64,000 bases of DNA from Pseudomonas sp. DC1.2. GTDB lineage: Bacteria; Pseudomonadota; Gammaproteobacteria; Pseudomonadales; Pseudomonadaceae. The stretch covers positions 2,423,001-2,487,000 of the forward strand of contig NZ_CP133782.1 in the NCBI RefSeq assembly GCF_034351645.1. Direction: 5' to 3'. Position numbers and translations under genes: made by a program. The notes beneath the pieces were generated by a model. The model saw nothing but the letters and a program-made list of their open reading frames with translations. It was not told the origin of the DNA and made no database searches. Positions 1-64,000 of this stretch are shown one piece after another (within the stretch, counting starts at the first letter, position 1; each line of letters opens with the position of its first letter).

Positions 1-601
1 ATAGCCGTTCTTCCAGCACTAGCCGGTTGGGCAGGCCCGTGAGCGGGTCGTAGTGGGCCAAGTGTTGCAGGTAACTGGCAGAGGCTTTTTCTTCGGTGAT
101 GTCGCGTACCACGCCCATCATCTTGACCGTAGCGTCGTGGTCGTTCTTCACCACATTGCCGGTTTCCCGCAGCCAGCGGAGGCTGCCATCGGGCCAGACC
201 ACACGGTATTCCTCGTCATGGTTTTCGCCGGTTTCCAGGCAGCGCAGTTCTCCAGCGCGCACCTTGAGCCGATCATCCGGGTGTACGCAGGCACAAAACA
301 GTGCGTAGGAGGGCGTTATTTCGCCGATCTTGAACCCGAACATGCCGTAGATTGCGTCCGACCAATAGAGCCGGTCGGTATCCACCTCCCAGTCCCAAGT
401 GCCAATGCGTGCGAAGTATTGGCTGCGCTTGAAGCGCTCGGCGTCGGGGTCTTGCTGGACATTTTGGTTCGCGCAGAGCTTGGCGATCAGTGAGCGGGAT
501 TCAGCCAACTGCCTTTGCAGGACGCGCTCGCGACAGGCCAGCGCAATAAGCAGCGCGAGTGCGACCAAACCAAGGGCGGCGTTGATCCAGAGGGAACTCA
601 T
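1..601 (-). CDS. PAS-GGDEF signalling protein, 5' part only (cut by window start)
   Basis: The reverse strand reads from an ATG at 601 into the window edge, so only about the first 200 residues are visible. A single hydrophobic segment follows the start (residues 5-23, rich in Leu and Ala) and is probably a membrane anchor. A PAS fold spans roughly residues 55-170, with typical HPDD and WLRE segments and a closing DITEEK. The next visible motif, HYDPLTGLPNR, is the standard entry to a GGDEF domain. The family makes or senses cyclic di-GMP. Whether the GGDEF site is intact or followed by an EAL domain lies outside the window. Confidence 0.85.
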   Translation of the reverse strand, partial: MSSLWINAALGLVALALLIALACRERVLQRQLAESRSLIAKLCANQNVQQDPDAERFKRSQYFARIGTWDWEVDTDRLYWSDAIYGMFGFKIGEITPSYALFCACVHPDDRLKVRAGELRCLETGENHDEEYRVVWPDGSLRWLRETGNVVKNDHDATVKMMGVVRDITEEKASASYLQHLAHYDPLTGLPNRLVLEERL

Positions 602-764
602 TCAGGGGTTGCCATCATGGTGTGTCAAACCGTGCGCGAAGGTGGTGGTGATATTAATGCACGACGAGGCCAAAAACAGGTCTAAACGTTTGCCAAACGC
701 TTGTATTTCTGGGAAAACGGCGACCCTCTGGCCCGTCAGGCGAGTGAAATATCGAGTGAACGTA

Positions 765-1103
765 ATGAATGATGAATTGCAGATAATCGACCTTGAGTCG
801 GGTGATGGCAAAGCGGCGGTCAAAGGTGCGCTGATTACCACCCAGTATCGTGGGTGGCTGGAAGACGGCACGGAGTTCGATTCTTCGTACAGCCGGGGTA
901 AACCTTTTCAGTGTGTGATCGGCACCGGTCGAGTGATCAAGGGCTGGGACCAAGGGATCATTGGCATGCACGTCGGCGGCAAGCGCAAGCTGTGGGTGCC
1001 GGCCCATCTGGCTTACGGCGAGCGGTCGATGGGGGCGATTACGCCGAATTCGAATTTGATCTTTGAAATTGAGCTGCTGGAAGTGCTGACACGCGATGAT
1101 TGA
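765..1103 (+). CDS. FKBP-type peptidyl-prolyl cis-trans isomerase
   Basis: A 112-residue single-domain FKBP that catalyses proline isomerisation. Visible motifs are DGTEFDSSY, the VIKGWDQGI segment, the GGKRKLWVPAHLAYGER stretch and the closing PNSNLIFEIELL, all in family order. There is no signal peptide, so it is probably cytoplasmic. I start it at the ATG at 765 because the domain begins right there. The open frame extends upstream to 399, but that part is antisense to the PAS-GGDEF gene and has no domain character. It stands alone and is transcribed towards the P450 pair. Confidence 0.9.
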   Translation: MNDELQIIDLESGDGKAAVKGALITTQYRGWLEDGTEFDSSYSRGKPFQCVIGTGRVIKGWDQGIIGMHVGGKRKLWVPAHLAYGERSMGAITPNSNLIFEIELLEVLTRDD

Positions 1104-1114
1104 GGCGTTCCTCA

Positions 1115-1462
1115 TCAGCCGTGATGCACTTCCCGGCTGTCCGCCGGGGCCTGCTTTCGATCCTCCAGGCCGTAGTCCCGCGTCACCTTTGCCACTCGCA
1201 ATCGATAATCGGCAAATACCTGCGCTCGCCCAGCCGTCTGTGCCATGCGATGACGCTCCAGGGTGCGCCATTGGGCGACGGCGGCTTCGTCGCGCCAAAA
1301 CGACAGCGACAGCAGTTTTTCCGGGTCTGCCAGGCTCTGGAAGCGTTCGATGGAGATGAAACCATCGATGTCGCTCAACAGCGGTTTGAGCGCAGCGGCG
1401 AGGTCAAGGTAGCGTTGGCGGTGTTCGGGATGGGGTAACGCTTCGAAAATCACGGCGATCAT
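1115..1462 (-). CDS. antibiotic biosynthesis monooxygenase (ABM) domain protein
   Basis: A 115-residue protein beginning MIAVIFEALPHP. The N-terminal strand, the central GFISIERF segment and the LSLSFWRDEAAVAQWR segment fit the dimeric ferredoxin-like ABM fold. Some members are cofactor-free monooxygenases; many have no known substrate. Its ATG overlaps the stop of the upstream P450 by four bases, so the two are probably translationally coupled and may act in one pathway. The open frame extends to 1660, but that would run antisense-style through the P450 3' end, so the ATG at 1462 is preferred. Confidence 0.8.
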   Translation of the reverse strand: MIAVIFEALPHPEHRQRYLDLAAALKPLLSDIDGFISIERFQSLADPEKLLSLSFWRDEAAVAQWRTLERHRMAQTAGRAQVFADYRLRVAKVTRDYGLEDRKQAPADSREVHHG

Positions 1463-2583
1463 GCTTGAGCCTCGATAAACATGGGGATACGGCTGTTGAG
1501 GGACGGGCGGTAATGCCAGGTCAGTCGATCCAACACGGGGTTCGCCTCTAGAATCTGTGTCAGCGTCGCGCTGGCGATGCTCAGTGCCAATGCTTGTCCA
1601 GGGCATTGATGGCGCCCGGCACCGAAGCTGAAGCTGCGTCGGTTCGCACGGCTGAGGCACACGGCGTCGGGGTCGTCGTTGAGCAGTGGGTCGCGATTGG
1701 CCGAGGCCAGTATCAGCAGAATCACATCCCCAGGCCTTAGGCTTGAACCGTTGATCTCGCAGGGCTCAGCGACAAAGCGCCGGGTGTTTTGGACCGAAGG
1801 GTCGATGCGTTGGATTTCGCCGATCAGTTCGTCCACACCGGTCATTTCGTTGCGTAATGACGGTTGTCGAATCAACGCCACTAACCCGTTGCCGATCAGC
1901 CCGGCCGTGGCTTCATAGGTTTGGGAGCATAAGCCGATGAGGTTGGCGATCAGCATGTCGTGGTCGGAGGAGGCCATCGCAAAGCGTTGCTGGATATCCT
2001 TGAGCAAAGGCGTCTGTGCATAAGCGTCATCCAAAAGCTCAATGAAATAGCTGTGCAGCAGCTCTGCCGCGACCTGGGCAGCCATCACTTGGGTCTGCTC
2101 GCTGAGCGGCGAGAGGCATGCCACAAAGTCTGCCGTCAACTCACTGATCGCCCGCGCTTGTGCCGGCGAAAACCCCAGTAGCGCGGCGACCACGGACACC
2201 GGTCCTCGGAACATCGCGTTGTACAGCCCCTGCGCTCCCGCAGTGATCCATCGCGCACTGACGCGTGCCCTGACGTCACTCAGATTAACTGCCGCCAGCG
2301 CCGGCTCGATCGCCGCTCGGGGACAACGCTGGCGCTCACCTTCGTTCATCCGCATCAATTGTCCAAAAATTTTGCCCGCATCGCCCTCGGCGATCGCCTT
2401 GGGAACCGGTTCGTTCAACGGTCGAACCCGACAATCCGGGTGCGCCATTACCGCCGCCACGGCGTCTGCGCTGCTGGCTACCCACATTTTTAGTCCGTCG
2501 TGAAACGCCCATCCGCCCTCGGTGCGCAGTGTTGCGTAATAGGGGTAAGGATCGGCATGAGTCGCAGCAATGATCGGGTCCAT
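1459..2583 (-). CDS. cytochrome P450
   Basis: A 374-residue soluble bacterial P450. The heme-binding loop FGAGRHQC carries the axial cysteine near residue 320, and EIQR supplies the K-helix ExxR pair. The start is the ATG at 2583 (MDPIIAATHADP), as in many short bacterial P450s; the frame is open further up but overlaps the divergent regulator promoter. In the I-helix I read SQTYEATAGLIGN, where the usual AGx(D/E)T motif would be expected: the acid is kept but the oxygen-activating threonine is alanine. It forms a two-gene unit with the ABM protein. Substrate unknown. Confidence 0.9.
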   Translation of the reverse strand: MDPIIAATHADPYPYYATLRTEGGWAFHDGLKMWVASSADAVAAVMAHPDCRVRPLNEPVPKAIAEGDAGKIFGQLMRMNEGERQRCPRAAIEPALAAVNLSDVRARVSARWITAGAQGLYNAMFRGPVSVVAALLGFSPAQARAISELTADFVACLSPLSEQTQVMAAQVAAELLHSYFIELLDDAYAQTPLLKDIQQRFAMASSDHDMLIANLIGLCSQTYEATAGLIGNGLVALIRQPSLRNEMTGVDELIGEIQRIDPSVQNTRRFVAEPCEINGSSLRPGDVILLILASANRDPLLNDDPDAVCLSRANRRSFSFGAGRHQCPGQALALSIASATLTQILEANPVLDRLTWHYRPSLNSRIPMFIEAQA

Positions 2584-2665
2584 GGGATGTCGCCTTGTTC
2601 TGGGTGGGGAAAGTGTTGCTACTATCTCCAGTCCGACAAAGCCTTGATTCGTCCGTGAGCGAAAT

Positions 2666-3430
2666 ATGAACGCAGAACAACATGACATTGGCGTCTCGCA
2701 GGTGGCGGCGGCGATTGCTGAACCGGCCCGCACCAAAATCCTCTGCTCATTAATGGATGGTCACGCTCGCACCAGCACGGAGCTGGCGGCAATTGCTGAG
2801 GTCAGCGCTTCAACGGCCAGCGCTCACTTGGCCAAACTCAAGGAACTGGCGCTGGTGCGCTTGCACGCTCAAGGTCGCCATCGCTATTACCGCCTCGCCG
2901 ACAAACGTGTCGCTCAGGCGCTCGAAGCCTTGATGGTGATCGGCCAGAACCGTGTGCCAGCCTTCACGCCTGGAACGCCGGATCGGCTGCAATTCGCCCG
3001 TACCTGCTACGACCATATGGCTGGGACCTTGGCGGTGCTGTTGCATGACCGCATGATTGAGGCCGGGTGGTTGCTGGAAACCGCTTAGCAGACGTATCAG
3101 GTGAGCGATAGCGGCGTTGCGGTGTTCGAAGGGTTGGGCATAGTCGTCTCCAATTTAACCGCGCTGCGTCGGCGGTTCGCCTGCCCTTGCCTTGACTGGA
3201 GCATGCGCCGGCCGCACTTGGGTGGGGCGCTGGGCGCAGCGTTGCTGCAAACGGCGATCAAGCACCAATGGGTCACTCAGGACCTGCACAGTCGGGCACT
3301 GACGTTGACGGCCTCAGGGCGAAAAGAACTGGGTAGACGGTTCGCCATTGAACTCCCGGTGCAAATAACGCCCTTAAATTCCAGGGCAACCCAGCCACGG
3401 GGCCGGGCGACTGCCAGCCCCACAACTTAG
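2666..3430 (+). pseudogene. ArsR-family regulator interrupted by an in-frame amber codon
   Basis: The first part (2666-3085, 140 residues) has the ArsR winged-helix domain: ILCSLMDGHARTSTELAAIA, then the recognition helix SASTASAHLAKLKEL and wing GRHRYYRLA. A TAG at 3086-3088 stops it. The same frame then continues without shift to 3430 with VFEGLGI, RRRFACPCLDWS and RRPHLGGALGAALL. These are the usual C-terminal sector of long (about 240-residue) ArsR proteins, including a likely ligand or metal-binding Cys pair. So one nonsense mutation splits a regulator that diverges from the P450 gene. A truncated product keeping DNA binding, or readthrough, is possible. Confidence 0.75.
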
Positions 3431-4035
3431 CGACTGGCCGAAGCCATGAGCACGCCAAAACCTATGAAGGTCACGCCTGATATTTTAGCGGCCAGCCAAG
3501 ATCCTTTCGGGCTCGATAACCAGCCTTTGGCGAGATTGGCGAGCGAGGCGTAGCTGCCATGCACGAGGATTACCAGAAGGGCATAGGAGGCGACCAGCTT
3601 GAAAAACTGGCCATAGAACGGTGCCGAAGTGTCGATGAATTGCGGGAACACGGCGAGAAAGAAAAAGATCGCCTTCGGGTTTAAGAACTGCAGCGAGGCC
3701 GCTTCCAGGAAGCGATAGCCTGAGCTTGAGGGGCGGGCTTCAAGCCGTCGATTAAAACAGTCCGAGCGCCAACTTTTGTAGCCCAGGTACAACAAATAGG
3801 CGGCTCCTGCGTACTTCAACGCGGTAAAGGCGTTCGCCGAGCTGCTGAGTATCAGGCCAACGCTGGTGGCGCTGATGGCGGCGACGACAAACGCCCCCGA
3901 CGCGATTCCCAGAATTCCCGGCACCGCTCCCGTCCAGCCATGGCGCACGGCGTTAGACAGAGTCAGTAGGACGCCGGGCCCCGGGCTCAAAATGGTCAGG
4001 GTGGCGAACAGTAGAAAGAGTCCGTAGCTGTGCAT
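3427..4035 (-). CDS. LysE/RhtB-family amino acid exporter
   Basis: A 202-residue inner-membrane protein with five to six hydrophobic segments. The N-terminal LTILSPGPGVLLTLSNAVRH contains the diagnostic SPGP motif of the LysE/RhtB superfamily, which exports amino acids or derivatives. GYKSWRSD and the LNPKAIFFFLAVFPQF segment follow as in the family. It diverges from the LysR gene at 4130 across 94 bases, so that regulator is its likely controller. The specific substrate cannot be read from sequence. Confidence 0.9.
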   Translation of the reverse strand: MHSYGLFLLFATLTILSPGPGVLLTLSNAVRHGWTGAVPGILGIASGAFVVAAISATSVGLILSSSANAFTALKYAGAAYLLYLGYKSWRSDCFNRRLEARPSSSGYRFLEAASLQFLNPKAIFFFLAVFPQFIDTSAPFYGQFFKLVASYALLVILVHGSYASLANLAKGWLSSPKGSWLAAKISGVTFIGFGVLMASASR

Positions 4036-4129
4036 GTCTTGCTCCGTCAGGGGGTGCTGGCAGATTGGCGGGACGACGTGAGCGTGACAAACGCTTTAAA
4101 TGCAGTGCATAGGTAACTAAATTAGACGC

Positions 4130-5056
4130 ATGATCAATCAACTACCGCCTCTTAATGCTGTTCGCGCCTTCGCGGTGGCTGCTCGTCATCAGAGCTTCAG
4201 CCTGGCTGCCGAAGAGCTGCATGTCAGTCACAGCGCCGTCAGCCGGCACATCAAACTGCTTGAAGAACATTTGGGCATATTGCTGTTCGAGCGGCGCATC
4301 CGCCAATCGGTGTTGACGCCGACGGGCCAACGCTTTTATGAGCAGGTCAGTGCCGGGCTGTCACAAATCGCCAACGCCGCAACTGCGCTCAAGCAGCATG
4401 CCTCGCTACCGACGGTGACGATCAATGTGCGCCCGTCCTTCGCTATGCTTTGGCTGGCGCCCAGGCTGGCGGATTTCATTGCACAGCACCCGGATATCAA
4501 ACCGCAGGTCATCACTCAAACCCAGGCACCTGACCACGCGCGCGACCGATTCGACATCGTCATTCGCCGCGGTCGTGACGACTGGGCGCCGCAGATTGAG
4601 GCGCGAGCACTCTTCGAAGACGAACTGCTGCTGGTAGCCGCGCCATCGTTGATCGAACGCGTGGCCTTGCAGGAGCTGACGTCTGTGAGTTGGCACACGT
4701 TACTGACCGCCAAGGCCCGTCGCGAGGATTGGCACAATTGGGCTATGCACTTTGGTCAAAGCCAGTCAGCCACGCAACTCACCCGGCAGTTCGATCACAT
4801 GCACCTGGTGCTTCAGGCGGCCGTGGATGGGCAGGGGATAGCCTTGTGCCCAACCTCGTTGCTGGGCACCCACCTCTCGAGTGGACGCCTGATCTGCCCG
4901 TTGCCTGAGTTGCGGATGCCGTTGCCGCGCTATTACTTCGGGGTCGCGCCGCAGGTGACGGCGCCCACGCAAGTGTTTGTCGAGTGGTTGTTTGCCCGGA
5001 TTGCCGACGATGCGCTGTGTTGGCAAGCGCCGTGTACAGCCAGCGCTATACCCTGA
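4130..5056 (+). CDS. LysR-type transcriptional regulator
   Basis: A 308-residue LysR protein. The N-terminal helix-turn-helix (residues 5-65) reads LNAVRAFAVAARHQSFSLAA and SHSAVSRHIKLLEEHLG, typical of the GcvA-like branch. The remainder is the periplasmic-binding-like effector domain. It diverges from the LysE exporter and probably regulates it in response to an amino acid; this is inferred from position only. Its 3' end overlaps the convergent membrane-protein gene by 11 bases. Confidence 0.9.
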   Translation: MINQLPPLNAVRAFAVAARHQSFSLAAEELHVSHSAVSRHIKLLEEHLGILLFERRIRQSVLTPTGQRFYEQVSAGLSQIANAATALKQHASLPTVTINVRPSFAMLWLAPRLADFIAQHPDIKPQVITQTQAPDHARDRFDIVIRRGRDDWAPQIEARALFEDELLLVAAPSLIERVALQELTSVSWHTLLTAKARREDWHNWAMHFGQSQSATQLTRQFDHMHLVLQAAVDGQGIALCPTSLLGTHLSSGRLICPLPELRMPLPRYYFGVAPQVTAPTQVFVEWLFARIADDALCWQAPCTASAIP

Positions 5057-5387
5057 AATCCCAGACTATTTCCACTACTCGAACCGCCAGTACCAGGTAA
5101 ATCAGAAACAGAATAATTTGGAAGACCGTGTGATAGCGCAACCTCGACAGCCGTCGTACTCCATCGCTGACATTGAGCAGCATCAGCAGCGCCGACACTG
5201 CAATCAGTCCCCAACCGGTAAGATTCGAGCCGAGCATACCCAGGAACATAAGATGGTCGCTGTGCAACGCGTTGGTCCCAGCCGCCAGTAGCAGGGCGCA
5301 AACCAGCAAGTTTTTGATGTTGTCGAACACTTGCGTGGTGAAGTCGGTATCCAGCAGCACCAGGTATTTTTGCCAGAGTTTACCCAT
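5046..5387 (-). CDS. small membrane protein, unrecognised
   Basis: A 113-residue protein starting MGKLWQKYLVLLDTDFTTQV. It has three hydrophobic stretches: LLVCALLLAAG, LIAVSALLMLLN and the C-terminal IILFLIYLVLAVRVVEI, so it should sit in the inner membrane. I do not recognise a functional family. It diverges from the SOS-box promoter of the radical-SAM module and converges on the LysR gene. The ATG at 5387 is chosen because the longer frame runs through the LexA box and promoter of the neighbouring operon. Confidence 0.7.
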   Translation of the reverse strand: MGKLWQKYLVLLDTDFTTQVFDNIKNLLVCALLLAAGTNALHSDHLMFLGMLGSNLTGWGLIAVSALLMLLNVSDGVRRLSRLRYHTVFQIILFLIYLVLAVRVVEIVWDFRV

Positions 5388-5497
5388 TGTGTTCGAAGCC
5401 TTTGGAGGGGGCGGAAGTGGCGACAGTGTTGCAGGGTTCCGGATCAAATGCACAACGCACCGACTTGATTTGACCCGACGAGGGGCGTGCGGGTGGG

Positions 5498-5526
5498 TTG
5501 TGCATCGCGGGCTGACCCTATACTGT
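5498..5526 (+). promoter_or_regulatory. candidate sigma-70 promoter of the radical-SAM module
   Basis: TTGTGC at 5498-5503 and TACTGT at 5521-5526 are separated by 17 bases. They fit a moderate sigma-70 promoter reading towards the gene at 5554. The -10 hexamer lies inside the LexA box, which is how LexA normally blocks transcription. Confidence 0.55.
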
Positions 5527-5540
5527 ATGAATGAACAGTA
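5521..5540. promoter_or_regulatory. LexA (SOS) box
   Basis: The 20-base sequence TACTGTATGAATGAACAGTA matches the gamma-proteobacterial LexA operator: CTGT, eight bases, ACAG, with the outer TA on both sides. It ends 13 bases before the ATG of the radical-SAM gene and overlaps the predicted -10. The pair of genes downstream should therefore be induced by DNA damage. Confidence 0.9.
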
Positions 5541-5553
5541 TAAGGCGTGCCCA

Positions 5554-6774
5554 ATGGAACTCATCGACAAGCTCAGCATTCTCGCCGACGCCGCCAAGTA
5601 CGACGCGTCTTGTGCCAGCAGCGGCGCGCCCAAGCGCAGCTCAGAAGGCAAGAGCGGTTTGGGTTCCACCGATGGCATGGGCATTTGCCACAGCTACACG
5701 CCGGACGGCCGTTGCGTGTCACTGCTGAAAATCCTGCTGACCAACTTCTGCCTCTACGACTGCCAGTATTGCGTTAATCGCCGTTCCAGCGATGTGCCAC
5801 GGGCGCGGTTCACGCCCGAAGAAGTGGTCATGCTGACCATGGATTTCTACCGACGTAATTGCGTCAGTGGCTTGTTTCTCAGCTCCGGGATCATTCGCTC
5901 GGCAGACTACACGATGGAGCAGCTCATTCGTGTGGCCAAACTGCTGCGCGAAGAGCATGAGTTTCGCGGCTACATTCATCTCAAGACCATTCCTGAAGCC
6001 GACCCGGCGCTGATCGCGGAGGCAGGGCGCTATGCCGACCGCTTGAGCGTGAATATCGAATTACCTACCGATGCCAGTTTGCAAATCCTTGCCCCGGAAA
6101 AACAACTGGGTTCGATCAAACAGGCGATGCAGACCATCTACACCGGCGAGCAAACGGTGCTCAACGAACCCCGGGCGCCGAAGTTCGCTCCGGCCGGGCA
6201 GAGCACGCAGATGATTGTCGGCGCTGATGACACCGACGACAGCACCATCCTTCATAGTGCGCAGGCGTTGTATGGCAACTACCGCCTGCGCCGGGTCTAT
6301 TACTCGGCATTCAGTCCGATCCCCGACAGTCCGAAGAGCGTGCCACTTGCGGCGCCTCCACTGATGCGTGAGCACCGGTTGTATCAGGCCGACTTTTTGC
6401 TGCGCAGCTACGGGTTCACCGCGGGCGAGCTGTTCAAAGGACCGGGGCATCTGGCCCTGGACATCGACCCCAAACTGGCGTGGGCCCTGGAAAACCGCGA
6501 AGTTTTTCCGCTGGATCTCAATCGGGCCGACGCGTCGTTGATCGCTCGTATCCCTGGAATCGGCCTGCGCACCACCGAGCGGCTGGTGGAACTGCGCCGT
6601 CTGCGGCGCATTCGTTATGAAGACCTGGCGCGGATGCGCTGTGTGTTGGCCAAGGCCAAGCCGTTTTTCATCACCAGCGATTACCACCCGCAGCAGGCCG
6701 AGGTCACCAGCCACTTGCTATACCAGCAACTGCGCGACCGGCCTCAGCCGCAGCAAATGGGGCTGTGGGGATGA
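5554..6774 (+). CDS. putative DNA modification/repair radical SAM protein
   Basis: A 406-residue radical-SAM protein. The cluster-binding motif is CLYDCQYC (CX3CX2C) near residue 68, in the context LLTNFCLYDCQYCVNRRSSD. A further TDGMGICHSYTPDGRC segment near residues 40-55 adds two cysteines. The C-terminus carries a helix-hairpin-helix, LIARIPGIGLRTTERLVELR, which in other proteins binds DNA. This layout fits the family annotated as putative DNA modification/repair radical SAM protein (TIGR03916). The ATG at 5554 is used; an ATG at 5527 lies inside the LexA box, and the frame open to 5173 precedes the promoter. Its stop overlaps the next gene by four bases. The reaction is unknown. Confidence 0.88.
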   Translation: MELIDKLSILADAAKYDASCASSGAPKRSSEGKSGLGSTDGMGICHSYTPDGRCVSLLKILLTNFCLYDCQYCVNRRSSDVPRARFTPEEVVMLTMDFYRRNCVSGLFLSSGIIRSADYTMEQLIRVAKLLREEHEFRGYIHLKTIPEADPALIAEAGRYADRLSVNIELPTDASLQILAPEKQLGSIKQAMQTIYTGEQTVLNEPRAPKFAPAGQSTQMIVGADDTDDSTILHSAQALYGNYRLRRVYYSAFSPIPDSPKSVPLAAPPLMREHRLYQADFLLRSYGFTAGELFKGPGHLALDIDPKLAWALENREVFPLDLNRADASLIARIPGIGLRTTERLVELRRLRRIRYEDLARMRCVLAKAKPFFITSDYHPQQAEVTSHLLYQQLRDRPQPQQMGLWG

Positions 6775-7616
6775 TCAATCTGGATTGCGACGATTTGTTC
6801 GAAACATGGCGCCAGCAAGCCCGTTGGTTGCTGAGCCATGAGGTCGACCCAAGTCTGGTGAGTTGGGCCTCAGAGGGCGTTGAAGACCTGTTCGCCAGTG
6901 ACGCGGCCCCGCCTGCCGAGTCAGGTCCATTTCAGGCGCGAATTCCGGCAGCGTTGTTGGGGACGCTCGAAAACGCCGCTCGTTATCGCGGTGATCAACG
7001 CTGGAGCCTGTTGTACGAGGTGCTGTGGCGGGTCAGCCATGGGGATCGAACCGCGATGATGGCGGGCGATAAACTCGGCAGCGAATTGCAGCGGCGCATC
7101 AAACAGGTCCAGCGTGAAGCTCATCACCTGCATGCGTTCGTGCGTTTCGTTGAGCGGCCGCTCAGCGATGCAGGCCCCCAATATGTCGCCTGGTACGAAC
7201 CAGCCCACGACATTCTGCTCAACGCCAGTGAGCATTTTATCGGCCGCATGGGGCGGCACCGCTGGCTCATTGCGACGCCGCGAGACGGGGTTTATTACGA
7301 CGGCGAACACTTGGTGCATCAGCGCCAATGCCCGGTTGAGTGGCAACAACTGGCGCAAAATGTTGACGACCCGCATGGCAACATGTGGCTGACCTACTAC
7401 AGCCATATCTTTAATCCGGCGCGATTAAACCCGAAAGTCATGCAAGGGCATTTGCCCGCGCGGTTCTGGAAAAACCTGCCTGAGGGTGCGTTGATTCCGG
7501 GGTTGATCACCCAGGCGCGCACAGGCAAGCAGCAGGACGGTCAGGCCAGCGGGATCAAGGAAAGAGCAGGTAAGCGCATTGCGCCGGGACAAAGCGAGCG
7601 TGGACATGGCTCATAA
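6771..7616 (+). CDS. TIGR03915-type (DUF4130) putative DNA repair protein
   Basis: A 281-residue protein coupled to the radical-SAM gene by an ATGA overlap. Features I recognise are WRVSHGDR, the FVRFVERP core, WYEPAHDILL, a second EHFIGRMGRHRW segment and the C-terminal MQGHLPARFWKNLPEG. They match the partner family (TIGR03915, DUF4130) that accompanies the radical-SAM protein and in other bacteria is fused to a UdgX-type uracil-DNA glycosylase domain. No glycosylase domain is attached here. The last 40 residues are Lys/Arg/Gln-rich and may contact nucleic acid. Under the LexA box with its partner. Confidence 0.82.
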   Translation: MINLDCDDLFETWRQQARWLLSHEVDPSLVSWASEGVEDLFASDAAPPAESGPFQARIPAALLGTLENAARYRGDQRWSLLYEVLWRVSHGDRTAMMAGDKLGSELQRRIKQVQREAHHLHAFVRFVERPLSDAGPQYVAWYEPAHDILLNASEHFIGRMGRHRWLIATPRDGVYYDGEHLVHQRQCPVEWQQLAQNVDDPHGNMWLTYYSHIFNPARLNPKVMQGHLPARFWKNLPEGALIPGLITQARTGKQQDGQASGIKERAGKRIAPGQSERGHGS

Positions 7617-7617
7617 A

Positions 7618-7654
7618 AAAGCCGCGCATGACCAAGGCAATGCGCGGCTGTTTT
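7618..7654. terminator. bidirectional rho-independent terminator
   Basis: Ten-base stem AGCCGCGCAT (7620-7629) pairs with ATGCGCGGCT (7640-7649). TTTT follows on the plus strand and a run of six T on the minus strand, so it can end both the repair module and ilvE. Confidence 0.85.
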
Positions 7655-7669
7655 GCGACAGGCGTCGGG

Positions 7670-8689
7670 TTAGACCTTGACGATCCAACCGGCTGGCGCT
7701 TCGATGTCGCCGGTTTGCACGCCTGTCAGCTCTTTATAGAGCTTCTGGGTAACCGGGCCGACTTCGGTTTCGCTGTGGAACACGTGCAGTTTGTCGTTGT
7801 AGCTGATGCCACCGATCGGGGTGATCACTGCGGCAGTACCGCAAGCACCGGCCTCTTTGAAGTCCGACAGTTTGTCGATCAGTACGTCGCCTTCGATCAC
7901 TTCCAGGCCCAGGCGCGATTTGGCCAGCTCGATCAACGACAGACGGGTGATGCCCGGCAGTACCGATGGGGACTTCGGCGTGATGAATTTATCGTCGTGG
8001 GTGATGCCGAAAAAGTTGGCCGAGCCGACTTCTTCGATTTTCGAGTGGGTCATCGGGTCCAAGTAGATGCAGTCGGCGAAGTTCGCTTTCTTGGCTTGTG
8101 AGCCGGGCATCAGGCTGGCGGCGTAGTTGCCACCCACTTTGGCCGCTCCGGTGCCTTGTGGCGCGGCGCGGTCGTAGCTGGAGATCAGGAAATTGTGCGG
8201 GGTCAGGCCACCCTTGAAGTAGGCGCCGACCGGGATGCAGAAAATCGAGAAGATGAACTCCGGTGCGGTCCGCACGCCAATGTTGTCGCCCACGCCGATC
8301 ACGAACGGACGCAGGTACAACGCACCGCCGGTGCCATAAGGCGGGATGAAGCGTTCGTTGGCGCGCACTACTTGCTTGCAGGCTTCGATGAACTGTTCGG
8401 TTTCCACAAAGGGCATCAGCAGGCGCGAGCAACTGCGCTGCATGCGCAGGGCATTCTGGTCCGGACGGAACAGGTTGATCGAGCCATCCTTGCAACGGTA
8501 GGCCTTCATGCCTTCGAAGCATTGTTGGCCATAGTGCAGGGCCGTGGAGCCTTCGCTGATGTGCAGCACGTTGTCTTCGGTCAGGGTGCCTTCGTCCCAG
8601 GAGCCGTTACGCCAGTACGACAAGAAACGCTTGTCTGTCTTGATGTAGTCAAAACCCAGCTTGTCCCAATTGATGCTTTCGTTACCCAT
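7670..8689 (-). CDS. ilvE: branched-chain amino acid aminotransferase
   Basis: A 339-residue fold-type IV PLP enzyme that interconverts Val, Leu and Ile with their 2-keto acids using glutamate. The PLP lysine lies in GTGAAKVGGNYAASL, and LHYGQQCFEGMKAYRC and GSANFFGITHDDKF are further family signatures of the large (eukaryote-like) BCAT subgroup. The ATG at 8689 (MGNESINWDKLGF) gives the usual Pseudomonas length. Its keto acid products feed directly into the Bkd complex encoded next door, so the two units form a functional block for branched-chain catabolism. Confidence 0.95.
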   Translation of the reverse strand: MGNESINWDKLGFDYIKTDKRFLSYWRNGSWDEGTLTEDNVLHISEGSTALHYGQQCFEGMKAYRCKDGSINLFRPDQNALRMQRSCSRLLMPFVETEQFIEACKQVVRANERFIPPYGTGGALYLRPFVIGVGDNIGVRTAPEFIFSIFCIPVGAYFKGGLTPHNFLISSYDRAAPQGTGAAKVGGNYAASLMPGSQAKKANFADCIYLDPMTHSKIEEVGSANFFGITHDDKFITPKSPSVLPGITRLSLIELAKSRLGLEVIEGDVLIDKLSDFKEAGACGTAAVITPIGGISYNDKLHVFHSETEVGPVTQKLYKELTGVQTGDIEAPAGWIVKV

Positions 8690-8810
8690 GACACCCTCTA
8701 TCACTTAACAACCGCCGAAACGGTTCAAGGCTTCTGACGTTTTTTGGATGGGGACAACAATACTTCATTCCGGACCTAAATCGCAGCCCGCAATTCGATC
8801 TCTCTCGTAT

Positions 8811-8843
8811 TGATCGATCCCACGCTCCGCGTGGGATCGATCA
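8811..8843. repeat. palindromic repeat (CCCACGCTCCGCGTGGGA type)
   Basis: A perfect 14-base inverted repeat, TGATCGATCCCACG and its complement, around a CTCCG loop. The core CCCACGCTCCGCGTGGGA is a small palindrome that recurs in P. fluorescens genomes. It lies eight bases after the lpdV stop and may also end that transcript. Confidence 0.75.
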
Positions 8844-8850
8844 ATCACGC

Positions 8851-10233
8851 TCATAGGTGCAACGCATGCCCCAAGGCACGCAACGCCGCTTCCTGCACCG
8901 CTTCGCCCAGCGTTGGATGCGCGTGGATCGTGCCTGCGATGTCTTCCAGCCGGGCGCCCATTTCCAGGCTTTGGCCAAACGCGGTGGACAATTCCGAGAC
9001 GCCAACGCCCACTGCTTGCCAGCCAACAATCACGTGATTATCTCTACGGGCGACAACCCGCACGAAGCCCGCTTTGGATTCCAGCGTCATTGCCCGGCCA
9101 TTGGCCGCGAACGGGAAGCTCGACACGATGCAATCCAGGCCGGCAGCCTTGGCGTCATCCGGGGTCTTGCCGACCACCACCAGTTCCGGATCGGTGAAGC
9201 AAACGGCAGCGATAGCGGTCGGGTTGAATTCACGGGTTTTTCCGCTGATCAGCTCGGCGACCATCTCACCCTGCGCCATGGCACGGTGCGCGAGCATCGG
9301 TTCGCCGCTCACGTCGCCGATCGCGTAGACGTTGTGCATGCTGGTCTGGCAGCGGTTGTCGATCTTGATCGCCGAACCGTTCATGGTCAGATTCAGTGCT
9401 TCCAGGTTCCAGCCTTGGGTGTTGGGTTTGCGGCCTACGGCAACCAGTACCTGGTCGGTTTCCAAGAGCAGTGTGTCGCCGTTCGGGTCGCGAACTTTCA
9501 ATATTTTATCTTTTGAATCAAAGCCTTCAACGCTGTGCTTCAAGTAAAGTATGACGCCGAGTTTTTTCAGTTCATCGTGGACCGGTTGTGTCAGTTCACC
9601 GTCGTAGGCGGGCAGGATGCGATCCTGAGCCTCGACCACACTGACCTCCGCCCCGAGCTTGCGATAAGCAATGCCCAACTCCAGACCGATGTAGCCGCCA
9701 CCGACCACGATCAGCCGTTTTGGCACGCTTTTCGGCGTCAGCGCTTCGGTCGACGAAATGATTGGCCCGCCAATCGGTAGCATTGGCAGGTTGACGCTTT
9801 TCGAGCCGGTGGCCAGTACCAGATGCTCGCACTGAATACGTGTCTCTCCGACTTGCACCGTCTTGCCGTCGATGACCTTGGCCCAGCCATGAACGACCTG
9901 AATCTTATGTTTCTTCAGCAGCGCCGAGACCCCCGTGGTCAGACGATCGACAATGCCGTTCTTCCACTCGACACTTTTACCGATGTCGAGGGTGGGCGCC
10001 GCAACGCTGATGCCCAGCGCTGAGTGCTGGCTGTGTTGTTGTGTCTGGTGAAACTGTTCGGCGACGTGAATCAACGCCTTGGACGGTATGCAACCGATGT
10101 TTAGGCACGTCCCTCCCAAGGATTCGCCTTCCACCAGAATGGTCGAAATGCCCAACTGGCCGGCACGGATCGCCGTCACATAACCGCCAGGGCCGCCACC
10201 GATGATCAGCAGCGTGGTATTCAGAGTGTGCAT
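8851..10233 (-). CDS. lpdV: dihydrolipoamide dehydrogenase of the branched-chain complex (E3)
   Basis: A 460-residue FAD-dependent disulfide oxidoreductase. It has the dinucleotide motif [16 protein letters not shown], the redox-active CLNIGC pair near residue 43, a second nucleotide site [15 protein letters not shown] and the C-terminal His-Glu element [12 protein letters not shown]. It reoxidises the lipoyl group of BkdB with NAD+. The ATG at 10233 is favoured by GGAG six bases upstream; the frame also allows GTG at 10245. It is the last gene of the bkd operon, 18 bases after bkdB. Confidence 0.95.
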
Positions 10234-10251
10234 GCCTTGCTCCACAAATGC

Positions 10252-11520
10252 TTATTCCACAAACAGCGTGGCCGGTTGTTCGAGCAAACCACGAATGGCC
10301 TGGATGAATTGCGCCGCGTCCATGCCGTCGACCACCCGGTGATCGAAGGAGCTGGAGAGGTTCATCATCTTGCGAATCACGATCTGGCCTTTGATCACCA
10401 TGGGCCGTTCCACGATTTTGTTGACGCCGACAATCGCCACTTCAGGCAGGTTCAGCACCGGCGTGCTGACGATGCCGCCCAACGCGCCGAGGCTGGTCAA
10501 GGTAATGGTTGAGCCGGACAGTTCGTCGCGGCTGGCCTTGCCATTACGCGCAGCGTTTGCGAGGCGCACGATTTCAGCTGCGTTGTCCCACAGGCTGCGG
10601 GCTTCGGCGTGACGCACTACCGGCACCATCAGGCCGATGTCGCTTTGCGTGGCAACACCCACATGCACGGCGCCGAGGCGGGTGATGACCTGGGCTTCGT
10701 CATCATAACGGGCGTTGATCTGCGGAAAGTCGCGCAGGGCTACTACGAGTGCGCGCACCAGGAAGGGCAGTAATGTCAGCTTGCCGCGGGTCGCGCCGTA
10801 TTTTTCATTCAGGTGTGCGCGCAGTTCTTCCACGGCGGTGACGTCGATTTCCTCGACGTAACTGAAGTGGGCAGCGCGTTGCGTTGCGTCCTGCATGCGC
10901 TGGGCGATTTTGCGGCGCATGCCGATGACCGGGATCTGCTCTTCTTCATCACGCTGAGCGTAAGCAGCAGGTGCCGTCGAAGCAGTTGACTGACCCTGCG
11001 CCAGGAAGGCATCCAGATCGTCATGCAAAATCCGTCCGGCGGGGCCGCTGCCTCGCACCAGACGTAATGGAATACCGGCGTCCAGCGCATGTTTACGCAC
11101 GGCCGGGGAGGCCAACGGGCGATCATCGGTGTCGCGAGCGACCATCGGGCCCGGGCACACGGCTGCGGGGCGAGGTGGCGCAAGCGGTTTGCTCGCAACC
11201 ACTGTTTCAACCTTGAGTGTCGCAGCCGGCAGCGCTTTCACGGCCGCAGGCTGAACTGACTCTTTAAGGTTGCCTGCGCCTTCTACTTCAATGCTGATCA
11301 GAATGCTGCCGACGGCCATGACCTCGCCTGGCACGCCGCCGAGTGCAATCACCTTGCCGTGAACCGGCGATGGAATATCGACCATCGCCTTGTCCGTCAT
11401 CACATCGGCGAGCACTTGATCTTCAACCACCACATCGCCGACCTTGACGTGCCAGGCCGACAATTCAACTTCTGCAATGCCTTCGCCAATGTCCGGCATC
11501 TTGATAACGTGCGTGCCCAT
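10252..11520 (-). CDS. bkdB: branched-chain 2-oxo acid dehydrogenase, lipoyl transacylase (E2)
   Basis: A 422-residue E2 subunit. The lipoyl domain occupies residues 1-80 with the lipoylated lysine in DVMTDKAMVDIPS. The peripheral E3/E1-binding domain lies near residues 140-175 (SPAVRKHALDAGIPL, GSGPAGRILHDDL). The catalytic acyltransferase domain ends with SFDHRVVDGMDAAQF, containing the HxxxDG active site. One lipoyl domain and Ala/Pro-rich linkers are visible. It starts one base after the bkdA2 stop and is followed by lpdV. Confidence 0.95.
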   Translation of the reverse strand: MGTHVIKMPDIGEGIAEVELSAWHVKVGDVVVEDQVLADVMTDKAMVDIPSPVHGKVIALGGVPGEVMAVGSILISIEVEGAGNLKESVQPAAVKALPAATLKVETVVASKPLAPPRPAAVCPGPMVARDTDDRPLASPAVRKHALDAGIPLRLVRGSGPAGRILHDDLDAFLAQGQSTASTAPAAYAQRDEEEQIPVIGMRRKIAQRMQDATQRAAHFSYVEEIDVTAVEELRAHLNEKYGATRGKLTLLPFLVRALVVALRDFPQINARYDDEAQVITRLGAVHVGVATQSDIGLMVPVVRHAEARSLWDNAAEIVRLANAARNGKASRDELSGSTITLTSLGALGGIVSTPVLNLPEVAIVGVNKIVERPMVIKGQIVIRKMMNLSSSFDHRVVDGMDAAQFIQAIRGLLEQPATLFVE

Positions 11521-12579
11521 TCAGACCTCCATAACCCGATGCAAAGCCGCGCCCACTCGGGACGGGCCAGGGAAATACGCCCACTCTTGCGCATGCGGGT
11601 ATGGGGTGTCCCAACCGGTGACGCGTTCGATGGGGGCTTCCAGGTAATGGAAGCAATGCTCTTGCACCAACGCGACCAGTTCGGCACCGAAACCGCAGGT
11701 ACGGGTGGCTTCGTGAACAATCACGCAACGCCCGGTTTTCTTCACCGATTTGACGATGGTGTCCAGGTCCAGCGGCCACAGGCTCCGCAGGTCGATCACT
11801 TCAGCATCAATGCCGGTTTCTTCAGCGGCCACTTGTGACACGTAAACAGTGGTGCCGTAGGTCAGGATGGTCACGTCCTTGCCGGGACGCGTGATCGCGG
11901 CGACGTCCAGCGGCACGGTGTAGTAACCGTCCGGAACTTGCGCCGCAGGGTGTTTCGACCATGGGGTAACCGGGCGGTCGTGATGGCCGTCAAACGGGCC
12001 GTTGTACAGGCGTTTTGGCTCAAGGAAGATCACCGGGTCATCGTTTTCGATGGAGGCGATCAGCAGGCCTTTGGCGTCGTAGGGGTTGGACGGCATCACG
12101 GTGCGCAAACCGCAGACCTGAGTGAACATCGCCTCAATACTTTGGCTATGGGTCTGGCCACCGTAGATGCCGCCGCCGCAGGGCATGCGCAGGGTCATCG
12201 GCGCAGTGAACTCGCCAGCCGAGCGATAACGCAGGCGTGCGGCTTCGGAAATGATCTGGTCGGACGCCGGGTACACATAATCGGCGAATTGGATCTCTGC
12301 CACCGGCCGCAAGCCGTAGGCCCCCATGCCCACGGCGACACCGACGATCCCGCTTTCGGAAATGGGGGCGTCGAAGACCCTTGAGGTGCCGTATTTGGCC
12401 TGCAAGCCTTCAGTGCAACGGAACACACCGCCGAAATAACCCACGTCCTGGCCGAACACCACGACATTGTCGTCACGCTCAAGCATCACATCCATGGCCG
12501 AGCGCAGGGCCTGGATCATGGTCATGGTGGTGGTGGTCATGGCGTTTTCCAATTCAATAGCGTTGTTGTGATCGTTCAT
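11521..12579 (-). CDS. bkdA2: branched-chain 2-oxo acid dehydrogenase E1 beta subunit
   Basis: A 352-residue transketolase-type beta subunit. DNVVVFGQDVGYFGGVFRCT and the MRMPCGGGIYGGQTHSQS segment are characteristic of the TPP-binding beta chain, and VIDLRSLWPLDLDTIVKSV marks its C-terminal domain. Pairs with BkdA1 for oxidative decarboxylation of branched 2-keto acids. The start at 12579 leaves one base after the bkdA1 stop; internal ATGs around codons 14-21 are alternative starts. Confidence 0.95.
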   Translation of the reverse strand: MNDHNNAIELENAMTTTTMTMIQALRSAMDVMLERDDNVVVFGQDVGYFGGVFRCTEGLQAKYGTSRVFDAPISESGIVGVAVGMGAYGLRPVAEIQFADYVYPASDQIISEAARLRYRSAGEFTAPMTLRMPCGGGIYGGQTHSQSIEAMFTQVCGLRTVMPSNPYDAKGLLIASIENDDPVIFLEPKRLYNGPFDGHHDRPVTPWSKHPAAQVPDGYYTVPLDVAAITRPGKDVTILTYGTTVYVSQVAAEETGIDAEVIDLRSLWPLDLDTIVKSVKKTGRCVIVHEATRTCGFGAELVALVQEHCFHYLEAPIERVTGWDTPYPHAQEWAYFPGPSRVGAALHRVMEV

Positions 12580-12580
12580 G

Positions 12581-14000
<1,420 letters not shown>

Positions 14001-14486
14001 ATGCGCAAACTGGACCGTACTGACATTGGCATTCTTAACAGCCTTCAGGAAAACGCCCGTATTACCAACGCCGACCTCGCGCGTTCGGTAAACCTGTCGC
14101 CCACGCCGTGCTTCAACCGGGTTAAGGCGATGGAAGAGTTAGGCCTGATTCGTGAACAGGTGACGTTGCTGGACGCCGACTTATTGGGGCTGCACGTCAA
14201 CGTGTTCATTCACGTCAGCCTGGAGAAGCAGGTGGAGGAGGCGCTGGCGCATTTCGAAGAGGCGATTTCGGATCGCCCCGAGGTGATGGAGTGCTATTTA
14301 ATGGCCGGCGACCCGGATTATCTAATCCGGGTTCTGGTACCGACGATTCAATCGCTGGAGCGCTTCATGATGGACTTTCTGACCAAAGTGCCAGGCGTCG
14401 CTAACATTCGTTCCAGCTTTGCGTTAAAGCAGGTGCGCTATAAAACCGCGCTGCCGCTGCCCGCCAATGGGTTGACCCTGGCGTAA
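14001..14486 (+). CDS. bkdR: Lrp-family activator of the bkd operon
   Basis: A 161-residue Lrp/AsnC protein. The N-terminal helix-turn-helix reads [20 protein letters not shown] then [18 protein letters not shown]. The RAM ligand domain ends with [20 protein letters not shown]. Its position, divergent from bkdA1, matches the known P. putida BkdR, which senses L-valine and related amino acids. Downstream the strand switches to the metallo-hydrolase gene. Confidence 0.92.
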
Positions 14487-14514
14487 AGACAGCGAGAGCA
14501 TTTGATTCTGGTCT

Positions 14515-15378
14515 TCAAAGTTGATTGAGCGGAATCTTCAAATACGTCACACCGTTGTCCTCATTTGGCGGCAGATTCCCGGCCCGCACATTTACCTGTA
14601 TGGCTGGCAGCAGCAACGTCGGCATGCCCAGCCCGGCATCGCGTCGGGTGCGCATGTCAACGAACGCGGCTTCGTCGATGCCGTCATGCACGTGAATGTT
14701 ACTTTTGCGCTGTTCGCCCACTGTGCTCTGGCACTGTGGCTCGCGACCTTCAGGCGGGTAATCGTGGCAAACGTAAAGCCGCACGCTGGCGGGGAAGGCC
14801 AGCAGTTTTTGAATCGAAGCAAACAATTGATTCGCGTTACCGCCCGGAAAATCACAGCGGGCGGTGCCGACGTCCGGCATGAACAGGGTATCGCCCACCA
14901 GAATCAAATTCCCGTCGATCAAATATGCCATGTCCGCCGGGGTGTGGCCGGGCACATGCAGTGCGGTGGCCTTGAGGTTACCGATGAGGAACGATTCGTT
15001 CGGCGCGAACAGATGGTCGAATTGCGAACCGTCGATGCAGAACTCCGGCTCAAGATTGAACAGGGTCTTGAACACGCCCTGGACCTTGCTGATCGACTGA
15101 CCAATCGCAATCTTGCCGCCCAACTCCCGACGCAGATACGGCGCGGCTGACAGGTGATCAGCGTGGGCGTGAGTTTCCAGCAGCCACTGCACTTGCAGTG
15201 CATGTTCACGCACGAAAGCGATCACACGATCAGCCTGAACGGTAGCCGTTCTGCCGGCGGCAGGATCGTAGTCGAGCACCGAATCGACGATCGCGCAGGG
15301 TCCGCCATCCTGCTCGTAAATCACGTAGCTGTAGGTCGACGAGGCGGGGTCGAGGAAGGCTTCAATCAGCGCGGACAT
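14515..15378 (-). CDS. MBL-fold hydrolase, persulfide dioxygenase (ETHE1/Blh) type
   Basis: A 287-residue metallo-beta-lactamase fold protein. The metal motif is THAHADHL, followed by VPGHTPADMAYLI and the signature DTLFMPDVGTARCDFPGG. The last segment distinguishes ETHE1/Blh proteins, which use a mononuclear iron to oxidise glutathione persulfide to sulfite, from glyoxalase II. It is divergent from the BigR-like sensor and SQR-like gene, which supports a sulfide-detoxification role. The ATG at 15378 is used; the frame is open above it but would cross the promoter. Confidence 0.85.
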   Translation of the reverse strand: MSALIEAFLDPASSTYSYVIYEQDGGPCAIVDSVLDYDPAAGRTATVQADRVIAFVREHALQVQWLLETHAHADHLSAAPYLRRELGGKIAIGQSISKVQGVFKTLFNLEPEFCIDGSQFDHLFAPNESFLIGNLKATALHVPGHTPADMAYLIDGNLILVGDTLFMPDVGTARCDFPGGNANQLFASIQKLLAFPASVRLYVCHDYPPEGREPQCQSTVGEQRKSNIHVHDGIDEAAFVDMRTRRDAGLGMPTLLLPAIQVNVRAGNLPPNEDNGVTYLKIPLNQL

Positions 15379-15430
15379 GGCATGAACCTTTGAAGATGGG
15401 CGAGAAGACGGTAACCGGTTGCAACACTTT

Positions 15431-15447
15431 ACATTTAGACATAATGT
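15431..15447. promoter_or_regulatory. candidate operator of the ArsR/BigR-like sensor
   Basis: ACATT and AATGT form an imperfect palindrome around TAGACAT in the 103-base divergent spacer between the hydrolase and the sensor gene. ArsR-type repressors normally bind such AT-rich palindromes over their own promoters. Assigned by position and symmetry only. Confidence 0.4.
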
Positions 15448-15481
15448 TCGCAGCTTAAGTGACGTCGAAGGCATCCTGCAA

Positions 15482-15817
15482 ATGCAATCCAGTCTGACCG
15501 AATGTGAAGTCGCCCAACTGCGTGCCTCTGCCTCCAAGGCTTGTGCGCTGCTCAAGGCGTTGGCCAATGAAGACCGTTTGCTGATTCTCTGCCAGTTGAC
15601 TCAGGGCGAGCGCAACGTCGGCGAGCTGGAAAAAATGACGGGCGTGCGCCAGCCGACCTTGTCCCAACAGCTGGGAATTTTGCGTGACGAAGGGCTGGTC
15701 GCGACCCGCCGTGAAGGCAAATATATTTTCTACGGCCTGGCCAGCCATGAAGTGATTCAGGTAATGAAGACGCTGTCCGGCCTGTATTGCGGAGCAGTGC
15801 TCAAGAGCTGGGGCTAA
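15482..15817 (+). CDS. ArsR-family sulfide/persulfide-responsive repressor (BigR/SqrR-like)
   Basis: A 111-residue winged-helix repressor. LLKALANEDRLLILCQLTQGE leads into the recognition helix RQPTLSQQLGILRDEGL and wing RREGKYIFYGLA. One cysteine in LILCQL and one in SGLYCG occupy the places of the two thiols that form the sulfide-sensing disulfide or tetrasulfide in BigR/SqrR. A third lies in KACALLK. The ATG at 15482 is used; the longer frame begins inside the divergent promoter. Flanking genes are all of sulfur-oxidation type, which supports the call. Confidence 0.8.
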   Translation: MQSSLTECEVAQLRASASKACALLKALANEDRLLILCQLTQGERNVGELEKMTGVRQPTLSQQLGILRDEGLVATRREGKYIFYGLASHEVIQVMKTLSGLYCGAVLKSWG

Positions 15818-15858
15818 CACCCGGCGTCAAATGCGTGCAGCAGTAAAGGGAACAACCT

Positions 15859-17103
15859 ATGAACGATCAACACTGGGGTCCAACCATCAGTGCCGACATC
15901 GTGGTGATAGGCGGTGGGACAGCAGGTATTGGTGTTGTCGCCAGCCTGCTCAAACGCGATCCGACCTTGAACATCACCGTCATCGAACCCAATACCCAAC
16001 ACGCCTATCAGCCTGCCTGGACGTTGGTCGGTGGCGGCGCCTACGCCGTCGAAGACAGCGTGCGTCCAATGGCGTCGGTCATGCCGCGCCAGGCAACCTG
16101 GGTTCAGGCAGCGGTCAGTCAAATCGATGCGGATCAACGGCAGTTGACCCTCGATGACGGTCGCGGTGTCCGCTATCAGAGCCTCATCGTCTGCCCCGGC
16201 CTGCGTCTGGCCTGGGAGAAAATAGCAGGCCTGCAAGAGGCTCTCGGTCAACACGGTGTGACGTCCAATTACAGCTACCAGCACGCCAGTTACACCTGGG
16301 AGCTGGTCAAAGGCTTGCGCGCCGGCAAGGCGATCTTCACGCAGCCGCCGATCCCGATCAAATGTGCCGGGGCGCCGCAAAAGGCGCTGTACCTGTCCTG
16401 CGATCATTGGCTCAGGCAAGGTGTCCTGAACAAGATCGATGTTGAGTTCAACCTGGCTGGCGCCGCGTTGTTCGGCGTCGCGACCTTTGTTGCACCCTTG
16501 ATGAAGTACATCCAGAAATACAACGCTCGACTGGCGTTCAACGCCAATCTGGTGAAGGTTGACGGACCGACCAAGACCGCCTGGTTTGAGCTGAAAGACG
16601 CCGCCGGAGCGATCACTGTTCAACAGAAAACCTTCGATATGCTGCACGTGGTGCCGCCTCAGGTTTCCCCTGACTTCATCCAGCAGAGCGCCTTGGCCGA
16701 CGCCGCCGGTTGGTGCGAAGTGAACATGCACAGCCTGCAACATGTGCGTTATCCCGACGTTTTTGGGCTGGGCGATGTCTGCTCCACCAGTAACGCGAAA
16801 ACCGCCGCGGCGGTGCGTAAGCAAATTGTGGTGGTCGCCGAGAATTTGCTCGCCCTGCGCAAGCAACAGCCGCTGCCACTGAAGTACGACGGCTACGGTT
16901 CCTGCCCGCTGACGGTGGAGAAGGGCAAAGTGATCCTTGCCGAGTTTGGGTACGCCGGTAAGTTGCTGCCGACCTTTCCCCTCGACCCGACTGTGCCGCG
17001 CCGCACGGCGTGGTGGCTCAAAGCGACGTTGCTGCCGTGGTTCTATTGGAACGGCATGCTCAAGGGCCGCGAGTGGCTGACCCGTCTGTCCAAGGTCGAT
17101 TGA
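15859..17103 (+). CDS. sulfide:quinone oxidoreductase-like flavoprotein
   Basis: A 414-residue FAD protein. IVVIGGGTAGIGVVASLL binds FAD; HAYQPAWTLVGGGAY follows. Cysteines sit in IVCPGLRL, IPIKCAGAPQKALYLSC and GDVCSTSNAKTAAAV. The KCAGAPQKA and SKTAAAV-like segments resemble the mitochondrial-type SQR, which oxidises sulfide, passes electrons to quinone and yields persulfide. The partner hydrolase would then oxidise that persulfide. It probably forms an operon with the permease nine bases downstream and with the sensor upstream. Confidence 0.85.
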   Translation: MNDQHWGPTISADIVVIGGGTAGIGVVASLLKRDPTLNITVIEPNTQHAYQPAWTLVGGGAYAVEDSVRPMASVMPRQATWVQAAVSQIDADQRQLTLDDGRGVRYQSLIVCPGLRLAWEKIAGLQEALGQHGVTSNYSYQHASYTWELVKGLRAGKAIFTQPPIPIKCAGAPQKALYLSCDHWLRQGVLNKIDVEFNLAGAALFGVATFVAPLMKYIQKYNARLAFNANLVKVDGPTKTAWFELKDAAGAITVQQKTFDMLHVVPPQVSPDFIQQSALADAAGWCEVNMHSLQHVRYPDVFGLGDVCSTSNAKTAAAVRKQIVVVAENLLALRKQQPLPLKYDGYGSCPLTVEKGKVILAEFGYAGKLLPTFPLDPTVPRRTAWWLKATLLPWFYWNGMLKGREWLTRLSKVD

Positions 17104-17112
17104 GAGAACCTT

Positions 17113-17913
17113 ATGCTACTGGCGAGTTTTTTTGGCGTGCTCATGGGGTTGGTGCTGGGGTTGACTGGGGCCGGGGGCGGGATTCTGGCGGTCCCGGCTT
17201 TGGTGCTGGGGCTTGGTTGGTCCATGACCCAAGCCGCACCGGTCGCGCTGTTCGCGGTGGGCAGTGCGGCAGCGGTTGGTGCCATCGACGGTTTGCGCCA
17301 TGGCCTGGTGCGCTATCGGGCTGCGTTGCTGATTGCATTGCTGGGAGCGGTTTTTTCACCGCTGGGCATTTATATCGCCCATCAGTTGCCAGAAAAATTC
17401 TTGATGATTCTGTTCAGCCTGCTGATGGTCATGGTGGCCTGGCGCATGGTGCGCAGTGAGCGGCCTGAGTCTGGACCGAGTGATCATGGGCATGCCAACT
17501 GGGGTCAGAAGAACTGCATGCTCGACCAACAGACCGGGCGCTTTTCCTGGACCGCCAAATGCACCGCGACCTTGGCTGCACTGGGTGCTGTGACCGGTGT
17601 TGTCTCGGGTTTGTTGGGCGTGGGCGGTGGTTTTTTGATTGTGCCAGCGTTCAAGCAACTGACCGATGTGCAGATGCGTGGGATTGTAGCCACGTCATTG
17701 ATGGTGATCAGTTTGATCTCTGCCATCGGAGTGGTGGGAGCGTTTCACGCGGGCGTCAGGGTCGACAGTTCAGGTATCGCGTTTATCGTCGCGAGCATCG
17801 TTGGCATGGTCATGGGACGCAGGCTCTGCGTGCGGGTTCCGGCCCGTGTACTGCAAATAGGCTTCGCCAGTGTTTGCCTGATTGTCGCGGTGTACATGCT
17901 GGTTCGGGCCTGA
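17113..17913 (+). CDS. TauE/SafE-family sulfite or organic-anion exporter
   Basis: A 266-residue membrane protein of about eight hydrophobic segments. Two repeated halves each begin with a Gly-rich motif: GLTGAGGGILAVPAL near residue 18 and GLLGVGGGFLIVPAF near residue 170. This is the TauE/SafE pattern. Its place after the SQR-like gene suggests it exports sulfite made by persulfide oxidation. This is inference from context. Confidence 0.85.
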   Translation: MLLASFFGVLMGLVLGLTGAGGGILAVPALVLGLGWSMTQAAPVALFAVGSAAAVGAIDGLRHGLVRYRAALLIALLGAVFSPLGIYIAHQLPEKFLMILFSLLMVMVAWRMVRSERPESGPSDHGHANWGQKNCMLDQQTGRFSWTAKCTATLAALGAVTGVVSGLLGVGGGFLIVPAFKQLTDVQMRGIVATSLMVISLISAIGVVGAFHAGVRVDSSGIAFIVASIVGMVMGRRLCVRVPARVLQIGFASVCLIVAVYMLVRA

Positions 17914-17916
17914 CGG

Positions 17917-18786
17917 CTACAGCGGGCGGCATTGCAGGCTGAAACTCAATTGGGTGGATTGGCCTTTCTCCAACAGGCGCAACCCTGGCCGCCCCGGCAA
18001 GTGATGGGCATTGACCGGGTGGCTGACCGGTTCGATGCAGAAAAAATCCAGGCCGACGGGGCAGTACAGCAGGTAGTAGTCGCTGCCGCTGGCCTGGCAT
18101 TCCAGCTCATAACCGAGGTCGGGCTGCTGGATGAGGCAGTGGCCGCTCCATTCGCTAAAACCGTTATCGACCAGTGCCTTGGGCAAGCCTTTGGATTGCC
18201 GAAAATTCCAGTCGGCGGGCAACTCGCTGAGCGCGGTCGGCAGTTTTGACGCGTTGCAGAGCCAGACCTGCCTGGCCTGTGCCTGTAGTTGAGTGCCGGC
18301 GGTTCTGGGAAAGTAAGGGTGCAAACCGAGACCATGCCACGCGGCGCTTTCAGCCAAGTGGGTGTTCTCTAACTCGATACTCAGCTTGCCTTCACTCAAG
18401 TGAAAACGTTGTCGGGCGCGATAGGCGAAGGGAGTCGTGCTGTCGAGTTGCAGGACGATTTCATCGCGCGTCTGGACGATCACCTGCCAAGGTTGCTGCC
18501 AGGCACTGCCGTGAATGGGCAACGGATCCGTGAGGCTGTTGGGCATCAGGGGCAGCCAGCCGTCGGGACAGTCGAAGCCACCGTCGGCGATTCGGTTGGA
18601 CCACGGCACCAAGGGGTAGCAGGCAAGTTTTCCCGGCAGGCCGGTGTTCAGCGCAGGGCTATCGCTATGGCGCAGCAGCGGCTGGCCCGTGCTGCGCAAC
18701 GTCCAGTTGACGATGCTCGCGCCGAGTTCAGGGGCGAGCGTCAGGTGGGTCAGTTCGTCTTCGAGTTCCAGCAGTGTCAGGGGCAT
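17917..18786 (-). CDS. aldose 1-epimerase (mutarotase) family protein
   Basis: A 289-residue galactose-mutarotase fold protein. LVPWSNRIADGGFDC is the substrate-binding Asn-Arg segment, IHGSAWQQPWQV contains a conserved His, and GLGLHPYFPRT holds the second catalytic-region His. The ATG at 18786 is preferred over a TTG at 18804; neither has a strong ribosome site. It is the last gene of a run with the lactonase and uronate dehydrogenase, so it may interconvert hexuronate anomers. The 3' end lies three bases from the convergent permease. Confidence 0.8.
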   Translation of the reverse strand: MPLTLLELEDELTHLTLAPELGASIVNWTLRSTGQPLLRHSDSPALNTGLPGKLACYPLVPWSNRIADGGFDCPDGWLPLMPNSLTDPLPIHGSAWQQPWQVIVQTRDEIVLQLDSTTPFAYRARQRFHLSEGKLSIELENTHLAESAAWHGLGLHPYFPRTAGTQLQAQARQVWLCNASKLPTALSELPADWNFRQSKGLPKALVDNGFSEWSGHCLIQQPDLGYELECQASGSDYYLLYCPVGLDFFCIEPVSHPVNAHHLPGRPGLRLLEKGQSTQLSFSLQCRPL

Positions 18787-18849
18787 GATCAATATTTGGC
18801 TCAATGATGGACGTTGTGGGTGGGTGAGACAGACCTGCCCGTGCTGCTC

Positions 18850-19743
18850 TTAAAGCAAGTCCTTGAACAGCGGCTCCGGCAAGCCTTTCACCCCGGGATT
18901 GAGGGCGAACACCCCTCCGGCCAGGGACTGTTCGTCATCGTCGTCGCCGGGGCGAATTGAGGTCACGAACAGGGTGTCCAATCGACTGCCACCGAAGGCG
19001 CACATGCTCGGTTTTTTTACCGGGACCGCGACCGAGCGGTCCAGCCGACCGTCCGGGGTGAAGCGGTGAATGAGCCCGGCGTCATTGGCGCAGATCCAGT
19101 AACAGCCGTCGGCATCGACGGCGGCGCCGTCCGGGCGGCCGAGCACGTGATTCATGTCAACGAACAGCCGGCGGTTGGACGGCGTACCGCTGTCGATGTC
19201 GTAATCGAAGGCCCAGATGCGCTGGACTAACGGATGCGAATCCGACAGGTACATCGTCCTTCCGTCCGGGCTGAAGGCCAGGCCGTTAGGCGTTATCAGC
19301 CCACTGAGCATGGCGTCGAGGGGGCCGCTTTGCCCTGCGCTGTAGCGGTAAAGTGCGCCCTTGGCGGCATTGGCGCCCATGTCTAGCACCATGCTGCCGG
19401 CCCAGAAGCGCCCTTGACGGTCGCAACGACCATCATTCAAACGCATGTCGGGACGTGCGTGAGCGATGTGGGCCAGCGGTTCGCAGTCAAGGCTGCCGTC
19501 GTTGTGGGGATGCAGAGCAAAGAACCCGCTTTCCATCCCGGCGACCCAGCCACCGCCGCTGCGACGGGTAATGCAGGCGAGCATTTGCGGGGCTTTCCAC
19601 GCCTGAACATGACCGCTGTCGGCACTCCAGCGTTGCAGCCCTCCGGCAGGAATATCGACCCAGTACAGGGCGCGCTCCTCGCTGACCCAGACCGGGCTTT
19701 CACCGACCGCATTGCGGGCATCGACTATCAGTTCGGCGTGCAT
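18850..19743 (-). CDS. SMP-30/gluconolactonase-family lactonase (likely aldaro-lactonase)
   Basis: A 297-residue six-bladed propeller of the regucalcin family. Metal-ligand segments are visible: GESPVW near residue 13 (Glu), PDMRLNDGRCDRQGRFWAGS (Asn, Asp), TPNGLAFSPDGRTMYLSDS (Asn, Asp). The family hydrolyses sugar acid lactones. Here it follows uronate dehydrogenase by 45 bases, whose product is an aldaro-1,5-lactone, so opening that lactone to galactarate or glucarate is its most likely job. The ATG at 19743 is used. Confidence 0.85.
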   Translation of the reverse strand: MHAELIVDARNAVGESPVWVSEERALYWVDIPAGGLQRWSADSGHVQAWKAPQMLACITRRSGGGWVAGMESGFFALHPHNDGSLDCEPLAHIAHARPDMRLNDGRCDRQGRFWAGSMVLDMGANAAKGALYRYSAGQSGPLDAMLSGLITPNGLAFSPDGRTMYLSDSHPLVQRIWAFDYDIDSGTPSNRRLFVDMNHVLGRPDGAAVDADGCYWICANDAGLIHRFTPDGRLDRSVAVPVKKPSMCAFGGSRLDTLFVTSIRPGDDDDEQSLAGGVFALNPGVKGLPEPLFKDLL

Positions 19744-19788
19744 GACCACTTATTCCGTTGGATTTTTGCGGTGGAGGTTGGCGTTGAT

Positions 19789-20613
19789 TCAGTCGCCGAA
19801 CGGACCCGCCTCACAAAACGCCCCACCCTGGTAGACCCGTGTCGGATCATCGGCTGCTGGCAGAGGCAGTGCGTCGATGTTTTTGCGGAATACCTCTGAG
19901 TTGTCCTGTGGTGCATAACCCAGGACGGTTGCGAGACGGTTATCCCACCAGACGTTGTTGTTATCGGACATGCCGTAGACCACGGTGTGGCCGACGTTCG
20001 GCGTGTACAACGCGCATTCGAGCAAGTGAGTCAGGTCGCCAAAGCTCAGCCAGGTGCTCATCATGCGGCGGTTTTGCGGCTGTGCGAACGATGAGCCGAT
20101 GCGCACGCTGACGGTCTCGATGCCGTAGCGGTCAAAGTAAAACGTCGCCATGTCTTCGCCGTATGACTTGGACAAGCCGTAGTAGCTGTCCGGGCGGCGA
20201 GGGGAGTGCGCGTCGATCACTTCGCCCTGCTTGTAGAAACCGATGACATGGTTGGAACTGGCGAAAATCACCCGTTTCACGCCATGCCGGCGAGCCGCTT
20301 CGTAAATATGGAATACGCCACAGATGTTGGCGCCGAGTATTTCTTCAAACGAGCGCTCTACCGAGACTCCGCCGAAGTGCAGGATCGCGTCCACACCTTC
20401 GACGAGTTGATGCACGGCGTGCTTGTCGGCCAGATCACACTTGACGACTTCTTCACGATCATCGAGAGCCGGTGCAATCTCGGCGATGTCCGACAAGCGA
20501 ATTACGTTGGCGTAGGGGCGCAAGCGTTCGCGCAGGACGTTGCCAAGGCCACCGGCGGCACCGGTCAGGAGCAGTCGATTGAACGGGGCACGGGCGGTAG
20601 GAGTGGTGGTCAT
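19789..20613 (-). CDS. udh: uronate dehydrogenase
   Basis: A 274-residue short-chain dehydrogenase/epimerase-type protein. The NAD site is LLLTGAAGGLGNVLRERL, and the catalytic Tyr and Lys are in SYYGLSKSYGED with FASSNHVIGFY upstream. The sequence resembles the characterised Pseudomonas Udh, which oxidises D-glucuronate and D-galacturonate to aldaro-lactones. With the lactonase and mutarotase downstream it forms a compact hexuronate-oxidation operon. An operator-like 13-mer lies 45 bases upstream of the start. Confidence 0.88.
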   Translation of the reverse strand: MTTTPTARAPFNRLLLTGAAGGLGNVLRERLRPYANVIRLSDIAEIAPALDDREEVVKCDLADKHAVHQLVEGVDAILHFGGVSVERSFEEILGANICGVFHIYEAARRHGVKRVIFASSNHVIGFYKQGEVIDAHSPRRPDSYYGLSKSYGEDMATFYFDRYGIETVSVRIGSSFAQPQNRRMMSTWLSFGDLTHLLECALYTPNVGHTVVYGMSDNNNVWWDNRLATVLGYAPQDNSEVFRKNIDALPLPAADDPTRVYQGGAFCEAGPFGD

Positions 20614-20657
20614 GGAAGTCCCTGGACACGCAGTTATTGTTGTTGAATTCGTTATAG

Positions 20658-20670
20658 GTTGTCGTATGAC
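20658..20670. promoter_or_regulatory. operator-like site upstream of udh
   Basis: GTTGTCGTATGAC, 45 bases before the udh ATG. Its elements recur in the two sites upstream of the porin gene, suggesting one shared regulator, perhaps of the GntR/FadR class, encoded outside the window. Confidence 0.5.
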
Positions 20671-20755
20671 TTGATCAAAGTATCGTTAGGCTTTCCGGCC
20701 CTTGTCAACGCGTCATCCGTTGCAATTAAAGGAGGCGCAATATTCGCGTGCAAAC

Positions 20756-20789
20756 CCTGTGGCGAGGACGTTTACGAGCCCGCCACAGG
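20756..20789. repeat. REP-like palindrome after oprD-family gene
   Basis: Nine-base perfect stem CCTGTGGCG / CGCCACAGG with a 16-base loop. CCTGTGGCGA is the common opening of P. fluorescens repeated palindromes. It sits between the porin stop and udh and may trim or end the porin transcript. Confidence 0.65.
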
Positions 20790-20810
20790 TTGACTCAGGC
20801 CTGAAAAACC

Positions 20811-22109
20811 TTACAGCAGCGACAGCGGGTAGCTGACGAAGATGCGGTTTTCATCAAATTCGTTGGTGCTGAAATCCTTGCGGATGCTCGCGTTGCGCCA
20901 TTTGACGTTGAGATTTTTTAGCGCACCGCTCTGCACGGTGTAGGCCAGCTCCGATTCGCGGCCCCATTCCTTGCCGTCGGTGATCGCGCCGGTGTGTACG
21001 TTATCGCCGCTGATGTAGCGGTTCATCATGGTCAGGCCGGGAACGCCAAGGGCTGCGAAATTGTAGTCGTGGCGCAACTGCCAGGAACGTTCCTGGGCGT
21101 TGTCGTAGCTGGAGTTGTAGCTGTCGTTGGCCAGCGTGCCACCGCTGGTGCCGTTGACGCGCATCCAGACGCTGTCGCCGGTGAGTTTTTGCAGGCCGAC
21201 ATAGACGGTACTGCCGCCGTACTTTGCGGACAGCAGGGCGAAGGTGGTTTTGTTATCCAGTTGGCCGGCCAACGCACTGCCGTCTTCCTTGCCTTTAAAG
21301 AAGCCGAGGTTCGCGCCCAGCGTCCAGTCGCCGAGCGGCTGGCTATGGCTCAGGTTGAAAAACTCTTGCTGATAAATGTCGCTGAGTTGCGAATACCAGA
21401 CGCCGACCAGTGTGCGTTTTTCGTTGAAGGTGTATTCACCGCCGCCGAAGTTGAAGCGGTCTGAGGTGAACGCAGCTTTGCCGTTCAGGGACATGTCGCC
21501 CATGCTTGAGTCGTTGCGCGGGCTGTTGGCCTGGAACTGGCCGCCGTAGACGGTCAGGCCGTCGAGTTCTTTCGAGGTGAGCTGGCCGCCGCGGAAGGTT
21601 TGTGGCAGCGAGCGGCCGTCATCGGAGCGTAGAATCGGCAACACCGGCATCCATTCGCCCACTTTCAATTCGGTTTTCGAGACCTTGGTTTTCAGCGCCA
21701 CACCCAAGCGCCCGAAATTGTCCGCAGGACGGCCGTCGTGGTCCAGCGGGAGCAATTGAGTACCACCGGTGCCTTTACCGCCATCGAGTTTTTGCGAGTA
21801 CAAACCCAGCACATCGATGCCGAAACCGACGGTGCCTTGGGTGAACCCGGACTTGGCGTCGAGGATGAAGCTTTGCGTCCACTCTTCAGCCCTGCTCTGA
21901 GGATAGGCGGAGTTGGTGAAGCTACGATCGAAGTAGGCGTTGCGCAGGTTGAGCGTGGCGGTGGCGTCATCGACGAAGCCTGCGGCGTGAGTGGTCATGG
22001 GCAAGGCGAGGGCCAGGCTGCCGCAACCAATAAGGCTCAAGGTGTGTCGGTGGCGTGCAAAAGTCGGACGTGGGTTGCTGGCGGAGGAATGGCGGACGAG
22101 TGTGCTCAC
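20811..22109 (-). CDS. OprD-family outer membrane porin
   Basis: A 432-residue porin with a cleavable leader; the hydrophobic core SLIGCGSLALALPMTTHAAG ends in an Ala-His-Ala site. The mature start GFVDDATATLNLRNAYFDR and the strand-rich body (GLYSQKLDGG, RNDSSMGDMS, QLRHDYNF) are typical of OprD substrate-specific channels. The C-terminal residue is Leu rather than the usual Phe. Start is GTG at 22109 with GGGAG about seven bases before it. Proximity to udh and shared operator motifs suggest uptake of hexuronic acids. Confidence 0.88.
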   Translation of the reverse strand: MSTLVRHSSASNPRPTFARHRHTLSLIGCGSLALALPMTTHAAGFVDDATATLNLRNAYFDRSFTNSAYPQSRAEEWTQSFILDAKSGFTQGTVGFGIDVLGLYSQKLDGGKGTGGTQLLPLDHDGRPADNFGRLGVALKTKVSKTELKVGEWMPVLPILRSDDGRSLPQTFRGGQLTSKELDGLTVYGGQFQANSPRNDSSMGDMSLNGKAAFTSDRFNFGGGEYTFNEKRTLVGVWYSQLSDIYQQEFFNLSHSQPLGDWTLGANLGFFKGKEDGSALAGQLDNKTTFALLSAKYGGSTVYVGLQKLTGDSVWMRVNGTSGGTLANDSYNSSYDNAQERSWQLRHDYNFAALGVPGLTMMNRYISGDNVHTGAITDGKEWGRESELAYTVQSGALKNLNVKWRNASIRKDFSTNEFDENRIFVSYPLSLL

Positions 22110-22142
22110 AGTGACGCTCCCTTGATTCTTGTTTTTATTATT

Positions 22143-22162
22143 GTCATACGTCGTCGTACAAC
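22143..22162. promoter_or_regulatory. operator-like site 1 upstream of the porin
   Basis: On the minus strand it reads GTTGTACGACGACGTATGAC. It holds GTTGTACGA, shared with the site at 22208, and CGTATGAC, shared with the udh site. It is 34 bases from the porin GTG. Confidence 0.5.
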
Positions 22163-22207
22163 ATTGCGGCGATTATTTGCGAGACTCTGCGGGGTTGTCA
22201 ATCATAA

Positions 22208-22220
22208 GTTGTACGATGAC
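22208..22220. promoter_or_regulatory. operator-like site 2 upstream of the porin
   Basis: GTTGTACGATGAC, differing from the udh site GTTGTCGTATGAC only in the middle three positions. It lies about 100 bases upstream of the porin and 168 bases before the divergent MFS gene. Confidence 0.45.
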
Positions 22221-22387
22221 ATTGGCCGGTCTGAGCGAGCGGGGTAGGCGCGAGCAGGCTCGATCGTTATCGCCAAACCTCGGTTAGCCCTGCAGTCGCA
22301 GCCAGAGACATCGCCAATGCCACGGCAATTGGTGTTTCGTGGATGGTTTGCGGCAAGATGGCGACCTCTTTAGCACGAGGTTCTTGA

Positions 22388-24052
22388 ATGGATCACTACG
22401 CGCCGCGCACTTGGCAGCCTCACGAAAAGCCCAGTTTGCCCGGCTCCCCCTCGACGCCATTGCACACCACCCCGAAGCGGCTGGCTTACGCGCTGGTAGG
22501 TTTGCTGGTGGCGTTGACCGGTGGCCTCGGCAATGCATTGGTGATCGCCAACCTGCCTTACTTGCAGGGGGCTTTGGGGGCCACGACTGCCGAGATGGCG
22601 TGGCTGCCAGCGGCTTACGTTATGACCAACGTGTCGATGAACCTGCTGCTGGTGAAGTTTCGTCAGCAATTCGGTTTACGGGCATTTACCGAAGTGTTCC
22701 TGGTGCTCTACGCCTTGGTGACCTTTGGCCACTTGTTCGTTAACGACCTGAGCTCGGCCATTGCAGTGCGGGCGGCCCACGGCATGGTCGGCGCGGCGCT
22801 CAGCTCGCTCGGTCTGTATTACATGGTCCAGGCCTTTGCGGCGAAGTGGCGGATGAAGGCGCTGGTGCTAGGGCTCGGCACCTCGCAGTTGGCCTTGCCT
22901 TTGGCGCGTTTGTTTTCCGAGGACCTGATGCAGATCGCCGAATGGCGTGGGCTTTATCTGTTTGAGTTGGGCATGGCGCTGTTGACACTGGGCTGTGTTT
23001 TTTTACTCAAACTGCCACCGGGCGATCGTTTCAAAACCTTCGAAAAACTCGATTTCCTGACTTTTGCCATTCTCGCCAGTGGCGTTGCGTTGCTCTGCGC
23101 GGTGCTGTCGCTGGGCCGGATCGACTGGTGGCTGGAGGCACCCTGGATTGGTGTGGCGTCAGCGGCATCCATCGTGCTGATTCTTGCCGGCCTTGCGATC
23201 GAACATAACCGCAGCAACCCGATGCTGATGACCCGCTGGCTCGGCAGCGGTGTGATGATTCGCCTGGGATTGGCGGTGATCCTGATTCGCATGGTGCTGT
23301 CGGAGCAATCCACCGGAGCAGTAGGGTTCATGCAGGCGCTGAACATGAGCAGCCAGCAATTGCACAGTCTCTACGTGGTGATGTTGCTCGGCAGCATCGC
23401 GGGCCTGGCCACCAGTGCTCTGACCATTAACCCCAAGCACCTGTTCATGCCGCTGATTGTGTCCCTGGCGCTGATGGCGGTCGGTTCGGTGATGGACAGT
23501 TATTCAAACAATCTGACCCGCCCGCAAAACATGTATTTCAGCCAGTTCCTGTTGGCTTTCGGCGGTACGTTTTTCCTTGGCCCGACCATGGTGCTGGGGA
23601 CGCGTAACGTATTGACCAATCCGCGCAATCTGGTGAGCTTTTCGGTGCTATTCGGCATCTGTCAGAACCTCGGCGGTTTGATTGGCGCGGCACTCTTGGG
23701 CACGTTCCAGATCGTTCGCGAAAAATTCCATTCAAATAACATCGTCGAACACCTGACCTTGCTCGATCCACGGGTGGCCGCGCGTGTGCAGAGCGGTGGC
23801 AACGCGGTGAGCTCAATGATCGCCGACCCGAGCCTGCGTAATATTCAAGGGATTCGCACTTTGGCCGCTGCCGCCACGCGCGAGGCCAATGTGCTCGCTT
23901 ACAACGACGTGTTCATGCTGATTGCGGTGATCGCCGTACTGACCATGATCTGGATTTCTATTCGTGCCCTGTGGCTGATGAGCACCACCAAAGCCGTCAG
24001 CCCCGCGCCTGCCACTCTTTCCGTACAACAAAGCGGTGCCACTTCTTCATGA
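22388..24052 (+). CDS. MFS (DHA2-like) multidrug efflux transporter
   Basis: A 554-residue inner-membrane transporter with about 14 hydrophobic segments. The first helix region LVGLLVALTGGLGNALVIAN and the AEMAWLPAAYVMTNVSMNLL segment are typical of EmrB-like drug:proton antiporters, though the canonical loop 2-3 motif is degenerate. A long soluble loop follows near residues 440-490. It is coupled by a four-base overlap to an EmrA-like adaptor gene, so the pair should form an inner-membrane and periplasmic efflux unit. Substrate unknown. Confidence 0.85.
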   Translation: MDHYAPRTWQPHEKPSLPGSPSTPLHTTPKRLAYALVGLLVALTGGLGNALVIANLPYLQGALGATTAEMAWLPAAYVMTNVSMNLLLVKFRQQFGLRAFTEVFLVLYALVTFGHLFVNDLSSAIAVRAAHGMVGAALSSLGLYYMVQAFAAKWRMKALVLGLGTSQLALPLARLFSEDLMQIAEWRGLYLFELGMALLTLGCVFLLKLPPGDRFKTFEKLDFLTFAILASGVALLCAVLSLGRIDWWLEAPWIGVASAASIVLILAGLAIEHNRSNPMLMTRWLGSGVMIRLGLAVILIRMVLSEQSTGAVGFMQALNMSSQQLHSLYVVMLLGSIAGLATSALTINPKHLFMPLIVSLALMAVGSVMDSYSNNLTRPQNMYFSQFLLAFGGTFFLGPTMVLGTRNVLTNPRNLVSFSVLFGICQNLGGLIGAALLGTFQIVREKFHSNNIVEHLTLLDPRVAARVQSGGNAVSSMIADPSLRNIQGIRTLAAAATREANVLAYNDVFMLIAVIAVLTMIWISIRALWLMSTTKAVSPAPATLSVQQSGATSS

Positions 24053-25209
24053 CTGAGCCAACTACGACGACCACCAACGCCATCGCTGCGACCCCTGAAG
24101 GGGTGGCGCCACCGTCTTCACCGTCCACCGAACCACGCTCGCTGCGGGTGCGCGTCATTTCGTCCCTGGGTTTCGCATCGATTGCGATTGTAGGTGTGTT
24201 GATCGTGTTGTACGCCTGGCAATTGCCACCGTTCAGCAGTGCGGTCGAGACCACTGAAAACGCTTTGGTGCGCGGCCAGGTGACCATCATCGGACCGCAG
24301 CTCAGTGGTTACGTGTACGAAGTGCCAGTGCAGGATTTTCAGTTTGTGAAAGCGGGTGATTTGCTGGTCCGCCTCGATGACCGGATTTATAAGCAGCACC
24401 TCGATCAAGCCTTGGCGCAACTGGCGGTGCAGAAAGCCGCGCTGGCGAACGTGGTGCAGCAACGCAAGAGTGCCGAAGCGACTATCAAGTTGCGTCAGGC
24501 GGCCGTTGCTGACAGCCAGGCTCAGGCGCGCAAAAGCGAGGCTGACCTGCGGCGCAACAAAGCGTTGATCAATGACGGCTCGGTGTCCAAGCGTGAACTG
24601 GACGTGGCCTTGGCGGCCGACGCACAGACCCTCGCTGCCGTGGCGCAAGCCCAGGCTAGCCTGGAAATATCTCGGCAGGATTTACAAACAGTGATCGTCA
24701 ATCGCGGCTCTTTAGAGGCCGCAGTGGCCAGTGCCGAAGCGGCGGTGCAATTGGCGCAGATCGACTTGTCCAACACTCGAGTTCTGGCCCCGCGTGACGG
24801 TCAGCTCGGGCAGATCGGTGTGCGCCTTGGCGCCTTCGTGAACTCTGGCGCGCAGCTGATGGCGTTGGTGCCGCAACAGCTGTGGGTGATTGCGAACATG
24901 AAGGAAACCCAGATGGACGACGTGAAAGTCGGACAGCCGGCGAACTTCACCGTCGATGCCCTTAACCATCGCCAATTCAAGGGACGGGTGCAGCGGATCT
25001 CCCCGGCAACCGGCTCTGAGTTCAGCCTATTGCAGGCCGACAACGCGACTGGCAACTTCGTCAAGATCGCTCAGCGAGTGCCGGTGCGGATCACGGTGGA
25101 TGAGGATCAGGAGCAGACCGATCGGTTGCGCCCAGGGATGTCAGTGGTGGTAAGTATCGATACGGCGGCAGAGGGCGATAGCGACAGAGCCGAGTCGGCC
25201 CGCCACTGA
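24049..25209 (+). CDS. HlyD/EmrA-family periplasmic adaptor
   Basis: A 386-residue membrane-fusion protein. A Pro/Thr-rich cytoplasmic tail of about 40 residues precedes one transmembrane helix (SLGFASIAIVGVLIVLYAW). ENALVRGQVTIIGPQLSGYV starts the lipoyl half-motif, followed by a long helical hairpin rich in Ala and Gln (about residues 115-235) and the second half DLSNTRVLAPRDGQLG. It would link the MFS pump to an outer-membrane channel not encoded here. Start ATG at 24049 overlaps the MFS stop. Confidence 0.88.
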   Translation: MTEPTTTTTNAIAATPEGVAPPSSPSTEPRSLRVRVISSLGFASIAIVGVLIVLYAWQLPPFSSAVETTENALVRGQVTIIGPQLSGYVYEVPVQDFQFVKAGDLLVRLDDRIYKQHLDQALAQLAVQKAALANVVQQRKSAEATIKLRQAAVADSQAQARKSEADLRRNKALINDGSVSKRELDVALAADAQTLAAVAQAQASLEISRQDLQTVIVNRGSLEAAVASAEAAVQLAQIDLSNTRVLAPRDGQLGQIGVRLGAFVNSGAQLMALVPQQLWVIANMKETQMDDVKVGQPANFTVDALNHRQFKGRVQRISPATGSEFSLLQADNATGNFVKIAQRVPVRITVDEDQEQTDRLRPGMSVVVSIDTAAEGDSDRAESARH

Positions 25210-25249
25210 CAGAGTCGCTCGCAGCCCTGATGTTGAGTCCGAATTAAAC

Positions 25250-25279
25250 AAGCTCTACGCCATCTTCGCCGTAGAGCTT
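25250..25279. terminator. hairpin between convergent genes
   Basis: AAGCTCTACG pairs perfectly with CGTAGAGCTT around a ten-base loop. Neither side has a strong T run, so termination is only probable. Confidence 0.5.
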
Positions 25280-25291
25280 ACATTAAGTTTG

Positions 25292-26665
25292 TTAGCCAAC
25301 TACTTGATAACACGGTACATAGGCGGCGCCGCCCGGCAGTTTCATCCGATGCTGAGCGACGAACGCTTTGAGCAGTTGGTCCAAGGGCTGCATCACCGCC
25401 GCATCACCACGAATCTGGTAGGGCCCGTGTTCTTCAATCAAGCGAATGCCTTTGTCTTTGACGTTGCCCGCAACAATGCCGGAGAACGCTCGGCGCAGGT
25501 TCGCGGCCAGCTCATGGGGCGGCAGCTCGCGACTCAGTTTCAGGTTGGACATGTTTTCGTGAGTCGGGTCGAACGGGCGCTGGAAGCCCTCGTCGATCTT
25601 GAGCAACCAGTTGAAATGGAACGCGTCGTTGCGCTCACGACGGAACTGTTTGACCGCCTTTAGACCTTGGGTCATCTGCCGCGCCACTTCTGCCGGGTCG
25701 TCGATGATGATTTCGTAATGCTGCTTGGCGGCGTCACCGAGGGTCGCGCCGACAAAGGCGTCCAACTGCTCAAGATACGGTGCCGCGTGCTTTGGCCCGG
25801 TAAGGATGACCGGGAAGGGTAGGCCTTGGTTATCCGGGTGCATCAGGATGCCAAGCAGGTACAGAAACTCTTCGGCTGTGCCGGCTCCGCCTGGAAAGAT
25901 GATGATGCCGTGGCCGACGCGGACAAACGCTTCGAGACGTTTCTCAATGTCCGGCAGGATCACCAGTTCGTTGACGATCGGATTCGGTGCCTCTGCGGCA
26001 ATGATGCCCGGCTCGGTCAGGCCGAGATAACGACCGCCATCGATACGCTGTTTGGCGTGGGCGATGGTCGCGCCCTTCATCGGGCCTTTCATCACGCCGG
26101 GACCGCAGCCGGTGCAGATGTCCAGGCTGCGCAGGCCCAGTTCGTGGCCGACTTTCTTGGTGTATTTGTATTCTTCGGTGTTGATCGAATGGCCGCCCCA
26201 GCACACTACGATCTTCGGCTCAACGCCGGGACGCAGGGTCCGGGCATTGCGCAGCAGGTGAAAGACGTAGTCGCTGATGCCTTGGGACGTGCTGAGATCG
26301 ATGCGCTGGCTGTCGAGTTCGTTTTCCGTGTAGACGATGTCGCGCAGGGCGCTGAAGAGCATCTCGCGGGTGCTGGCAATCATCTCGCCGTCGACGAAAG
26401 CGTCGGCCGGGGCGTTCAGCAGTTCGAGGCGCACACCACGGTCTTGCTGGTGAATGCGTATTTCGAAGTCTTTATAGGCTTCAAGGATGGTTTTGGCGTT
26501 ATCGACATGGGCGCCAGTGTTGAGAATGGCCAGGGCGCACTGGCGGAAAAGAGTGTAGGTGCTGCCGGAACCGGCTTCGCTCAGTTGTTGAACTTCACGT
26601 TGAGAGAGGGTCTCCAGGCTACCTTTAGGGCTGACAGAGGCGTTGATTACTTGTCGTTGGGTCAT
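25292..26665 (-). CDS. ppnN: pyrimidine/purine nucleotide 5'-monophosphate nucleosidase (PpnN/YgdH)
   Basis: A 457-residue LOG-family enzyme. The central catalytic segment is IIIFPGGAGTAEEFLYLLGI, with CTGCGPGVMKGPMKGA upstream. The length, with an N-terminal and a C-terminal extension around the Rossmann core, fits PpnN, which cleaves nucleoside monophosphates to base and ribose 5-phosphate and is known in E. coli to bind (p)ppGpp. The alternative LOG proteins (cytokinin-type) are about 200 residues. Stands alone. Confidence 0.88.
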   Translation of the reverse strand: MTQRQVINASVSPKGSLETLSQREVQQLSEAGSGSTYTLFRQCALAILNTGAHVDNAKTILEAYKDFEIRIHQQDRGVRLELLNAPADAFVDGEMIASTREMLFSALRDIVYTENELDSQRIDLSTSQGISDYVFHLLRNARTLRPGVEPKIVVCWGGHSINTEEYKYTKKVGHELGLRSLDICTGCGPGVMKGPMKGATIAHAKQRIDGGRYLGLTEPGIIAAEAPNPIVNELVILPDIEKRLEAFVRVGHGIIIFPGGAGTAEEFLYLLGILMHPDNQGLPFPVILTGPKHAAPYLEQLDAFVGATLGDAAKQHYEIIIDDPAEVARQMTQGLKAVKQFRRERNDAFHFNWLLKIDEGFQRPFDPTHENMSNLKLSRELPPHELAANLRRAFSGIVAGNVKDKGIRLIEEHGPYQIRGDAAVMQPLDQLLKAFVAQHRMKLPGGAAYVPCYQVVG

Positions 26666-26896
26666 TCAGTGATCCTTAAAACGATGTCATTCCCGCAGGA
26701 TGGGAGAATGGCATCCGAATAGTGTGTATCCATGAAAGAAGATGGCACGATCTGCGGTGTATCGCCATGATCCCCGTTTGACGATGAAAAGATGAAAAGG
26801 AGCCTCAGCATAGCTAAATCCTGCGCAGAGGCGATAATGCCCCGCAGTCTTTTTGCCACTGAGCCTTTTCCCATTGAAATAAGGACGCCCGCCACG

Positions 26897-27424
26897 ATGT
26901 TCGAAATCCAGCCGATGAATGCCGAAACCTATCGACGCCAGACCCGGCGCAGCACGGTGATCATTGCCCTGACTTTCCTGGCCTTGGCGATGGTCTTGTC
27001 CACCGCCGCAGTGGCGTTGTTCGGTGAGCCCGGTGGCGACAATTTGCGGTACAACGTCGGTGGGGTGTTTGTGGCGGTGTTGCTGATGGTCGCATTGATG
27101 CGTGGCACGTTCTGGAACCAGGCATGGATGGCGCCAGCGGTCTACGGATGGCAGCTCAAACGCAGCCTGATGAGCATCACCAATGTCATGCACCAAGTGA
27201 CGGCGGCAGTTGAGGCGGGCGATCCGGCGGCGATGAAGGTGCTGCGCTTCTATCACCTTGGGTTGACCCAGATGCATCAACTTGATGGCAATTCCAGCGA
27301 CCACGGCCAGCTCAACCGTGAGATAGAGCAGCATCAGGCACGGATGCAAACGCTCGGCATCGAAACCGAGCAAACGCACTTGAACCCGGCTTGGCTCGAA
27401 GCGGTAAAGCAGGCGTCGCGCTAA
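26897..27424 (+). CDS. DUF3087-family membrane protein
   Basis: A 175-residue protein, MFEIQPMNAETYRRQTRRST at the start, with two membrane helices (VIIALTFLALAMVLSTAAVAL and VGGVFVAVLLMVALM) and a helical cytoplasmic C-terminus. I recognise it as DUF3087, common in Pseudomonas and without known role. The ATG at 26897 has AAGGA upstream; the longer frame lacks a ribosome site. Confidence 0.8.
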   Translation: MFEIQPMNAETYRRQTRRSTVIIALTFLALAMVLSTAAVALFGEPGGDNLRYNVGGVFVAVLLMVALMRGTFWNQAWMAPAVYGWQLKRSLMSITNVMHQVTAAVEAGDPAAMKVLRFYHLGLTQMHQLDGNSSDHGQLNREIEQHQARMQTLGIETEQTHLNPAWLEAVKQASR

Positions 27425-27524
27425 TCAACCTTGGGGTGTGAAAAACGCTCCGGACGTTGATCAGATTTAGTCCAGCAGGAGCGATCAGGAAGCATCGCTT
27501 TTTCATCATGATTCAGGGAGTGCC

Positions 27525-29102
27525 ATGGGGCATCCGTCCGTCAAGGGTCAAATCGAAAACCGCCGCTCGACCCCGGTGTTGTCGGCCGAGCAGGTCGAGG
27601 CGAAGCTTAAAGTTCGTTATGCGGTTTTTCTGTTGATTGCCGTGTGCCTTTCCATGACCGCCCTTGCGATTTGGGAAGGCTGGAACTCGCGTGAGTATCA
27701 CTTGCGAGACCAGGAAGTGGCGCTGTCGAACCTCTCGCAGACCTTGGCGTCCCAAGCCCAAGCGTCGATAAAGCAGGTCGATGTATTGCTTTTAACGCTG
27801 GTCGATCGGCTCGAAAACGACGGGGTGAGTCAGGCACAAGGGTCCAGGCTGGAGCGCTTGCTCAGCGCCCAGCGTAGTGAACTGAGTCAGCTTCACGGCT
27901 TGTTTGTCTATGACGAAAATGGGCGTTGGGTCACCAATTCAAACGGCGCGGTGATGCCAAATGCCAACAATTCGGACCGTGAATACTTCATATTTCATCG
28001 CGATCATCCTGACCGCGGTCCGCATATTGGTCCGTCGATCAAGAGCCGTTCGACCGGTGAGTGGATCATGACCGTGTCGAGACGAATCAACTATCCAGAT
28101 GGACGATTCGCCGGCGTGGCGCTGGCAACCCTTTATCTCAACCACTTCCTGGGCTTGTACGACCGTATCGATATTGGCAATAACGGCGCCATCAGTCTGA
28201 TCGCCGACAATGCCACCATCATCGTTCGCCGACCGTTCAACGAAGCCGATATCGGCAGCAACGTTGCCCACGGCGACTTGTTTAGCCAATTGCTGACCAG
28301 GTCCAGTTCAGGCACCGGCGCCGTCAAGTCGATGATTGATGGCGTGCAGCGGCTAGGAGGGTATCGTCGGGTCGAGGGCTATCCGTTGGTGGTTTTCGCC
28401 GCGGTCAATAAGGATGAAGCCCTGGCCGGCTGGCGCCAGGAAGCCATGCTCAGTACGGTGATCGTGACCCTGTTACTGGGCTTTCTTGGCGCGCTGGGTT
28501 ATCGCCTTATCCGCCTCATGCAGCAGCAGAACCGGATTCAGAGTGAGTTGCTCAAGGCGCAGGAGACGCTCATCGAAGTCAATCGCAGCCTGGAGCTGTT
28601 GGCCCTGGAAGACGCGCTCACTGGGTTGTCCAACCGTCGTCAGTTCGACCTGTGCATGGTCACCGAGATACGTCGCGCCAAGCGTAATCAAACCAGCTTT
28701 GCGTTGCTGATGATCGATGTCGATCACTTCAAGCTCTTCAATGATCTGTACGGGCACTTGGCCGGCGATGAGTGTTTGCGCCACATCAGCACGCTCATTC
28801 TGGACAACATCAATCGTCCCGGAGACTTGGCGGCTCGCTATGGTGGCGAAGAGTTTGCCGTGGTGTTACCTGGGACTGACTACGTGGGGGCCTTTATCGT
28901 GGCGGAAAAAATCCGCCACGCGGTGCAGTCGGCGGCAATCAAACACAGCGACAGTATCGAAGGTAGGGTGACGGTCAGCCTCGGTATTTGCGCCTATAAC
29001 TGCGCCTCTGACGATCAACCTAACGATCTGATCGGGGCGGCCGACAAGGCGTTGTACGTGGCCAAGGCCAGTGGCCGGAACATGAGCGTGATTGCTGACT
29101 GA
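27525..29102 (+). CDS. membrane diguanylate cyclase (dCache-GGDEF)
   Basis: A 525-residue signalling enzyme. One transmembrane helix near residues 32-50, a periplasmic sensor of about 250 residues with the dCache-like GLFVYDENGRWVTNSNG and DREYFIFHRDHPDRGPHIG, then a second helix (LSTVIVTLLLGFLGALGYRL). The GGDEF domain starts at LEDALTGLSNRRQFD and has an active GGEEF site. RPGD five residues before it is the allosteric I-site, so product inhibition is expected. It makes cyclic di-GMP in response to an unknown ligand. Confidence 0.92.
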   Translation: MGHPSVKGQIENRRSTPVLSAEQVEAKLKVRYAVFLLIAVCLSMTALAIWEGWNSREYHLRDQEVALSNLSQTLASQAQASIKQVDVLLLTLVDRLENDGVSQAQGSRLERLLSAQRSELSQLHGLFVYDENGRWVTNSNGAVMPNANNSDREYFIFHRDHPDRGPHIGPSIKSRSTGEWIMTVSRRINYPDGRFAGVALATLYLNHFLGLYDRIDIGNNGAISLIADNATIIVRRPFNEADIGSNVAHGDLFSQLLTRSSSGTGAVKSMIDGVQRLGGYRRVEGYPLVVFAAVNKDEALAGWRQEAMLSTVIVTLLLGFLGALGYRLIRLMQQQNRIQSELLKAQETLIEVNRSLELLALEDALTGLSNRRQFDLCMVTEIRRAKRNQTSFALLMIDVDHFKLFNDLYGHLAGDECLRHISTLILDNINRPGDLAARYGGEEFAVVLPGTDYVGAFIVAEKIRHAVQSAAIKHSDSIEGRVTVSLGICAYNCASDDQPNDLIGAADKALYVAKASGRNMSVIAD

Positions 29103-29128
29103 TCTTCAAAAATGCTGCGCGGGGCAGA

Positions 29129-29494
29129 TCACGCGGCCTGGCGCAACTTCCATAACCGTCGGTAGACGAGCAGGTTGATCGCCAGCACTACGCTGCCCAG
29201 CCCAAACTGAATAGTCGGCGTCAGCCCGGCCGGGTAGATGATCGGCCACACGTAATGTTCAATAAAACCACCACCGTAGCCGGCGTTTCCGGCGGCCTGG
29301 CGCATCAGGTTTTCCCAGTACGTTAGTGGGCAGGTCAGGTGGAAGACTTCCACGATGATGCCCCAGGCTGCCGCGGGCAGATGCCACCAAAACAGGGAAG
29401 GCCACCGGAGTACCAGCAGCCCGCCGAACAGCACGAACACAATGAACATCAGGTGAAACAACACCAGCCCGTCGGCGGCGATGGGGTAAAGCAT
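29129..29494 (-). CDS. DUF2784-family membrane protein
   Basis: A 121-residue protein with three to four hydrophobic segments; starts MLYPIAADGLVLFHLMFIVF. The motifs HLTCPLTYWENLMR and YGGGFIEHYVWP are those of DUF2784, a small integral membrane family without known function. The ATG at 29494 is preferred over a start at 29524 because the domain begins there. Confidence 0.8.
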   Translation of the reverse strand: MLYPIAADGLVLFHLMFIVFVLFGGLLVLRWPSLFWWHLPAAAWGIIVEVFHLTCPLTYWENLMRQAAGNAGYGGGFIEHYVWPIIYPAGLTPTIQFGLGSVVLAINLLVYRRLWKLRQAA

Positions 29495-29591
29495 TTTGAC
29501 TCCATGACACTTCAATTGAATCACGCACTGTTACTCGGGCCGGTGGCTGCGTCGCTGCGCTGAATAACCGCTCCACTGCGGAGCATTACTC

Positions 29592-30527
29592 TCAATCGCG
29601 AAGATCCGCGAACTCGGCGCGCATCCTGCCGTTGTGTTTGGCCTGATAGAGCAATTTATCCACCTGTTCGACGAACTCCAGCGCCGTGCTGTCCTGCGTA
29701 ACGGCAATGGTCCCGACGCCTAGGCTCAGGCTCACCAGTGCCGACACCGAAGAAGAGGGATGAGGAATTTGTTGTTGGCAAATGAGGTGCAAGCATTTGC
29801 GGGCGACCAGCCGAGCAGACTCTGCATCGCTTTCGGGGAGTAGCCAGATGAACTCTTCACCGCCAATCCGGGCTATGAAGTCTCGTGGTCGGTTGGCCGC
29901 CAGGGATAACGTCTGGGCGACGCGCCGAAGGCATTCGTCGCCCTTGATGTGGCCGTAGTGATCGTTGTACTGCTTGAAATAATCGATATCGAGTATCAGC
30001 AGCGACAACGGTAACCCGGTACGTTGGGCGTTGGCCCATTCGCGTTCCAGAACGGTGTCGAACATGCGCCGATTGGCAATGCCGGTCAGACCGTCCTGAA
30101 ATGAATATTCTTCGAGTTGCTTTTGCAGACGCGTGAGGTGCTCTTCGGTTTTTTTGCGCTCGCTGATGTCGAACATGAATCCCACCAGCGCTTCCACCTC
30201 GCCATCCTTGCGCACGACGTGAACCACATCGCGAATCCACACGTAATCGCCATTGCGGGTCAGCGCGCGATAGTCGGCTTCATGGTCCACGCCAGCCCTT
30301 GATTGCGAGACACAGAACTCAACTACGTAAGCGCGGTCATCCGGGTGCATGCGCTCGACCCAGTCGTCGACCGAGGCCCAACTGTCCTGCTCCCAGCCCA
30401 GCAGTTGTTCGATCTGCGGACCGATGTAGCTAAACGTCATGGTTTTCCAGTCGATCCGCCAGGGAATTGCTCGGGTCGACTCAAGCAGGGTTTTATAGAC
30501 ATCACTGTCAGTATCGACGGAACTCAT
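29592..30527 (-). CDS. PAS-GGDEF diguanylate cyclase
   Basis: A 311-residue soluble protein. A PAS domain (residues about 10-130) contains IPWRIDWKTMTFSYIGPQ, RMHPDDRAYV and a closing MFDISERKK. A short coiled linker leads to the GGDEF domain (FQDGLTGIANRRMFD) with intact GGEEF, and RPRD five residues upstream as I-site. It should make cyclic di-GMP under PAS control. The ATG at 30527 has GAGGT 11 bases upstream; ATGs at 30563 and 30566 would add 12 or 13 residues. Confidence 0.88.
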   Translation of the reverse strand: MSSVDTDSDVYKTLLESTRAIPWRIDWKTMTFSYIGPQIEQLLGWEQDSWASVDDWVERMHPDDRAYVVEFCVSQSRAGVDHEADYRALTRNGDYVWIRDVVHVVRKDGEVEALVGFMFDISERKKTEEHLTRLQKQLEEYSFQDGLTGIANRRMFDTVLEREWANAQRTGLPLSLLILDIDYFKQYNDHYGHIKGDECLRRVAQTLSLAANRPRDFIARIGGEEFIWLLPESDAESARLVARKCLHLICQQQIPHPSSSVSALVSLSLGVGTIAVTQDSTALEFVEQVDKLLYQAKHNGRMRAEFADLRD

Positions 30528-30746
30528 CGCAGGGCGTACCTCAGGGAGGAAGTGCAGGGCCATCATGTTGATACTATCGCGGCGAAGCAAGCGGCTAGCC
30601 GATGAAAGGCGATGTTGTGTGAATGGGTTGGCAGTGCATACGCGTGTTTAAGCCATGGCTGCCGGCGAGGGCCAAGCGGTGCCGGGGTGTGCAAACTGTT
30701 CTACGCTGGGTAGGGAGAACAGCATCGTTCAGGAGCAGAGGTGAAC

Positions 30747-30905
30747 ATGACAACCGAGCAAAAGCATCCGGCGCCGGATGAAAACGTAGATGAGCCGACT
30801 GAAGAAGACATCCTGCGTGAAAATCCGCCACCGCCGACCTGGAAGCACCCCGACGACGGTACGACCTTGTCTGAGCGTGACGAAGAGCGTCCGCTTCAGC
30901 CTTGA
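30747..30905 (+). CDS. small acidic protein, unrecognised
   Basis: A 52-codon frame, MTTEQKHPAPDENVDEPTEE at the start and ending ERDEERPLQP. It is strongly acidic and Pro-rich, with a PPPPTWKHPDDG centre, and likely disordered. A good ribosome site (GGAGCAGAGGT) precedes the ATG. No family recognised, but the codon pattern and ribosome site favour a real gene. Confidence 0.55.
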   Translation: MTTEQKHPAPDENVDEPTEEDILRENPPPPTWKHPDDGTTLSERDEERPLQP

Positions 30906-30976
30906 CGGGTTGAAACCGCAACGGTGAAGGCTGATGTTTTTTCAGTTCCTTTGCCGATCATCCTGCGGACGTCGAT

Positions 30977-31264
30977 TCAGACGTCTTCCAAGGCCGGAAA
31001 ATCGGGATGGGACGCGCGGTAGCCCAAGGTTTTATCGATCCAGGCATTCAGTTCGTTGACCATGACCGGCGGTCTGCCTGGATAGTCTTCCAAGGCTGCC
31101 TGCAGAACGGCGCTAATGTCGGCGGTTGATCGCAAGTTTCGAGTGTTGATGTATTGGTGGATAAAACAGTCAAGTTGGTAGTGTTCTGTCGTCGAAACAT
31201 AAACACACGCCAAGCCACTGACTTGATTAGTTAAAAAGTCGTCGCGCAACTTAGTTCTCTGCAA
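30977..31264 (-). CDS. hypothetical protein, start uncertain
   Basis: A frame of up to 95 residues with a convincing C-terminal half: HQYINTRNLRSTADISAVLQ and NELNAWIDKTLGYRASHPDF. It may be a small helical cytoplasmic protein. The only start found is TTG at 31264, without a clear ribosome site, and the upstream DNA is A+T-rich. It could be a shorter gene or a 3' fragment. Confidence 0.45.
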   Translation of the reverse strand: MQRTKLRDDFLTNQVSGLACVYVSTTEHYQLDCFIHQYINTRNLRSTADISAVLQAALEDYPGRPPVMVNELNAWIDKTLGYRASHPDFPALEDV

Positions 31265-31616
31265 TGCGTGGAAACGTTGTAGGGATTTCGTTGTTTGCTG
31301 ACTTCCTGGTCAACTAAACAAAGCTCAGGGAAATGCGGCGCGCATCCTAACTTTAGTGTTACTAAATGTATGTATGACGGTTCAAATGTCAGACCAGCGG
31401 TTGAGGGGGCAACGTAAGTGGGTGTTCCACGTGTATCTGAATTGAAACACTGGGTGTAACGTTTTGGGCGCTCTCTTTTATGTAAGCGCTGCGGTTAGAG
31501 GCAGTTATTGGACTGTGCATGAACTTCTTAGAGGCTTCATGAAGTCTTTAAACCTCGTCAAAAACAACCCCCCGGACCGCGGTTGACCGCTCGGCTGAAA
31601 GGTTGGTGTGGTCGCG
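31265..31616. other. A+T-richer intergenic stretch without a gene
   Basis: No open frame with coding character. It contains short palindromes such as CTTCATGAAG near 31535 and a GTGTT/AACAC pair near 31422-31449. Nothing assignable. Confidence 0.5.
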
Positions 31617-32330
31617 TCAGATGACATGCGCCCGCTGTAACTCGGTCAACGACAACGCCTTCAGGCGCGCCATTAACGGGTCGCGTCGATCACGCGGGTG
31701 AGCAAGCGTAACCGCCAGTTCTTGACGAATGCTGCTGGGGCGGTTGCCCATCACTAACACTCGATCACTGAGGTAGAGCGCCTCATCGACATCATGGGTC
31801 ACCAACAGCAAGGCAATGGCGTGGCGCGTGGCCAGTTGCAGCAGCAAGTCCTGTAATTTCATGCGGGTGAAGGCATCGACTGCGCTGAACGGTTCGTCCA
31901 GTAACAGGACCTGCGGACGCGAGTACAAGCCGCGAGCAATCGCTACCCGTTGTGCCATGCCGCCCGACAGGGCTTTGGGCAACGCGTTGGCAAAACCGTC
32001 AAGGCCGACTTCATTGATCAGTTGCCTGACCCAGACCTTGTCGTAGTGGTTGTCGGCACTGAAACCGATGTTTTGCTCAACCGTCAGCCATGGCATCAGG
32101 CGCGGTTCCTGAAACACAAACGCTACTTCACCGGCGTTGTTGCGCAGTTCACCCTGAAAGTCCTTTTCCAGCCCTGCGATGATCCGCAGCAGCGTACTTT
32201 TACCGCAACCGCTGGGGCCGAGCAGGCTGACGGTTTCCCGAGGCTGTAATTGCAGGTGAATACGCTTAAGGACGGTAGTGGTGGCGAAGGTTTTGCGTTC
32301 GATTCGAATGTCCAGTAGAGGGGCCGTCAT
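31617..32330 (-). CDS. ABC transporter ATPase, sulfonate/taurine type
   Basis: A 237-residue ATPase. Walker A is GPSGCGKSTLL, Q-loop FVFQEPRLMPWLTV, signature LSGGMAQRVAIARGL, Walker B VLLLDEPFSAVD and switch His in LLVTHDVDEAL. The short length and EPRLMPW Q-loop match SsuB/TauB/NrtD-like ATPases. Third gene after the binding protein and permease, three bases after the permease stop. Confidence 0.9.
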   Translation of the reverse strand: MTAPLLDIRIERKTFATTTVLKRIHLQLQPRETVSLLGPSGCGKSTLLRIIAGLEKDFQGELRNNAGEVAFVFQEPRLMPWLTVEQNIGFSADNHYDKVWVRQLINEVGLDGFANALPKALSGGMAQRVAIARGLYSRPQVLLLDEPFSAVDAFTRMKLQDLLLQLATRHAIALLLVTHDVDEALYLSDRVLVMGNRPSSIRQELAVTLAHPRDRRDPLMARLKALSLTELQRAHVI

Positions 32331-32333
32331 GGC

Positions 32334-33176
32334 TTAATCCTTTGCGCTCTGGCCGTTGAAGGTGTCACGCCAGGCCAGGAAGCGTTTTTCCAGCCCGGCA
32401 AGAAGGCCGTCGCTGAGTTTGCCCAGCACCGCCAGCACGATGATCGCTGCGAGCACGATGTCCGGGCGTGAAGTTTCACGTCCATCACTGAGCAGATAAC
32501 CCAAGCCTTTGGTTGCAGCGATCAGTTCCGCCGCTACCAGAAACATCCAGGCCAGGCTCATTCCGCTGCGCAATCCGGTAAACAGGCCGGGCAGGGCGGC
32601 GGGCAGCAAAATCCGGCGTACCAGCCGCGCACGACTGAAACCATACATTTGCCCGACTTCCACCAGTTTGCGGTCGATGTCGCGTATCGCCGCGACACCG
32701 TTGAGATGCACTGGAAAAAATGCACCGATGGCAATCAGTACGATTTTCGAAGTCTCGTCGATGCCCAGCCATAGCAACAGAAGCGGCACCCAGGCCAGGC
32801 TGGGAATAGAGCGCAGGCCGGCGAACGTCGGTTCCAGGTACGCTTCGGCTTCCCGGCTCAAGCCGACCCACGTTGCAAACGCCAGCGCGAGACTGGCACC
32901 GATGGCGAACCCCAGCATCACCCGTAACACACTGGCGCTGATGTGCTTCCACAGCGCGCCTTCGGCCAGGTCGCCGAGGGTCAGCGCGACGTCGCTGGGC
33001 GCCGGCATTTGGTAAGACGGCAGCCAGCCAATACGCACGACGAATTCCAGCACCACGATAATCAGCACGGGCAAGGCGAGGCCTTTGAGGCGCAGTGTCC
33101 AGACGTTGCTTAGCGGCGCTGTCTTGCGGCCGGCAGTCGTTAGCGCCAGGCTGAGGTCTTTGCTTTCACTGTTCAT
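32334..33176 (-). CDS. ABC transporter permease, SsuC/TauC type
   Basis: A 280-residue inner-membrane permease with about six hydrophobic segments. The coupling-helix region is visible as GQMYGFSRARLVRRILLPAALPG, and SGMSLAWMFLVAAELIAA follows as in SsuC. It pairs with the ATPase at 31617 and the binding protein at 34242. No sulfonate monooxygenase gene is adjacent, so the substrate class is tentative. Confidence 0.9.
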   Translation of the reverse strand: MNSESKDLSLALTTAGRKTAPLSNVWTLRLKGLALPVLIIVVLEFVVRIGWLPSYQMPAPSDVALTLGDLAEGALWKHISASVLRVMLGFAIGASLALAFATWVGLSREAEAYLEPTFAGLRSIPSLAWVPLLLLWLGIDETSKIVLIAIGAFFPVHLNGVAAIRDIDRKLVEVGQMYGFSRARLVRRILLPAALPGLFTGLRSGMSLAWMFLVAAELIAATKGLGYLLSDGRETSRPDIVLAAIIVLAVLGKLSDGLLAGLEKRFLAWRDTFNGQSAKD

Positions 33177-33255
33177 AGGGGGCTCCGGTCATAAGGGCTC
33201 CGGTGACGATGAGTCCGCGACAGGCGCGAAGTCATTCAGGTCCGTTAGCGATTGC

Positions 33256-34242
33256 TTACTGACGTGCCACTGTTTGGTTGAAACCGATGTCAATCAGTTG
33301 ATCAATCACTTGATCGACATTCACCCCGCGGCGAACCAGCTCTTCGGACACCAGAATCGGCGCGGCAGCTTTGGAGGCGATCACATCTTGAGCCGTCAGT
33401 TGCGGGTGACTCAGGTCGGTACGCGACAGTTGCAACTGTGCGACTTCTAGCGGCAACCCGGATTCGGAGGCGAGCAGTTTTGCCAGTTCCTCAGGGTGGT
33501 GGATGGCCCAATCGCGGGCTCTTTCGTAGGCGTTCAGCACGGTCTCGATAGTTTCAGGGTGTCCCTTGGCGTAGGCGTCGGTGACGCTGAGTACGCCATA
33601 ACTGTTGAAATCGGTATTGCGATAAAGCAGGCGCGAGCCGGCCTGAACCTGACTTGCGGCCATGTGCGGATCAAGTCCGGCCCAGGCCTCGACATCACCT
33701 TTCTCCAGCGCCGTGCGACCGTCCGGGTGTTGCAGGTGTACCAGTTCCACGTCGTCTTTGGTCAAGCCGGCCTGTTGCAGGCTGCGTAGGGTGAACAGGT
33801 AGGGATCGGTGCCTTTGGTGGCCGCAATCTTCTTGCCTTTCAGGTCGGCCACGGTCTTGTAGGCCGAATCTTTGCGCACCACCAGCGCGGTCCACTCGGC
33901 ACGGCTATACACGTAAACAGATTTGATCGGGCTGCCGTTCGCGCGGCTGAGTACCGCCGCCAGACTGGCGGAAGAGGCGAAGTCCACACCGCCACTGTTG
34001 AGGTATTCCAGCGACCTGTTGCTGCCTTGGCTCAGAACCCAACTGACTTTGGTGTGTGGCAGCGCTTTTTCCAGATAGCCAAAATTTTTTAACACCAAGC
34101 TCACGGGTGAGTAATAGGCGTAATCCAGATGCACTTCGGACGGCTGGGCTTCAATTGCCTGGGCCAGGGATTGCAGGCCAAAGACTAAGGCGCACGCGCT
34201 GAGCAGCGACTTGGCTGCGGGAAAGCGCAAGAATGGTTTCAT
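33256..34242 (-). CDS. ABC transporter substrate-binding protein, aliphatic sulfonate type
   Basis: A 328-residue periplasmic protein with a signal peptide (AKSLLSACALVFGLQSLAQA). VHLDYAYYSPVSLVLKNFGY, NSGGVDFASSASLAAVLSRA and GKKIAATKGTDPYLF are characteristic of the SsuA/TauA/NrtA fold. The ATG at 34242 places the signal peptide at the N-terminus; a start at 34269 would bury it. First gene of the importer; 79 bases separate it from the permease and include the tandem decamer GGGCTCCGGT. Confidence 0.88.
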   Translation of the reverse strand: MKPFLRFPAAKSLLSACALVFGLQSLAQAIEAQPSEVHLDYAYYSPVSLVLKNFGYLEKALPHTKVSWVLSQGSNRSLEYLNSGGVDFASSASLAAVLSRANGSPIKSVYVYSRAEWTALVVRKDSAYKTVADLKGKKIAATKGTDPYLFTLRSLQQAGLTKDDVELVHLQHPDGRTALEKGDVEAWAGLDPHMAASQVQAGSRLLYRNTDFNSYGVLSVTDAYAKGHPETIETVLNAYERARDWAIHHPEELAKLLASESGLPLEVAQLQLSRTDLSHPQLTAQDVIASKAAAPILVSEELVRRGVNVDQVIDQLIDIGFNQTVARQ

Positions 34243-34636
34243 AAGGGAAGCTCCGGGCAAGGCGATCAAAATCTTATTTCAAAATGATTAGTTTTTATGA
34301 ATGCTTCCTGCATAAAAGGAATATTGCAGGCTCTGTGCCATGTGGCCGGAAGTCCGTGTTTATAGGGCTCCGCACGTATTTGCAGGGAATGCCTATGTTC
34401 GTTACTGCACAGTCTGCTGAATCACTGTTGCCGGGCCAACACCCCAAAAAGTGGGCTGCCGATCATTGCGCCACCTGCCAGCCAGCGCCTGTTGCGAGGA
34501 CGAGCATCGCCATCCAACTCTGTGTAACCTTGTGCGCACTCGGCTCGCCCCTCCACGCGCGTCGATCAAGGGATAAATGGGCGAGGGTTTTTTGCCATTT
34601 ACGAGATGACCGCTATGGTCTGGTTCAGGGCAAAAC
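34243..34636. other. intergenic region between sulfonate-type importer and deacetylase
   Basis: 394 bases between divergent genes. The first 70 bases are A+T-rich and likely hold the importer promoter. The open frame at 34284-34640 has unlikely residue composition and I do not call it. Confidence 0.5.
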
Positions 34637-35536
34637 ATGAAACAGTTGGTCAAGGTTCTATCGGTACTTGCTATCGCCGCCGGGATGTTGGGGTGTATCG
34701 CTTCTCCCATCGAAATGACACCGCAGACGCAGCAGCGCTTACAGACGCTGCCGCCCATTCGTTTTCTGCTGACCTTTGACGACGGTCCCAGCGCATCCAG
34801 CTTCTACAATCCTACCGACACCGTACTCGACAGCCTTGCGCGAAATGCACTGCAACCGGATATCAAAGCGGTGTTCTTCGTGCAGACTGGCGCGCCACGG
34901 GCCGGCGCCAGCGACATCGGTCGCCGTGTCATGCACCGTGAGCATGATGCAGGGCAGGTGCTGGGCTTTCATACCGCCACTCACTGGCACACCAATCATC
35001 GCTCCCTGAGCCCGGTAGAACTGGAGCAGTCCCTGAGCAAAGGCATCGCGGACATCGCCGCGATCACTGGCGCGTCACCGACGCTGGTGCGGCCGCCATT
35101 CTGGAACTATGACAAGCGTACCTTTGCGGCTTATCAGCAACATGGCCTGCACGTTTTGTTAACCGACTTGAGCGCGAATGACGGCAAGATTTGGGGGTTT
35201 AATGGCAGCCCTCGGCGACGCGCCAATATGCTGCGGCAGATGTCTGAAGTTCGTGAGCGTATCGCCGGAGGTGAACTGCCCACGGTGGAGGGAGTGATTC
35301 CGGTGGTGGTGACGTTTCACGATATCAATCGCTACACCGCCCGGCATACGCGTGAATACCTGAAAATTCTGCTCGACAGTGCGAGTACCACCGGTGTGAC
35401 AGTCGCTACGAAGCCTTTCTATGACGATGAGGACCAATTATTGCGGGCCGCTATGGCGCGCACGGTCAGCGATACGTCAAAAGTGGTGCAATTGCCAGGG
35501 ATATGGAATTGGTTTTGGGACGGCGACTCTCACTAA
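34637..35536 (+). CDS. polysaccharide deacetylase-family lipoprotein
   Basis: A 299-residue NodB-fold protein. LAIAAGMLGCIAS is a lipoprotein signal with the lipobox Cys near residue 19. Catalytic motifs are in order: TFDDGPS (metal Asp), HTATHWHTNH (metal His pair) and RPPFWNYD, then VTFHDI near the C-terminus. The family deacetylates N-acetyl groups on glycans or acts as esterase. It would be anchored to the envelope. Substrate unknown. Confidence 0.88.
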   Translation: MKQLVKVLSVLAIAAGMLGCIASPIEMTPQTQQRLQTLPPIRFLLTFDDGPSASSFYNPTDTVLDSLARNALQPDIKAVFFVQTGAPRAGASDIGRRVMHREHDAGQVLGFHTATHWHTNHRSLSPVELEQSLSKGIADIAAITGASPTLVRPPFWNYDKRTFAAYQQHGLHVLLTDLSANDGKIWGFNGSPRRRANMLRQMSEVRERIAGGELPTVEGVIPVVVTFHDINRYTARHTREYLKILLDSASTTGVTVATKPFYDDEDQLLRAAMARTVSDTSKVVQLPGIWNWFWDGDSH

Positions 35537-35673
35537 GGTGTGTTGCGCGCCGAGCAACTGTAAAAAATGAGACCTCGCTAACATTTGCAGGGTGGACTCA
35601 TCAGTGCAGCGTGTGAACGCTCATCTATTCTGAAGGCATCAAAATCTGACAAACCTCCCACGAGGCGCTTGCC

Positions 35674-35922
35674 ATGGTTTCAGTTCCAGAGCTTTGCCGC
35701 ATTGTGGAGTCCGGTTTCTATCCGCTCTCCTGTGAATGCACCGTGAATTTCGACGGATCGTTGCGAATAAAGGTTTTCGAACCTGATACAGGACGTATTT
35801 ATATGCTGTTGACCAACGTCTCGCCGGCTCAACTGACCCATGTTCGCGATATATCTAACCTGATCGGTGAACTTCGTACCGAAATGCGCGCCGGACGCAG
35901 GGCATTTGCCAGCGGCCTATAA
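35674..35922 (+). CDS. DUF1652-family small protein
   Basis: An 82-residue protein with [20 protein letters not shown] and the ending [19 protein letters not shown]. This is the DUF1652 pattern, a small family almost confined to Pseudomonas, with no known function. The ribosome site GAGGCG precedes the ATG. It overlaps the convergent NUDIX gene by six bases. Confidence 0.82.
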
Positions 35923-36279
35923 CCTCCGCTGGAACGCTTTTACAATTTTGAGCGTGGCTTCGCTGATCTTCAGGTTGTGCATCGCATCCATTGGGTGCCA
36001 CATGCAGTCGACAATTTCATTTTGTGGTCGAGCGTCATCCAGGTTCAGCACGGACGCCTCGTAGACATGGTGCCGTGTGCTGCCTGCCTGCAGTTCTATC
36101 AGGTACAGCAGGCCATCGACGCACAGGCCGGTTTCTTCTTCAAGCTCACGCCTGGCGGCATTTGCCGTGGTTTCACCGTGCTCGACTTTGCCTCCGGGCA
36201 ACGTCCAGCGGCACCTTGGCTTGCGCACCAGCAGCACGTGTCGGTCTTGTTCGCAAATAACGGTGGCGCGTACTTTCAT
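35917..36279 (-). CDS. NUDIX hydrolase
   Basis: A 120-residue single-domain NUDIX protein. The Nudix box runs from [20 protein letters not shown] to ETGL (residues about 29-51), with all metal-binding Glu residues. It hydrolyses a nucleoside-diphosphate-linked compound; members of this size often sanitise oxidised nucleotides or act on ADP-ribose, which cannot be decided here. Confidence 0.9.
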
Positions 36280-36468
36280 GTGTTACCTGAGAGTGGCTTG
36301 TCATAAAAAAGTCATAAAAATGCAATATTCAGGCCTGAGCCCGAACGCTCATCATTCAGGGGTTTGAGTCACAGCGGTCAGGTTAAGTGCAACCCGATGC
36401 GACGCTCGGTAGCCACAGGAAGGATGCCGGCAAAGATGCGCTTGGGTGGGGTCCGTGGTGTGCCGACG

Positions 36469-36708
36469 TCAGCGCGTCTTCGTTCGACTGATGGCTCGCG
36501 CCTTGACCTCTTCGGCGTAATCCGCCAAACGTGACTCGTCGGCCGCAAACATCTCGCACAGACGCAGCGCTGCTTGCGCATCGACTTCGTTGCCGGCCTT
36601 GCGCAGTTGCTCTGCAAGACGCAAAAGCTCTACCGCCGACCAGCGCAAATCGGATGCAATACGCTGTAGTTCTCGCCGAAATTCGGCCTCTGCTTCGTTA
36701 AGCCACAT
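36469..36708 (-). CDS. small helical hypothetical protein
   Basis: A 79-residue, almost wholly helical protein: FRRELQRIASDLRWSAVELL, then AEQLRKAGNEVDAQAALRLC. An excellent ribosome site (GGAGG, six bases before the ATG) supports it. No family or motif recognised; it may be a coiled-coil adaptor. Confidence 0.65.
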   Translation of the reverse strand: MWLNEAEAEFRRELQRIASDLRWSAVELLRLAEQLRKAGNEVDAQAALRLCEMFAADESRLADYAEEVKARAISRTKTR

Positions 36709-36897
36709 GATGACCTCCAGAAAATCCTCCGCTATGAAAGATTAGTCCCGTTTGGCCGAAGACGGCGTCATGCTGGCGTCAGTTCCACTGCTTGCCGCAG
36801 ACGCGTTACGTATCCTTTTGTCGGAAGCGTGGCGCGAATGAGCAGGGCTGATGTCGTAGTGACGTGGCGAACATTGGCTTTGGGGAGACAACTTCAC

Positions 36898-37116
36898 ATG
36901 ACGACAACGGATGATTTTCGATTTCACGCACATGAATTGATCGTGGATCTCGACGCGGCTACCACGCACATGATGAAGCTGATTTCAGCGCATGAGATGT
37001 CGGGCGCAGAGTGGGATCAGGTCGTTCAATGGCAACATGATGCGCACGCGCGCTGGATGACCTATTTGAATACGCGGTCCTACCCAGACGCTGACAAATG
37101 CCCTGAACCGCGATGA
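36898..37116 (+). CDS. small hypothetical protein
   Basis: A 72-residue protein starting MTTTDDFRFHAHELIVDLDA. His-, Asp- and Trp-rich, with WDQVVQWQHDAHARWMTYLN in the second half. GGGGAG lies about ten bases before the ATG. The frame opens 69 bases earlier, but the ribosome site decides for 36898. No family recognised. Confidence 0.55.
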   Translation: MTTTDDFRFHAHELIVDLDAATTHMMKLISAHEMSGAEWDQVVQWQHDAHARWMTYLNTRSYPDADKCPEPR

Positions 37117-37187
37117 TATTTTTACTGCCCATGGATGTCTGAAGGGCGACGCGCTACATTTGCCGTTTTTCAGCATAAGGAAGCGTC

Positions 37188-37523
37188 ATGCGGATGTTCA
37201 CAGGGGGATTTGCGCTGGCGATGTTGGCGGGCTGCTCATTACCCGCCTCTCTGGTGCCTGGCGAGCCCAATGTCAGTAAATTCAGTGGCAAGGTGCCCAA
37301 GGAGTACGCTGCGTGTGTACTGCCGTTGTGGCAGAAGGAAATTTCTAAAACCACCCAGATGCCGATTTCCAATGGCTATCGGATTAAGGCGCCGAGCATT
37401 GTGACGGCGGACGAGATTCTGGACATCGTCAAATCGAAAGACGGCAGCCGAGTGTCCCTCTATCAAGGGCCGCCATGGGCAAAATCCGCGGCGATGAGGA
37501 AGGCGGTTCAGGACTGTTTGTAA
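37188..37523 (+). CDS. hypothetical lipoprotein
   Basis: A 111-residue protein whose leader GGFALAMLAGCSLPA carries a lipobox (LAGC). The mature part has two further cysteines (AACVLPLW and the final DCL) that could form a disulfide. AAGGAAG precedes the ATG. It should be attached to the outer membrane. Function not recognised. Confidence 0.75.
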   Translation: MRMFTGGFALAMLAGCSLPASLVPGEPNVSKFSGKVPKEYAACVLPLWQKEISKTTQMPISNGYRIKAPSIVTADEILDIVKSKDGSRVSLYQGPPWAKSAAMRKAVQDCL

Positions 37524-37744
37524 GCGAGGCTACCGGCCAAGTCATTACGATTTTAAGGGGCTAGAACTATAAGTCTGCATAAAAAGTGTGGTTATTTAAG
37601 CACTTACGATGTTTTTTAACTGTATGGTGAGTTGAAATATCTTGTTGCAGCAATATTTTTTGGGTTAATATCGCTCCGCGTTCACCACCACGGTTTATGC
37701 ATTTTTAAATCCCAGGCGTCCATCAGCTGCCTGGGATTTTTTTT
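37524..37744 (+). other. A+T-rich stretch ending in a strong terminator; possible small RNA
   Basis: The 180 bases before the terminator are much richer in A+T than the flanks and hold no frame. A TTGTTG at about 37642 and TTAATA 17 bases further could be a weak promoter, giving a transcript of about 65-70 bases ending at the terminator. Equally, it could be the 3' end of the lipoprotein mRNA. Confidence 0.3.
37707..37744 (+). terminator. rho-independent terminator
   Basis: AAATCCCAGGC pairs with GCCTGGGATTT around an 11-base loop, followed by eight T. Directional for the plus strand. Confidence 0.88.
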
Positions 37745-37796
37745 GCCTGAAATTGGCGCCCAACGTGGTGCGTTGACCGCACCACGGTGACGTCAA

Positions 37797-38291
37797 TCAG
37801 TTCATCTTCATCGCGCTGTGGTCAGGCATGTTCAGTGCGCGTGCCTGAGCTTCGACGTTGATCGACTCTTTTTCGCCTTTGGCGTTCTCCACGGTCAGCA
37901 CCAATGGCACCTTATCGCCTTCTTTGACCTGAGTGATGAGGTCGATCAGCATCACGTGGTAGCCGTGGGGGTCCAGGGTAACGGCCTTGCCTGCAGGCAA
38001 GGCGACAGACTCTGCGGGTTGCATGCTCATCACGTCGTTTTTCAGGGTCGATTGGTGAATCTGCACAATTTTAGCCACGGGAGACTGGACGCTCAGTAGC
38101 TTGCTGTCGCTGCTCGCGGTGACGGTCATGAACGCCCCGGTGGCTTGTTGCCCCGGTACGGTGGCGCGAACCCAAGCGTCGTCCACTTGAGTCTGGGCGC
38201 AAACCTGGAACGCCAAGGTCAGCAGAGAGAAGCCGAAAGCGGCGTGTTTGATGCGCTGGGTGATCGCGGTTCTGTTGAGCGTCGAGTTCAT
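37797..38291 (-). CDS. periplasmic copper chaperone PCu(A)C
   Basis: A 164-residue secreted protein; the leader AAFGFSLLTLAFQVCAQ is cleaved after Ala-Gln or nearby. Cu(I) ligands of the HxnMx21HxM type are visible: QIHQSTLKNDVMSMQP and, later, DPHGYHVML. The family delivers copper to the CuA site of cytochrome oxidase or scavenges periplasmic copper. It overlaps the stop of the SCO gene by one base (TAATG), so the two are coupled. The C-terminal MPDHSAMKMN adds possible metal ligands. Confidence 0.9.
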   Translation of the reverse strand: MNSTLNRTAITQRIKHAAFGFSLLTLAFQVCAQTQVDDAWVRATVPGQQATGAFMTVTASSDSKLLSVQSPVAKIVQIHQSTLKNDVMSMQPAESVALPAGKAVTLDPHGYHVMLIDLITQVKEGDKVPLVLTVENAKGEKESINVEAQARALNMPDHSAMKMN

Positions 38292-38896
38292 TAGCAGACC
38301 TCCATGACGGTGAGCAAATCTTCCGCGCACTCTTGTGCGGAAAGTGAATGGGACAAGCCAAGGCGCAACGTTCCCCTGGAGTCATACACGTAGCTGGTCG
38401 CGGTATGGGACAAGGTGTACGTCGAACCGCTGGGGATTTTTTCGTAGAACACGCCGAACTCCTTAGCGGTGGCTGCGGTTTCCTCCAGTGTCCCGTAAAG
38501 CGCAACAAATGACGGGTCGAAGGTCTTGACGTAGGCGTCCAGTACGGCGGGCGTATCGCGTTCTGGGTCCAGCGTGATGAAGATGACCTGCAGGCGATCA
38601 CCGTCCTTGCCCATCAGTTTTTTGATTTTTACCGCGCGCGCGAGCGTTGTAGGACAGATCGCCGGGCACTGGGTGAATCCGAAAAATACCATTGGCATCA
38701 TGCCGCGATAGCTCGAAAGCAGTCTTACGTTGCCGTCAGTGTCTTTTAACTTGAAGGTCCGCCCCAGGATCTGATTACTCAGGTCCTTGCCGTATTTATA
38801 AGACAATTCGCCTCGGGTATCGCAGCCGCTCAGGATGCCAAGACCCAACACCCCCATACCTGCGATCACCTTGCGGCGACTTAACAAAACACTCAT
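38291..38896 (-). CDS. SCO-family copper/thiol protein, Tat-type lipoprotein
   Basis: A 201-residue thioredoxin-fold protein. FTQCPAICPTT has the CxxxC metal pair and LSHTATSYVYD the third ligand His, as in Sco1/SenC proteins needed for cytochrome oxidase CuA assembly. The leader reads LSRRKVIAGMGVLGLGILSG then Cys: a twin-arginine motif combined with a lipobox. The ATG at 38896 is used because it places this leader first. Coupled to the copper chaperone downstream. Confidence 0.9.
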   Translation of the reverse strand: MSVLLSRRKVIAGMGVLGLGILSGCDTRGELSYKYGKDLSNQILGRTFKLKDTDGNVRLLSSYRGMMPMVFFGFTQCPAICPTTLARAVKIKKLMGKDGDRLQVIFITLDPERDTPAVLDAYVKTFDPSFVALYGTLEETAATAKEFGVFYEKIPSGSTYTLSHTATSYVYDSRGTLRLGLSHSLSAQECAEDLLTVMEVC

Positions 38897-39263
38897 GCAT
38901 TTCCGCCTTTGGGAGCCCGACCGTCCAGAAAACCGTGACGGGCTGGTCAACCTTAAAAATGGGCGCATGGTATCAAAGTGACGATGATCGATGCCTTCCA
39001 CATGACGACAGGTCAGTCTGGCGTGGTTAACGCGTTATGGATTTTGCACCCGCCAGGACAGAGGTGAAAGTTTAACGATGGCCGTCCTGCCACAACACCT
39101 GCGACGTTTTGGCGCAGTCGATGCTGTTGTCCCGCTTGACCATGCCAGTTAGCGTGCCTGTGGCAGGCTGTCGCAGGGCGCTTGATACAACCTTGTCGGC
39201 AACCGCGTCCTGCTGTGTGAGTCGATCTTCAACCCTGGGTCCTTCGGTGTTAATGTCGCCGCC
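38897..39263. other. intergenic region without a called gene
   Basis: 367 bases between divergent genes. A minus-strand frame without ATG is open from about 39265 to a stop at 39072 and reads in part TGMVKRDNSIDCAKTSQVLW. It may be a gene relic, but codon use is mixed and no start exists. Confidence 0.4.
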
Positions 39264-39647
39264 ATGAAACTGACCCTCGCAGACCGCTCACTCGTTGCCT
39301 GGACGTTATATTTTTGCGTTCTGTTCAATGTGTTCGCCTGCGGTCTGGGACATGGGCAAATGACGGGACTGGACCTCAATGGTGTGGGGGGGCAGTTCTG
39401 CTCGTCACTGAGTGACAAAAGCTCGATAAAAAATGCCGATGTTCCCGACCAGTCCTTCAGCGATTGGGCCGGCAGCCTGACGTGCCCTCTCTGTTCTGCA
39501 GTGATCTTGAGCATTGCCTTGCTGTTTTGTCTGACATGGATGCTGCGGGCCAGACAAGCCGCGCGCCCTGGCCGCGAACGGCGCTGCAAGGCACCTCCCC
39601 GATACTCCTGGCCTGCGCTCAACCCTCGGGCGCCCCCTCTGGTTTGA
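39264..39647 (+). CDS. DUF2946-family membrane protein
   Basis: A 127-residue protein with an N-terminal hydrophobic segment (WTLYFCVLFNVFACGLGHGQ), a Cys-containing centre (FCSSLSD, LTCPLCSAVI) and a second helix (LSIALLFCLTWML). This is the DUF2946 pattern, usually found near copper genes such as the SCO/PCu(A)C pair here. A role in copper handling is inferred from neighbourhood. Confidence 0.8.
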   Translation: MKLTLADRSLVAWTLYFCVLFNVFACGLGHGQMTGLDLNGVGGQFCSSLSDKSSIKNADVPDQSFSDWAGSLTCPLCSAVILSIALLFCLTWMLRARQAARPGRERRCKAPPRYSWPALNPRAPPLV

Positions 39648-39770
39648 CACCTGCACGTGATCTGGCATCGCCGCCAACCGTGTGTGTTTCGCTACCTGCT
39701 GTTCACCGTTTTGCTGCTGCTGCGACGGCGAGCGTAGATCGTCGTATTGTCCTAACCAAGAGTGTGTTGC

Positions 39771-40313
39771 ATGAACTCCCGTATTGCCCCAGGCCGTGGT
39801 GATTTTCTACTGCCGTTCCCTGATTACCCGAGTAACGCTCGCAGTTTTGTAAACCTGGATGCTCGTTTACTGCCTTATTGGCACACGTTGTTTGACGTGT
39901 GTCCGGGCTTGCTCAAACTCGATCCGCCAGATGGCCTGAATATCTTTCGCAGCTTTATGGTTTGGGCCTATCGCAATCATCCGCCCTTGAACTGGACTTA
40001 CTACCTGAGCGTGTGTCGCTGGCTGCTGGGCTCCAGCTATCAGGCGGGTCTTCATGAGGAACACATTGAGTCCTTCATGACCGCTGCGGCGGCGCGCTGG
40101 ATGCGCACTGACGACAGCCAGGCACGCGGGATGGTACTGACCTGGCAAGGCTCGCCGATGAAGGTGTTCGACTGGAAAGTAGCACCTCGTTCTGAGTCGG
40201 GCCTCGAGTTGGAGCAGGAGGATTTTCCACCTGCGCCCTGGGATTTTGCCTGGTGCCCGTTGACCGGGAAGGCCGGCGCCGGTTTTCGGCGCTGGCTTCC
40301 GATACCCGCGTAG
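39771..40313 (+). CDS. hypothetical protein, Trp-rich
   Basis: A 180-residue protein starting MNSRIAPGRGDFLLPFPDYP. It has eight or more tryptophans, with WTYYLSVCRWLLGSSYQAG and PPAPWDFAWCPLTGKAGAGF. No signal peptide or membrane helix. I do not recognise a family. Codon use is like its neighbours, which supports it as a real gene. Confidence 0.6.
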   Translation: MNSRIAPGRGDFLLPFPDYPSNARSFVNLDARLLPYWHTLFDVCPGLLKLDPPDGLNIFRSFMVWAYRNHPPLNWTYYLSVCRWLLGSSYQAGLHEEHIESFMTAAAARWMRTDDSQARGMVLTWQGSPMKVFDWKVAPRSESGLELEQEDFPPAPWDFAWCPLTGKAGAGFRRWLPIPA

Positions 40314-40321
40314 GGCTGAGG

Positions 40322-40996
40322 CTAGATGTGCCTCACCGTCAACTGACTGATGATGCAGATCGAGCCGTCATCTGGTGCGGTGGTGTCGGTGTAATCGATC
40401 TGGTTGTAAATGCCGCCATGGAAATCGAATGCTTTCGTGCTCCAGGAGCTGCCGAGTTGCAGGGGCGCGGAGGAGGCTGAGGCTGCGTTGCAGCGGGCGC
40501 TGATCACGATGACGCCGGCAGCGGTGCTATGGATACCCACTTGGAACTTACTCCCTAGCGCAACGTTACCGAGCAGAAATTTTGGGGTGGGGTCTGCGCC
40601 GTTGTATTCCTTTCGAAAAGCGAAAGTCAGCGAGCCCTTTTCCCAGAACACTTTGATGGCGGGGTCTACATCGTCATGAACGTGCATCTGTGAAACCACG
40701 ACTCTTTGCGCCGAGTTGACCTTGATCAACGTCATTTCCTGCTGGTTCCAGTGATCTGCCGCGCTGGTCAGCGTCCAATAGACCGACTCTTTCCATTCGC
40801 AGCGCGTTCTGTGCGTGCTTTTGCTTGATGCTCCTTTGGTGGGGGCGGTGAGTTGAATGGAGCCATCAGCCAGCCTGCTAATCACGGTAGGGCATTGCAC
40901 GAGCGCTTGCGTACCGTTCAATTCGAGTGCGACGGGGTTTGTTGCCGAGGTGGGCAGTGGGGTGGCGATGTCGAATGAGCTGATGTCGACTGTCAT
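40322..40996 (-). CDS. polysaccharide lyase family 7 (alginate lyase-like)
   Basis: A 224-residue beta-jelly-roll lyase. The three PL7 sequence blocks are present in order: HRTRCEWKE (for RSEL), VVVSQMHVHDD (for QIH; catalytic Gln and His) and FHGGIYNQIDYTD (for YxKAGxYxQ; catalytic Tyr). PL7 enzymes cut alginate by beta-elimination. No signal peptide is visible from any of the three possible ATGs (40996, 41005, 41014), so it would act inside the cell or leave by another route. It stands alone. Confidence 0.85.
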   Translation of the reverse strand: MTVDISSFDIATPLPTSATNPVALELNGTQALVQCPTVISRLADGSIQLTAPTKGASSKSTHRTRCEWKESVYWTLTSAADHWNQQEMTLIKVNSAQRVVVSQMHVHDDVDPAIKVFWEKGSLTFAFRKEYNGADPTPKFLLGNVALGSKFQVGIHSTAAGVIVISARCNAASASSAPLQLGSSWSTKAFDFHGGIYNQIDYTDTTAPDDGSICIISQLTVRHI

Positions 40997-41000
40997 GAAT

Positions 41001-41575
41001 ATCATCCGTGTCATGAAGTGGATTGAGAAGAAGGCTGCTTGCCGCCTCTATTTGTAGAAGGCTTTTCAGGCCTTGGCCAGGCGCTCGTGGTGTTGATGAC
41101 GCGGAAAATTCTCGAAGGCTTCGATGTTGATCACCGCGACAGCCAGCAGGCTTGGCACCGCCAGCGTGTAGCGATGTTGTGGACTACATCACTGACCGAC
41201 TCGCTATTGGGAAGCCATAGGGCGGCGAGCCTGCTGAATATTTCCCTTAGGGGGTCGCAGTTGCAGAAATCACGTGCAGTTGAAAAGTGACAGTCTTAGT
41301 TCTACTCACTGCGGAGGTTGAAGTGTTAAATGTGACACCGTTAAACCTTAAGATTCGCATTTGCAAAATGCGTAATAAATGAATTTAACTCAACGTTATG
41401 AGTGCGATGTTATGTGTATTTCGCTCGCCCTTTAGTATGCTTTGTCGCCTGAGCTTCAATCTTTCAAAATAGTGGTTAGTCAATGCAAGTACGCCTGGGT
41501 AGAAGACTTAAGGCGTGGCTAATTATTTTGTGTGGTGGGGTGATTGTCATTTGCAAGTACGGTTGAGGGTAACTA
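41001..41575. other. gene-poor stretch with a possible gene relic
   Basis: 575 bases. On the minus strand 41066-41190 encodes RYTLAVPSLLAVAVINIEAF ending in HQHHERLAKA and a stop, with no start; it looks like the 3' end of a lost gene. The last 300 bases are A+T-rich and hold the promoter region of the transporter downstream. Confidence 0.4.
41483..41566 (+). CDS. candidate leader peptide upstream of CDF transporter
   Basis: A 27-codon frame, MQVRLGRRLKAWLIILCGGV then VICKYG, with one hydrophobic segment. Its stop lies within the GAGGGT ribosome site of the transporter, nine bases before that ATG, so its translation could affect the next gene. No strong ribosome site of its own. Confidence 0.3.
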   Translation: MQVRLGRRLKAWLIILCGGVIVICKYG

Positions 41576-42535
41576 ATGAAATATCAAGAGTTCGCTGACG
41601 ATCCAGAAGACGAACAGTACAGCGCGTCCGAGCGAGCAGCGGCTGCCTCTCGTTGTACCTGGGTGAGTGTCGGGGTCAATCTTGCGCTGTCTTGCACTCA
41701 GATCGTGGTGGGTATTTTGTCAAAGTCCCAGGGCCTGATCGCTGATGGCATCCATTCGTTGTCGGACTTGATTGCCGATTTTGTCGTGTTGTTTGCAGGC
41801 CACAAAAGCAAAGAGGAGGCGGACGAAGGTCACCCGTATGGCCATTTGCGCTTTGAAACTGCGGCATCGATGGTGTTGGGGTTGCTGCTGCTCGTGGTAG
41901 GTATCGGAATGATTGGGTCTGCGGTGCTAAAACTTCAAGCACCGGAGTCTATTCCGACGGTGCATGGGATCGCTTTATGGGTAGCGGCCGGCGCCCTCGT
42001 CACGAAAGAGCTATTGTTTCGTTTTATGCTCGCCGTTGCGAAGAAAGTGAAGTCGAGTCTGTTGGTTGCCAATGCATGGCACGCACGGTCCGATGCGGCT
42101 TCATCGTTGGTGGTGGGTATCGGTATTATCGGAAATCTTGCGGGCTATCCGATTCTTGATCCGATTGCAGCGCTAGTTGTTGGTGGCATGATTTCCAAGA
42201 TGGGGTGGTCATTCAGTTGGAATGCGTTACATGATTTGATGGACCGTGCCGCTGACGAAGAGGAAGTTGCAACGATTCGCAATACACTAATAGAAACGCC
42301 TGGCATCAAAGGAGTGCATGACGTGCGCACGCGTAAAATGGGCGACATGATTGTTGTCGATGCTCATATAGAAGTTGACGCTTCCATTAGTGTTGAGGAA
42401 GGGCACGCCATTGCCGTTGCAGCCCGGCAAAATGTAATGCAACGTCACCGTGTATTAAATCTGATGACGCACGTTGATCCGTGGCACAGGCCGGACCTCG
42501 ATCATGTGAATCCAGTCACAGCCTCGGGGGACTGA
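41576..42535 (+). CDS. cation diffusion facilitator metal exporter
   Basis: A 319-residue CDF transporter. Six membrane helices; metal-site segments are DGIHSLSDLIADF in helix 2 and NAWHARSDAASS in helix 5, each with His/Asp ligands. GHPYGHLRFE follows helix 2, as usual. The C-terminal cytoplasmic domain has VHDVRTRKMGDMIVVDAHIE. It exports a divalent metal such as Zn, Fe or Mn in exchange for protons; the metal cannot be decided by eye. Confidence 0.9.
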   Translation: MKYQEFADDPEDEQYSASERAAAASRCTWVSVGVNLALSCTQIVVGILSKSQGLIADGIHSLSDLIADFVVLFAGHKSKEEADEGHPYGHLRFETAASMVLGLLLLVVGIGMIGSAVLKLQAPESIPTVHGIALWVAAGALVTKELLFRFMLAVAKKVKSSLLVANAWHARSDAASSLVVGIGIIGNLAGYPILDPIAALVVGGMISKMGWSFSWNALHDLMDRAADEEEVATIRNTLIETPGIKGVHDVRTRKMGDMIVVDAHIEVDASISVEEGHAIAVAARQNVMQRHRVLNLMTHVDPWHRPDLDHVNPVTASGD

Positions 42536-42551
42536 ACTGCTTAGGGGCTGG

Positions 42552-42577
42552 AACGGGCGCTTGGAGGCGCCCGTTTT
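42552..42577 (+). terminator. rho-independent terminator of the CDF gene
   Basis: AACGGGCGC pairs with GCGCCCGTT around a six-base loop, followed by TTTT. Confidence 0.85.
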
Positions 42578-42635
42578 GATTGCGGGCGTCGGCGCAGAGA
42601 GGTGCTTGGAGAAACAACGAAAGTTGAGCACATTT

Positions 42636-42863
42636 TCAGACGGCGGCATTCCAGCGTACTTTTGTGACGCCCACTTTTTCAGCCATTAGCTCAGCCATCT
42701 CTCGAGTCGTTCCCAGCGCGATATAGTTCTCTGGGCCCGATGCTGCATGCCTGGTCGCAAGGCGAATTGCGTCACTGTCGTCGAGTCTGGACGTGAGTGT
42801 GTAGAAGTGTTTGCCCACGCCATCTAGAAGGTAGTGGATAGCGAAAGGTATGGGGTTAGCCAT
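42636..42863 (-). CDS. small protein, DUF6555-like
   Basis: A 75-residue protein starting MANPIPFAIHYLLDGVGKHF. The ending MAEKVGVTKVRWNAAV and central SRLDDSDAIRLATRHAASG resemble small Pseudomonas proteins grouped as DUF6555, of unknown role. AAGAGG lies six bases before the ATG at 42863. The open frame extends to 43058, but the extra part has no such support. Confidence 0.65.
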   Translation of the reverse strand: MANPIPFAIHYLLDGVGKHFYTLTSRLDDSDAIRLATRHAASGPENYIALGTTREMAELMAEKVGVTKVRWNAAV

Positions 42864-43179
42864 CAGAGCCTCTTGGCCGAAGCCATACCCAAAAGGGTTG
42901 ATCCTGGAAATCTGGAATTCAGAGAGGTCTGCGGGGTGGTGATGCCCAGAGAAATAGTGACGCCTGAACTGCGCAAAGCCAGCGCCTACTCGGCGCTCAT
43001 AGTGTAGGACACGCACATTCTGTAAATCGTTCAACTGGGTGTTGGCCGCAACATCCAATCAATCCGCCGACTGGTCATCCGTCGCTTGCTGAGAGCTTTA
43101 GCGCTTGATTGGCAGGTATTCCACAAAGGTTTAGCGCAGCGGTGCGCAATCGGTCCTTCGTGACTGTGACCATCGACTG

Positions 43180-43452
43180 TTTCAGGAGGTGGACGGCAAG
43201 CGTGCATCGATGAACGAACTGACCTGACGGTTGGGGAGGCAAAGGCCACGCTGTATGGCTATTTCCCTTGCACGCACGAGTTGTTTGTAGAAGTGGTTCG
43301 CTCTATCGCCACCGTGCATTTGTCCGAAGCTGTTGCGCTGCGTTCAAGTCAGGCTGTATCAGCCGGCTTCGCAGCCTTTGGACACTAAGCAGATCAACGT
43401 ATTGGTCGAGCAGGCGGTAGAAATGTTTTTGCTGGGGGCCGCTTTTCGTTAA
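43180..43452 (+). pseudogene. decayed TetR-family regulator
   Basis: Pieces of a TetR protein remain in more than one frame. One frame to the TAA at 43386 reads VGEAKATLYGYFPCTHELFV then EVVRSIATVHL, the TetR recognition helix and following helix. A second frame to the TAA at 43450 reads QINVLVEQAVEMFLLGAAFR, a typical TetR C-terminus. No start codon with the N-terminal helix is left, and the middle ligand domain is mostly missing. Confidence 0.7.
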
Positions 43453-43482
43453 CCTTCGATGGTTGTTCTTCGGTAGATTTTT

Positions 43483-43505
43483 ACCCGCCCGTTAAGCGGG
43501 TTTTG
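43483..43505 (+). terminator. rho-independent terminator after TetR relic
   Basis: ACCCGC pairs with GCGGGT around CCGTTAA, followed by TTTTG. Its survival marks the old end of the TetR gene. Confidence 0.7.
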
Positions 43506-43600
43506 TAAACGGTGTCAGGGCGCTCGGCCTGACCCAGCATTGTGGCCCGCCTGAACTCATGCCAAAGGTGCCGGGCATTCGTGGTTAAAAGGAACAGCAG

Positions 43601-44296
43601 TTGAACGAACAAACTTTGTCCATGCGTTTGGAGCGCGTGGCGGCGTATATGCCAGCCGGGGCGCGCCTTGCCGATATTGGCTCGGATCACGGCTACTTGC
43701 CGGTGGTGTTAATGCGCCGTGGCACCCTCAGTGCAGCGGTGGTCGGCGAGGTGGCGTTGACGCCTTTGCGCTCCGCCGAACGCACCGTGCGTGAGAACGG
43801 CATGGATCAGCGGATCACCGTGCGCCTTGCCGATGGCCTCGCGGCGATCGAACCGGCGGATGGGATCACGGCGATCAGCATCTGCGGTATGGGCGGCGAG
43901 ACCATTCGCGACATTCTCGACAGCGGGAAGGCGCGCCTGAGTGGCCAGGAACGCCTGATCCTTCAGCCTAACGGCGGCGAGCAGCCGCTGCGCCAATGGT
44001 TGATGGAAAATGGCTACCGCATCATTTTCGAGGAAGTGCTGCGGGAAAACCGCTTCGATTACGAAATCATTGTCGCCGAGCGCACCGGGCCGGTCATGTA
44101 TAGCCCCCAAGAGTTGTACTTTGGCCCGCTTCAGGTGCAGGCACGCAGTCCAGCGTTCCTGCGCAAATGGCAGCGCTTGCTGCGCCTGAAACAGCAGACC
44201 CTGACCAACTTCGCCCTGGCGCGACAAGCCGTGCCTGACGAGAAAGTGCAAGACATCGCCCGGCAGACCCGCTGGATCACCGAACTGCTGACTTGA
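43601..44296 (+). CDS. tRNA (adenine-N1)-methyltransferase-like protein, TrmK family
   Basis: A 231-residue SAM-dependent methyltransferase. Motif I is ARLADIGSDHGYLPVVLM; AISICGMGGETIRDIL and RLILQPNGGEQPLRQWL follow as in TrmK (m1A22 in tRNA). The start is TTG at 43601 with AAGGAA upstream; the first ATG lies after residue 6 and cuts into the fold. Gram-negative members are less studied than the Bacillus enzyme, so the tRNA target is inferred. Confidence 0.82.
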   Translation: MNEQTLSMRLERVAAYMPAGARLADIGSDHGYLPVVLMRRGTLSAAVVGEVALTPLRSAERTVRENGMDQRITVRLADGLAAIEPADGITAISICGMGGETIRDILDSGKARLSGQERLILQPNGGEQPLRQWLMENGYRIIFEEVLRENRFDYEIIVAERTGPVMYSPQELYFGPLQVQARSPAFLRKWQRLLRLKQQTLTNFALARQAVPDEKVQDIARQTRWITELLT

Positions 44297-44479
44297 TTCG
44301 GGCCTTGGGTTTTTAGGAAAAATCACGGTGCGATAATCAGGCGAAAAAAATCGAGGACTGGCTCGAGTCGTGCCCAATTGTACGGATTGTGATTTAGCCA
44401 TCCGATTGGATTCATGCAGAGTCTGTTTTCAGCGGAGCATGATCGAAGCACAGGTACTTTCTGGACAAAACCTGTGGTG

Positions 44480-44850
44480 GTCTAATGAGGTGGGACACCC
44501 ATTTTGGCGAGAGTGCTTGCCAGATCGAGGTGTCAGATGACCAAACAGCGCCGTGTATTTTCCGCTGAATTAAAACGCGAGGCGGTCGATCTCGTACTCA
44601 AGCAAAACTACGGCGGCATCGAAGGCAGCCGTTCACTCGGTGTCAAGGAACGGGTGTTCCGAAGTTTGCAAACTGAGTGGATGCCGGCCATGGGCTCAAT
44701 GACGGCCCATGAGTCGCAGGGAGCATGAGTCATTATCTGATGCATCGCTACAACTGGATTCAGCCACGCCAATTCAATAACGGACGGCTACTCGCTCAGT
44801 CCTAGAAAACTTAACGTCGTGTCCGGGATCATTTGATCACTACAGCCCAC
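44480..44850 (+). mobile_element. IS3-family insertion sequence remnant
   Basis: TGAGGTGGGACACCC near 44488 looks like an IS3-type left end. It is followed by the first part of orfA and then, after a deletion, by the last codons of orfB: SHYLMHRYNWIQPRQFNNGR and KTLNVVSGII, with a TAG inside. The element has lost most of its middle and is inactive. Boundaries are approximate. Confidence 0.7.
44537..44728 (+). pseudogene. truncated IS3-type transposase orfA
   Basis: A 63-codon frame, MTKQRRVFSAELKREAVDLV onwards, matching the N-terminal helix-turn-helix of IS3-family OrfA. After SLGVKERVFRSLQTEW it runs into unrelated codons and stops. Cannot give transposition. Confidence 0.75.
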
Positions 44851-44865
44851 CATGGCTTGGCAGAC

Positions 44866-44895
44866 AAAAAAAAGGCTTAGGTTTTAGCCTAAGCC
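44866..44895 (-). terminator. rho-independent terminator of tRNA-Ser
   Basis: On the minus strand GGCTTAGG pairs with CCTAAGCC around a six-base loop, followed by eight T. It lies 20 bases beyond the tRNA 3' end. Confidence 0.88.
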
Positions 44896-44914
44896 CTTAA
44901 TTTTACTGAATCAG

Positions 44915-45005
44915 TGGCGGGGAACCAGGGATTCGAACCCTGGGAACGCTATTAACGTTCGCCGGTTTTCAAGACCGGTGCATTCAACCACTCTGCCAAT
45001 TCCCC
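44915..45005 (-). tRNA. tRNA-Ser (anticodon UGA)
   Basis: 91 bases with encoded CCA. Acceptor pairs GGGGAAT with GTTCCCC. The anticodon loop is CTTGAAA, giving UGA, flanked by CCGGT and ACCGG arms. The long variable arm (CGAACGTTAATAGCGTTC) is typical of serine tRNAs, and the T-arm reads CCAGGGTTCGAATCCCTGG. Reads UCA codons. Confidence 0.96.
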
Positions 45006-45080
45006 GGTTGCGTTGCGGGCGCCATAATACCTGAATGAAACACACTGTCAAACTCTCTGCATGGCTTGTTACAGAGCGTC

Positions 45081-45089
45081 TGTTATGAT
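45081..45089 (+). promoter_or_regulatory. extended -10 element of the original yccA-type promoter
   Basis: TGTTATGAT matches an extended -10 (TGnTATAAT). It lies 18 bases before the left target duplication of the IS2-group element. It probably served the Bax-inhibitor gene that now starts 1.37 kb downstream. Confidence 0.5.
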
Positions 45090-45106
45090 CTCGCGACTGA
45101 ACGTTT

Positions 45107-45111
45107 CAAAC
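45107..45111. repeat. target site duplication, left copy
   Basis: CAAAC directly abuts the left inverted repeat; identical to 46436-46440. Five bases is the usual duplication for IS2-group elements. Confidence 0.85.
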
Positions 45112-45152
45112 TGGACTGGCCCCTATCAAACCGGACACCTGCACCCCGTTAA
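45112..45152. repeat. right inverted repeat (orfB side) of IS2-group element
   Basis: Begins TGGACTGGCCCC and contains CGGACACC. It matches the complement of the other end (TGGACGAGCCCC, AGGACACC) imperfectly over about 40 bases. Confidence 0.75.
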
Positions 45153-46021
45153 ATTGATGCCGCTGCCAAACGCCTAAACTCCCGTGGTGAACGGTATTTC
45201 AGCGCGCTGTGCGGATGCTCCTCGTTGTAATGCTCAAAGGCAATCGTCAGGTTACGCAAGGCTGTTTCCCGGTCAGGTTTGGGCATGTGCGCGACGTAGT
45301 CGCGTTTCATCGTTTTGACGAAGCTCTCGGCCATGCCGTTGCTCTGCGGGCTACGCACCGGTGTGGTCACCGGTTGCAAACCGATCTGTCGGGCAAACTG
45401 GCGTGTCTGTTCAGCGATGTAGGCCGAGCCATTGTCGCTCAGCCATTGCACCGGGGTGGCAGGCGCCTCTTCACCGAAGCGTTTTTCCACCGCCTCCAGC
45501 ATCAGATCACGGATATCGTCGCCGCTGTACCCGGTCGGGCTGGCCACCCAACCGATGGCTTCGCGGTCGCAGCAGTCCAGGGCAAAGGTCACGCTCAGCT
45601 TGGCGTTATCATCACAGCGAAACTCAAACCCGTCCGAGCACCACCGGGTATCGCTGGTGGCCACGGCAATTCGGCCTTCGTGACGGCGTGCCACACCCGG
45701 TTGTTTAATCCGTCGCTCCAGCAGCAACTGATGATCGCGCATGACGCGATAAACCCGCTTGACGTTGATCGGCGCCTGACTCTGCTTTTCACGCCGACGA
45801 CGCAGCAACCCCCACACACGGCGGTACCCGTAGCTGGGCAGTTCACTCACTTCAGCCTGAATTTCTTCGACCAGTGCGGCATCGTCCAGCGCAGGGCGAC
45901 GCCGCTCGACCTGAGCATTTGGGTTGAGTCGAACCGTCAATTGCGAGCGCGCTACACCGAGACTTTCACTGATCAGCTTCACTGGTCGTCCCCCGGCAAC
46001 AAGGGTGAGTGCGCAATCCAT
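45149..46021 (-). CDS. IS2-group transposase OrfB (DDE catalytic part)
   Basis: A 290-residue integrase-type transposase. The three catalytic acids are in [18 protein letters not shown] and [27 protein letters not shown] is the HTH_21 region before the core. It starts at the ATG at 46021, overlapping OrfA by 43 bases; the active OrfAB fusion would come from a -1 frameshift in the overlap. The open frame runs further up to 46201, consistent with fusion rather than a separate start. Confidence 0.9.
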
Positions 46022-46365
46022 TTTCGCGACCGAGCAATCTCCACAGCTTCCTGAAGGATCTCGACCTGCATGGTTTTCTTGCCAAGCATGCGCTGTAGCT
46101 CGCGGATCTGCTTGAGCGCATCGGCCAGCTCGGAAGCGGGCACCACGCTCTCCCCAGCACTGACAGCCGAGAGACTGCCGCTCTGATAGAGCTTGCGCCA
46201 CTGAAACAACTGGTTGGCATTCACGCCATTCTGTCGAGCCACCACCGAGACGCTTTGCCCCGGTTGCAGGCTCTCGCGAACCATGGCCAGTTTTTGCTCC
46301 GGGCTCCAGCGGCGACGCCGCTCCTGACCCAAAAGCTCCCCACCCTTATCGTTTCTATTAGTCAT
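45979..46365 (-). CDS. IS2-group transposase OrfA (DNA-binding part)
   Basis: A 128-residue protein with a helix-turn-helix: [20 protein letters not shown] and [21 protein letters not shown] leucine-zipper-like segment, [20 protein letters not shown], follows. [13 protein letters not shown] at the C-terminus is a shared IS2 signature. The ATG at 46365 is used; GTG at 46371 is possible. AAGAAAACC near LGKK lies in the overlap and may be the slip region. Confidence 0.9.
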
Positions 46366-46393
46366 ATACACAGTCGTTTGCCTATCCCTTATG

Positions 46394-46435
46394 TTAAGGG
46401 GGAAACGGTGTCCTGTCTTTCAGGGGGCTCGTCCA
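46394..46435. repeat. left inverted repeat (orfA side) of IS2-group element
   Basis: On the minus strand it begins TGGACGAGCCCC and contains AGGACACC. It faces the Bax-inhibitor gene. Confidence 0.75.
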
Positions 46436-46440
46436 CAAAC
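46436..46440. repeat. target site duplication, right copy
   Basis: CAAAC, identical to 45107-45111. Followed immediately by the CAACAGGAGAG ribosome-site region of the next gene. Confidence 0.85.
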
Positions 46441-46456
46441 CAACAGGAGAGTCGCC

Positions 46457-47128
46457 ATGCGCGAACAGGATTACGCAGTTAATAACAGCGTGCAGGCTGA
46501 GCAGCTAGAGGTTAGCCGCGTCCTGCGCAACACTTACGGCTTGCTCGCTCTCACTCTCGCATTCAGCGGTGTGATGGCGTTCGTCTCTCAGCAGATGCGT
46601 GTCGGTTACCCGAACGTGTTCGTGGTGCTGATCGGCTTTTACGGCCTTTTCTTCCTAACCAACAAACTACGTGACTCCGCGTGGGGCCTGGTTTCGGCTT
46701 TCGCTCTGACAGGTTTCATGGGTTTCCTGCTAGGCCCGATCCTCAACCGCTATCTGGGTATGCAGGGCGGTGCTGAAGTTGTCAGTTCGGCTTTCGCGAT
46801 GACCGCACTGGTGTTTGGTGGTTTGTCGGCTTATGTGCTGATCACCCGTAAGGACATGAGCTTCCTGGGTGGCTTCATCACCGCAGGTTTCTTCGTACTG
46901 CTGGGCGCGACGTTGGCAGGCATGTTCTTCAAAATCAGCGGTCTGCAACTGGCGATCAGCGCAGGTTTCGTGCTGTTCTCTTCGGTATGCATTCTGTTCC
47001 AGACCAGCGCCATCATTCACGGCGGCGAGCGCAACTACATCATGGCTACCATCAGCCTGTATGTATCGATCTACAACCTGTTCATCAGTCTGTTGCAGAT
47101 ATTCGGCATCATGAGCCGTGATGACTAA
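46457..47128 (+). CDS. Bax inhibitor-1/YccA-family membrane protein
   Basis: A 223-residue inner-membrane protein with seven hydrophobic segments. VLRNTYGLLALTLAFSGVMA, SWGL-like SAWGLVSAFALTGFMGFLLG and the C-terminal ISLYVSIYNLFISLLQIFGI are BI-1/YccA features. In E. coli YccA modulates the FtsH protease. AGGAGA lies six bases before the ATG. The IS2-group element inserted 17 bases upstream of the ATG, cutting it off from its native promoter. Confidence 0.92.
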   Translation: MREQDYAVNNSVQAEQLEVSRVLRNTYGLLALTLAFSGVMAFVSQQMRVGYPNVFVVLIGFYGLFFLTNKLRDSAWGLVSAFALTGFMGFLLGPILNRYLGMQGGAEVVSSAFAMTALVFGGLSAYVLITRKDMSFLGGFITAGFFVLLGATLAGMFFKISGLQLAISAGFVLFSSVCILFQTSAIIHGGERNYIMATISLYVSIYNLFISLLQIFGIMSRDD

Positions 47129-47144
47129 TCGCTAGCCTTGAGTA

Positions 47145-47168
47145 AAAAACCCGCTTCGGCGGGTTTTT
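47145..47168 (+). terminator. rho-independent terminator
   Basis: AAAACCCGC, TTCG tetraloop region, then GCGGGTTTT and a run of seven T. Ends the Bax-inhibitor transcript. Confidence 0.92.
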
Positions 47169-47254
47169 TTGCGCTCCAAAATGGGCGCAATTCAGTGTGG
47201 GAGGGATGTGGAGCGCGGAGACTGGACTGCGGATGAGAAACGTCCGCCGGCAAC

Positions 47255-47584
47255 TTACTCTGTCACGATGATGCTGCCATCCGCCTGCTGCCGATAGAGG
47301 GTGTAGGGCAACAGCAGGGTGTCGAATGCTCCGGAAATAACCACGTCGATCAACACAAAGATAGTGCCGTTGTTGTACTTCTCAGGATCGATGCCTGCCT
47401 TCAGAGGCGCATGCAGCGTGCAAAAATCATAGGTCACGCCGCTATAGATTCGTGGAACCGCAGCGCAGTAACTTTTCTTCTCCTTGAGGCTTTTCACTGC
47501 GACGTCATCGTTGCGCACCACTGTCTGTACGGTGCCACAGCCGGCTAGCATCAGTGCCGCCAACAACATTGCCTGAGTTTTCAT
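47255..47584 (-). CDS. YceK/YidQ-family lipoprotein
   Basis: A 109-residue lipoprotein: the leader MKTQAMLLAALMLAGCGTVQ has the lipobox LAGC. YCAAVPRIYSGVTYDFCTLH and DTLLLPYTLYRQQADGS are the family signatures (YceK/YidQ, DUF1375). Function unknown; outer-membrane location likely. ATG at 47584 keeps the leader intact. Confidence 0.85.
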   Translation of the reverse strand: MKTQAMLLAALMLAGCGTVQTVVRNDDVAVKSLKEKKSYCAAVPRIYSGVTYDFCTLHAPLKAGIDPEKYNNGTIFVLIDVVISGAFDTLLLPYTLYRQQADGSIIVTE

Positions 47585-47640
47585 CGCGCTAATCCTTAGC
47601 TGCAAAAGCACAATCTACTGAGTTTGATGCTGAACATCAC

Positions 47641-48078
47641 TCATTTCATCGGTGGTAAGCGGCGTTTGACCGGTGTCTTTTTGACGATTGCGGTGTTGGT
47701 TTCGGCATGCAGGTTGAGGCGGTCGAGCAGGATGTCCAGTTGCTCCATCGACCTTACATGCAGGCGAGCGATAAAACAGTCGTCGCCGGTGACCTTGTCG
47801 CATTCGGTGAACTCGGGGATCGCCTGGATCTGCCGTTCGACTTCCTGCAGCTGTCCCGGCAAGGGACGGATGCGCACGATGGCCTGGAGTTGATAGCCGA
47901 AGCATTTAGGGTCGATCACAACGGTGTAGCCTTTGAGCACGCCGCGCTCTTCCAAGCGGCGAAGACGCTCGGCAACACTGGGTGAAGATAGGCCGCTAAT
48001 TTGCGCCAGCGTCTTGAGCGAACGCCGTGAGTCCTCCATCAAAGCCGTAATGAGCACGTGGTCGATGTCATCGGTCAT
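47641..48078 (-). CDS. Lrp/AsnC-family regulator
   Basis: A 145-residue regulator. The helix-turn-helix is SLKTLAQISGLSSPSVAERL followed by RRLEERGVLKGYTVVIDP; the RAM domain follows. A basic tail VKKTPVKRRLPPMK ends it. It diverges from the EamA exporter across 135 bases and likely controls it, as Lrp-type proteins often govern adjacent amino acid exporters. Confidence 0.9.
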   Translation of the reverse strand: MTDDIDHVLITALMEDSRRSLKTLAQISGLSSPSVAERLRRLEERGVLKGYTVVIDPKCFGYQLQAIVRIRPLPGQLQEVERQIQAIPEFTECDKVTGDDCFIARLHVRSMEQLDILLDRLNLHAETNTAIVKKTPVKRRLPPMK

Positions 48079-48213
48079 TGCAAAACTCCTTTTAGGCGAT
48101 TACTCAAATACGCCTTGATAACGAAGGTGGAAACCGAGTTTAGCCTTCTTTATGCGCTGGAGAAGGTCTACGACGGCTTGGCATACTTTGGGCCCAAACA
48201 CAGGAGTCTGAAA

Positions 48214-49107
48214 ATGGACAAAACACTCCGTCGCGGGTCATTTGAAATGACCGTCGCGATGCTGATTTCCGGGACCATTGGCTGGTTCGTGCTGATGTCC
48301 GGCGAGCCGGTGCTGGATGTGGTGTTCTGGCGCTGCGTATTCGGTGCTGGCACGTTGTTGCTGATTTGCGCAGCGTTTGGCTTCCTGCGCCGTGGCATTC
48401 TTACACGCACCACTTTTCTTTTGGCAACGCTGAGCGGCCTGGCGATTGTCGGTAACTGGGTGCTGTTGTTCGCGTCTTATTCCCGTGCGTCGATTGCTAT
48501 CAGCACGGCGGTCTACAATGTCCAGCCGTTTATGTTGGTAGGGCTGGCCGCGCTGTTTCTCGCCGAAAAAATCACCCTGCAAAAGCTGCTCTGGCTAGGT
48601 GTTTCGTTTCTCGGGATGCTGGCGATAGTCAGCGCTCATGGCGATCAGGAACAAGGGGGCAATGATTATTTGATCGGCGTCGGCATGGCCCTGGCGGCGG
48701 CTTTTCTGTACGCGATTGCCGCGTTGATCATCAAGCGCCTGGCCGGCACGCCGCCGCACCTGATCGCGCTAATCCAAGTCTGCACGGGTGTGCTGTTGCT
48801 TGCGCCCTTTGTACATTTCTCGGCATTGCCCCAAGCATCAAGTGCGTGGGCCAGCCTGATTACGTTAGGCGTCGTGCATACCGGTTTGATGTACGTACTG
48901 CTGTACGGCGCCATTCAAAAATTGCCAACGGCCCTGACCGGCGCGCTCTCGTTTATCTATCCGATTGCGGCGATTTTTGTCGATTGGTTTGCCTTCGGCC
49001 ATCGCTTACAGCCGCTGCAATGGATCGGTGTGGCGGCGATTCTACTGGCCGCCGCCGGTATGCAGCAGGGGTGGACTTTCAAGTGGCGGCGGGCTGCTGT
49101 GCAGTAA
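48214..49107 (+). CDS. EamA/DMT-family exporter
   Basis: A 297-residue transporter with ten hydrophobic segments in two EamA repeats (ISGTIGWFVLMSGEPVLDVV onwards; GVGMALAAAFLYAIAALIIK onwards). The closing half has ALSFIYPIAAIFVDWFAFG, a family signature. CAGGAG lies nine bases before the ATG; the longer frame starts in the divergent promoter. Probable amino acid or metabolite exporter under the Lrp-type gene. Confidence 0.88.
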   Translation: MDKTLRRGSFEMTVAMLISGTIGWFVLMSGEPVLDVVFWRCVFGAGTLLLICAAFGFLRRGILTRTTFLLATLSGLAIVGNWVLLFASYSRASIAISTAVYNVQPFMLVGLAALFLAEKITLQKLLWLGVSFLGMLAIVSAHGDQEQGGNDYLIGVGMALAAAFLYAIAALIIKRLAGTPPHLIALIQVCTGVLLLAPFVHFSALPQASSAWASLITLGVVHTGLMYVLLYGAIQKLPTALTGALSFIYPIAAIFVDWFAFGHRLQPLQWIGVAAILLAAAGMQQGWTFKWRRAAVQ

Positions 49108-49114
49108 ACCGAAC

Positions 49115-50155
49115 TCAGATATTCCAGCGTGGGGCCGTCTTGGCCAGGCGCTGGCGCATGTCGCCGATGTTGGCGGCCAATTGTCGGGTTAGTAAGCGAT
49201 AGCCGTCCAGCGTGCTATAGACCGGTGTGTCGAGACTGGAGTCTGCTATTTCTACCGGCCGACTGAGCCGTTGCGATGTTCCGGACTTCAAGGCGCGGGC
49301 CATGCCGATCAATTGAACCCGGATCTGCCGGTGCTCGGCTTTCAACGCCGATTGCAAATGAGCCATGGCGTCGTGGTCACTCGCATCCGGCCGGGTGTTG
49401 CCGAGTATTTCCAGGGTGCTGATACACATCCGCAGGTTGCGCTGAATGGCATCAAGCTCGGTCATGGATATTTTTACTTCCTTGGACACAGAAGGCATCA
49501 GCGAGCGCAGTTGTATCATCACCGTGTTGAGGCGGGTCATGAGTTTCAGGTGTTCATCCGCGGTGACCGGTTGGCCGTTAATGATTCGTCCGTAAATGGC
49601 AGCACAGTCGCGTAAAGCATCCGCCAGATTGTAGCGCCATGAATACACCGCGTACAGCGGCAGTGCGAAAGAAAACGCTAGAGCCAAGGCAATACCGATC
49701 AGAATATCGACCCCACGCCATAATCCATCGGTGACTGGATTGTCGCCATGTCCCGCCACGATGAAGACGGTAATGGCAGACAGCAGGGCTGTGTAGCCTC
49801 CTTTGCCGATGGCGTGATACGAGAAAAAACCGCACACAACCGACATCGCAAAATAAGTCAGCCAAGGCATTCCGAGCCAGGCCTGTTGTGCGACCAGCAA
49901 CAAGCCGACACCGGCCCCGATCAAGGTGCCGATGGCACGCTCGGCGGCTTTCTTGCCAATGTTGCCGTGATGTTGCAAGCCGCCGATCACTACTAGCATG
50001 GTCACCGAAGCCCATTCGCCATGGGGAAGGTTGATGCCGGTGGTCAGTAGAATCGTGGCTAATAACCCCAGCGAGACGCGCACGGCATGGATGACTCGGG
50101 CGTGGCGGTAGCGCCGGTACGGGTCCAGTAATGGACGTAGTACTCGGCGCACCAA
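49115..50155 (-). CDS. FUSC-family membrane protein
   Basis: A 346-residue protein with an N-terminal block of about six helices (VRVSLGLLATILLTTGINLP, AIGTLIGAGVGLLLVAQQAW, VDILIGIALALAFSFALPLY) and a helical cytoplasmic tail. This fits the FUSC/aromatic acid exporter fold (YccS, AaeB), here half-size. No ATG is near the start: TTG at 50155 or GTG at 50152 are possible, and the frame is open back into gapN. Convergent with the EamA gene. Confidence 0.78.
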   Translation of the reverse strand: MVRRVLRPLLDPYRRYRHARVIHAVRVSLGLLATILLTTGINLPHGEWASVTMLVVIGGLQHHGNIGKKAAERAIGTLIGAGVGLLLVAQQAWLGMPWLTYFAMSVVCGFFSYHAIGKGGYTALLSAITVFIVAGHGDNPVTDGLWRGVDILIGIALALAFSFALPLYAVYSWRYNLADALRDCAAIYGRIINGQPVTADEHLKLMTRLNTVMIQLRSLMPSVSKEVKISMTELDAIQRNLRMCISTLEILGNTRPDASDHDAMAHLQSALKAEHRQIRVQLIGMARALKSGTSQRLSRPVEIADSSLDTPVYSTLDGYRLLTRQLAANIGDMRQRLAKTAPRWNI

Positions 50156-50190
50156 TGGCGGCAGTCGATTGGCTTTCAGAGCAGGTTTCC

Positions 50191-51816
50191 TCAGAAAATG
50201 TAGTCCGTTGTCAGGAACGTCGAATCGCGTCCACGAATGATTTCGCTGATGAGCGCCTTGTTGTTGTCCTGGAACTTGGTGGCCACCAGGGTCCGGATCG
50301 AAAAAACCCGCAACGCATCATGTACCGACAATGTGCCTTCGGCGGAGTTCTTGCGGCCGTTGAAAGGGTAGGTGTCCGGGCCACGTTGGCACTGGGCGTT
50401 GAGGTTGATGCGCCCGACCTGGTTGGCGAACGTATCCACCAGCCGCCCCACAGCCACCGGATTGGTGCCGAAGATACTCAGTTGCTGACCGAAGTCTGAC
50501 TCCAGGACGTAATCGATGACCGTGTCCAAATGACGGTAAGGCACGATTGGCACCACGGGTCCGAACTGTTCTTCCTGATAGACGCGCATCTGCGGATTTA
50601 CCGGGTACAGCACTGCCGGGTAGAAGAACGAAGCGCGCGATTCGCCGCCGTTGGGGTTCACCACCTTGGCGCCCTTGCTCACTGCATCCGCGACTAACGA
50701 ATGCAAGTAATCGACCTTGCTCGCCTCTGGCAATGGCGTCAGGGCCACACCGCTATCCCACGGCATGCCAGGTTTGAGGGTCGCCAGTTTGGTGTTGAAT
50801 TTCTCGATGAACGAATCGACCACATCTTCATGGACGAACAGGATTTTCAGCGCCGTGCAACGCTGGCCGTTGAACGAGAGGGCGCCGGTAAGCGCTTCGC
50901 TGACGGCGTTGTCCAGGTCCACTTCAGGCAACACGATGCCGGGGTTCTTGGCATCGAGGCCCAGAGCTGCACGCAAACGGTGAGGTTTTGGGTGGAGCTT
51001 CTTCAGGTCGCTGGCAGCTTTATTGGTGCCGATGAAGGCAAAGATATCGATCTTGCCGCTGGCCATCAAGGCGCTGACGGTTTCCCGGCCGCTGCCGTAA
51101 ATCACGTTGATTACACCGCTTGGAAAGCTGTCGCGGAAGGCCTCAAGGAGCGGGCGAATCAGCAGCACGCCAAGCTTGGCCGGTTTGAACACCACGGTGT
51201 TGCCCATGATCAGTGCTGGAATGAGCGTGGTGAACGTTTCGTTCAGAGGGTAGTTGTAAGGGCCCATGCACAACGCCACGCCCAAAGGAACGCGGCGGAT
51301 CTGGCCGAGGGTGTCCTGCTCCAATTCGAAACGACTGGAGCGGCGGTCGAGTTCCTTGAGCGCGTTGATCGTGTCGACGATGTAATCGCAGGTACGATCA
51401 AACTCCTTTTCCGAGTCCTTAAGGTTTTTGCCGATCTCCCACATCAGCAGTTTCACCACCGCTTCGCGTTGTTGACGCATCCGTCCGAGGAAGGCCTCGA
51501 CGTGTTGGATGCGTTGGGCCACACGCATGGTCGGCCACAGGCCCTGGCCACGATCGTAGGCGTTGACGGCGGCGTCCAGCGCGGTCAGTGCGGTGTCGGC
51601 GTCGAGCAACGGTGTGCTGCCGAGGATGACTTGTTCATCGCCATTTTCGCCAGTCAGGTACACCGGGCTGCGAACTTCGGCGAGGGGGCCGGACCAGGTG
51701 CGTAATTCACCATCGACCAGGTACTCGCGTTGCTCGGTCCTGCCGTCGAGTCGGTATTTTTCTGGAATGTCGCTCGCGTCTGGAAACAGATTGCCAAGGA
51801 TGTGTGCTGTGGTCAT
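50191..51816 (-). CDS. gapN: NADP-dependent glyceraldehyde-3-phosphate dehydrogenase
   Basis: A 541-residue aldehyde-dehydrogenase-superfamily enzyme. VALCMGPYNYPLNETFTTLI and GNTVVFKPAKLGVL form the NADP site, the catalytic Cys is in FNGQRCTALKIL, and EEQFGPVVPIVPY is the usual C-terminal motif. Length and the long N-terminal extension fit GapN, which oxidises glyceraldehyde 3-phosphate directly to 3-phosphoglycerate with NADPH formation. Stands alone, with its promoter in the 279 bases upstream. Confidence 0.85.
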   Translation of the reverse strand: MTTAHILGNLFPDASDIPEKYRLDGRTEQREYLVDGELRTWSGPLAEVRSPVYLTGENGDEQVILGSTPLLDADTALTALDAAVNAYDRGQGLWPTMRVAQRIQHVEAFLGRMRQQREAVVKLLMWEIGKNLKDSEKEFDRTCDYIVDTINALKELDRRSSRFELEQDTLGQIRRVPLGVALCMGPYNYPLNETFTTLIPALIMGNTVVFKPAKLGVLLIRPLLEAFRDSFPSGVINVIYGSGRETVSALMASGKIDIFAFIGTNKAASDLKKLHPKPHRLRAALGLDAKNPGIVLPEVDLDNAVSEALTGALSFNGQRCTALKILFVHEDVVDSFIEKFNTKLATLKPGMPWDSGVALTPLPEASKVDYLHSLVADAVSKGAKVVNPNGGESRASFFYPAVLYPVNPQMRVYQEEQFGPVVPIVPYRHLDTVIDYVLESDFGQQLSIFGTNPVAVGRLVDTFANQVGRINLNAQCQRGPDTYPFNGRKNSAEGTLSVHDALRVFSIRTLVATKFQDNNKALISEIIRGRDSTFLTTDYIF

Positions 51817-52095
51817 GTCGCTACCCCGTAGGTGATGTCAGCCATGCTCAGGCGGTTTTCAGGTCAGAATTCGCTTTAACGGTTATACGCCTTTACGACT
51901 CGATTTTTTAAGTGCTATGGAGCGCAGACGTGCAGAACAGAGAGGTGGGTGGCTCTTCTTATGCATCGAGCCTAAACCGCTTTGCACCGCTCTGGAAACC
52001 TGTGCGTGATAGGTTCTGCTTCGGCACGGATCTCGCCTTACAGGCTAATCCCGGTTTACAGTGACAGGCCATGTACGCTTCAAGGAAGAACTACC

Positions 52096-52617
52096 ATGCC
52101 CAAAACCGCCCCCGTCATCACTGTCCAGCGTTTCGATGAGGCCCACATCGAAGGCATTACCGCACTCTATAACGACCCTGCGATCACTCGTCAGGTGCTG
52201 CAAATGCCATTTCAGTCCACCGATGTCTGGCGTAAGCGGCTGATGCCGGAGAACGAGCGAGTGGTGCAACTGGTGGCGCTGCATCGGGGGATCGTCATCG
52301 GCAACATTGGTCTGGAGCAATTCTCACGGATTCGCCGCAGCCATGCTGGCAACCTTGGCATGGGCGTGGCGGGGGAGTGGCAGGGCAAAGGTGTTGGGTC
52401 GAAATTGCTGGAGACGGTGCTGGAGATCGCCGACAACTGGATGAATCTGCAACGGGTCGAGCTCTCGGTGTACAGCGACAACGAAGCGGCGATCAGCTTG
52501 TATCGAAAATTCGGTTTCGAGCCTGAAGGCCTGTTTCGCGACTACGCCGTGCGTGACGGCTCACTGGTGGATGCCTTGAGCATGGCGCGCCTGCGCCGCC
52601 TGCTCAAGGTCGGTTGA
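52096..52617 (+). CDS. GNAT-family N-acetyltransferase
   Basis: A 173-residue acetyltransferase. The acetyl-CoA loop is GEWQGKGVGSKLLE (QGKGVG), and SVYSDNEAAISLYRKFGFEP is the typical motif B. Similar to YhhY-like amino acid acetyltransferases. GGAAGAAC precedes the ATG; the longer frame upstream is unsupported. Substrate unknown. Confidence 0.88.
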   Translation: MPKTAPVITVQRFDEAHIEGITALYNDPAITRQVLQMPFQSTDVWRKRLMPENERVVQLVALHRGIVIGNIGLEQFSRIRRSHAGNLGMGVAGEWQGKGVGSKLLETVLEIADNWMNLQRVELSVYSDNEAAISLYRKFGFEPEGLFRDYAVRDGSLVDALSMARLRRLLKVG

Positions 52618-52786
52618 GCCAATCGCCCAATGCAAACGCCACTACCACCTGCGCATGCAGTTTGGTGTGTTGAGCGCCGCTTACCGCGCCGGGGCAATTA
52701 CCGTTCACGCTTTTAGTCATACGTCGGCAGAGCGCATCTGCCATGCTCAACGTCCGCAGCACCGCTTCAATCAAAGGAACATTGCA

Positions 52787-53281
52787 ATGGACGACGTACA
52801 GCAACTGGGTGAGATGCTTCGCCACTACGCAGAAAGCGAAGCGCACAAGAAACAATTGTTTGAATCGCAATCGGCCTCGTGGGCGACGCGCATTGGTGAG
52901 CTGTTCGATCAGATCCAGTTGTGGCTGGAACCGGTCCAGGCGCCGAATCTGCTTGAAGTCAGTCGCGAAGCTTATGTGGCATTCGGTCCCAGTGTTGCGG
53001 TAGAGACCTCGACCTTCAAGACCGAGAAAATGACCCTTGTGATTGCCGGCAAACCCGTGGAGTTCATCCCGGACGTGCTGGGGGCAGGCGGTCAGATTTC
53101 CCTGGCGGTAATGGGCTTGACTGCCGCGCGTTACGGGAGCATTTCGCTGGTGTGCCTGCCGCCCTCCAGCCAATGGCAATGGCGCAAGACCAACGGCCTG
53201 AAAGACCCTGACACGTTCGCTTTCGATGCGAACTTCCTGGCCCAGCAGTTGCAGAGCCTGATTCCGCGCGAGCGCGGTTGA
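52787..53281 (+). CDS. hypothetical protein
   Basis: A 164-residue protein beginning MDDVQQLGEMLRHYAESEAH. An N-terminal helical half is followed by a strand-rich half (MTLVIAGKPVEFIPDVLGAG, GSISLVCLPPSSQWQWRKT). No signal or membrane helix. AAGGA lies nine bases before the ATG. I do not recognise the family; codon use supports a real gene. Confidence 0.7.
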   Translation: MDDVQQLGEMLRHYAESEAHKKQLFESQSASWATRIGELFDQIQLWLEPVQAPNLLEVSREAYVAFGPSVAVETSTFKTEKMTLVIAGKPVEFIPDVLGAGGQISLAVMGLTAARYGSISLVCLPPSSQWQWRKTNGLKDPDTFAFDANFLAQQLQSLIPRERG

Positions 53282-53320
53282 AATCTTAGGCTGCGCGCTA
53301 TTGGTGACAGGTCAATAACC

Positions 53321-53351
53321 CCGTGGCAGTGAGCCTGCTCGCTACCACAGG
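53321..53351. repeat. REP-like palindrome
   Basis: An imperfect hairpin, GTGGCAGTGAGC against GCTCGCTACCAC, between convergent genes. It belongs to the same GTGGCGAG family as the copies at 20756 and 58695. Confidence 0.6.
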
Positions 53352-53373
53352 GCGCCCGTCTCGATCAGAAGTA

Positions 53374-53595
53374 TTAAACCTGCCAATTCCCCCATCCCTG
53401 CTTCACTTCTTCCGGCGCCACGGCCTTCACGGTCTTACCCGTCGCCAACTCCACCCGCTTGGCCACTTCCGGATCATCAGCAAACGGAATCAGGCTGGCG
53501 TCTTCCAGGCTGTCGCAGGTCTGGTGTTTCAAGCAATACTCGATCGCCAGCCAAAACCCCACGACCCCGAGAAAATTCAGCATCATTTCGATCAT
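53374..53595 (-). CDS. small membrane protein linked to CcoN4
   Basis: A 73-residue protein with one N-terminal membrane helix (MIEMMLNFLGVVGFWLAIEY) and a soluble tail (CLKHQTCDSLEDASLIPFAD). It lies 15 bases after ccoN4 and corresponds in place to the hypothetical gene next to ccoN4 in P. aeruginosa (PA4134, from memory). It may assist or decorate the oxidase; no experimental function known to me. Confidence 0.72.
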   Translation of the reverse strand: MIEMMLNFLGVVGFWLAIEYCLKHQTCDSLEDASLIPFADDPEVAKRVELATGKTVKAVAPEEVKQGWGNWQV

Positions 53596-53610
53596 CTCAA
53601 GCTCCTTGTC

Positions 53611-55038
53611 TCAGGCAATCTGCGCTTCGCGTTCAGCCATCGACACCTCCGCGACCCGCACGGTGCGCCACGTGTTGTAAGCCATCAGCAGCATACCGCT
53701 GAGAAAGAACACCCCGCCGGCGAACCGAACCACAAACCCAGGGTGGCTGGCTTGTAAGGCTTCAACGAAGGAATAGGTCAGCGTGCCGTCGTCGTTGATC
53801 GCCCGCCACATCAGGCCCTGGGTGATGCCGTTGACCCACATCGACGCGATGTACAGCACCGTGCCGATGGTTGCCAGCCAGAAGTGCAGGTTGATCAGCG
53901 GTGTACTGAACATCTGCTCGCGACCGAAGACTTTCGGCACCATGTGATAGATCGCGCCGAAGGTGATCATGGCCACCCAGCCGAGTGCGCCGGCATGCAC
54001 GTGGCCGATGGTCCAGTCGGTGTAGTGAGAGAGGGCGTTAACCGTTTTGATCGCCATCATCGGCCCCTCAAACGTCGACATGCCGTAGAAGGCCAGGGAC
54101 AGCACCAGAAAACGCAGGATCGGGTCGGTGCGTAATTTATGCCAGGCGCCCGAGAGCGTCATCATGCCGTTGATCATCCCGCCCCAACTCGGCGCCAGCA
54201 GAATCAGTGACATTGCCATCCCGAGGGACTGCGCCCAGTCCGGCAGCGCCGTGTAGTGCAAATGGTGCGGACCGGCCCAGATGTACAGAGTGATCAGCGC
54301 CCAGAAATGCACGATGGACAAACGATAGGAATACACCGGCCGACCGACCTGTTTTGGCACGAAGTAATACATCATTCCGAGGAATCCGGTGGTCAGGAAG
54401 AACCCCACCGCGTTGTGGCCATACCACCACTGCACCATGGCGTCGGTCGCCCCCGAATACACCGGATAGGACTTGAACCAGTCCACCGGAATCGACAGGT
54501 GATTGACCACGTGGAGCATGGCGATCACGACGATGAAAGCGCCGAAGAACCAGTTGCCGACGTAGATGTGCCGTGTCTTGCGTCGTACCACGGTGGTGAA
54601 AAAAACGATGGCGTAGGCGACCCATACCACGGTCATCCAGACCGCGCCGCAGAACTCGATCTCGGCGTACTCCTTGGTGGTGGTGTAGCCCAGCGGCAAG
54701 GTGATCAACATGCTCACGATGACCGACTGCCAACCCCAAAAGGTGAACGCCGCGAGTCTGTCTGAGTACAGCCGCACTTGGCAGGTACGCTGCACGGCGT
54801 AGTAGCTGGCGGCGAATTGCGCGCTGCCGGCGAAGCCGAAAATCACCAAGCTGGTGTGCAACGGGCGCAAACGGCCGAAGGTCGTCCACGGCAGGTCCAG
54901 GTTCATTTCCGGCCACACCAATTGCGAGGCGATCCACACGCCCATCGCCATGCCAACGACACCCCAAAACACGGTTGCCACGATGAATTGGCGGACGACC
55001 TTGTAGTTATAGGACTGTCCGATTGTTGCTGTGCTCAT
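53611..55038 (-). CDS. ccoN4: orphan cbb3-type cytochrome oxidase subunit I (CcoN4-like)
   Basis: A 475-residue heme-copper oxidase core subunit with 12 hydrophobic segments. Heme and CuB ligands are visible: [38 protein letters not shown] and [15 protein letters not shown]. It lacks linked ccoO, ccoQ and ccoP genes, so it must join subunits encoded elsewhere, as known for P. aeruginosa CcoN4 isoforms that tolerate cyanide and nitrite better. The ATG at 55038 is used. Diverges from the siroheme reductase gene. Confidence 0.9.
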
Positions 55039-55360
55039 GGTCAGTTCATCCATGCAAAGACTTGCCAGGCCACCCGGTCTGACATGTCATGCACTGTAAA
55101 AACCCTGACATAAACAAAACAGACTCAGGAAAAATTGATTTATGCGGATCAGATTAATGTCATGCCTGTTGCCGTCTGCTGCCCTCTGATACGGTTTTTT
55201 AGATTTCAGGTGGGCCTGTAACCTACTGCGCCGCAGGTTCACCATCGCTACCACGAAAACGGGACATAGCGCGTCAAAGCTACTGAAGTCCTTGTGGGGC
55301 GAGCAGGCTCGCTCCTGCCTCGGTAGTGCAGAGCCCGATCAATCTCGATGAGGTAGTCAG
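55039..55360. promoter_or_regulatory. ccoN4-nirA-like divergent promoter region
   Basis: 322 bases. A+T-rich near 55100-55150, with TTGATTTATGCGGATCA at 55135-55151, which resembles an Anr half-site pair but with eight rather than four bases between halves. A REP-like half palindrome sits at 55291-55318. No site is assigned firmly. Confidence 0.4.
55291..55318. repeat. partial REP-like palindrome
   Basis: CTTGTGGGGCGAGCAGGCTCGCTCCTGCC contains the GCGAGC/GCTCGC core of the P. fluorescens repeat. Upstream of the siroheme reductase gene. Confidence 0.5.
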
Positions 55361-57034
55361 ATGTATCAGTACGATGAGTATGACCGGGCGCTGGTGTTCG
55401 AACGGGTTGCGCAGTTCCGTGATCAGGTCGCACGCTATATGGCCGGTGAGTTGAGCGAAGAAGAGTTTCTGCCCCTGCGCTTACAAAATGGCCTGTACCT
55501 GCAAAAGCACGCTTACATGCTGCGCGTCGCAATTCCTTACGGCACCCTGAGCGCCCAACAGATGCGTACCCTGGCGAGCATTGCGCGAGATTTTGATCGC
55601 GGCTACGGCCACTTCACTACCCGGCAGAACATGCAGTTCAACTGGATCGAACTGGCCCAAGTGCCGGACATCCTCGAACGTCTGGCGCAGGTGCAGATGC
55701 ACGCTATCCAGACCTCTGGCAACTGCGTGCGCAACATCACCACAGAAGCTTTTGCCGGGGTCGCTGCAGACGAAATGATTGACCCGCGTCCACTGGCGGA
55801 AATCCTCCGGCAATGGTCGACCATCAATCCTGAATTCCTGTTCTTGCCGCGTAAATTCAAGATCGCCATCTGCTCGGCGAAACAGGACCGTGCGGCGATC
55901 ATGATGCATGACATTGGCCTCTATCTTTATCCCGCTGCCGATGGGCAAATGCTGCTGCGGGTGATCGTTGGCGGTGGATTGGGGCGAACGCCGATCCTCG
56001 GTTTACAGATCCGCGAGGGCTTACCCTGGCAGCACCTGTTGTCCTACGTCGAGGCGGTGTTACGGGTCTATAACCGACACGGTCGGCGCGACAACAAGTA
56101 CAAGGCGCGTATCAAGATTCTGGTGAAAGCGCTGGGCATCGAAGCCTTCTCCAAAGAAGTGGAAGAGGAGTGGCAGCACCTCAAGGACGGCCCTGCGCAG
56201 TTGACCGACGTCGAGTACGCGCGCGTGGCCAGTGCTTTCGTCCTGCCGGCTTACCGCCCGTTGACCGAGACGGACCTGGATTTCGGCACGCACTTGGCCG
56301 AGCATCCGGCATTCGCTCGCTGGGTGGCGCGCAACGTGCAACCGCACAAGGTGCCGGGTTATGCCTGCGCGGTGCTCTCGACCAAGCCGGGCCGCGCTTC
56401 GCCGCCGGGCGATGTGACCGACCAGCAGATGGACGCGGTGGCTGCATGGTCCGAGCAGTTCGGCTTTGGCGAAATTCGTATCGCCCATGAGCAGAACATC
56501 GTGCTGCCAGACGTGCCCAAAGCCGATCTTTACGCGCTCTGGTGCCTGGCCTGTGAACAAGGCTTGGGCTGCGCCAACGTTGGGTTGCTGACAGACATCA
56601 TTGCCTGCCCAGGTGGTGACTTCTGTGCCTTGGCTAACGCCAAATCAATCCCCATTGCCCAGGCGATTCAGGCCCGTTTCGAAGACCTGGACTACCTTCA
56701 CGACCTGGGCGATATCAGCCTGAATATCTCCGGTTGCATCAATGCCTGCGGGCATCACCACATCGGCAACATTGGCATTCTCGGTGTCGATAAAAACGGC
56801 AGTGAGTGGTATCAGATCACCCTCGGCGGCGCGCAAGGCAAAAACAGTACGCTGGGCAAAGTCATGGGTCCCTCGTTTAGCGCCGCTGAAATACCTGCGG
56901 TGATCGAGCGGATCATCAGCACGTTTGCCCGCTACCGGGAGAGCGAAGAGCTGTTCGTTGATACCCTCGCGCGTATTGGTCTGGAACCGTTTAAGGAAAG
57001 GGTTTACCCGAAAATGCTGGGGGTCCCGGCATGA
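55361..57034 (+). CDS. siroheme nitrite/sulfite reductase hemoprotein
   Basis: A 557-residue assimilatory-type reductase. The four Cys of the coupled siroheme and 4Fe-4S centre are in IIACPGGDFCALANAKS and NISGCINACGHHH. GHFTTRQNMQFNWI and TSGNCVRNITTEAFAG are siroheme-contact segments. It reduces sulfite or nitrite by six electrons. In P. aeruginosa the equivalent gene (PA4130, from memory) lies in the cyanide-induced PA4129-PA4134 cluster. GAGGT lies seven bases before the ATG. Overlaps the next gene by four bases. Confidence 0.9.
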   Translation: MYQYDEYDRALVFERVAQFRDQVARYMAGELSEEEFLPLRLQNGLYLQKHAYMLRVAIPYGTLSAQQMRTLASIARDFDRGYGHFTTRQNMQFNWIELAQVPDILERLAQVQMHAIQTSGNCVRNITTEAFAGVAADEMIDPRPLAEILRQWSTINPEFLFLPRKFKIAICSAKQDRAAIMMHDIGLYLYPAADGQMLLRVIVGGGLGRTPILGLQIREGLPWQHLLSYVEAVLRVYNRHGRRDNKYKARIKILVKALGIEAFSKEVEEEWQHLKDGPAQLTDVEYARVASAFVLPAYRPLTETDLDFGTHLAEHPAFARWVARNVQPHKVPGYACAVLSTKPGRASPPGDVTDQQMDAVAAWSEQFGFGEIRIAHEQNIVLPDVPKADLYALWCLACEQGLGCANVGLLTDIIACPGGDFCALANAKSIPIAQAIQARFEDLDYLHDLGDISLNISGCINACGHHHIGNIGILGVDKNGSEWYQITLGGAQGKNSTLGKVMGPSFSAAEIPAVIERIISTFARYRESEELFVDTLARIGLEPFKERVYPKMLGVPA

Positions 57035-57525
57035 ACAATCTGCTGCGACTGGAGGAGGGCGTGGCGCGGATTGTGGTGGATGATCCATGGACGCTGGTCA
57101 GGGACTTCGATGCGCCGTTACCTTCTGGGCCGTTGATGGTGCCATTGGCCGGCTGGTTGATACGGCGCATCGACTATAACCCCGTCCGCGACGCCGTGTG
57201 GCTCGGCCCGGATGACGAAGTCGAAAGCCTGAAGCCGTGGTTAAGGTTGCTGCCGCTGATTGCCCTGGATTTCCCGAGTTTTCGTGACGGGCGCGCGTAC
57301 AGCCAAGCGTACTTGCTGCGCACTCGATTGGGGTGGCAGGGAGAACTGCGGGCGGTGGGCGATGTACTGCGTGATCAACTCAGCCACATGCGTCAATGTG
57401 GATTCGACAGCTTTGCCGTGCGCGAAGACAAATCCGTCGAGGACGCCCTTAAGGGGTTAGCCGGAATGAGCGTGACGTATGGGCGCTCGGCCATTGAGCC
57501 GAGGCCTCTGTTCCGGCGGCGCTGA
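57031..57525 (+). CDS. DUF934-family protein, sulfite-reduction associated
   Basis: A 164-residue protein. ALDFPSFRDGRAYSQAYLLR and GDVLRDQLSHMRQCGFDSFA are the DUF934 signatures. The family is regularly encoded next to siroheme sulfite reductases and is thought to assist them; no reaction is known. It is coupled to the reductase by an ATGA overlap, which fits that role. Confidence 0.88.
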   Translation: MNNLLRLEEGVARIVVDDPWTLVRDFDAPLPSGPLMVPLAGWLIRRIDYNPVRDAVWLGPDDEVESLKPWLRLLPLIALDFPSFRDGRAYSQAYLLRTRLGWQGELRAVGDVLRDQLSHMRQCGFDSFAVREDKSVEDALKGLAGMSVTYGRSAIEPRPLFRRR

Positions 57526-57696
57526 AAATCGCTACGCAGCCTGGGGCACCCCCTCAGATTGGCGGGCGCAACGCTCGAGTAGTTGATCCCCTTCGCGCCG
57601 AGGGCAGTACTTGGGCCCCTTGCAGCATTTTGGTAGAGTCCGCGCACTCAGCGAGTTTCGGCTGTGTGGGATAAACCAAGAAGGGAGTCTGGCGTT

Positions 57697-58671
57697 GTGA
57701 GTTTCGGCAAAAAAATTTTAGGATTGACCGCGTTGTTGCTGATGGCGATCTTGTGGGGTGGTTACTTCTACGTGTTCCAGGAGAACCGTGGCGGGCAGTT
57801 GGGCGCAGCGGTCGATAACGAAGCCTGGTGCGGTGCGCCACCGGTCGCGGATGCCCTGTCGCTGGGCAAGGATCAACTGACCCTGCGTATCACCAACAAC
57901 CTGCGTGGCGAATTTATGCTCGGCGGTTCGATCATCGTGTCCGAGCGCACCTTCAACCGCTATGACCTGGGCCGCAACGAACTGCGCCTGCGCCTGCGCC
58001 TGGAGCCGTTGCAATGGTCCTACGGTGCCACGCCGATTTTCCTTGAGCAGGTCCGGATCAAGCCCCTGAGCCGCAACCTTGCGTCAGACAACAAAAGTGC
58101 CTACGCCGAACTCGAATCGCGGCCCATCGGCGTGCAGGGGCGGACCGCCGAGTTTCCGTTCGACACTTACCGCTACGGCTACAAACCGGTGCTGTATTAC
58201 CTCAAGGGCACTGAACGCATTGACCTGCGGTTTCGCCACATCACCACGCTAATGCAGATGTCGAACACCTTCATGCCGATGCAGAAGTACAACCGCGTCG
58301 AGTACATCAACGAGAAAAGCCCTCAGGTCCGCGATGAGGATTACAAACCCTACGCCACTAACGAATGCGCGTTCAGCGTTGAGCGAAAGGGCTCGTTCAA
58401 ACTGATTGTTTTGCTATTGCTGCTGGTGGTATGCCTGCCGTTGATGCACGTGTTTTATCGGGATGAGCCAGGCATCGACTTTCTCGCCACGCTGGTGGGC
58501 ATTGGCGCAATCAGGGTGATGCTGGTGGGGCCGTTGCAGGATTTTCAGCTGTACACCATCGACTTCCTCTTTAGTGCGGTGATTTTGCTGGTGGGCACGG
58601 TGTCGCTGATCAAAGCGATGCGCGCCAACAGTCGGCGGGAATTGGCGGCCAAGAGTGGGTCATCCTGGTGA
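57697..58671 (+). CDS. membrane protein with periplasmic domain, unrecognised
   Basis: A 324-residue protein. One N-terminal helix (ILGLTALLLMAILWGGYFYV), a periplasmic domain of about 200 residues rich in strands (LTLRITNNLRGEFMLGGSII, TAEFPFDTYRYGYKPVLYYL) and three C-terminal helices. The start is GTG at 57697, with AGGGAG upstream; the frame open to 57664 lacks a ribosome site. I do not recognise the family. An envelope stress or sensing role is possible but unproven. Confidence 0.7.
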   Translation: MSFGKKILGLTALLLMAILWGGYFYVFQENRGGQLGAAVDNEAWCGAPPVADALSLGKDQLTLRITNNLRGEFMLGGSIIVSERTFNRYDLGRNELRLRLRLEPLQWSYGATPIFLEQVRIKPLSRNLASDNKSAYAELESRPIGVQGRTAEFPFDTYRYGYKPVLYYLKGTERIDLRFRHITTLMQMSNTFMPMQKYNRVEYINEKSPQVRDEDYKPYATNECAFSVERKGSFKLIVLLLLLVVCLPLMHVFYRDEPGIDFLATLVGIGAIRVMLVGPLQDFQLYTIDFLFSAVILLVGTVSLIKAMRANSRRELAAKSGSSW

Positions 58672-58694
58672 CGCTGTATCGGGTCAACACATAA

Positions 58695-58728
58695 CCTGTG
58701 GCGACGGAGGCAAACCCGCTCGCCACGG
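58695..58728. repeat. REP-like palindrome
   Basis: GTGGCGA (58698) pairs with TCGCCAC (58720) around a 15-base middle; CCTGTGGCGA opening as in the copy at 20756. Lies between convergent genes. Confidence 0.65.
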
Positions 58729-58749
58729 AGGCCCGCCGATCAGCCCCGT

Positions 58750-61122
58750 TCACTTCAGCGCCGGATCGCCGCTGTTAATCTTCTTCCAGTCCTGCCATAA
58801 CACCTGAGCCTTGGGTTCCTGCCCGTTTGCCAAGTAGTACTGAATCAGCGACAAGCGTGCATTGCGGTTGGCCGGCTGCACTTTCAGCAACCTTTCGAGC
58901 TCTTGGCACGCCTCATCGATCTGCCCGCGGTCATGCAACGCTACCGCTAATACGTAGCCGTACTGCGCGCTTTGAGGTTCGAGTGCGGCGGCTTTGTGCA
59001 GCAGCGGCATCGCTTGCGCGGTTTTACCAGCACGGACCAGCGACAAGCCCTGGGTGTGCAACAACAGTGCGGCGTCCGGATGCTCGTTGACGCGCTGCTC
59101 CAGCAGCGCTTGCGCCTGCGCCCCGCGGCCATTGGCTTCCAGCCATTGCACCAGCGTTACGAGCGCCGGGTAGAAGTCCGGGTCACGTTTCAGCGCTGAG
59201 CGCAGCAGGGGCTCGACTTGCGCCGTGCGTGCGCTGCCCTGATAGAGCATCGCCAGATTGAGGTTGGCTTCGGCCCGTTCCGCCAGGCTTTTTTGCACGT
59301 CCTCGTACTCGGCAATCGCCGCGTTCCAGTGGGTCTGAGCACTGCCCAAACCATTGCGTGCCACGTTCAGCAAGTCCCGGGCGGCGACAATCCGTACTGC
59401 CTTCACCGGATCGCCAAGCAGCGGTATCAGCAACGGCGCGCGCTCCGGTGACGGCAGGAACGCACTGATCGCCCGCACCGCGCTCTCACGCACCTGCGGC
59501 GCGGGGTTACTCAAGTCCTGAGTCGCCAGTTTCAGCGCTTGTTCGCTCGGGTACAGCGGCAACTCGGCCAGCAAGGTCGCCCGTTCAATTGCCGGCAGAT
59601 TACTGCGCTGCAACTGCTCGTACAACGCTTGCGCCGCGCCAGGTTGACCGTTGCGAATCAGCCACAGGCTTTCGTCATAACGCGGTGCCTGAACAGCGGA
59701 TGCCGAAGCGGTGTTCCAGAGCTGGAACTGCTCGGTGACCTGGTCTCCAGTCTTGCCTTGGTGGCACGTCAGGCACGCATCCGGTGTTCCGAGTCTTGAC
59801 GCACGTTCAGGGTTGGGAATGCTGAAGCTGTGGTCATGCCGGAAGTCGTTGCCCATGTAGAACTTGCCCGGCATATGGCAATCCACGCACTGCGAGCCCG
59901 GCTGGCCCATGGTGTGCCGGGTGTGTTCGATGGAGTCGTAGTTTTTCGCTTGCAGGCCCTTGCCGTCGACGCCTTCCACAGCAGTCTTGCCAGCGGTGTT
60001 GTGGCATTGCAAGCACACACCGTTGCCCGGCGCCTTGAGTTCGGTGCTGTGGGGGTTGTGGCAGTTGCTGCAACGCACGCCCTTGTCGAACATTTTGCTT
60101 TGAGCAAAGGAACCGTGTTCAAACACTTCATCCTTGATCTTGCCATCCAGCGCATACAGCTCGCGGGTCAGGGTGCTTGGCAAGTAATCATCCATCAGCC
60201 GTTTGCCCACGGTGTAGCCATCGCCCAACGGCGCGCGGCGGGAGTGACAACGGGCGCAGGTTTCGATTTCGACCGTGGCGTTTTTGTCCTTGAGATCGAC
60301 GGCAAAACCGGCGTGAATCAGGTCGGTTTTCTTCGCCGTCCATTCCAAGTGTTTTGACGCGGGGCCGTGGCACGCCTGGCAGCCGACACCGAGGCTGTTC
60401 CAGTGACTTTCAAAGGTGTTTTTTGCCGCGTCGAAATTGCGCTTATAGCCGGTGGCATGGCACTCGACACACATGAAGTTGGCGTTCTGGCTTGGCTTGC
60501 TCCAGTGCAGCGGATTCTTGAAGTTGACCCCCTGGCCCGTATAAAGATGAAACCAGCGATGCTTCTCGGTATCCCATGCCACGCCCAATGCTTGCAGGCG
60601 ACCTTCGCCGACCTCGATCAGGTATTGCTGAAGCGGTGCGATGCCGAAGGTGTAGGCAACCTTGAAGTCGGCATTCTTACCGTCGATCCCCGGCGCGTTG
60701 ACCCAAAAATCGTCACCCTTGCGCGAGAACACCGTGGTTTCTTTTTCGGCCTTGAAGGTGACGTGGTTGAAGTCACCGAGCATCGTGTCGGCGCTGGCCG
60801 GTTGCATCGCTAATTGATGATGTGAGCCTTGCCAATCCTTGACCTGCTCGGTGTGGCAGCCTTGGCATTGTTTTTCGTCGACCATCTGCGCCGAGGGCGG
60901 AGGCGAAAAAGCCGCCACTGGTGGTGGCTTTACCACTTGAGTAACCGGTGTGCTCAGAACGGTATAGGCCACGGGGCCGGGTTGACTGCTCAATAAAAAC
61001 CAGACGATCCCTACCACAGCCAACAGCAACAGGCCGATGGTAGTGGGAAAAAGGTAGCGGGAAATCAGCCGCGCTGACGAATCAGGTTTGGGTTGCTTAC
61101 TCTTGTTTTCAGGCTTCGGCAT
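58750..61122 (-). CDS. membrane-anchored octaheme cytochrome c with HEAT/TPR tail
   Basis: A 790-residue protein. A basic N-terminus precedes one membrane helix (YLFPTTIGLLLLAVVGIVWF). Eight CxxCH heme sites follow: CQGCH, CVECH, CQACH, CARCH, CSNCH, CLQCH, CVDCH, CLTCH, within about residues 80-460. The rest is helical repeats: a HEAT-like part (QVRESAVRAISAFLPSPERA) and TPR units (YPALVTLVQWLEANGRGAQA; YGYVLAVALHDRGQIDEACQ). It should sit in the periplasm and move electrons, perhaps as a reductase; partner unknown. GGAAG six bases before the ATG at 61122 decides the start. Confidence 0.88.
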   Translation of the reverse strand: MPKPENKSKQPKPDSSARLISRYLFPTTIGLLLLAVVGIVWFLLSSQPGPVAYTVLSTPVTQVVKPPPVAAFSPPPSAQMVDEKQCQGCHTEQVKDWQGSHHQLAMQPASADTMLGDFNHVTFKAEKETTVFSRKGDDFWVNAPGIDGKNADFKVAYTFGIAPLQQYLIEVGEGRLQALGVAWDTEKHRWFHLYTGQGVNFKNPLHWSKPSQNANFMCVECHATGYKRNFDAAKNTFESHWNSLGVGCQACHGPASKHLEWTAKKTDLIHAGFAVDLKDKNATVEIETCARCHSRRAPLGDGYTVGKRLMDDYLPSTLTRELYALDGKIKDEVFEHGSFAQSKMFDKGVRCSNCHNPHSTELKAPGNGVCLQCHNTAGKTAVEGVDGKGLQAKNYDSIEHTRHTMGQPGSQCVDCHMPGKFYMGNDFRHDHSFSIPNPERASRLGTPDACLTCHQGKTGDQVTEQFQLWNTASASAVQAPRYDESLWLIRNGQPGAAQALYEQLQRSNLPAIERATLLAELPLYPSEQALKLATQDLSNPAPQVRESAVRAISAFLPSPERAPLLIPLLGDPVKAVRIVAARDLLNVARNGLGSAQTHWNAAIAEYEDVQKSLAERAEANLNLAMLYQGSARTAQVEPLLRSALKRDPDFYPALVTLVQWLEANGRGAQAQALLEQRVNEHPDAALLLHTQGLSLVRAGKTAQAMPLLHKAAALEPQSAQYGYVLAVALHDRGQIDEACQELERLLKVQPANRNARLSLIQYYLANGQEPKAQVLWQDWKKINSGDPALK

Positions 61123-61325
61123 TGCGACTTCCATCGTCCATGTGCGTTGGCGCGAAAAGGCGCGATCACCTGCTGGCCGGTGATTGACCGGCCAATGCCA
61201 TCTTCGGTCGCCAGGACGACTGGGCGCACCCCACAAAAAGTAACGACATCCATGGCCGAGGAACGAAGTGTCTAGTTATGAAAGACGCCTCGCTCATGCG
61301 TGTTTTCTGTGGGCTGCTGCCTGCT

Positions 61326-62732
61326 TTACTGACTGATCGGCGCCAGCAGCGGAATTTTCCACTCGCCGTTCACCACTTCAGGTTTGGGCAGGTAAATGCG
61401 CAGCACTGCATAAAACGGCCCGTGAGGAGCCGGCAACCAGTTGATTTTCTTGTCGCCCACAGGCTCTGAGTGCTGCACATACACAGTCAACCCACCGTCC
61501 GCATCGCGCTTGAGTTTGGGCAGCATCCGTGAATTGATCAGGTAGCGCCGCTTGTGATTGGCCACCAGAAATTTAGTTTTTCCGTCATACAGGGTTAGCG
61601 ACCAAAAGGCATCGGCCGGCGGCAGTTCATCCTTGTTGAAGTGCAAGGTGTAACTGTGTCGGGCACCGTTAACCGGCTTGCCTTGGCTGTCGGCGAAGTA
61701 GTTGATGTAGGTGGCTTCTTCGGCGGAGTTGCCGAAGAGGCCGATGTTCGCGCCGGCGTAGCGGTACAGGTAATTGCCTTTGAGGTGATCACGTGTGCCG
61801 AACAAATCACCGCTGCTGACCTGATGTGTATCGACCTTATCTTTCTTGAACTGCGCGAACTCGGCCTTGGCATCAGCGATACCGCCTTCCAATGCCTTGC
61901 GTTGCTCGGCACTGAGGTCGCTGAATTTGAACGGTTGACCGGCCGCGATGCCAATTTTTGCAAGGCGTGCCAGTAGGTCTTTTTCCACGTCCTGAGACGG
62001 CGCGAAGCTCAGCATGAAGTTCAGGTAACGGAACAGCTCCGGGCTGTCGCTCATGTCCGGCGTTGGCTTGGGCCAATCGATTTTCGGCGCAGCCGGCGGT
62101 GCCGGTTGCTTAAGGTATTGGCTCAGGGTTTGAACCTTGTAGGCGTTCTGGATCTGCTTGACCTTGCGCAGGTCATCGTTGTCAAACAGTTGCGTGCGAT
62201 ACAGCGCATAGGCGATGTTGCTTTCACTGCGTATCAGGCGATCGATATTCACCGGTTGCTGGCCCTGCCAGTCGGGGCCGACAAGCATGAAATTACCGCC
62301 CTTATTGCCAGTGCTGCGGGTGCCCAGGTAAGCAAAGTTCTGAGTGTAGAGGTCAATCAGTTGCACCGAGTAATAGCGGTTTTCAGCGATTGGCGGCAGG
62401 CTCAGTACCACCGGTTCGGTCCGTAGATCCATCCAGACGAACGAGTAGGGTGTGTCCGCGTTTGGCGTGACAAACGCTGTGTCCGCGGCTGTGAACACCT
62501 TGGCCGTGTTGGCGATCTTGTTGAACGGCGCCTTGAAGTTCGGTCCTCCTTTGTCCACCGCTTGGGTGTAGAGGGTTTTGTACATCTCCACCACCGGAAA
62601 ACCATACAAATAGGCTTCCTTGGCGATGCCGCGGGCTTCTTCCGGGGTTGCGGTGAAATCCGCCCAGGCGCTGCAACTCAGCAGTAGCGAGAGGCCTGCC
62701 AGCAGTAAGCGGGATGTTTTTTCAATCGGCAT
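61326..62732 (-). CDS. DUF1254/DUF1214-family periplasmic protein
   Basis: A 468-residue secreted protein with a signal peptide (LLLAGLSLLLSCSAWADFTA). DUF1254 is at the N-terminus (YLYGFPVVEMYKTLYTQAVD, NADTPYSFVWMDLRTEPVV) and DUF1214 at the C-terminus (WSLTLYDGKTKFLVANHKRR). The two-domain layout is common and of unknown function. It is 203 bases from the octaheme gene on the same strand, so co-transcription is possible but not clear. Confidence 0.85.
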   Translation of the reverse strand: MPIEKTSRLLLAGLSLLLSCSAWADFTATPEEARGIAKEAYLYGFPVVEMYKTLYTQAVDKGGPNFKAPFNKIANTAKVFTAADTAFVTPNADTPYSFVWMDLRTEPVVLSLPPIAENRYYSVQLIDLYTQNFAYLGTRSTGNKGGNFMLVGPDWQGQQPVNIDRLIRSESNIAYALYRTQLFDNDDLRKVKQIQNAYKVQTLSQYLKQPAPPAAPKIDWPKPTPDMSDSPELFRYLNFMLSFAPSQDVEKDLLARLAKIGIAAGQPFKFSDLSAEQRKALEGGIADAKAEFAQFKKDKVDTHQVSSGDLFGTRDHLKGNYLYRYAGANIGLFGNSAEEATYINYFADSQGKPVNGARHSYTLHFNKDELPPADAFWSLTLYDGKTKFLVANHKRRYLINSRMLPKLKRDADGGLTVYVQHSEPVGDKKINWLPAPHGPFYAVLRIYLPKPEVVNGEWKIPLLAPISQ

Positions 62733-63742
62733 GTCCTGTCCTTTTCATGAGTACGTCGGCGTCAATGCACAGCCGTGATATCGTCGATTTTTTCAGCCTA
62801 TTGAACATAGAAGCGATCCCTTTCGTTGATCGGTTCGTTCTGAATGATCGGGCGTAAACCCCGCGTGTCCTTATAACAGTTAACAGTTGACCAGCGTCAG
62901 GCCGCTAATGCGGGTATCCAGATCGCGGACGTGCGCGGCGATGCCCAACGGTAGGCGCTCAGTCATGAGCCATAAAATATTGAACAGGTTCAGCTCACCC
63001 ATGCCGGTGGTGTAGGCCTTGTTTGGGTGGGCAGGGCGCCAGGCTCAGGAGTGGGTTGCTCTCGTTGACGGCGTCTGCGTTCGCACGCCCCCAGATGCCA
63101 TTAATGTCACCGCCATCAGTGCTTGGGCCATGCATGTTTAGACGTGACTCCACGGTTGCGCGGTGGCTTAGTCCTTGTCTTCGACCGATCCCCGTAATCT
63201 CTTTCTGATCAGGCCTGTAGGACATGTCTGCGAAACTAGCAGCTAACCACCGGTTAGCCAGTCGCGGGCTTTAATTCTTATGTTTTGTGTGCCGTGTTTG
63301 GGGCAAGCGCTAATCTGCCACGCCGTTGGCCAATGGATTGCTTCATTTATGCCGGTTTTGGAACTCAGAACGCTCATCCCCAGTCGTACCCCGAAGCACG
63401 TGCTCGAATTTTGCCTCGATAGTGCCAATTTTTCCTGAGCGGGTGATGCCGCTGGGTGATATCGATCCCAGTACCCCGACAATTGAAGCAGGCAAGCGCC
63501 GTTGGAACGGTTAATGGGACAGGCGACGGATGTTCGTGGCGCGCAATCGAAACAGGCTGTGCTTACTCAAACGAGCCCGCATGCCCGAAGTTCCACAGGC
63601 ATTGTGTCGGTTGTGCGCGATGCATCTTGTTTCAGTAACGGCGCATGACAATTTGTATCTGGGCATAGGTCGTCGAGCCATTTCGTGGTTAACTTCGGCC
63701 TCTTGATAATTATTAACAACACCCTCCAGAAGGACTCCGTTC
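62733..63742. other. 1-kb gene-poor stretch with relics
   Basis: No complete gene is supported. The minus strand at 62880-63045 encodes WRPAHPNKAYTTGMGELNLF then NILWLMTERLPLGIAAHV and ends LTLVNC, with a stop just upstream; it resembles the 3' end of a lost gene. The last 100 bases, ending CAGAAGGACTCCGTTC, are A+T-rich and hold the tpx promoter and ribosome site. Confidence 0.5.
62880..63045 (-). pseudogene. possible 3' fragment of an unidentified gene
   Basis: About 54 codons with plausible protein composition, closing at TAA 62880-62882. An in-frame TGA lies just upstream, and the only ATG (63002) would give 40 residues without a clear ribosome site. Family not recognised. Confidence 0.35.
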
Positions 63743-64000
63743 ATGGCTCAAGTCACTCTTAAAGGCTCTCCGGTTCAAGTCAACGGCCAACTGCCACAAG
63801 CTGGCTCCAAGGCGCCAGCCTTTTCCCTGGTGGCCGGCAATCTGTCGGACGTGACCCTGGCGAGCTTCGCCGGCAAGCGCAAAGTATTGAACATTTTCCC
63901 AAGCGTCGACACCCCGACCTGCGCCACGTCGGTTCGCAAGTTCAACGCCCAGGCCAATGACATCGCCAACACTGTCGTGCTGTGCATCTCCGCGGACCTG
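63743..64000 (+). CDS. tpx: thiol peroxidase, 5' part only (cut by window end)
   Basis: The first 86 residues of an atypical 2-Cys peroxiredoxin. [20 protein letters not shown] and the peroxidatic-Cys segment [19 protein letters not shown] are diagnostic of Tpx; VVLCISADL carries the resolving Cys. It reduces hydrogen peroxide and alkyl peroxides with thioredoxin. AGAAGGA lies nine bases before the ATG. The 3' half is outside the window. Confidence 0.95.

Follow-up and report, generated by a model that had tools for sequence, protein, structure and literature searches.

A LexA-type operator and a clamp-binding-like tail in a conserved radical-SAM/DUF4130 gene pair of Pseudomonas

What might a radical-SAM enzyme do under an SOS operator? 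Very few radical-SAM enzymes are known to act on DNA. The question is raised by a two-gene locus of Pseudomonas sp. DC1.2 in which a radical-SAM gene of the TIGR03916 family follows a LexA-type box and overlaps a DUF4130/TIGR03915 gene (Table 1). The locus lies in a 64,000-nt stretch of contig NZ_CP133782.1, which was analyzed whole and is called the window below. We take COG4277 to be the TIGR03916 family, joined by COG1573 when UdgX is fused. Earlier papers predict that a COG1573-COG4277 operon is under SOS control in Bacteroidetes, citing reports of SOS control in Verrucomicrobia and Alphaproteobacteria (PMC8565304), propose that LexA controls CAC3343-CAC3344 in Clostridium acetobutylicum (PMC3828012), and present a set of DUF4130, SplB-like radical SAM and UDG (PMC3765255). 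SOS control is thus not new: it had been published before for members of the family from other phyla. A gene named as in this pair was also raised in Acinetobacter at 8% humidity, according to a further paper (PMC13130816). The open-licence literature yielded no paper on the reaction of the radical-SAM/DUF4130 pair, in agreement with a preliminary description of the locus, made from the sequence alone, that had called the reaction undescribed. In Pseudomonas aeruginosa, PA0069, which we suspect to be the TIGR03916 gene of that species, is said to appear in the list of LexA-regulated genes of Cirz and others from 2006. No paper linking PA0069 with LexA was found in the open-licence literature; PA0069 occurs in PMC7485682 as a strain label. 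When a Pseudomonas relative was the query of a protein search, none of the best 120 listed of 8,000 was named as P. aeruginosa.

Table 1. Features of the gene pair and its flanks (window coordinates)
Feature	Position	Strand	Basis or remark
TATACT, plausible -10 overlapping the SOS box	5519..5524	+	suggested by the preliminary description
LexA-type SOS box TACTGTATGAATGAACAGTA	5521..5540	.	extended TACTGT-N8-ACAGTA; core CTGTATGAATGAACAG at 5523-5538
Gene 1, radical-SAM protein, 406 aa, TIGR03916 (rSAM_link_UDG)	5554..6774	+	535.9 bits, cut-off 343.5; PF04055
Invariant Cys20 codon, first of three extra cysteines	5611..5613	+	236/236 sequences
Invariant Cys45 codon	5686..5688	+	236/236 sequences
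Invariant Cys54 codon	5713..5715	+	236/236 sequences
CxxxCxxC radical-SAM cluster motif, Cys66/Cys70/Cys73	5749..5772	+	236/236 sequences
C-terminal helix-hairpin-helix (HhH) segment, residues 320-349	6511..6600	+	PF12836, 19.5 bits, cut-off 27
QMGLW codons (residues 401-405), sliding-clamp-binding-like pentapeptide	6754..6768	+	motif conservation in the family
ATGA overlap of genes 1 and 2	6771..6774	+	suggests translational coupling
Gene 2, TIGR03915/DUF4130 protein, 281 aa, without UdgX	6771..7616	+	TIGR03915 199.7, cut-off 112.25; DUF4130 124.3, cut-off 27
Perfect 10-bp inverted repeat, 10-nt loop, then GTTTTGCG	7620..7649	+	possible terminator of the pair

Operator and its conservation across lineages

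The preliminary description had placed a near-consensus SOS box 13 nt before the ATG (5554) of the radical-SAM gene, and both are present in the sequence. It had also proposed a -10 element overlapping the box. TATACT does overlap it, but a consensus scan returned no sigma-70 promoter, which leaves the element a candidate. Within the window, CTGTN8ACAG occurs twice against 0.84 expected, and 22 of 100 shuffles gave at least two matches; the window alone therefore does not make the box significant. An idealised 20-base SOS consensus, allowed up to three mismatches, had 0 matches in the same window-only statistics. The second CTGTN8ACAG match (47525-47540) sits within a 118-aa ORF and was taken as chance. 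Across the whole genome, CTGTATN6ACAG gave 9+9 strand matches (16 places) versus 1+0 for the reversed control. These places include lexA (TIGR00498, 182.1 bits for the scanned part); another precedes a gene that matches YebG weakly (35 bits, cut-off 161). The box upstream of the genome's own lexA (L037) reads CTGTATAAAAAGACAG (G000:C1:2073204-2073219). On the minus strand, a divergent gene for a membrane-like protein of 113 aa (window 5046-5388) faces the operon; its product had no Pfam match at E up to 0.01.

Because the window statistics are insufficient, the case for the box rests on conservation, which the preliminary description had proposed to survey upstream of TIGR03916 genes across Pseudomonas. 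We sampled 91 loci from the 149 genomes with the gene, comprising our own, the 30 best-scoring and 60 picked by hand; one (L123) was left out for want of an anchor, leaving 90. The relaxed box CTGN10CAG, starting at -46 to -22, was kept in 89/90 loci versus 1.7% of random windows from the same loci, a background that may itself contain true boxes. CTGTN8ACAG was present within 150 nt upstream in 58/90, whereas the remaining 308,902 bases of the same loci had 8 matches. Among 12 named Pseudomonas loci the exact box occurred in seven and the relaxed box in all. These counts are not independent, since the species are related. An operator conserved in this way at orthologue promoters supports a place in the LexA regulon. 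Judged by sequence, the SOS box is more than chance, and its conservation settles the question. Damage control of the pair looks both real and old, presumably through LexA binding.

Beyond Pseudomonas, the type of operator changes with lineage. A draw of 398 genomes across the phylum gave 84 over the TIGR03916 cut-off. Outside the class, 49 of 54 loci were fetched, presumed to be alphaproteobacterial, and every one (49/49) had GAACN7GAAC or GTTCN7GTTC no farther than 150 nt from the start, with a background of 5 matches over the remaining 268,902 bases of the 69 loci in the scan. Named alphaproteobacteria carried a box of this type in 43/48 cases (it was missing in L213, L217, L220, L245 and L254), one of 49 having been dropped for too short an upstream region. 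CTGTN8ACAG was found in 14/20 other gamma- and betaproteobacterial loci of the draw. The named gamma/beta loci other than Pseudomonas had the box in 9/13 and its relaxed form in 11/13. Farther afield, two Clostridia-like faecal contigs showed two GAACN4GTTC boxes (L261) and one relaxed match (L262); three Verrucomicrobia loci and L263, Bacteroidetes-like by eye, had no upstream match to the tested boxes.

Six of the 20 gamma/beta draw loci gave no match to CTGTN8ACAG (L138, L139-L141, L143 and L157). The source genome of L157 (G271) matched the LexA profile only at positions 83-202 (62.8 bits), a result that suits a lineage without LexA. Acinetobacter is described as lacking LexA (PMC3978071), and the Acinetobacter pair L260 had none of the tested boxes. 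Absence of LexA does not explain the other boxless loci, since G391 and three xanthomonad-like genomes carry LexA over the cut-off; G551 scored 99.6 bits, under it. Named xanthomonads (L200, L223, L235) also had no upstream match to the tested boxes. The xanthomonad-like loci L139-L141 have in common a palindrome resembling GGTCTCATCCAATGAGACC and placed some tens of nucleotides ahead of the radical-SAM start, perhaps the site of another regulator. No site common to the upstream regions of lexA and the radical-SAM gene was found in these loci, a weak comparison given misplaced lexA starts.

Architecture of the two proteins

TIGR03916 matched once in the 5.82-Mb single-contig genome around the window. 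The predicted model of the gene 1 product (pLDDT 86.6; residues 32-44 and 46-54 under 50) has lipoyl synthase, HydE, MqnE and biotin synthase as its nearest listed structural neighbors, the lipoyl-synthase-like fold spanning residues 1-284; viperin, MiaB and RlmN are also among the matches. With lipoyl synthase, biotin synthase and HydE the protein shares a barrel fold and CxxxCxxC. It differs from them in an added C-terminal HhH segment and tail motif, and it falls far below the cut-offs of all three families. Of the lipoyl synthase family LipS1 alone matched in NCBIfam, at E 0.092 and 12.3 of 230 bits; neither MiaB nor RlmN matched there at E up to 1. Lipoyl synthase has three further cysteines before its cluster motif, which serve an auxiliary cluster. 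In the gene 1 product, whose cysteine spacing presumably differs from that of lipoyl synthase, Cys20, Cys45 and Cys54 probably hold a second, auxiliary cluster. The C-terminal HhH segment of the preliminary description fell below the Pfam cut-off. It drew some support from weak matches of the TIGR03916 family profile to the HhH proteins ComEA and RuvA (E 0.009 to 0.09) and from a model that is helical at this segment.

SplB is likewise a radical-SAM protein, with a proposed DNA repair role and an SOS link in print, as for the gene 1 family. The pair might comprise a vegetative, SOS-induced photoproduct lyase of SplB type that directly reverses a UV photoproduct or similar pyrimidine lesion, with the DUF4130 protein finding or flipping that lesion. 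The SOS operator and HhH segment would fit such an enzyme. We consider it unlikely, as no SplB family is among the 11 matches that NCBIfam gave at E up to 1 (NCBIfam may hold no SplB model), the three extra invariant cysteines speak against it, and the best neighbors shown are those named above, lists in which the absence of SplB proves nothing.

The gene 1 product ends QMGLW-G. In 236 distinct family members from 239 sequences, a strict tail motif, Q[LM]x[LM][FLWI] with the third residue restricted and lying within the last 22 residues, occurred in 200; 32 more had a looser form and four had neither (L205, L232, L240 and, in Pseudomonas, one row with an apparently frame-changed tail). Outside the tails, the strict motif matched twice in 91,591 body residues, and shuffled tails gave a mean of 2.76 of 236. 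Q401 was kept in 235/236 and L404 in 222/236, and the residues just before are variable. QMGLW (60) and QMALW (34), both Pseudomonas forms, were commonest, then QLSLF (31) and QLELF (18). Clostridia-like members had QLSLF and QLSFF tails. The clamp-binding consensus is QL[S/D]LF or QxxLF, and PolC ends in QLSLF (PMC12309361). QMGLW fits this consensus at Q and L, and W replaces F. At that fifth position W is found in Pseudomonas, a weak point, and in Massilia and its relatives, and F in other betaproteobacteria. MutS of the same genome carries QSDMF. The open-licence literature gave no paper with 'clamp-binding motif' together with 'radical SAM'. By its conservation, the tail seems to be a tag by which the enzyme docks onto the replication clamp.

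Alternatively, the enzyme might modify a base or nucleotide, for instance by inserting sulphur, and in this way tag DNA for the mutasome or protect it instead of repairing a lesion. The lipoyl-synthase-like fold and the three extra invariant cysteines point that way, as does a tail motif of a kind also used by DNA polymerases (PMC12309361). Against it stand the lone, low LipS1 match and a cysteine spacing unlike that of lipoyl synthase. We regard this reading as distinctly unlikely.

Coupling of the radical-SAM gene to a DUF4130/TIGR03915 gene, as first described, is suggested by the ATGA overlap, and the partner scored over both family cut-offs. Within Pseudomonas, TIGR03916 and TIGR03915 each occurred in 149/199 genomes, in lists that agree by eye, and the partner started no more than 10 nt from the gene 1 stop in 90/90 loci. 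Caulobacter, taken as a control genome, had a match to each of the two families. Eight genomes of the phylum draw were checked, five in which the ORF scan gave a different next ORF and three for comparison; in 8/8, TIGR03915 lay on the same contig, at most about 3.1 kb downstream. The viral contig L259 counts against the pairing, the ORF after its radical-SAM gene encoding a different protein. The inverted repeat beyond gene 2 has a loop that falls outside the limit of the consensus scan, and the scan did not list it.

Residues 1-198 of the DUF4130 model (pLDDT 86.1) resemble RecJ and Cdc45 (DHH-DHHA1) in overall fold, at modest Z in the VIA-align list. Unlike those proteins, the DUF4130 protein has no DHH tripeptide, nor does one appear among the conserved columns. 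Membership of DHH/DHHA1 by sequence was rejected, as 0/47 DUF4130 members matched Pfam DHH or DHHA1 at E up to 10, and hhalign gave a probability of 0.07% against RecJ. The predicted likeness to DHH/DHHA1 proteins is accordingly a weak one, confined to the model. The alignment of 47 sequences has 22 invariant positions, many of them aromatic or charged (W206, Y209, Y210, N215 and R218 among others), suggestive of a surface for binding or catalysis.

UdgX loss and cellular distribution of the pair

The statement that the partner family is fused to UdgX elsewhere proved correct. Over a TIGR03914 cut-off of 189.95, the three full forms that were scanned scored 202.5 (L080), 259 (L150) and 313.5 bits (L206), and such fusions occur in alphaproteobacteria, betaproteobacteria and some Pseudomonas. 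By contrast, UdgX, a uracil-DNA crosslinking protein, is absent from this partner and this genome: TIGR03914 had no match in the genome, and at E up to 1 the partner matched TIGR03915 only. The pair passes both cut-offs and has gene order and overlap in common with its relatives; its partner lacks UdgX and ends in a short tail. Among the 90 Pseudomonas partners, three have G[EA]QPG (L025, L080, L082), three are long but lack it (L009, L015, L023), and the other 84 are short and likewise lack it. TIGR03914 scans, which covered L080, L023, L015 and L009 among these, gave decayed domains under the cut-off in L023 (162.1 bits), L015 (109.8) and L009 (90.0). The UdgX KRRIH loop carries the crosslinking histidine (PMC10359453); no KRRIH-like loop was found in L025, L080 or L082. 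On a tree of 99 radical-SAM rows, the label full, decayed or absent needs 5 changes against a shuffled mean of 10.7, with L023 set as full by its GDQPG. This survey indicates that the radical-SAM gene, DUF4130 and LexA-type box stay while UdgX goes. Since partners within Pseudomonas have UdgX whole, in decay or not at all, and this genome lacks it, the core is the radical-SAM enzyme plus DUF4130.

These data bear on a uracil or abasic-site pathway, in which UdgX would mark or crosslink uracil and the radical-SAM enzyme would process the marked base or resolve the crosslink. The UdgX fusion is common, GEQPG lying downstream in 56/80 named loci (some of the other 24 end at a contig edge), and the full forms scanned score over the cut-off. 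The lack of any TIGR03914 match in this genome, the predominance of short partners in Pseudomonas, the decayed domains of L009, L015 and L023, and the failure to find the loop where GEQPG is kept all argue the other way, and make this pathway a slender prospect.

A mobile origin was considered and rejected. Phage records matched in 10 of 50,697 cases, three of them faecal 'Bacteriophage sp.' records marked UNVERIFIED. A 240-kb record named 'Acinetobacter phage MD-2021a' (L260, CAKLQH020000003.1) carries glyS and glyQ along with the gene pair, and so looks like bacterial chromosome. One relative, L259, lies on a viral contig. Plasmid records matched in 158 of 72,556 cases, 142/158 being typed non-mobilizable. 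From these counts we read the gene as mainly cellular, on large replicons in some. An antiviral, RNA or small-molecule radical-SAM enzyme under SOS control (viperin-like or tRNA-acting), as the structural matches to viperin, MiaB and RlmN might suggest, is very improbable, since no PADLOC match to an anti-phage defence system appeared at E up to 0.01 and both the tail motif and the HhH segment suggest DNA as the target.

A proposed role at replication sites

The preliminary description read the locus as a damage-induced nucleic-acid repair system. LexA control, the pairing and a repair role draw support from conservation, and the reading as a whole is upheld in part. The sequences themselves show the order and overlap of the genes, a conserved operator, co-occurrence of the two families, conserved motifs and the decay of UdgX; LexA and clamp binding, the auxiliary cluster, DNA as the substrate and what the partner does are inferred. 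We favor, as an evenly poised judgement, a reading in which a radical-SAM enzyme induced through LexA docks on the clamp and, together with a DUF4130 partner, repairs or modifies DNA where replication takes place. LexA would repress the two-gene operon, and DNA damage would open it. Gene 1 would encode a radical-SAM enzyme grouped by structure with lipoyl synthase, HydE and biotin synthase, with Cys66/70/73 as the SAM-cleaving [4Fe-4S] site and Cys20/45/54 probably as the auxiliary cluster. The HhH segment would serve for DNA and the C-terminal pentapeptide would dock onto the sliding clamp. The constant partner, perhaps DNA-binding, may have a fold that is a degenerate version of DHH/DHHA1, in the manner of Cdc45. 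Using the 5'-deoxyadenosyl radical, the two proteins would react with a DNA nucleotide that is damaged or modified, at sites of replication, and UdgX, where present on the partner, would be an optional reader or crosslinker at uracil. More tentatively, and with more doubt than conviction, we raise the idea that the pair represents a class of DNA repair of its own. In it, a LexA-induced, two-cluster radical-SAM enzyme, brought to replicated DNA by the sliding clamp, would work with a Cdc45-like, catalytically dead DHH protein and reverse or rewrite a lesion through radical chemistry not known in DNA, UdgX being only an add-on.

Beyond the SOS link, three features give the finding its weight: a tail like those that dock on the clamp, the second set of invariant cysteines, and UdgX loss. 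Like the predicted folds, they are not in the preliminary description, and in combination they outline a UdgX-independent, predicted replication-linked radical-SAM module. Natural loss of UdgX bears on the unsettled biological role of that protein. If the proposal is true, a widespread enzyme under LexA control that docks on the clamp would couple radical repair to replication.
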